Shown here: piece by piece, positions 1-24,200 of the stretch
Numbering within the stretch: position 1 is the first letter of the stretch
Layout of the letters: every line of letters starts with the position of its first letter
From: Marinospirillum sp.
Lineage (GTDB): Bacteria > Pseudomonadota > Gammaproteobacteria > Pseudomonadales > Halomonadaceae
Assembly (NCBI RefSeq): GCF_014859565.1
Contig: NZ_JACUUA010000036.1
Location: 1 to 24,200, forward strand
Reading direction: 5' to 3'
Length of the DNA stretch: 24,200 bases
Notes under the pieces: generated by a model
Databases searched by the model: none
Seen by the model: only the letters and a program-made list of their open reading frames with translations
What the model was told of the DNA's origin: nothing
Made by a program: the position numbers and the translations under genes

Positions 1-997
1 GCCGTTCAGTGGTGGCCGCATCAGGCACCAGTTGCAAGGCTTGCTGGATGCCCAGGTTGCGGGCTTCGGTCAGATGATCGGCCAGTTCCGCGACGGGTGT
101 ACAACTGCCAGCCACTCGCCAGATCAGTTGTTCCGGTGGTTGTTTTAACCATTGTTGCCAGAGTTGCTGTTCCTGCTGCCAATCATCCAAACCCAACTGC
201 AGGGTTGATTCGGTTTGGTGGTTGCTCAGTTGCCAGTGAATACAGCTGGCTTGCTGCCAATCACTCATCTGCCCCTGCTGCAGTGTTTTGTTGGCAGGGT
301 GAGTGGTTGCCTGCTGATGGGTGGATAAAGAATCAATATGCAGCGAGTGCTGTTGTAGTTTTAACCAGCGCCAATGGCAATATCCGGCCAGCAACAGGCG
401 TGGCAGCAGGTTGTACACCAGCAGGCTGGCGAGCAAAAACGACCACCAGCGGCTGGCTTCATCAAAACGGCTGGTGGTTTGCTCAATACGGGCAAAGTGG
501 GTTTGTTCCAGTAATGCCAGATCCGGTACGGCCTGTGGCCAGAAAGCCTGCCATGGTAGGCTGATGCTCTGAAAAATTGGCAAAAACAATTGGCTGTTGC
601 TGAGCAGGGTGGAGCTCCAGCCAAAGGCCAGATCAGAAAAAACCAGCAGCAAAAGAAACATCAACAGAATGCCGCAGGCAAACACCACCCACAGCCAGTG
701 CAGGCGGCTCAACAACCACCAGTGTTGTTTTGGTGTTGGTTGCCACCAGGCAGAAGCGCCACTGAAACGGGTAATCCATGGGCGGGATGAAGGACGAAAC
801 AGGAGCAGGGTTGCGGCCAGTGTGCCAAGCAGTGGTAAAGCCGCCCATAACAGCCAGATCAGAGGCAGATTGATACGGCCATCCGGGGCATAACTCAGCG
901 ATGCACCACCCAGCAACATGCCAGCCAGTAATGCCAGCGGCCAGAGCCACCAGAAAAGTTTTGGAGTCGGGGTGTCGCTGGTATCAGAAGTCCGCAT
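1..997 (-). CDS. DUF2868-type membrane protein, C-terminus cut off by window edge
   Basis: An open frame of 332 codons runs from the ATG at 997 off the left edge with no stop. An in-frame TGA lies 12 bases upstream of that ATG, so the start is well bounded. Two hydrophobic segments occur near the N-terminus (about residues 14-32 and 44-65), another at about 105-125, and one at about 180-195. A central stretch containing AFGWSSTL, a later LPWQAFWPQAVPDL and then HFARIE resembles, from memory, the DUF2868 family of integral membrane proteins. That family is often encoded beside a DUF3482 GTPase-like gene, which would lie beyond the edge. The rest is rich in Gln and Trp. It follows nrdG after 55 bases and may be its distal operon partner or simply a downstream neighbour. 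Its function is unknown; the family call is moderate and rests on motif memory only. Confidence 0.6.
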   Translation of the reverse strand, partial: MRTSDTSDTPTPKLFWWLWPLALLAGMLLGGASLSYAPDGRINLPLIWLLWAALPLLGTLAATLLLFRPSSRPWITRFSGASAWWQPTPKQHWWLLSRLHWLWVVFACGILLMFLLLLVFSDLAFGWSSTLLSNSQLFLPIFQSISLPWQAFWPQAVPDLALLEQTHFARIEQTTSRFDEASRWWSFLLASLLVYNLLPRLLLAGYCHWRWLKLQQHSLHIDSLSTHQQATTHPANKTLQQGQMSDWQQASCIHWQLSNHQTESTLQLGLDDWQQEQQLWQQWLKQPPEQLIWRVAGSCTPVAELADHLTEARNLGIQQALQLVPDAATTER

Positions 998-1052
998 GTG
1001 CCTGTCTCAGCCTGTGCTGCAGAAACATTAAGAGTTTGAGCAGTTTAACAGA

Positions 1053-1766
1053 TCAACGCAGCAGCAGTTGGCTGAAACGGGGTTGAAACTCAGCAATCAG
1101 GTTGTTAATAACCCGTGTATCAAACGCTTGGTCAATGCGGGCATAGTGTGGATCAAAACTCTGCCCAGCTCGGGCTAGTTGCAGGGCGCAGTGCTGCACT
1201 TGCTGGCTCTCCAGCCAGATCAGTAAATGGTGTATTCCCTGAATATCCAGATCCCTGGGATGCAGGGTGCAACGCACCTCAAAATTACAGCCGGATTGCT
1301 GCAGTAATTGCAGGCTTTGAACCACCTTGTTGGCGACACCCGGTCGACCACAGACCCGCTCATAATTGTGGGGTTCTGCTTTGATATCCAGTCCCACCCA
1401 GCCCAGCAGTGGTAATAATTCAGCCAGCCTAACGGGATTGATGCCAGAGGTGTGCAGGCCAATTTTAAACCCCATTTCTGCGGCTCTTGCCACAGCAGGC
1501 AAGAGTGCACGCTGGGCAGTGGGTTCGCCACCACTGAACACTACGGCCTGCAGCAGACCAATGCGGGATTGCAGAAATACATCAACCTGCTTCCAGCTGG
1601 GCGCACCCGGCGGTGCCTCAGAAGTCAGCATTTGTGGATTGTGGCAATAACCACAGCGCAGTGGGCAGCCTTGGGTGAAGACCACACAAGCCAGATGATC
1701 TGGATAATCCAGAGTGGTCATCGGGGTTAACCCGGCAACCACCAAGGATTCAGCCGTTGCTGACAT
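1053..1766 (-). CDS. nrdG: Anaerobic ribonucleotide reductase activating enzyme NrdG (radical SAM)
   Basis: This is a 237-residue radical SAM protein that generates the glycyl radical on the class III ribonucleotide reductase. The cluster motif CPLRCGYC (Cys34, Cys38, Cys41) is the CX3CX2C site that binds the [4Fe-4S] cluster, and FSGGEPT is the SAM-contacting glycine motif. The N-terminal TTLDYPDHLACVVF is typical of the longer NrdG variety found in pseudomonads. The ATG at 1766 shares one base with the TGA of the preceding 59-codon ORF (TGATG), which predicts translational coupling. It has only a weak Shine-Dalgarno sequence of its own. The gene is intact and belongs to the nrdD operon. In this operon its substrate glycine appears to lie on the separate small ORF rather than on NrdD. 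Confidence 0.93.
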   Translation of the reverse strand: MSATAESLVVAGLTPMTTLDYPDHLACVVFTQGCPLRCGYCHNPQMLTSEAPPGAPSWKQVDVFLQSRIGLLQAVVFSGGEPTAQRALLPAVARAAEMGFKIGLHTSGINPVRLAELLPLLGWVGLDIKAEPHNYERVCGRPGVANKVVQSLQLLQQSGCNFEVRCTLHPRDLDIQGIHHLLIWLESQQVQHCALQLARAGQSFDPHYARIDQAFDTRVINNLIAEFQPRFSQLLLR

Positions 1767-1945
1767 CAGAGTGCCGCGGCCTTTTCACTGAAATGGCAAC
1801 GCTCGGCATGTTCTGCTTGTTTGCCGGGATTAAACTGGCTCACCGGACGGTGGTAACCCATCACCCGTGTCCAGACTTCACAAGGCTGGCGCTCGTGATC
1901 TTCCAGTTGAATATTCTGCTCAATAAAAGAAATATGGCTGTTCAT
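1766..1945 (-). CDS. Stand-alone NrdD glycyl-radical domain (59 aa)
   Basis: This short ORF encodes 59 residues and lies between nrdD and nrdG. Residues 26-50 (TRVMGYHRP, then QFNPGKQAEHAER) match the C-terminal glycyl-radical loop of class III ribonucleotide reductases. Gly30 is the predicted radical site, corresponding to the RVCGY motif of E. coli NrdD. The larger nrdD product stops right after its zinc motif and has no such loop, so the two ORFs together make one complete NrdD. The small frame differs from that of nrdD, starts 41 bases after the nrdD stop and has a strong AAGGAG seven bases before its ATG. That favours a real separate protein over a sequencing error. Its stop overlaps the nrdG start. 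It probably binds NrdD in trans, much as GrcA (YfiD) complements pyruvate formate-lyase. The domain call is firm; the trans mechanism is inferred. Confidence 0.85.
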   Translation of the reverse strand: MNSHISFIEQNIQLEDHERQPCEVWTRVMGYHRPVSQFNPGKQAEHAERCHFSEKAAAL

Positions 1946-1986
1946 TGTTTAACTCCTTGGTTTTTTAGGTTGATTAACTACTGGTT

Positions 1987-3732
1987 TTAAATAGCTACAG
2001 CGGCAGGTTGAAGTTCAGCCTGGCGTTTTTGTTGCAAGCGTTCTTCATCACAACGCGGGCAGAATTGGTGTTCACCATCCAGATAACCGTGCACTGGGCA
2101 GATGGAAAAGGTGGGTGTAATGGTCAGATAAGGCAGGTGGAATTGACTGAGTGCCGTTTTTACCAGCTGTTTACAGGCCGTAGCGCTGGAAATGCGCTCA
2201 CGCATGTAGAGATGCAGCACCGTGCCGCCGGTATAACGTTTTTGCAGGGCATCCTGCAGCAGCAGCGCCTCAAAAGGATCATCGGTGAATCCTACTGGCA
2301 GCTGGCTGGAGTTGGTGTAATAGGGCTTATCTGCTGTGCCAGCCTGCAGAATGTCTGGGTAATGTTTACGATCCTCGCGGGCAAAACGGTAGGTGGTGCC
2401 TTCTGCCGGAGTAGCTTCCAGGTTATAGAGGTGGCCGGTTTGTTCCTGAAACACCTGCATTTTTTCACGAATATGATCCAGCAGTTGCAGAGCCAGTTGC
2501 TGGCCTTCGGCATCAGCCAGATTCACCCGATCCGCAGTGAAGTTGCGCAGCATTTCATTAATGCCATTCACACCAATGGTGGAAAAGTGATTACGCAGAG
2601 TACCCAGATAACGCTTGCTGTAGGGGTAAAGGCCATCATCCATCCAGTGTTGGATACGTTCACGTTTTACTTCCAGGCTGTCGCGGGATAACTCCAGCAA
2701 TTCATCCAGTGCAGCCAGCAGCCCCTGCCAGTCACCGGCAAAACGGTAACCCAGGCGGGCGCAGTTGATGGTCACCACACCAATAGATCCGGTCTGTTCA
2801 GCAGAACCAAACAGGCCATTACCGTGTTTCAGCAGCTCGCGCACATCCAGCTGCAGGCGGCAACACATGGAGCGCACCATGTGAGGTTTCAGATCCGAGT
2901 TCAGAAAGTTCTGAAAATAGGGCAGGCCGTAACGTGCAGTCAGATCAAACAACAGCTCGGTGTTGGGTGAATCCCAGTCAAATTCCGGGGTGATGTTGTA
3001 GGTCGGAATCGGAAAGGTGAATACCCGCGATTTACTGTCTCCTTCACGCATCACTTCCAGATAAGCGCGGTTGATCAAATCCATTTCAGCCTGCAGTTCA
3101 CCATAGGTGTAAGGCTGTTCTTCACCGCCGATCACCGGCACCTGATCAGCCAGATCCGCCGGACAAACCCAGTCAAAAGTCAGGTTAGTGAAAGGTGTCT
3201 GGGTGCCCCAGCGGGAAGGCACGTTCAGGTTGTAGATAAACTCCTGAATGCTCTGGCGCACCTCTTTGTAAGTCAGCTGATCCTTGCGGATGAAAGGTGC
3301 CAGATAGGTATCAAAAGAGCTGAATGCCTGAGCACCTGCCCATTCATTCTGCAGGGTGCCCAAAAAATTGACCATCTGCCCCAGTGCGCTGGATAGGTGG
3401 CGAGGTGGCTTGCTTTCTGCGCGTCCCGGTACACCGTTAAAACCTTCAAACAACAGCTGGCGCAATGACCAACCGGCACAATAACCAGACAACATATCCA
3501 GATCGTGCAGATGTAAATCGCCATGTCGGTGAGCAGCGCCCACTTCCGGTGAATAAACCTCGTTCAGCCAGTAATTTGCCGTGATCTTGCCCGCCACATT
3601 AAGAACCATGCCGCCCAGTGAATAACCCTGATTGGCATTGGCATTAACACGCCAGTCAGCACGTTGCAGATATTCTTCCATCGCGTGGCGAACATCGACC
3701 AGCAGGTGGGGGTTGGCAGCCCGGCTATTCAT
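1987..3732 (-). CDS. nrdD: Class III anaerobic ribonucleoside-triphosphate reductase, main chain lacking the glycyl-radical loop
   Basis: The product reduces ribonucleoside triphosphates to dNTPs without oxygen. Recognisable are the NrdD barrel core, the SGYCAGWS cysteine region, the MVRSMCCRLQ cysteine region and a C-terminal metal motif of Cys545, His548, Cys558 and Cys561 inside FSICPVHGYLDGEHQFCPRC. It is 581 residues long, against about 700 for E. coli. It lacks the N-terminal ATP-cone that would sense dATP/ATP, and it ends about 20 residues after the metal site without the RVxGY loop. An upstream in-frame ATG exists at 3744, but the one at 3732 has GGAG at proper spacing (GGAGAAAACC then ATG) and is preferred. 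The missing glycine loop is encoded by the next ORF. Predicted control is by NrdR and an FNR-type activator (see the promoter entries). Confidence 0.92.
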   Translation of the reverse strand: MNSRAANPHLLVDVRHAMEEYLQRADWRVNANANQGYSLGGMVLNVAGKITANYWLNEVYSPEVGAAHRHGDLHLHDLDMLSGYCAGWSLRQLLFEGFNGVPGRAESKPPRHLSSALGQMVNFLGTLQNEWAGAQAFSSFDTYLAPFIRKDQLTYKEVRQSIQEFIYNLNVPSRWGTQTPFTNLTFDWVCPADLADQVPVIGGEEQPYTYGELQAEMDLINRAYLEVMREGDSKSRVFTFPIPTYNITPEFDWDSPNTELLFDLTARYGLPYFQNFLNSDLKPHMVRSMCCRLQLDVRELLKHGNGLFGSAEQTGSIGVVTINCARLGYRFAGDWQGLLAALDELLELSRDSLEVKRERIQHWMDDGLYPYSKRYLGTLRNHFSTIGVNGINEMLRNFTADRVNLADAEGQQLALQLLDHIREKMQVFQEQTGHLYNLEATPAEGTTYRFAREDRKHYPDILQAGTADKPYYTNSSQLPVGFTDDPFEALLLQDALQKRYTGGTVLHLYMRERISSATACKQLVKTALSQFHLPYLTITPTFSICPVHGYLDGEHQFCPRCDEERLQQKRQAELQPAAVAI

Positions 3733-3737
3733 GGTTT

Positions 3738-3784
3738 TCTCCATATATGGTTGCTTTATGAATCTTAAACACTATATCTAGTGG
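3738..3784 (-). promoter_or_regulatory. Pair of NrdR boxes upstream of nrdD
   Basis: Two 16-bp boxes resemble the NrdR consensus (ACACWATATAWWGTGT-like). The box at 3769-3784 reads ACACTATATCTAGTGG and the box at 3738-3753 reads TCTCCATATATGGTTG. Their centres are exactly 31 bp apart, the three-helical-turn spacing known for paired NrdR sites. The distal box covers the predicted transcription start and the proximal one covers the ribosome binding site. Repression of nrdD by NrdR-dATP/ATP is the expected role. Confidence 0.8.
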
Positions 3785-3829
3785 TTTCATCTTAGAGCAC
3801 TGACGGCTAATAATCTTGACAAATGTCAG
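3782..3829 (-). promoter_or_regulatory. nrdD promoter, FNR-type class II
   Basis: The minus strand has TAAGAT at 3794-3789 as a -10 element, giving a start near 3782. The FNR-type box at 3816-3829 (TTGAC-AAAT-GTCAG) is then centred about 40.5 bases upstream, the class II activator position. The box matches TTGAT-N4-ATCAA at seven of ten half-site positions. It is shared with ubiT. Confidence 0.65.
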
Positions 3830-3864
3830 GGTTGATGAAGATTTCATCTTTTAAGATGGCGACT
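3816..3864 (+). promoter_or_regulatory. ubiT promoter using the same FNR-type box
   Basis: On the plus strand TAAGAT at 3852-3857 predicts a start near 3864. The FNR-type box at 3816-3829 is then centred 41.5 bases upstream, the exact class II distance. The same box sits almost equally far from the nrdD -10 element, so a single regulator dimer could drive both genes. Confidence 0.65.
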
Positions 3865-3887
3865 GACTTGCACAGAAAGGAGCAAAA

Positions 3888-4355
3888 ATGTTTTTACCAC
3901 CCATGCCTGCCGGTATCCGGCGTTTGCTGCAACCCGGTTATTGGGTTGCTTTGCTGGATTCACGTGTGCCCTTGCGAGTGAAAAAAATCCTGCTGGAACC
4001 ACGACTGAACAGTCTGTTTAAGGCTGCTCTGCAGGATGATGAATTTGAACTGCTGGAAGGGCGTTACCTGAGTCTGGTGATTCAGGATCTGGGAATCCAC
4101 CTGACCTTGACGGTGCAGCAGCAGCGGTTGTTACTCAGTGAACAACCACCGGAAACCACCATCCGTGGTGACTGGCGGGCGATGCTGCAACTGGCTTTAA
4201 GAAAAGAAGACCCGGATGGTTTGTTCTTTCGCCGCCAGTTGCTGATTGAGGGAGATACCGAGTTGGGGCTGGGTATCAAGAACCTGCTGGACAGTCTGGA
4301 CTGGTCACTGGATCAGGGCTGGCTGGGACGTGTACTTCATACAGCATCCACCTGA
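3888..4355 (+). CDS. ubiT: Anaerobic ubiquinone biosynthesis accessory factor UbiT (SCP2 domain)
   Basis: This 155-residue protein matches UbiT (YhbT), the SCP2-fold lipid-binding factor needed for oxygen-independent ubiquinone synthesis. It is thought to hold the hydrophobic ubiquinone precursors for the hydroxylation steps. Supporting features are the N-terminal hydrophobic/basic stretch and the SCP2-like middle (RYLSLVIQDLGIHLTLTV, then IRGDWRAMLQLALRKEDPDGLFFRRQLLIEGDTELG). The closing GDTELGLGIKNLLDSLDW is the typical end of the family. The ATG has AAAGGAG upstream with good spacing. It diverges from nrdD and converges on ubiV, overlapping its 3' end by 19 bp (4337-4355). The presence of ubiU and ubiV next door supports the call strongly. 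Confidence 0.92.
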   Translation: MFLPPMPAGIRRLLQPGYWVALLDSRVPLRVKKILLEPRLNSLFKAALQDDEFELLEGRYLSLVIQDLGIHLTLTVQQQRLLLSEQPPETTIRGDWRAMLQLALRKEDPDGLFFRRQLLIEGDTELGLGIKNLLDSLDWSLDQGWLGRVLHTAST

Positions 4356-5245
4356 GTCATGCCGGGCTCTGCAAACCAGTAACCATTACAGCCATCCAAC
4401 TGCAGCAATTGCAGTGGATCACTGGCTGGTTGTTCACCCCGGCGCACCTGATCAAAGGCCATCACCACCGACTCCATATCCGTGCCAGTTGCACTGAGCC
4501 GCACATGACTGACTCCCAGTTGTTGTATGTCTGGTAATTGCCGGATCAGATTATGGCAACTGCCGGAGAGGGTCTGGATGCCATTGATGGTAAACAGCTG
4601 CTGATTTTCCTGTGATGTCAGCGGTAAACCAGCGGGATAATCCTTACAGACAAACTGGCAACGATCTTTGGGTAGATCATGGTGGCGTGCGGTGAAACAT
4701 CGAGCTGACCAGGCCAGTGGCAGGTGACCAAAAGCAAAAACCTCTGTTTCCACCGGTAGTTGCTGTTGCTGAATATAAGTCAGTTGATCGGCCAGGGTGG
4801 TGCGTGACAGCTCCACTGGAAAACACCAGCGCTGCATGCCCTGATCAACCAGCAGCCGCAGGCTGTGCTGGTTATAAATATTGATGGCTGCCCCGGCAAC
4901 AAAGGGTAACTCCAGTTCCTTGCAGGCTTGGACAGCACTCAGGTCATTGGCCTCGATTAACCCCTGACCACCATGTGATTTGATTGCTTCCAGCAACTTG
5001 TAAAGCTGGCGCAGATCAGTTTCGGACTCCAGCAGTGTCTGGGTGGACATCACCACCTCTTTACCGGCAGCAGTTAACTGATCAGCAATCTCCAGCCAAT
5101 CCGGCAGTTTCATTTCTCGGCGGCGCGAACAAACACTTTCACCCAGATAAACCACATCAACAGGCCAGTCGGCCACCTGCCCGTAAAAATGGTGCACCTC
5201 GGCTGCAGGCCAGAAATACAATAAAGAGCCCAGGGTCAGTTTCAC
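4337..5245 (-). CDS. ubiV: Oxygen-independent ubiquinone hydroxylation protein UbiV (U32 family)
   Basis: UbiV is a U32-family [4Fe-4S] protein that, with UbiU, supports hydroxylation of the ubiquinone ring without O2. Starting at the GTG at 5245, the four cluster cysteines fall at 39, 183, 196 and 200. Their spacing is essentially that known for E. coli UbiV (39, 180, 193, 197), and GGAG lies nine bases upstream, so GTG is preferred. The frame stays open upstream to an ATG at 5260 and a TTG at 5263, which would add five or six residues. The product is 302 residues, the usual family length. It follows ubiU after 33 bases in the same operon and ends within the 3' end of the oppositely oriented ubiT. 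Confidence 0.92.
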   Translation of the reverse strand: MKLTLGSLLYFWPAAEVHHFYGQVADWPVDVVYLGESVCSRRREMKLPDWLEIADQLTAAGKEVVMSTQTLLESETDLRQLYKLLEAIKSHGGQGLIEANDLSAVQACKELELPFVAGAAINIYNQHSLRLLVDQGMQRWCFPVELSRTTLADQLTYIQQQQLPVETEVFAFGHLPLAWSARCFTARHHDLPKDRCQFVCKDYPAGLPLTSQENQQLFTINGIQTLSGSCHNLIRQLPDIQQLGVSHVRLSATGTDMESVVMAFDQVRRGEQPASDPLQLLQLDGCNGYWFAEPGMTQVDAV

Positions 5246-5278
5246 GTTAAAAAACTCCATCAAGGTATCAGGTTTGGG

Positions 5279-6274
5279 TTATTTCCAGCGGCGGTGATAA
5301 GCACCCAGTGTGGTGATGCTGCCTTCGGACAGGCTGCTCAACTGCTGCTGCCAGTGGTTTGCCACCATAAAATCCTGTTGTTGTTGCTGCAGCTGATCCA
5401 AAGCCTGCCGCCAAACCTGTACGATCTGGCTGACATAAGCCGGGCTACGCTGGCGTCCTTCCAGCTTGATGGCACTGATGCCCATCTGCTGTAACTGCGG
5501 CAACAAATCCAGCGTGTTCAGGCTGGTGGGTTCTTCCAGTGCATGGTACTGCTCCTGCCCGACTTTAAACCGCCCTTTGCAGAGGGTGGGATAACCGGCT
5601 TTTTCATGTTTGCCATAACGATCAATCAGTACCCCGTTGAGTCGTGATTCCAGTCCTTGTGAGGTTTCTTCCCAGCGTACCGCTTTGGCGGGTGAACAGG
5701 CTCCGCGTGAATTGGGGGATTCATCCGTCAGATAAGATGAAAGGTAACAACGGCCTTCCACCATGATACACAGGCTACCAAAACCAAAAACCTCCAGCTC
5801 AACCGGTGAATGGCTGACCAGCTCTGCAACCTGAGCAATCGACAGAACCCGAGGCAAAACAGCACGGCGAATACCAAAGTTCTGATGATAAAATCTGAGT
5901 GCGGCCTGAGTGGTGGCTGATCCCTGAACTGATAAATGGCGCGCGACATCCGGGTATTTGTGAGTGGCATAATCCAGCAGACCAATATCAGCCAGAATTA
6001 ATGCATCCACCCCCAGATTGGCGGCCTGATCCACAGCAGTTGTCCATTCCTGCCAACCAGCCGGTTGTGGATAGGTGTTGATGGCACAAAAGACCCGGCA
6101 GTTTTTGGCATGGGCATAACGAATGCCTTCCGCAGCCTTTTGTTCTGTAAAGTTCAGCCCGGCAAACTGGCGGGCATTGGTGGCATTACGAAAGCCCAGA
6201 TACACGGCATTGGCACCTTGATCCACGGCAGCTTTTAAGGCCGGAAGGCTTCCGGCGGGGCAGACCAGTTCCAT
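5279..6274 (-). CDS. ubiU: Oxygen-independent ubiquinone hydroxylation protein UbiU (U32 family)
   Basis: The 331-residue product is a full-length U32 family member. The four cysteines that bind the [4Fe-4S] cluster in E. coli UbiU are present at the same numbers: Cys169, Cys176, Cys193 and Cys232. The opening MELVCPAGSLPALKAAVDQG and the GFGSLCIMVEGRCYLSSY region are family signatures. UbiU forms a heterodimer with UbiV and enables O2-free hydroxylation in ubiquinone synthesis. AGGAG lies six bases before the ATG. The gene is second in the operon, 32 bases after the DGC-domain gene. A glutamine run near residue 295 is the only low-complexity stretch. Confidence 0.95.
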   Translation of the reverse strand: MELVCPAGSLPALKAAVDQGANAVYLGFRNATNARQFAGLNFTEQKAAEGIRYAHAKNCRVFCAINTYPQPAGWQEWTTAVDQAANLGVDALILADIGLLDYATHKYPDVARHLSVQGSATTQAALRFYHQNFGIRRAVLPRVLSIAQVAELVSHSPVELEVFGFGSLCIMVEGRCYLSSYLTDESPNSRGACSPAKAVRWEETSQGLESRLNGVLIDRYGKHEKAGYPTLCKGRFKVGQEQYHALEEPTSLNTLDLLPQLQQMGISAIKLEGRQRSPAYVSQIVQVWRQALDQLQQQQQDFMVANHWQQQLSSLSEGSITTLGAYHRRWK

Positions 6275-6306
6275 GCCTGGCTCCTGAAGTGTGAGGGTTG
6301 ATCAGG

Positions 6307-6753
6307 TTAAAATTTCTGGGTAATAAAACCATGACCAGGATCATTTGTAGCTGACTGGTCTGTTATATCGGTTGTGATGCAGGATTCTTCCTGCAGGTTG
6401 ATGACTTGTTGCAGAAGCTTGCTGCTGGCTTGTTGCAGGGTCTCTTCATCGTAGAGTTGATGGTGGTGTTTTTTATAACCTTCCTCGTACAAGCGTACAT
6501 GCAGATCCGGCTCAAGATGGATCTGTGCCAGACAGGAGCGGGCACACTGCAGGGCACAACCGTCAATGGCAATCAGTTTGCGACCGCTGCGGGCCAGACG
6601 CACCAGTGCGGGTACACGTCCACCAACACCAGAAATACAGGACATTTCGGCCTGACCACTTTGATTCAGATACAACGCCAGGCCATTAGCCAGCTGTGCA
6701 ACATCGGAGCAGCCGGAGCAGGAGTACACCAGAGGTTTTTTAAAAGTTTTCAT
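6307..6753 (-). CDS. DGC-domain putative zinc-binding protein upstream of ubiUV
   Basis: This 148-residue cytoplasmic protein belongs to the DGC family of putative metal-binding proteins. The naming motif IDGCALQCARSCL is at residues 63-75. Six cysteines probably serve metal or sulfur chemistry: Cys12 and Cys15 (YSCSGC), Cys39, Cys66, Cys70 and Cys74. The ATG at 6753 is preferred over in-frame GTG and TTG codons just upstream because AAGGTG sits six bases before it. It is the first gene of the ubiU-ubiV operon and is preceded by a perfect FNR box, so it should be made under anoxia. The biochemical role of the family is not established. Location suggests a helper for anaerobic ubiquinone synthesis or for general anaerobic metal/sulfur handling; that part is inference. 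Confidence 0.8.
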   Translation of the reverse strand: MKTFKKPLVYSCSGCSDVAQLANGLALYLNQSGQAEMSCISGVGGRVPALVRLARSGRKLIAIDGCALQCARSCLAQIHLEPDLHVRLYEEGYKKHHHQLYDEETLQQASSKLLQQVINLQEESCITTDITDQSATNDPGHGFITQKF

Positions 6754-6759
6754 ACACAA

Positions 6760-6773
6760 CACCTTTGCAGGTG
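6760..6773 (-). promoter_or_regulatory. Hairpin covering the ribosome binding site of the DGC gene
   Basis: The mRNA-sense sequence CACCTGCAAAGGTG forms a five-pair stem closed by a GCAA (GNRA) tetraloop. Its 3' arm contains most of the AAGGTG Shine-Dalgarno sequence. The stem is short, so it may only modulate initiation. Confidence 0.4.
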
Positions 6774-6778
6774 GGACT

Positions 6779-6809
6779 AAAAAAAAAACCCGGAAGACCT
6801 CTCCGGGTT
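6779..6809 (-). terminator. Strong intrinsic terminator after the Crp/Fnr regulator gene
   Basis: Arms 6802-6809 and 6787-6794 (AACCCGGA with TCCGGGTT) pair perfectly over eight bases around a seven-base loop and are followed by about ten U residues in the minus-strand transcript. It would end transcripts arriving from the regulator gene at 6901-7575. It also lies downstream of the FNR-box promoter that should serve the DGC-ubiUV operon. Confidence 0.85.
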
Positions 6810-6817
6810 AAATGACA

Positions 6818-6833
6818 GATACCTGGATACCTG
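6818..6833. repeat. Tandem 8-bp repeat in the DGC-ubiUV leader
   Basis: GATACCTG occurs twice without a gap. Each side is flanked by TGACA (6813-6817 and 6832-6836). The repeat lies between the predicted transcription start and the terminator hairpin. Confidence 0.7.
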
Positions 6834-6841
6834 ACAACGAG

Positions 6842-6889
6842 CTATTTAAATGTATCGTCTCGTGGAATAGGTGTCTTGATGATTATCAA
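6842..6889 (-). promoter_or_regulatory. FNR-box promoter for the DGC-ubiU-ubiV operon
   Basis: TTGAT-GATT-ATCAA at 6876-6889 is a perfect FNR/Anr/Dnr box. On the minus strand TACATT at 6854-6849 is a fair -10 element 21 bases away. That puts the start near 6842 with the box at about -40.5. The box begins 11 bases beyond the stop codon of the regulator gene. The orientation toward DGC-ubiUV is inferred from spacing. Confidence 0.75.
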
Positions 6890-6900
6890 GAGTGAAGAAT

Positions 6901-7575
6901 TTACCTTGATTGATCCAGTAATGATGGATTGATAATAACAATTTCACGTTTGTTGGTGATGATGATTTTTGATTCTTTTAAATCCGACAATACCCGCGAA
7001 AAGGTTTCCGGTTTCATACCAAGATAAGAGGCAATCTGATATTTAGGAATTGGTAATTTAACTTCCGTGAATCCATCCGGGTGTTCTGATTTGTTTTTGC
7101 AAATCATTTTCAGGTATGAAAGAACCCTTTGTCTGGCACTGCCGGTGGTGACAGTTTCTATCTCGGAAAAATGGCTGGAGCGTTTTTCAGCCAGATAGTT
7201 TAAAAAGCTGAACGCGGACAGGTTGTTTTTCTGCAGGATGGACAGATACATCACTGATGAAAAGGCAATCAAACGAGTGGGGGTGGTGGTTTCAGCAAAG
7301 TGGTGATAAGTCTGTTCAGCGGTGAAAATTTCGTGTTCACCAATTGCCTGCAGCGGTATGGCATTACCAACAACACGTTCAGAGCCATCCTCTGCCAGCA
7401 TAAAAAGTTTTACAGCGCCTTCAACTACTAGAAAAAAACGCTGGCAGGCTTCACCTTCACTGTAAATGGTGGCATGGGATTGCAGCTCTAGGTGTTTGGC
7501 CTTGTCCAGTACCAACTCAAAATCATCGTTGTTGATCTGGCAGAAAAGTGGGTGACTGCGGATTAGACAACGCAT
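6901..7575 (-). CDS. Crp/Fnr-family transcription regulator with FNR-type DNA specificity
   Basis: From the ATG at 7575 the product has 224 residues, the normal length for Dnr/Crp-type regulators. An N-terminal cyclic-nucleotide-binding-like beta-barrel (about residues 10-125, with IYSEGEACQRFFLVVEGAVKLF) is followed by a dimer helix and a helix-turn-helix near the end (YQIASYLGMKPETFSRVLSDL). The recognition helix holds E-x-x-S-R (ETFSR), the residues that read TTGAT half-sites in FNR. It could therefore act on the FNR boxes in this window. The frame is open further upstream to an ATG at 7701 within the phosphodiesterase gene, and would add Cys-containing sequence there. In the short form cysteines remain near residues 3 and 12, with others further on. 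Whether it senses O2, NO or a redox cue is not clear. It is last in the possible nar operon, ahead of a terminator. Confidence 0.82.
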   Translation of the reverse strand: MRCLIRSHPLFCQINNDDFELVLDKAKHLELQSHATIYSEGEACQRFFLVVEGAVKLFMLAEDGSERVVGNAIPLQAIGEHEIFTAEQTYHHFAETTTPTRLIAFSSVMYLSILQKNNLSAFSFLNYLAEKRSSHFSEIETVTTGSARQRVLSYLKMICKNKSEHPDGFTEVKLPIPKYQIASYLGMKPETFSRVLSDLKESKIIITNKREIVIINPSLLDQSR

Positions 7576-7646
7576 GTCACATTGACCTTCCACCGGGCCG
7601 AGTCGGCTGTTCTTCTTGCAGGCAATGCCGGGCAGAACACAGCTTC

Positions 7647-9377
7647 TTACGGGTTTTTGAGCCGTGTACCGGACTGGGGGTGTTTTTGATCGCCGATCCA
7701 TGATTCTAACCTCGATATCGGTAAAGGACGGGTCAGCAGGTAACCCTGAATAAAGTCACAAAGGTTGTTTTTCAGCCAGCTGCACTGGTGCATTGTTTCA
7801 ACACCTTCTGCAATCACCTGCATACCCAGGCTGTGGCCAATGGAAATAATGCTGCGGACAATCATCTGATCACTGGCGTTTTCCACAATTTCAGCAATAA
7901 AACTCCGGTCAATCTTGAGGAATTTAACAGGCATCTTGCGCAGGTAACTCAGGTTGGAGTAACCGGTGCCAAAGTCATCAATACTCAGCTGAATACCCAT
8001 CTCGGCAATTTCTTCCAGAATTCTCATGCCGGTTTTTTCCTGACTGAGAATGACACTTTCCGTCAGCTCAATTTCAAGGCCATCCAGAATGTCCTGTTGT
8101 TGCAGAATCAGCTTGAGGGAATCCAGAAAGCGAGGATCCATCAGTTGTTGCACCGACATGTTCACTGCAATTCTGAAACCGGAAAAGGGTGTTTTTTTCC
8201 AGCGGTTCAACTGACGGCAGGCTTCTTCCAGTACCCATTGCCCAAGCCGGTGAATCAGGCCAAAACGTTCGGCCAGTGGAATAAACCGATCCGGTGCCAT
8301 CACTCCGTAAACTGGATGATTCCAGCGTATTAATGCTTCAGCACTGGAGATTCTGCCGGTCGACATGGAGGCTTTGGGCTGGTAATAAAGCTCCAGTTGC
8401 TGGTTATCAAAAGCCAGCCCCAGCTCTCGTGCCAGATGGATTTCATCCAGAATGACGTTGTTTTTATCCCACTCAAAGGCATGCACTCGTCCATAACCGA
8501 TCTTGCGCCCCTGGATCAGTGCCTGTTCGGCATTACGGATCAGTACACTGACATCCCCAGGCTGATTTTTCCCCAGCTCCACACCTAGGCTGACACTGAT
8601 ATCCACACAAGTACCGTTGACTGAGTAGGAGCGGCTGATGAGTGTTCTGATTTGTCCGAGTCGTCGCATCAGATCCTTGTGGTTCTGCATCTGACCAATC
8701 AGCAGAAACTTGTCTGCTCCGATACGTGCCAGTTTTTCACCATTAACCGTGTGTTCACTGATGGCAATAGCCACTTTTTTGATGATCTGGTCACCGATGC
8801 CGGTACCGAATTTTTCATTGATAAAATAAAAGTGATCAATGTCGATCACGCCCAGAAACAACGACTTTTTATCCTCTGCTTCCAGATCGGATAAAAACTG
8901 TACCGCTGCATTTCTGTTCAGCAGGGAGGTGGCACTATCGAGAACTTTCAGATGTTTAATAATTTCCATTTTTTCTTCATGCAGTGACAGATTCTGCATG
9001 ATGCCAAGATAGTGGCTGGTGATATTGTTATCATCTTTTAATGCCCGCACAGTTAACCATTCTGTATATAAACTGCCATCCTTTTTGCGGTTGGTCATGA
9101 CACCTTGCCAGAACCCATGATTAATAATTTCGTCCCACATTATTTTATAGTGGTTTATATCATGCTGACCCGATTTAAGAACCCTTGGGCTTTTTCCCTT
9201 TAGCTCATCTTCTGAATAACCGGTGATCAGGGTAAACGCCTGATTGATGGTCAGGATCTTCTGATCTGTATCGGTCAGAATAATGCCGTTGTCGGTATTG
9301 TTAAAAATACTTTCAACCAACTGCAGAAGATGGTTTCTTGAGTCCGCCGCGTGGTTGATCAATTCCTTGGTCAGCAT
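7647..9377 (-). CDS. PAS-GGDEF-EAL protein, predicted c-di-GMP phosphodiesterase
   Basis: Domains in order are PAS (about 18-132), GGDEF (about 145-305) and EAL (about 315-560) in 576 residues. The GGDEF signature is degenerate (GADKF at 220-224, with Lys replacing the catalytic Glu), so cyclase activity is unlikely. The EAL site is intact: Glu347-Ala-Leu, Asn406, Glu440 in ELTES, Asp467-Asp468 in DDFGTG, Lys488 and Glu524 in EGVET. It should hydrolyse c-di-GMP. No membrane segment is seen, so a cytoplasmic sensor is likely; the PAS ligand is unknown. The gene starts 30 bases after the parvulin gene, with a G-rich GGGGGG before the ATG. It is followed after about 70 bases by the Crp/Fnr gene. 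Its early part is visibly more AT-rich than the nar genes, perhaps indicating separate acquisition. Confidence 0.9.
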   Translation of the reverse strand: MLTKELINHAADSRNHLLQLVESIFNNTDNGIILTDTDQKILTINQAFTLITGYSEDELKGKSPRVLKSGQHDINHYKIMWDEIINHGFWQGVMTNRKKDGSLYTEWLTVRALKDDNNITSHYLGIMQNLSLHEEKMEIIKHLKVLDSATSLLNRNAAVQFLSDLEAEDKKSLFLGVIDIDHFYFINEKFGTGIGDQIIKKVAIAISEHTVNGEKLARIGADKFLLIGQMQNHKDLMRRLGQIRTLISRSYSVNGTCVDISVSLGVELGKNQPGDVSVLIRNAEQALIQGRKIGYGRVHAFEWDKNNVILDEIHLARELGLAFDNQQLELYYQPKASMSTGRISSAEALIRWNHPVYGVMAPDRFIPLAERFGLIHRLGQWVLEEACRQLNRWKKTPFSGFRIAVNMSVQQLMDPRFLDSLKLILQQQDILDGLEIELTESVILSQEKTGMRILEEIAEMGIQLSIDDFGTGYSNLSYLRKMPVKFLKIDRSFIAEIVENASDQMIVRSIISIGHSLGMQVIAEGVETMHQCSWLKNNLCDFIQGYLLTRPLPISRLESWIGDQKHPQSGTRLKNP

Positions 9378-9407
9378 GTTATACCCCCCGAAAGATCCGC
9401 TTCTGGA

Positions 9408-10220
9408 TTATTGCATCAGGGGTGAATCGGACTGCCCCATGTCGATACCCAGTACCGGTGCAGCGCTGGCCAGCTGCTGCAAGTAATGGCGGATGGCGGT
9501 TCGGGTAGCACTTTCGTTCAGGTACTGGCGTATTCGGGTTTCAGCAATGTCATAAGGCAGCACCTCACCTTCTACCCGCTGATCAATCAGCACTAGGTGG
9601 TAACCGTAACGGCTTTCCACCGGTTGTGAGTGCAGGCCGACCGGTAGGCTCCAGATCTGGCGTTCAAACTCTGCAACGGTTTGCCCGTTGGATATTTGCC
9701 CCAGATGACCACCCTGATGTTTAGATTCACAGGCTGAATAATCTTGTGCCAGTTGGGCAAAACGTTCCGGATCTTCTGTCAGTTGTTGCAGCAGGGATTT
9801 TGCCACCTGCAGCTGCTGATCCCGCTCAGTGATATCATCCGGTGCCGCAGGCAGCAGAATATGCCGCAGGCTGATTAGTGTTGGGCTGGTCAGGCGGCTG
9901 TGGTTTTGCTGGTAATAGCGCTGACACTCAGCATCACTGATTTGTGGCAGTTGCAGCTCCTGCTCCAGCAAACGTGCGGTTTTTTCTTCCGGGGTGTTGC
10001 CGGTGATGTTCAGCTCAGTGGCTTTTTGTTCCAGCAGGCGTTCAATCACTAGGCTGCGTGCAGCCTCTTGCCAGGCTTCTTCAACACTGGCTCCGGGGTG
10101 GTATTGCATTTCCCGGGCAATATCCTCCTGCTTAAGGTATTCATTACCGATGCGTACCACCGGGAAACTGGCAGCAGCGGTCTGATCCGTGTTGATGGCG
10201 GTGAGCGGGATGGTTTGCAT
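9408..10220 (-). CDS. Parvulin-type peptidyl-prolyl isomerase of the nar operon (NifM-like)
   Basis: This 270-residue protein has an N-terminal chaperone-like helical part (about 20-110) and a parvulin domain (about 115-225). Parvulin signatures are SLRHILLP, GGHLGQISNGQTVAEFERQIWSLPVG and SRYGYHLVLID. No signal peptide is present, so it should be cytoplasmic. In pseudomonads a similar gene follows narI. It is thought to help fold or mature the nitrate reductase, though this is not well proven. AGGA lies eight bases before the ATG. It follows narI after 65 bases, a gap that contains a hairpin without a U-tract. The name ppiC/nifM is used loosely for such proteins, so no symbol is given. Confidence 0.88.
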   Translation of the reverse strand: MQTIPLTAINTDQTAAASFPVVRIGNEYLKQEDIAREMQYHPGASVEEAWQEAARSLVIERLLEQKATELNITGNTPEEKTARLLEQELQLPQISDAECQRYYQQNHSRLTSPTLISLRHILLPAAPDDITERDQQLQVAKSLLQQLTEDPERFAQLAQDYSACESKHQGGHLGQISNGQTVAEFERQIWSLPVGLHSQPVESRYGYHLVLIDQRVEGEVLPYDIAETRIRQYLNESATRTAIRHYLQQLASAAPVLGIDMGQSDSPLMQ

Positions 10221-10252
10221 GATGGTTTTCCTGTTTCCGGTAGCATTTTATT

Positions 10253-10273
10253 GCCGGGCAAGGTTTGCCCGGC
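10253..10273 (-). other. Intercistronic hairpin between narI and the parvulin gene
   Basis: GCCGGGCAA at 10253-10261 and TTGCCCGGC at 10265-10273 are perfect inverted arms around a three-base loop. No run of U follows on the minus strand, so it fits an mRNA processing or stability element, or a weak terminator, better than a strong one. Confidence 0.6.
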
Positions 10274-10285
10274 GGCAGAGACGGC

Positions 10286-10963
10286 TCAGGCGCGTTTACG
10301 CACCAGTTGATAACGGCGGTTGATGTATTCCAGTGGCACACTCCAGATGTGCACCAAGCGGGTGAAAGGAAAGATCACAAAAATGGTCAGTCCCAGAAAA
10401 ATGTGTAATTTATAGATGAGACTCACTCCATCCATATACACGGCAGGATTACCCTGTAGTGTCACCACGGCCTGTGCCCACTTGGATAACTGCTGCATCA
10501 TGGAACCATCCAGATGGCTCATGCTGGGGATCAGGGTCAGCATACCCAGTGTTACCTGAATAAACAGAATACCAATCACCAGTGTATCGCCGGAGCTGCC
10601 TGTGGCTCGTACATAGGGATCAGTCAGGCGGCGCTTGAGTAACAGCAGGGCACCGACCCAGCAGAGTGCTCCGGCAATACCACCAATGATGATCGCCATC
10701 AGCTGTTTGGTGCCGGGAGTCATGAAGGGTTCATACACCCAGGAGGGTGTCAGCAGCCCAACCAGATGACCAAAAAAGATGGTGATCACCCCGATGTGGA
10801 ACAGGTTGCTGGCAAGCCGCAGTCCGGATTTGCTGACCATCTGGCTGGAGCCTGCTTTCCAGGTGTACTGCCCATGGTCATAACGTATCCAACTGCCGAT
10901 GATGAATATTGCCAGTGCCAGATAGGGATAAACCCCGAACAATAATGTGTTGATGTATTGCAT
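10286..10963 (-). CDS. narI: Respiratory nitrate reductase gamma subunit NarI (cytochrome b)
   Basis: The 225-residue membrane subunit takes electrons from quinol and passes them to NarH. Five hydrophobic segments fit the family. The four heme-ligating histidines match E. coli numbering exactly: His56, His66, His187 and His205. GAGGAG lies shortly before the ATG. The gene starts 17 bases after narJ and is followed by the parvulin gene. Nothing suggests damage. Confidence 0.97.
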   Translation of the reverse strand: MQYINTLLFGVYPYLALAIFIIGSWIRYDHGQYTWKAGSSQMVSKSGLRLASNLFHIGVITIFFGHLVGLLTPSWVYEPFMTPGTKQLMAIIIGGIAGALCWVGALLLLKRRLTDPYVRATGSSGDTLVIGILFIQVTLGMLTLIPSMSHLDGSMMQQLSKWAQAVVTLQGNPAVYMDGVSLIYKLHIFLGLTIFVIFPFTRLVHIWSVPLEYINRRYQLVRKRA

Positions 10964-10980
10964 GAGAATTCTCCTCGAAT

Positions 10981-11715
10981 TCAGATTCCGTCTGTACCAG
11001 TGCCGCGCAGTTCAGACGGCTCCTGTACATACAATGTCTGCACCTTGCCCAGTTCATCGCGGCGTTGTTGCACTGCCTGCGACTGGCCACAGGACGCACC
11101 CTGATCATCCACAAAGCGCACCATTTCTTCTTCCCACACCTTATCCATTGCCTCCGGGGTATCATCTCTTTCCTCGGCGGCCACCGTGACAGCCAGGGTC
11201 TGCTGATCAACCTCTTCACCAGCCAGTGTTACCAGCGTGTCAAAGATCACGGCGTAATCACTGTCTCGATGCCTCAGACGTTCAGCCACCAGTGCCAGGA
11301 TGTGGGTGATGGATGCCAGCCACTGCTTAATTTCTTCCGCCTCACGGGTGGACAAAAACTCAAGAAACAGTGGCAGGTAGTCCGGCAATTCGCGGGCATC
11401 CAGTTGTAATCCCGCCTGTTCGTACTCATTCATCAGATCAACCATCGCCTGACCCCGATCACGGGATTCACCGTGCACATGCTCAAACAGCAGCAGTGAG
11501 GTGGCTCGCCCCCGATCAAAGGTGGCAACATAGTTTTCCTGACTGTCCAGCAGGTCGGTGGTACAGAGCTGATCAACAAAAGCGATCAGCTCTGACCGAC
11601 AGGCTGGCGGTAGTTGCTTGTCCTGGCTCAGCAGGCTGGTCATCTCACGCCGGGCATCTTTCAGCTCGGCTGTGGGGTAATCCAGCAGGCGTGCCAGCAG
11701 GGCTAAACTTCGCAT
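10981..11715 (-). CDS. narJ: Nitrate reductase assembly chaperone NarJ
   Basis: NarJ is a cytoplasmic helical chaperone that binds NarG and allows insertion of the molybdenum cofactor and FeS cluster before membrane docking with NarI. The 244-residue product has the expected opening (RSLALLARLLDYPTAEL) and the YVATFDRGRATSLLLFEHVHGESRDRGQAM motif that marks the family. The acidic C-terminal tail is also usual. GGAG lies seven bases before the ATG. The narH-narJ gap is 13 bases. Confidence 0.96.
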   Translation of the reverse strand: MRSLALLARLLDYPTAELKDARREMTSLLSQDKQLPPACRSELIAFVDQLCTTDLLDSQENYVATFDRGRATSLLLFEHVHGESRDRGQAMVDLMNEYEQAGLQLDARELPDYLPLFLEFLSTREAEEIKQWLASITHILALVAERLRHRDSDYAVIFDTLVTLAGEEVDQQTLAVTVAAEERDDTPEAMDKVWEEEMVRFVDDQGASCGQSQAVQQRRDELGKVQTLYVQEPSELRGTGTDGI

Positions 11716-11728
11716 GGCCTGTCTCCTG

Positions 11729-13285
11729 TCAGTCTTTCAGCAGGGTCGGATCGACCTGCTGTACTGCGTTGATCTTGTCCACCATGGTGATGGTGGTTTT
11801 TTTGCCGCCGAACAGGCTGAACTTGCTTTCACCATGGCAACCATCACCAAAAGTGAAACCACAACCGTTCCGCTCTGGATAAGCATCACGCGCCTGCTCC
11901 CGATGGCTGGATGGAATGACAAACCGGTCTTCATAGTTGGCAATCGCCAGATAACGGTACATGTCTTCCGCCTGATCCTTGCTGAGTCCGGTTGCTTCCA
12001 GTGCCCGCAGGTCTTCCACCCCTTCAACCTGCTGGGCACGTTTGTATTCACGCATGGCCAGCAGACGTTTTAGTGCCCGCACAACAGGTTTTTCATCACC
12101 GGCTGTCAGCAGGTTGGCGAGGTAACGTACCGGGATACGCAGGCTATCCACATCCGGCAGTACACCGGTGTGACCCAGATCACCGGCATCCGCTGCAGAC
12201 TGGATGGGTGACAGAGGTGGCACATACCAGACCATTGGTAAGGTGCGGTATTCCGGGTGCAGCGGCAGTGCCAGTTTCCAGTCCATTGCCAGTTTCCAGA
12301 CTGGGGATTGTTGTGCAGCCTTTAACACGTTTTCGGTGATGCCGTCCTTGCGTGCCTGAGCAATAACAGCGGGATCAAAGGGATCCAGAAAGATTTCCAG
12401 CTGTTTTTCGTAGAGGTTGCCCTCATCCGGGGTGCTGGCGGCTTCTTCAATGCGATCAGCATCGTAGAGCAACACACCTAGGTAACGGATGCGGCCAACA
12501 CAGGTTTCCGAACAAACTGTGGGCATGCCGGATTCGATACGTGGATAACAGAAGATGCACTTCTCGGATTTACCACTTTTCCAGTTGTAGTAGATCTTCT
12601 TGTAGGGGCAGCCGCTGATGCACATCCGCCAGCCACGGCACTTGTCCTGATCAATCAGTACAATGCCGTCTTCATCCCGCTTGTAGATGGCACCACTGGG
12701 GCAGGAAGCGACACAGGTCGGGTTGAGGCAGTGCTCACACAGACGTGGCAGATACATCATGAAGGTGTTTTCAAACTGGCCGTAGATATCCGCCTGCACC
12801 TGATCAAAGTTTTTATCTTTGCGGCGTTTGGCGAACTCGGTGCCGAGAATTTCTTCCCAGTTGGGACCCCATTCAATCTTGTTCATCCGCTTGCCGGTAA
12901 TCACCGAGCGAGGGCGAGCCACCGGCTGGTGTTTACTGTCCCCTGCGGTATGCAGATGCTGGTAATCAAAATCAAAGGGTTCGTAGTAGTCGTGGATATC
13001 CGGCAAATCCGGGTTAGCAAAGATGTTTGCCAGTACCCGAAACTTGCCACCAATACGAGGTTCAATCTTGCCATCCGTGCGGCGAACCCAGCCCCCTTTC
13101 CACTTGTCCTGATTTTCCCATTCTTTGGGATAACCAATACCGGGTTTGGTTTCGACGTTATTAAACCAGGCGTACTCCATGCCTTCACGGCTGGTCCAGA
13201 CGTTTTTACAGGTGACTGAACAGGTATGGCAGCCTATGCATTTGTCCAGATTGAGCACCATGCCAACTTGAGAGCGAATTTTCAT
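11729..13285 (-). CDS. narH: Respiratory nitrate reductase beta subunit NarH (iron-sulfur)
   Basis: NarH carries electrons from NarI to NarG through one [3Fe-4S] and three [4Fe-4S] clusters. The 518-residue product has the first cysteine set at Cys16, Cys19, Cys22 and Cys26 (CIGCHTCSVTC). Further groups are CEHCLNPTCVASC, CRGWRMCISGC (Trp in place of a Cys, as expected for the 3Fe cluster) and CIFC/CSETC. The ATG overlaps the narG stop by four bases (ATGA), so translation is coupled. Length and motif order match the family. Confidence 0.97.
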   Translation of the reverse strand: MKIRSQVGMVLNLDKCIGCHTCSVTCKNVWTSREGMEYAWFNNVETKPGIGYPKEWENQDKWKGGWVRRTDGKIEPRIGGKFRVLANIFANPDLPDIHDYYEPFDFDYQHLHTAGDSKHQPVARPRSVITGKRMNKIEWGPNWEEILGTEFAKRRKDKNFDQVQADIYGQFENTFMMYLPRLCEHCLNPTCVASCPSGAIYKRDEDGIVLIDQDKCRGWRMCISGCPYKKIYYNWKSGKSEKCIFCYPRIESGMPTVCSETCVGRIRYLGVLLYDADRIEEAASTPDEGNLYEKQLEIFLDPFDPAVIAQARKDGITENVLKAAQQSPVWKLAMDWKLALPLHPEYRTLPMVWYVPPLSPIQSAADAGDLGHTGVLPDVDSLRIPVRYLANLLTAGDEKPVVRALKRLLAMREYKRAQQVEGVEDLRALEATGLSKDQAEDMYRYLAIANYEDRFVIPSSHREQARDAYPERNGCGFTFGDGCHGESKFSLFGGKKTTITMVDKINAVQQVDPTLLKD

Positions 13286-16200
13286 TTCACTGCCTCCTGC
13301 TGATAATCATTGCCTTCACCATCCAGCCAGTCGACCCGCTTCATCTTGCGCACAATGACAAACTCGTCGCGGTTGGAACCGACCGTACCGTAGTAGTTGA
13401 AGCCGTAAGACTGCTGTGCATAACCACCAATCATATGGGTTGGTTTTGGGCAGGCACGGGTCACCGAGTTGTGGATACCACCACGGGTGCCGGTCACTTC
13501 TGAGCCGGGCACGTTCACGATGCGTTCCTGAGCGTGGTACATCATCACCATGCCGGGCATTACCCGCTGGCTGACTACGGCACGTGCTGCAATGGCACCA
13601 TTGGTGTTAAACAGTTCGATCCAGTCGTTATCCTGCACACCAATGTCGAGTGCATCATCCTCACTCATCCACACAATCGGGCCACCGCGGGATAGGGTCA
13701 GCATCAACAGATTGTCGCTGTAGGTGCTATGGATGCCCCATTTCTGGTGGGGAGTAATCCAGTTGAGTGCCTTTTCGGGATTACCATTGGTTTTTTTGCC
13801 CAGCATTGGTGCCACCGCTTTGGTGTTGATCGGTGGGCGATACACCAGCAGGCTTTCGCCGAAGTCCCGCATCCACTGGTGATCCTGATAAAACTGCTGC
13901 CGACCGGTCAGGGTGCGGAAAGGAATCAACTCATGGATGTTGGTATAACAGGCGTTGTAGGACACATGTTCATCTTCCAGACCAGACCAGGTGGGGCTGG
14001 AGATGATCTTGCGCGGTTGTGCCACAACATCCCGGAAACGGATTTTTTCATCCTCTTTGGGGCGAGCCAGATGGGTGTGATCCAGGCCGGTGATGTCGGA
14101 CAGTGCCTGCCAGGCCTTAACGGCAACCTGACCGTTGGTTTCCGGTGCCAGTGTCAGAATGACTTCAGCAGCATCAATGGCGGATTCAATTTTTGGCCGC
14201 CCGATGGAAGTACCTTCGGTATGTTTATGATTCAGCTTGCCGAGCAGTTCAATTTCCGGATCGGTATTCCAGCTGATGCCTTTACCACCATTACCCAACT
14301 TTTCCAACGCTGGCCCCAGCGAGGTGAAACGGGCGTAGGTTTCCGGGTAGTTGCGTTCCACAGGAATTAACGCCGGAGCAGTTTTGCCGGGTATCAGCTC
14401 ACACTCACCTTTTTTCCAGTCCTTCACCTCCAGCGGCTGACCCAGCTCACCGGGGGAATCATGCTGCAGCGGCAGGGTGACCAGATCGGTCTCCACACCT
14501 AAGTGCCCCTGACAGACTTTTGAGAACTCCCGTGCAATGCCCTTGTAAATCTCCCAGTCACTGCGTGCTTCCCAGGCTGGATCGGTGGCTGCAGTCAGCG
14601 GGTGGATAAAGGGGTGCATGTCAGAAGTGTTCAGATCATCCTTTTCATACCAGGTTGCTGTTGGCAACACGATGTCTGAATAGAGGCAGGTGGTGGACAT
14701 ACGGAAATCCAGGGTCACCAGCAGATCCAGCTTGCCATCTGGAGCCTTATCCTGCCACTCCACTTCCATCGGTTTGTCTCCACCCTCCTGACCCAGATCC
14801 TTGCCCTGCAGGCCATGACGAGTGCCCAGCAGGTACTTGAGCATGTACTCATGACCCTTGCCGGATGAGCCCAGCAGGTTGGAACGCCAGATAAACAGGT
14901 TGCGCGGGAAGTTTTCCGGGCTGTCGGGGCTTTCGGAGGCAAAAGCAATTTCACCGGACTTAAGCGCCTGAACGGTATATTCCTGCGGTGTCATTCCGGC
15001 AGCTTTGGCCTTGGCGGCAATATGCAGGGGGTTGGTGTTCAGCTGAGGTGCAGAAGGCAACCAGCCCATGCGTTCGGAACGCACGTTAAAATCGATCAGG
15101 CTACCTTCATAACGACTGGCATCGGCCAGCGGTGACAAGATCTCGCTGATTTCCAGCTTCTCATAACGCCACTGACTGGAGTGGTTATAAAAGAAGGAGG
15201 TGGAGTTCATGTGCCGTGGTGGGCGTGTCCAATCCAGGCCAAAGGCCAGTGGTGCCCAGCCGGTTTGTGGACGCAGTTTTTCCTGACCCACATAGTGTGC
15301 CCAGCCGCCACCACTCTGACCCACACAACCACAGAGAATCAGCATGTTGATCAGGCCACGGTAGTTCATGTCCATGTGATACCAGTGATTCATACCGGCA
15401 CCCACAATGATCATGGAACGACCCTTGGTTTTGTTGGCCGTGTCCGCAAACTCTCGGGCAATACGAATCACGGTTTCCCGTGGTACACCGGTGATCTGTT
15501 CCTGCCAGGCCGGGGTGTAGGGTGCAATCTGGTTGTAATCAGTGGCACCATCATCTTCACCCAGACCACGACTGATGCCGTAGTTGGCAATCATCAGGTC
15601 ATATACCGAGGCTACTTTGATTTCCCGGCCATCAGCCAGTTTGACATGGCGCACCGGCAGGGTGTGTTTCACCACATCCTTGTGCTCCACATGCTGCCAG
15701 TATTCGTGTTTGATGCCGCCGAAGTAGGGGAAACCCACCTGAACCAGATCATCATGGGCATCCAGCAGGCTCAGGCGAAGTTTGGCTTCTTTCTGATCAC
15801 CGCCAGTTTTTTGCTCCAGATTCCATTTACCCTTTTCACCCCAGCGGAAACCGATGGAACCGTTGGGTGTGATGTATTGATCAGTGGTTTCATCAAGGGC
15901 AATGGTTTTCCAGTCCGGGTTGTTTTCCTGACCCAGTTGATCAGCAAAATCACTGGCACGCAGGAAACGACCGGGGGCATAAAATCCACCTTCACGCTCT
16001 TCCAGCATCACCAGATAAGGCATGTCGGTATAACGACGTACATAATCGGTGAAATATTCACTGGGGTTGTCGAGGTGGAATTCTTTCAGGATCACATGAC
16101 CAAAAGCCATGGATAATGCGGCATCAGTCCCTTGTTTGGGATTGATCCACTGATCCGCCAGCTTGGCTACTTCGGAATAATCCGGGGTGATGGCAACTGT

Positions 16201-17031
16201 TTTGGTGCCCTTGTAACGCACTTCGGTGAAGAAGTGTGCATCCGGGGTGCGGGTCTGAGGTACGTTGGAACCCCAGGCAATAATGTAGTTGCTGTTGTAC
16301 CAGTCCGCAGACTCAGGCACGTCGGTTTGTTCACCCCAGGTCATTGGGGATGCTGGTGGCAGGTCACAGTACCAGTCATAAAAACTCATACAAACGCCAC
16401 CAATCAATGACAGGTAACGGCTGCCCGCAGCGTAGGACACCATCGACATGGCTGGAATCGGTGAAAACCCGATAACCCGATCCGGGCCGAAGGTTTTGGC
16501 GGTGTAAACGTTGGAAGCAGCAATCAGTTCGTTGACTTCCTCCCAGTTGGAGCGGATAAAACCACCCATACCGCGGCGAGGTTTGTAGAGTTTGGTTTTT
16601 TCCGGGTCTTCCACTATGGACGCCCAGGCTTCCACCGGATCACTGAACTGCTCACGTGCCTGACGCCAGAGTTTCATCAGGGCTTTGCGCATCAGCGGGT
16701 ATTTAAGACGGTTGGCGCTGTACATGTACCAGGAATAACTGGCACCACGCGGACAGCCACGGGGTTCGTGGTTGGGCAGATCCGGACGGGTACGTGGATA
16801 GTCGGTCTGCTGGGTTTCCCAGGTGACCAGCCCGTTTTTGACGTAGATCTTCCAGCTGCAGGAACCGGTGCAATTCACACCATGGGTGGAACGCACCACC
16901 TTGTCATGCTGCCAGCGCTGACGGTAACCATCTTCCCAATCACGGTTGGTTGCTTGTGTTTCACCGTGGCCATTGGCAAATGGTGTCCTTGTTTTCTTGA
17001 AATAATTCAGTCGATCGATGAAGTGACTCAT
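13282..17031 (-). CDS. narG: Respiratory nitrate reductase alpha subunit NarG (molybdenum)
   Basis: NarG is the cytoplasm-facing catalytic subunit that reduces nitrate to nitrite at a bis-MGD molybdenum centre. The 1249-residue product has the FS0 ligands His50, Cys54, Cys58 and Cys93, each one number above E. coli. It also has the DLPPASPMTWGEQTDVPES region containing the Mo-ligand Asp. No Tat signal is seen; the N-terminus is the usual vestigial type. A GGGAG lies ahead of the ATG. It is first in narGHJI and diverges from narX across 239 bp. A long open frame on the opposite strand (15181-16116) is a shadow of this gene. Confidence 0.98.
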   Translation of the reverse strand: MSHFIDRLNYFKKTRTPFANGHGETQATNRDWEDGYRQRWQHDKVVRSTHGVNCTGSCSWKIYVKNGLVTWETQQTDYPRTRPDLPNHEPRGCPRGASYSWYMYSANRLKYPLMRKALMKLWRQAREQFSDPVEAWASIVEDPEKTKLYKPRRGMGGFIRSNWEEVNELIAASNVYTAKTFGPDRVIGFSPIPAMSMVSYAAGSRYLSLIGGVCMSFYDWYCDLPPASPMTWGEQTDVPESADWYNSNYIIAWGSNVPQTRTPDAHFFTEVRYKGTKTVAITPDYSEVAKLADQWINPKQGTDAALSMAFGHVILKEFHLDNPSEYFTDYVRRYTDMPYLVMLEEREGGFYAPGRFLRASDFADQLGQENNPDWKTIALDETTDQYITPNGSIGFRWGEKGKWNLEQKTGGDQKEAKLRLSLLDAHDDLVQVGFPYFGGIKHEYWQHVEHKDVVKHTLPVRHVKLADGREIKVASVYDLMIANYGISRGLGEDDGATDYNQIAPYTPAWQEQITGVPRETVIRIAREFADTANKTKGRSMIIVGAGMNHWYHMDMNYRGLINMLILCGCVGQSGGGWAHYVGQEKLRPQTGWAPLAFGLDWTRPPRHMNSTSFFYNHSSQWRYEKLEISEILSPLADASRYEGSLIDFNVRSERMGWLPSAPQLNTNPLHIAAKAKAAGMTPQEYTVQALKSGEIAFASESPDSPENFPRNLFIWRSNLLGSSGKGHEYMLKYLLGTRHGLQGKDLGQEGGDKPMEVEWQDKAPDGKLDLLVTLDFRMSTTCLYSDIVLPTATWYEKDDLNTSDMHPFIHPLTAATDPAWEARSDWEIYKGIAREFSKVCQGHLGVETDLVTLPLQHDSPGELGQPLEVKDWKKGECELIPGKTAPALIPVERNYPETYARFTSLGPALEKLGNGGKGISWNTDPEIELLGKLNHKHTEGTSIGRPKIESAIDAAEVILTLAPETNGQVAVKAWQALSDITGLDHTHLARPKEDEKIRFRDVVAQPRKIISSPTWSGLEDEHVSYNACYTNIHELIPFRTLTGRQQFYQDHQWMRDFGESLLVYRPPINTKAVAPMLGKKTNGNPEKALNWITPHQKWGIHSTYSDNLLMLTLSRGGPIVWMSEDDALDIGVQDNDWIELFNTNGAIAARAVVSQRVMPGMVMMYHAQERIVNVPGSEVTGTRGGIHNSVTRACPKPTHMIGGYAQQSYGFNYYGTVGSNRDEFVIVRKMKRVDWLDGEGNDYQQEAVK

Positions 17032-17116
17032 GGTCGCTCTCCCGGACTCCTCAGGATAAATGGACAGTGGGCTACGGGATCTGGAAATCCTCTGTACAGC
17101 CTACTGCCCGCTAGAG

Positions 17117-17130
17117 TTGATCTGTCGCCA
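17117..17130 (-). promoter_or_regulatory. Weak FNR-like site in the narG upstream region
   Basis: In narG sense the site reads TGGCG-ACAG-ATCAA: one perfect half-site and one poor one. No good -10 element sits at the matching distance; TACAGA at 17096-17091 is the nearest. It is listed because narG promoters normally need an FNR-type activator and no better site is visible. Confidence 0.3.
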
Positions 17131-17166
17131 TGACGGAGACATCCCACTGAGCCCAGTCTGTACCAG

Positions 17167-17179
17167 CAATTTGTTGATT
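17167..17179 (-). promoter_or_regulatory. IHF-binding consensus between narG and narX
   Basis: The minus strand reads AATCAACAAATTG, a full match to WATCAA-N4-TTR. IHF bends DNA between the NarL and FNR sites of the E. coli narG promoter, and the order here (FNR-like, IHF, NarL) is the same going away from narG. Confidence 0.55.
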
Positions 17180-17210
17180 ACTGCGTGAATACCACCAGAA
17201 ACAGCCAAAA

Positions 17211-17226
17211 TACCTCTTAAGAGATA
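17211..17226. promoter_or_regulatory. NarL 7-2-7 binding palindrome
   Basis: TACCTCT-TA-AGAGATA is an inverted pair of NarL heptamers (TACYYMT) separated by two bases; the first matches fully and the second at six of seven positions. It lies about 45-60 bases before narX and about 190 before the narG start codon. It could serve narG activation, narXL autoregulation, or both. Confidence 0.72.
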
Positions 17227-17270
17227 CTCGGCATCTGACCCTTTTCGTGGGACAGTAGGTATCCTGCAGG

Positions 17271-19166
17271 TTGGAACAAAAGAGTGAAACACGTGTGATT
17301 AGACGATCTCTGGTGACCCGTATTGCCACCCACATGCTGTTGATCAGCCTGATGGCTATCAGCAGTTTTCTTGCGTCTTACATCATCTCTGATCGTATGA
17401 AAGGAGATGCAGGGGCATTAAATGTTGCTGGATCATTGCGGATGCAGACCTTTCGTATCATCAACAACCTGCAGGAAATTCGGCTGGATGGGTTGATTGC
17501 TGGCTCAGCAGAGAAGCTGGATTATACTGTGCAGGGTTTTACCGAACGCCTGCAGAAAGATGAGCTGGTGTATGCCATTCCTCGTGCCAATGACAATAAT
17601 CTGCATGTGATTTATGAAGCTATCCGTGACAGGTGGCTGAGTTATACCCTGCCACGCATCCGTTCCATGGATGCCACCAACCGGATGGAAGTCATGGAGC
17701 TGGAAGCCATATTAAATGCTCAGTATCTCCTGATCGACAATATGGTTTCACTGCTGGAAAGAAGCACGGATAACAAGGTTCGGTTGCAGATCTTCATTCA
17801 AACCACGTTTATGCTGCTGGCATTTGCTGCCATTGTGGTGGCTTTTCTGGATATTCGCGAAAAGGTGGTGATTCCGCTTAAACATCTGATGGCGCAGGTT
17901 AAAGAGGTACGGCAGGGCAACTTTGTGGTGCGTAATGATGTGCCGGACAAGGATGAAATTTCTGATCTGGCGCAGGCGGTGAATGATATGTCGCGTGATC
18001 TTTCATATAACTACCGCAATCTGGAAAAAATTGTTTCCCAGAAAACACTGGAGCTGGAACGCAGTCACAAGGCCTTGCAGCTGTTACATGATGCCAGCCG
18101 TTTGTTGTATGAAAATAGTGACAACCTTTGCCATAACGCAGTGCCGATGCTGAAAGAGCTGGAAAAGCTGATTGATATTGGCTCCATCAACCTTTACATC
18201 GAAGATGAGCGGCAGAGTGTAAAAGTCATGTCGACCCGTAATATGGAGCGACCGGATTATTGCCGGGATCTGAAGTGTAAAGCCTGTATGGTGGAAGGCA
18301 GTTGTTTTAATACCAAACTAACAGAACCAGCAGTAAACCAGAGTGTAGAGCACCTGTATTTGCCAGTTGCCACCGCCGGTTTGCGGCTGGGTACACTGGA
18401 TGTGGCTTATCCGCGGGGTCGCCAGTTAAGTGATCGTGCCGTGCGCCTGTTACAGACTCTGGCCGATCAGTTGGCCACTGCCATCTACATAAAAAGACAA
18501 ATGCAGGAAAGCCAGCAAATTTCATTGCTGGAAGAGCGCACTATCATTGCCCGGGAGCTGCATGACTCACTGGCACAATCCCTGTCTTATCTGAAAATGC
18601 AGGTCAGCCGTTTACAAAAACAACAGCAAAAAGACGGTGAGTCAGATAGACAACAGACCATCCTTACGGAAATTCGTACCGGGGTGAACAGTGCTTACCG
18701 CCAGCTGCGAGAGCTACTGACCACCTTTCGCCTGCAGCTGGATAAACCCGGCTTGCGTGCAGCATTGGATGAAACAGTGCGAGAGTTTTCCGAGCGTATG
18801 GGTTTTGTGCTGGATCTGGACTTTAACCTACCACCGGACTTGCTGAATCCCAATGAAGAAATCCATGTGCTGCAGATAGTTCGTGAGGCACTGAGTAATG
18901 CCACCAAACACTCCGGTGCCACTGCGGTGAAGGTGGACGTGGCATTCAGTGAAGGTCAGGTGCAGGTTTGTATCTGTGATAACGGTTGTGGACTAAGTGA
19001 TGGCAAGGTGCCGGATCAACATTATGGACTGATTATTATGCGGGATCGCTCCATTTCCCTGGGTGGCAGCATCAACCTATATAACCAAGCGTCGGGTGGT
19101 GTGCGTATGGATCTGGAGTTCACACCTGTTGGAATGCAGAACCAAACCGACCGATCACGAGTTTGA
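17271..19166 (+). CDS. narX: Nitrate/nitrite sensor histidine kinase NarX
   Basis: NarX is an inner-membrane sensor that phosphorylates NarL in response to nitrate. Seen in order are TM1 (about 19-41), the nitrate-binding P-box ([19 protein letters not shown], about 45-63), a periplasmic helical domain and TM2 (about 173-194). HAMP, a central module and a HisKA_3 domain with His431 ([20 protein letters not shown]) follow, then N- and G-boxes ([22 protein letters not shown]). The central module has a Cys cluster (331, 336, 339, 345). The start is uncertain. The frame opens with TTG at 17271, but GTG at 17295 ([10 protein letters not shown]) aligns better with other NarX N-termini; neither has a strong ribosome site. 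narL follows 16 bases later. Confidence 0.95.
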
Positions 19167-19182
19167 ACCGTGGAGTGATGAA

Positions 19183-19860
19183 ATGATCAACAAAACACAG
19201 GATCACAAGGCCAGTATTATCATCATTGATGATCATCCCTTGTTACGACGTGGTATCGTCCAGCTGATTGAAGATGAAGAGGATATGGAAGTACTGGCAG
19301 AAACCGGTTCAGCGGCTGAAGGTATACGGTTAGCGGTGGAACTGGATCCGGATCTGATCCTGCTGGATCTGAACATGCCAGAAATTAATGGCATTGAGGC
19401 ATTAAAACAGCTGCGTGCAGAAGGCGTTTGTTCACGCATAGTGATGTTTACTGTGTCTGACCATGAAGAAGACGTGGTGGCAGCACTCAAATCCGGTGCG
19501 GATGGTTATCTGCTGAAAGATATGGAACCGGAGGAGCTGGCAGGACAGCTGCGCCAAGCGGCTACTGGTCGTATGGTGGTTAGTGAACGCCTGACTGTCT
19601 TGCTGGCCGAGGCACTGCGTAATCAGCGTTCCCGACCCGCTGGACCGGACATCTCCAGCCTGACTACCCGCGAAATGCAGATCCTGCGACTGATTGCTGA
19701 GGGTTTGTCCAACAAGATGATTGCACGCCGACTGGATGTGATGGAAGGCACAGTCAAGGTGCATGTTAAAAACCTGCTGAAAAAAATGCAGCTGAGATCG
19801 CGGGTAGAAGTGGCAGTCTGGGCTGTTCAAGAGGGTGTCACGCGTCATCCGAACCCCTGA
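19183..19860 (+). CDS. narL: Nitrate/nitrite response regulator NarL
   Basis: The 225-residue product has an N-terminal receiver domain with the acidic pair Asp16-Asp17 and the phospho-acceptor Asp62 (LLDLNMP). The switch/lysine motif is GYLLKD. A C-terminal LuxR-type helix-turn-helix follows ([25 protein letters not shown], then [14 protein letters not shown]). Once phosphorylated by NarX it should bind heptamer sites such as that at 17211-17226 and those ahead of narK. The start at 19183 is chosen because GGAG sits seven bases upstream and it aligns with the family. The open frame continues back into narX but that is an overlap shadow. Confidence 0.95.
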
Positions 19861-20100
19861 TTTTTGCTGGATGATTGTAAGTACCCATAAAAATCTAACA
19901 GGTATTTGATCCAATAAAGCAGATACCTCGTCTAAAATTAAAATCCTTTAAAAACAAATTATTAATCTTGATTTTCTACTATCACCTAAGGAGTAGGAGG
20001 TATTTTTCAGGGCGATTTTGCCTGCTTTTGTTTTCCCATTCTAGGCGTATCTTGGTTTCTGAAAGCATCCGTTCACTTCACCCAGAAACGAGAGACCGCT
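19861..20100 (+). promoter_or_regulatory. narK upstream region with a cluster of NarL-type heptamers
   Basis: Heptamers matching TACYYMT fully lie at 19882-19888 (TACCCAT) and, inverted, at 19989-19995 (AGGAGTA). Six-of-seven matches are at 19898-19904, 19924-19930 and 19996-20002. An A+T-rich tract (about 19930-19975) lies between them. No convincing FNR box was found. No gene or terminator for narXL is evident in this stretch. Confidence 0.5.
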
Positions 20101-21711
20101 ATGGCTAATAAAAATCAGGACATCCACGATTGGGATGTCGAAAATGAAAGCTACTGGAAGTCCAAAGGTCGATCCATTGCCAATCGTAACTTATGGATTT
20201 CAATTCCCAATCTGCTGTGCGGCTTTGCCGTCTGGTTGATGTGGGGGATTATCACGGTTCAGATGCTGAACCTAGGTTTTCCCTTTGAACCGGGTCAACT
20301 ATTCACCCTGACCGCGATTGCTGGTTTGACAGGAGCCACCCTGCGTATTCCGGCTTCGTTCATGATCCGTATAGCTGGGGGCCGTAACACCATCTTCCTG
20401 ACCACTGCGATGTTGATAATTCCGGCCTTTGGTGCCGGTATGGCGCTGCAAAGCCCGGATACACCTCTGCTGACCTTCCAGATCTTGGCATTTCTGTCCG
20501 GTATTGGTGGTGGCAACTTTGCTGCTTCGATGAGCAACATCAGCACCTTTTTCCCGAAAAAAGAGCAGGGTCTGGCGCTGGGGTTAAATGCCGGTCTTGG
20601 TAATTTTGGTGTCACCACCATGCAGATCCTGATCCCTGCGGTGATGACCCTAGGTGTGTTCGGTCTGCTGGCTGGTGATCCCATGACCCTAGTACGCGAC
20701 AGTGGCACTCTGATTGGTCGCATTGAAGCGGGCACACAAACTTGGATTCAGAATGCAGGGTTTATCTGGGTGGCAATCCTGTTGCCACTGGTGATCGCCG
20801 CCTGGTTTGGTATGAACAACCTGCGCAGTATTACCCCTGATCCTGGTAGTCCACTTGCTGCTTTTGGCCGTATCACCGGCCTGTATGCCATAGGTTTTGT
20901 CACTGCCGGTGTGGGTCTTTACCTTTACCTGCCAGCACCAACTGGTCTGGGTATTCTGAACCCCTGGTTGGCGATGTTACTGATCATGCTGGCAACACTG
21001 GTGCTGATGCGTATGGTGCCGGGCAAGATCGGTGAAAACTCCAAGCGGCAGTTTGCCATCTTCAAGGACAAACACACCTGGTCCATGTCGATTCTTTATA
21101 TTTTAACCTTTGGTTCTTTCATTGGTTTTTCCATGGCTTTGCCCCTGTCCATTACCGTTATTTTTGGCTCCAGTATGGTTGAAGTGGATGGTGTAATGCA
21201 GCGGGTAGCTAATCCTAATGCACCTTCAGCTCTGACCTACTCTTGGATTGGCCCCTTTGTGGGTGCTCTGATCCGTCCGCTGGGTGGCTGGATCTCTGAC
21301 AAGGTGGGTGGCTCGATTGTGACCCAACTGATTGCTGGTGTGATGGTGGTTGCTTCAGCGCTGGTGGGTTACATCATGATGTTGGCTTACCAGTCAGCCA
21401 CACCAGAGCAGTACTTCCTCTACTTCATTGTACTGTTTGTGATCATTTTTGCTGCGACTGGTGTTGGTAACGGCTCCACCTTCCGCACCATTGGTGTGAT
21501 CTACAACCAGGAGCAGGCCGGGCCAGTGCTGGGCTGGACATCTGCGGTAGCGGCTTATGGTTCTTTTGTGGCTCCGATGGTGATTGGTGAACAGATCCGT
21601 GGTGGTACACCGGAAATGGCTATGTACGGTTTTGCTGTGTTTTATGCCCTGTGCATGGTGCTGAACTGGTGGTTCTACCTGCGCAGAAATGCCTACGTAA
21701 AAAATCCCTGA
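20101..21711 (+). CDS. narK: NarK-type nitrate/nitrite transporter (E. coli NarK-like)
   Basis: This 536-residue major facilitator protein resembles E. coli NarK along its length, including the opening region SIANRNLWISIPNLL and LRIPASFM with its substrate-binding Arg. The two nitrate signature loops are GGNFAASMSNISTFFPKKEQ with GLNAGLGNFGV, and GVGNGSTFRTIGVIY. The second conserved Arg is in LIRPLGGWISDKVGG. About twelve membrane spans are visible. An extra hydrophobic stretch in the middle (about residues 255-300) makes it longer than E. coli NarK (463). Expected function is nitrate/nitrite exchange in the inner membrane. It lies downstream of narXL and upstream of a universal stress protein. 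The ribosome site is weak (GAGAG). Confidence 0.93.
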   Translation: MANKNQDIHDWDVENESYWKSKGRSIANRNLWISIPNLLCGFAVWLMWGIITVQMLNLGFPFEPGQLFTLTAIAGLTGATLRIPASFMIRIAGGRNTIFLTTAMLIIPAFGAGMALQSPDTPLLTFQILAFLSGIGGGNFAASMSNISTFFPKKEQGLALGLNAGLGNFGVTTMQILIPAVMTLGVFGLLAGDPMTLVRDSGTLIGRIEAGTQTWIQNAGFIWVAILLPLVIAAWFGMNNLRSITPDPGSPLAAFGRITGLYAIGFVTAGVGLYLYLPAPTGLGILNPWLAMLLIMLATLVLMRMVPGKIGENSKRQFAIFKDKHTWSMSILYILTFGSFIGFSMALPLSITVIFGSSMVEVDGVMQRVANPNAPSALTYSWIGPFVGALIRPLGGWISDKVGGSIVTQLIAGVMVVASALVGYIMMLAYQSATPEQYFLYFIVLFVIIFAATGVGNGSTFRTIGVIYNQEQAGPVLGWTSAVAAYGSFVAPMVIGEQIRGGTPEMAMYGFAVFYALCMVLNWWFYLRRNAYVKNP

Positions 21712-21719
21712 TGATCCTG

Positions 21720-21745
21720 ACCGCTTGTGCTGATGCACAGGCGGT
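21720..21745 (+). other. Hairpin between narK and the universal stress protein gene
   Basis: Arms 21720-21730 and 21735-21745 pair over 11 bases (one G-U) around a TGAT loop. Only TATTT follows, so it is a weak terminator or a processing/stability hairpin that may set the ratio of narK to the genes below. Confidence 0.55.
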
Positions 21746-21763
21746 TATTTGGAGATTGCCCAA

Positions 21764-22222
21764 ATGAAAATAATGATTGCCTACGATGGATCAAGAAATA
21801 CCAAGCTGGCGCTGGCTCAGACCCTGACCCTGTTTGGTGGTTTAAAACCACTGATCCTGTTGATGGGAGTAGCAGAAAATCCAAGGGATTCAACGGATGC
21901 CAATGAAGACCTTTTTCAGCAGGAATACCGTGAGCTTAAAGAAGCGCTGGAAGAAGGCAAACGTTTTGTCACGGATGAAGGGCTGGGTTGTGAGGTGATG
22001 ATTGCCGAGGGAGATCCCAGGAAAATGCTGTTACAGGCCACAAAAAAACTGGTGCCGAGCTTGCTTGTGGTTGCGCGCCATAGCCATCAGCCGGATGGCG
22101 GTTTTATCGCCCAGTCGCTGAGCTATTTTGTGGACGAACTGGATTATATGACGCTCGGGAGTGTGAGTTCGTTTCTTGCGCGCAGAGTGGAGTGTCCCTT
22201 GCTGATTTTGCCTAGTCCCTGA
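21764..22222 (+). CDS. Universal stress protein family, between the two nitrate transporters
   Basis: The 152-residue protein has the Usp fold signatures: KIMIAYDGS at the start (Asp8) and LGSVSSFLARRVECPLLIL at the end. The usual ATP motif G-x2-G-x9-G-S/T is altered. Where G-x2-G should stand the sequence is ARHSHQPDGG, and a 15-20 residue insertion separates it from LGSVS, so nucleotide binding is doubtful. The ATG at 21764 with GGAG nine bases upstream is preferred over a TTG at 21749. It lies 52 bases after narK and 32 before the next transporter, so co-transcription is likely. Usp proteins support anaerobic survival in pseudomonads; a specific role with nitrate transport is inference. 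Confidence 0.85.
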   Translation: MKIMIAYDGSRNTKLALAQTLTLFGGLKPLILLMGVAENPRDSTDANEDLFQQEYRELKEALEEGKRFVTDEGLGCEVMIAEGDPRKMLLQATKKLVPSLLVVARHSHQPDGGFIAQSLSYFVDELDYMTLGSVSSFLARRVECPLLILPSP

Positions 22223-22254
22223 AAGGCTCACGTCTAAAAGAAGGAAGCATAGCC

Positions 22255-23751
22255 ATGAAAGTTTCCGCAGTTTTTAAATTTCGCAGTCCGGAAATCCGTG
22301 CACTGCATCTGACCTGGATTGCCTTTTTTATCACCTTTTATGTCTGGTTCAATATGGCACCTCTGGCATCCAGCATGCTGAAGAGTGTGGATTGGCTGAC
22401 TCGGGATGATATCCGCCTGTTTGCCATCTGCAACGTGGCACTGACCATTCCCGCTCGTATTCTGGTGGGTATGGCGCTGGATCGTTTTGGTCCGCGCCGG
22501 GTGTTTTCCATCCTGATGGTGGTGATGGCAATACCAGCACTGGTGTTTGCTTTTGGTTCCACCATGATGCAATTGTTGATTTCGCGTCTGGTGCTCAGCT
22601 CTATTGGTGCCAGTTTTGTGGTGGGTATACACATGACGGCACTCTGGTTTAAACCCAAGGATATAGGTTTTGCTGAGGGTTTTTATGCCGGTTGGGGCAA
22701 CTTTGGTTCCGCAGCGGCGGCCATGTCGTTACCTACCATTGCACTGACCATGTATGGTGGTGATGATGGCTGGCGCTGGGCGATTGCTCAGAGTGCCGTG
22801 GTGATGGCTGCTTATGGTGTGTACTACTGGTTTGCCATCACTGATGGCCCGGATGTCAAAGCACACCGCAAACCACGCAAAGCGGCTGCACTGGAGGTCA
22901 GCAGTTGGGGGGATATGATCAAACTGATCATCTGGACCATTCCGCTGGTTGGTGTGCTGGCGATTCTGGTCTGGCGTATCCACAATATGGGTTACCTTTC
23001 CGCAACCGGAGCCTGGATTGCTTACGGGGTTATTATCCTGATTGTGTTGTATCAGATAGTGCAGATCCTGCGGGTGAATGTGCCACTGCTGAAAAAAGGA
23101 GTGCCGGAAGATGATCGTTATTCCTTTAATAGTGTGGCGGCACTCAACTCCACCTACTTTGCCAACTTTGGTGCTGAGCTGGCGGTAGTCTCCATGTTGC
23201 CAATGTTTTTTGAAGAAACCTGGGGACTGAATGCTGCAACCGCTGGTCTGATTGCTGCATCCTTTGCCTTTGTGAATCTGGTGGCGCGACCTATGGGTGG
23301 CATGGTTTCTGATCGTATGGGGAACCGGCGTTTTGTCATGCTCTGTTACATGTTCGGAATTGGTATCGGTTTTATTCTGATGGGCATGCTGAACTCCTCC
23401 TGGCCGCTGGTCATAGCCATAGCCATTACCATTTTCACTTCGGTGTTTGTGCAAGGGGCTGAAGGTGCAACCTTTGGTATTATCCCTTCCATCAAACGTC
23501 GGGTGACCGGGCAAATCTCTGGGATGGCCGGTGCTTATGGCAACGTGGGTGCTGTGGTGTACCTGACCATCTTCACTTTTGTGACACCCACTCAGTTCTT
23601 TTACATCATTGCTGCCGGTGCCTTTGTCAGCTGGCTGATCTGCCTGATCTGGCTGAAAGAACCAGAGGGTGCTTTTGGGGATGAGTATTACATTTCCTCG
23701 GTCGACAAGATGATTGCTGAGCAGGAAACACAGCAACCGACAGCACGTTAA
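22255..23751 (+). CDS. NarK1-type nitrate/proton symporter (major facilitator)
   Basis: This 498-residue membrane protein has the type I nitrate transporter look, with HLTWIAFFITFYVWFNMAPL at the start. The nitrate loops are AGWGNFGSAAAAM and QGAEGATFGIIPSIKRRVTGQ with GAYGNVGAV, and substrate Arg residues lie in IPARILVGM and VARPMGGMVSDRMGN. Family members are thought to import nitrate with protons, working beside the NarK2-type exchanger. A long middle loop with hydrophobic stretches (about 220-270) explains its length above the usual 430. AAGGA lies nine bases before the ATG. A strong terminator follows. The name narK1 would fit but numbering varies between species, so it is left out. Confidence 0.9.
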   Translation: MKVSAVFKFRSPEIRALHLTWIAFFITFYVWFNMAPLASSMLKSVDWLTRDDIRLFAICNVALTIPARILVGMALDRFGPRRVFSILMVVMAIPALVFAFGSTMMQLLISRLVLSSIGASFVVGIHMTALWFKPKDIGFAEGFYAGWGNFGSAAAAMSLPTIALTMYGGDDGWRWAIAQSAVVMAAYGVYYWFAITDGPDVKAHRKPRKAAALEVSSWGDMIKLIIWTIPLVGVLAILVWRIHNMGYLSATGAWIAYGVIILIVLYQIVQILRVNVPLLKKGVPEDDRYSFNSVAALNSTYFANFGAELAVVSMLPMFFEETWGLNAATAGLIAASFAFVNLVARPMGGMVSDRMGNRRFVMLCYMFGIGIGFILMGMLNSSWPLVIAIAITIFTSVFVQGAEGATFGIIPSIKRRVTGQISGMAGAYGNVGAVVYLTIFTFVTPTQFFYIIAAGAFVSWLICLIWLKEPEGAFGDEYYISSVDKMIAEQETQQPTAR

Positions 23752-23774
23752 TTTTTGACCAAATCCGGCATAGC

Positions 23775-23812
23775 AACACAAAACCAGCCCCAGGGCTGGT
23801 TTTGTGTTTTTT
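23775..23812 (+). terminator. Intrinsic terminator after the NarK1-type gene
   Basis: Arms 23775-23790 and 23793-23808 are a perfect 16-base inverted repeat with a GC-rich tip, followed by T residues to 23812. It ends the narK-usp-narK1 transcript and separates it from the RIC gene. Confidence 0.93.
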
Positions 23813-23819
23813 GAAAAAG

Positions 23820-23875
23820 GGTAATATTGACCTATGGGGTTGTATTTACCCTTGTGGTGTGGGGTTTAAGTAACC
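23820..23875 (+). promoter_or_regulatory. Three NorR-type operator repeats (GGT-N7-ACC)
   Basis: Perfect GGT-N7-ACC repeats lie at 23820-23832, 23838-23850 and 23863-23875. This is the motif bound by the NO-responsive activator NorR in Ralstonia eutropha, where three copies precede norAB. They lie about 65-125 bases upstream of the predicted sigma-54 start, a normal enhancer distance. Confidence 0.85.
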
Positions 23876-23915
23876 CATTTGACTTTAAGTATTTGATAAT
23901 AAGCTGGTTATATTA

Positions 23916-23931
23916 TGGCATGCCGGTTGCA
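23916..23931 (+). promoter_or_regulatory. Sigma-54 (-24/-12) promoter of the RIC gene
   Basis: TGGCATG-CCGG-TTGCA matches the sigma-54 consensus TGGCACG-N4-TTGCW at all but one position, with GG at 23917-23918 and GC at 23929-23930. The predicted start is near 23942, about 28 bases before the ATG. Confidence 0.88.
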
Positions 23932-23969
23932 GAGAGATACTGATCTTATTCCTGCACTGGAGCAAACTC

Positions 23970-24200
23970 ATGCAACTACTCGAACAGTCACTCGGCAAGC
24001 TGGCAACTGAAATCAACGGTGCTACCCGAATTTTCCATCAACACAAGCTGGATTTTTGCTGTGGTGGGCATATCACTCTGGCAGAAGCACTTGCAGCAAA
24101 GAATCTGGATTCCGAAACAATTCTGCAGGATCTGCAAGCGTTACAGCAGCAGCCGGTTGCAAAAGACTGGCGTGCAGTCTCCGCTGGAGAACTGGTGGAT
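23970..24200 (+). CDS. RIC/YtfE/DnrN-type di-iron repair protein, C-terminus cut off by window edge
   Basis: Only 77 residues are inside the window. They form the ScdA-N domain of the RIC family: QLLEQSLGKLATEINGATRIFHQHKLDFCCGGHITLAEA, with the hallmark DFCCGG at residues 29-34. The haemerythrin-like di-iron domain should follow beyond the edge. Such proteins (YtfE, ScdA, DnrN, NorA) repair iron-sulfur centres or handle NO under nitrosative stress. GGAG lies seven bases before the ATG. Three NorR-type repeats and a sigma-54 promoter precede the gene, as with norA (ytfE-like) of R. eutropha. Its partner, perhaps a nitric oxide reductase, may lie downstream. Confidence 0.92.
   Translation, partial: MQLLEQSLGKLATEINGATRIFHQHKLDFCCGGHITLAEALAAKNLDSETILQDLQALQQQPVAKDWRAVSAGELVD

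Follow-up and report, generated by a model that had tools for sequence, protein, structure and literature searches.

A class III ribonucleotide reductase very probably divided between NrdD and a small glycyl-radical chain

Introduction

In the textbook class III ribonucleotide reductase (RNR), the radical is stored on the catalytic chain. The window analysed here, a stretch of 24,200 nucleotides from Marinospirillum sp., contains an nrdD that stops short of the glycyl loop, and thus raises the question of where the radical would be housed. A sequence-only reading had placed the loop on a separate small ORF between nrdD and nrdG. Following this up across genomes and viral contigs, we conclude that the system is very probably a class III RNR split into two obligatory chains, NrdD and a radical-loop chain of about 60 residues that docks in trans. 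A search of the open-access literature (subscription papers and RNRdb lay outside it) yielded no description of a two-piece class III RNR, and public annotation labels many of the small genes anaerobic ribonucleoside-triphosphate reductase. The sequences themselves are thus not new; what does not seem to have been discussed yet is their architecture.

Results

The nrdD gene occupies 1987..3732 on the minus strand, which carries all features of the locus. The longest ORF opens at 3744, with 3732 the likelier start given a GGAG just upstream and the nearby starts of close relatives. The product matches Pfam NRDD (PF13597) over positions 2-530 of 562 with 584 bits, and NF006126 with 1028.8 bits. 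Its AlphaFold prediction has a mean pLDDT of 77.6, and the 36 best Foldseek matches to this model are all class III RNRs. Both N36-A37-N38 (the presumed NxN flap) and C294-C295 are invariant in 44 aligned rows, the latter pair presumably including the active-site cysteine that carries the radical in NrdD. At the end of NrdD, a metal knuckle of the form CxxH...CxxC (2050..2100, minus strand) is made up of C549, H552, C562 and C565 in the 585-residue numbering; all four are invariant across 44 aligned split NrdDs, and the knuckle is predicted to bind zinc. The chain ends 20 residues after C565, the last cysteine of the motif, and contains no RVxGY, as the sequence-only reading had described.

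The missing part lies downstream. A gap of 41 bases (1946..1986, minus strand) separates nrdD from a gene for a predicted small glycyl-radical subunit of 59 amino acids (1766..1945, minus strand), and contains no intron, intein or endonuclease gene; it holds an AAGGAG (1953-1958), 7 bases ahead of the small ATG, and an in-frame TAA two codons upstream of that ATG. The small ORF is in a different frame from nrdD, and its Gly30 (codon at 1856..1858, minus strand), the predicted radical site in TRVMGYHRP, is invariant in a 24-row alignment of small proteins. The separate ORF in another frame, its AAGGAG site and Gly30 in TRVMGYHRP had all been claimed beforehand and hold on the sequence, as does the overlap with nrdG, in which the small-ORF stop and the nrdG ATG are shared as TGATG. 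The nrdG product (1053..1766, minus strand) is a radical SAM activase of the NrdG2 type, matching TIGR02495 with 180.8 bits (cut-off 131.15). The small ORF matches Pfam NRDD over positions 530-562 of 562 (34.9 bits, cut-off 26.2), so that the family is cut at position 530 into two complementary matches, one in each ORF. A chance match of the small ORF is excluded by these complementary halves, together with 3473 relatives and the presence of the loop in all 120 of those listed. Because the break falls 20 residues past the knuckle, the latter remains on the barrel chain, and it is the glycyl loop and tail that are encoded apart. The NRDD match, barrel fold and dedicated NrdG are present and the same-chain C-terminal loop is absent; family, fold and activase make the window system a class III RNR, minus the single-chain feature.

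AlphaFold models for the window NrdD and for the naturally fused L055 yielded the barrel, with the loop region lacking confidence: in L055, residues 584-616 fall below a pLDDT of 50, and docking is not supported by the model. The window NrdD begins at about position 93 of NF006126, and the NrdD of Cupriavidus necator H16 is about 95 residues longer; judging from these lengths, the N-terminal regulatory cone seems to have been lost in the window's lineage.

The 3473 relatives of the small ORF, similar to it in length, come from a collection of 5.8 billion proteins searched at E<=0.001. The pattern R.{1,2}GY is present in 120/120 of the small-ORF relatives listed, and R[VI].GY was found in none of the 120 listed closest NrdD relatives. 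The sequence-only reading had suggested looking for small NRDD-domain proteins between nrdD and nrdG in related genomes, and they do recur: a genome-contig scan with the 24 aligned small proteins returned at least 577 relatives, and the best 80 of these loci comprise 76 split, two fused (L055 and L063) and two without an NrdD core (L015 and L018). The split loci include L077, whose nrdD is in pieces and which was scored fused in one tally and split in another; we rely on it for neither. The start of nrdG is usually no more than about 150 bases from the point where the small gene ends. Across 13 Pseudomonas/Stutzerimonas loci, the small gene has a median dN/dS of 0.043 (65 of 78 pairs with finite dS), with mean pS of 0.567 and pN of 0.040 over 34 conserved codons, and is under purifying selection. 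No second NrdD was found in any of the six split genomes first searched, nor in 20 split genomes from the class of G001 (Stutzerimonas). The sequence-only reading had named as contrary outcomes a frameshift joining the two ORFs, or a second full-length nrdD with the small ORF absent; neither was encountered in relatives.

Could the two ORFs nevertheless yield a single NrdD chain, through an assembly frameshift, a programmed frameshift or readthrough? Fused relatives are known (L055, L063, L092, L216 and L220; in L055, L092 and L216 the same loop sits at the C-terminal end of NrdD), and in 38 of 137 distinct split loci the small frame extends upstream across the nrdD end without a stop. (The 137 leave out L087-L090, L119 and L176, which are second fetches, and the broken L077 and L230.) However, the small ORF lies in frames 0, 1 and 2 relative to nrdD in 21, 26 and 29 of the 76 split loci, and shares the nrdD frame in 36 of the 137, near one third; stops close the small frame between the NrdD core and the loop in 99 of the 137. 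SD-like sites precede 65 of 76 small starts compared with 135 of 1804 control ATGs, as counted over 75 loci plus the window, with the ATG nearest the loop taken as start and control ATGs lying upstream. In the window, the in-frame TAA ahead of the small ATG means that a single frameshift cannot join the two ORFs. Frames, SD sites and stops thus lead us to reject fusion by frameshift or readthrough as a general account, with the 38 open loci still compatible with it, and we consider it very improbable. It is harder still to believe that the split nrdD is a relic in decay, with the small ORF as its remnant. The broken reading frame itself speaks for decay, and we found nothing further that does; against it stand the strong purifying selection on the small gene, the invariance of the loop residues across distant groups, and the need for NrdDG in C. 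necator H16, described in the consulted part of PMC2864759 as essential for complete denitrification. A small chain acting in trans, as the sequence-only reading had proposed, is supported by its position next to nrdD in many genomes and in all three frames, by purifying selection and by the lack of a second NrdD in the six genomes.

To gauge how widely the split occurs, genomes were sampled evenly by group and searched with PF13597; the sampled groups overlap. In the class of G001, 28 of 274 genomes were NRDD-positive (20 split, 6 fused and 2 fragments or weak matches). The phylum of G001 gave 34 of 299: 10 are split and 23 fused, the E. coli-type loop predominating among the latter, and the remaining one is L136, a locus treated below. 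Nineteen split and nine fused genomes were found among 30 positives out of 240 in the class of G002 (Afipia), in addition to L136 and to L149, whose loop gene is on a different contig from nrdD. Eight of 201 genomes in the phylum of G005 (titled Thermoflexus) were positive, of which five are fused, two have no small gene beside nrdD and one, G005 itself, is split. The NrdD of G005 clusters with rows titled Rhodocyclaceae, making transfer or mis-binning a possible source. In the phylum of G006 (Omnitrophota), 50 of 145 were positive, and of the 43 examined, 21 are split and 22 are fused. Split systems are also found in C. metallidurans CH34 and Paracoccus denitrificans (L210, L211). P. aeruginosa does not figure in the 120 named matches listed, which include other Pseudomonas. 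On plasmid pHG1 of C. necator H16, a 676-residue NrdD of 76.2 kDa is accompanied by a small protein of 66 residues and 7.7 kDa, encoded by H16_RS32675. Siedow (1999) reportedly gave 76.2 kDa for the H16 NrdD, equal to the computed mass, and is said to have given 30.9 kDa for NrdG, which does not match the computed 25.4-27.1 kDa. In G140, G794, G975, G991 and G1083, NrdD matches come in pieces within one long frame (1021 to 1492 residues), as inteins would give.

The history of the split was examined with a 171-row FastTree tree and an 82-row quick IQ-TREE tree, both leaving out the last 25 core residues. In both trees, one large group holds most split NrdDs, with the fusions L055, L092 and L216 inside it and a fused alphaproteobacterial group (L160, L161, L164 and L218, joined by L165 in the 171-row tree) branching at its base or close to it. 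The fused members of the G005 and G006 groups lie outside. The 82-row tree requires seven changes of split/fused state, a count limited by the root and weak branches, the IQ-TREE outgroup not being a single clade. Fission probably occurred on several occasions, followed in some cases by re-fusion. We considered and rejected a single origin, as the Omnitrophota L196-L205 (loop TGFFRP), L199 and L136 look like separate fissions. L136 (G560) combines another NrdD type with a detached loop ORF (RTRRITGY), which is followed by an nrdG-like frame, and is probably an independent fission. The idea that the split could be an old lineage trait, raised in the sequence-only reading, is supported.

Loop genes also occur away from nrdD. 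Most split genomes seen have a single small gene; G625, G642 and G273 have two apiece, and G565 has four for one NrdD. G919 combines a fused NrdD (L169) with a stand-alone loop protein (L242), near ORFs that by reading only resemble FocA and CysS. The orphan L015 (BMS3Bbin13) lies among RecT-like and RecE-like genes and an ORF that reads as class II RNR-like. L233-L238 and L212 are likewise extra or orphan loop genes away from nrdD, in genomes and on the Allochromatium vinosum plasmid pALVIN01. In L018, nrdG lies downstream of the small gene; the 2.4 kb of contig ahead of the small gene contain no NrdD core.

The split-type loop was found on 127 viral contigs, retrieved by loop motifs, so that the retrieval gives no measure of loop constancy. 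In the best 80 of these loci (L244-L323), two profiles found the NrdD catalytic part in 0/80 and tblastn found no match to NrdD or NrdG; a loop ORF with a median length of 68 aa is visible in 79, and in 56 the sequence upstream of it exceeds 2.5 kb. Phage structural or integrase genes are present in all six viral loci examined (L251, L258, L279, L297, L309 and L312). By way of control, the E. coli-type loop was found in 56 viral loci, with NrdD in 56/56. The YSRVVGY loop gave 331 viral loci, the best 80 of which (within L324-L403) comprise 25 with NrdD and 55 without, 41 of the latter having more than 2.5 kb upstream. As this loop is also found without NrdD, the occurrence of stand-alone copies extends beyond the split type. 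Mean pS is 0.48 and mean pN 0.145 over the 159 closer pairs of 2016, and the viral loop codons are under purifying selection. The family phrog_4132, annotated as 'unknown function', matches the window small protein and four of seven viral proteins tried, the remaining three matching only phrog_487 (NrdD family); NRDD alone passes the Pfam cut-off in the window small ORF and the four viral proteins scanned. Among cultured phages, two tblastn searches of 50,697 phage records each turned up two weak matches, with no record covering 80% of the query, and the viral claim therefore rests on uncultivated contigs. One viral ORF of 146 aa (L378, 5680-6120) has two CxxC pairs ahead of the glycyl loop, as if the whole metal-and-loop domain had been copied.

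Discussion

We propose that NrdD would contribute the barrel, the substrate sites and the metal knuckle, and the separate chain of about 60 residues, translated from its own start, the glycyl-radical loop and C-terminal tail. By radical SAM chemistry, NrdG would abstract a hydrogen from the small chain at Gly30, whether that chain is free or bound to NrdD. YfiD requires its partner enzyme for activation, according to the available part of PMC8683613, and this favours activation of the small chain in the complex. The activated chain would then dock on NrdD and insert its loop into the barrel, and the radical would be handed to the active-site cysteine and serve many turnovers. Such enzymes are cut by oxygen at the glycine (PMC3019208, in the portion consulted). 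Since the cleavage sits at the glycine, only 60 residues would need replacing, and the small chain alone could be exchanged. For single-chain class III RNRs, the accessible sections describe a glycyl-radical domain that flips from the core for NrdG and then returns (PMC12662201), and one that can be disordered in P. copri (PMC11226230). The split would turn this mobile element into a separate molecule.

The family, fold and activase are shared with the single-chain enzymes of E. coli, T4, T. maritima, P. copri and S. thermophilus, and knuckle, loop and tail come in identical order; the glycyl-radical domain forms the NrdD C-terminus in these, whereas loop and tail have their own gene in the window. 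GrcA/YfiD and T4 Y06I, which serve pyruvate formate-lyase (PFL), are likewise small proteins that bring a glycyl radical in trans, and a phage version is known. The likeness to GrcA drawn in the sequence-only reading therefore stands as far as a small chain in trans goes, and fails beyond it: GrcA has a PFL-type domain and repairs an enzyme that has its own glycine after cleavage, in contrast to the small protein, which is NRDD-type and falls outside the PFL type, and to the window NrdD, which has no glycyl loop. Since NrdD has no loop of its own, the enzyme should depend on the small chain as an obligatory subunit. By analogy, the closer likeness to GrcA would be the stand-alone copies found at a distance from nrdD in some genomes and on many viral contigs, and G919 may have the GrcA-like partner with its own glycine. 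In NrdJa+b, the split class II RNR of Pseudomonas aeruginosa, a C-terminal part, in this case the metal domain, likewise has a gene of its own; as described in the parts consulted of PMC5704485 and PMC9669993, that enzyme is B12-dependent and without a glycyl radical, the separate part serving re-reduction and assembly. Phage nrdD and nrdA can also come in pieces, some of them functional, through introns, inteins and homing endonucleases (for example Aeh1 nrdA; PMC3653736, in the sections seen). Those breaks are sporadic, whereas the one described here falls consistently at a domain border across many genomes, and no element intervenes.

If the small chain can be exchanged, the split might serve as an oxygen-repair device, in which damaged small chains leave NrdD and fresh ones dock. 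The extra copies in G565 and G919 and the viral contigs with the small protein alone point this way; the nrdG overlap suggests matched supply rather than excess, and the single small gene of most split genomes also counts against it, so that we advance the repair function tentatively. In a broader reading, which seems to us an even proposition, the glycyl-radical part is an exchangeable module: an obligatory small subunit in many bacteria, it would be carried alone by phages, both where the host's NrdD is split and where it is fused, and would supply or repair anaerobic nucleotide reduction in the infected host; phrog_4132 would belong to it. The viral copies could instead be decoys that take up host NrdG or block host NrdD. 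The lack of any nrdD or nrdG match in the best 80 of the 127 viral loci would suit a decoy, yet purifying selection maintains the loop in the viral copies, and the viral counterpart already known, T4 Y06I, acts in the repair of PFL (PMC8683613, in the part consulted); we regard a decoy role as unlikely.

Should the radical indeed sit on a detachable protein of about 60 residues, 'nrdDG' would be a three-gene system in many bacteria, and NrdD plus NrdG should not suffice for reconstitution. It then becomes testable how the glycyl domain moves out of NrdD for activation, and whether there are spare parts for glycyl-radical enzymes beyond PFL; in the available part of PMC8683613, such parts are validated for PFL only and raised as a possibility for other enzymes. 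If the reading as an exchangeable module is correct, this would be the first spare-part system outside PFL, and the viral copies suggest that phages may influence host anaerobic DNA synthesis through one tiny gene.

The window has further genes around the locus. UbiT (NF047962) is divergent from nrdD and is followed by two U32-type ORFs, one matched to PF01136, which we take to be ubiU and ubiV; 3888-6274 likely holds the oxygen-independent ubiquinone genes ubiT, ubiU and ubiV. FNR-like boxes lie at 3816-3829 and 6876-6889, the latter perfect, although the window total of 4 is no excess over the 3.57 expected by chance, and a promoter scan of 900-4400 found none. Between 6901 and 23751, large ORFs resemble, by reading only, a CRP/FNR regulator, narGHJI, narXL and two nitrate transporters.
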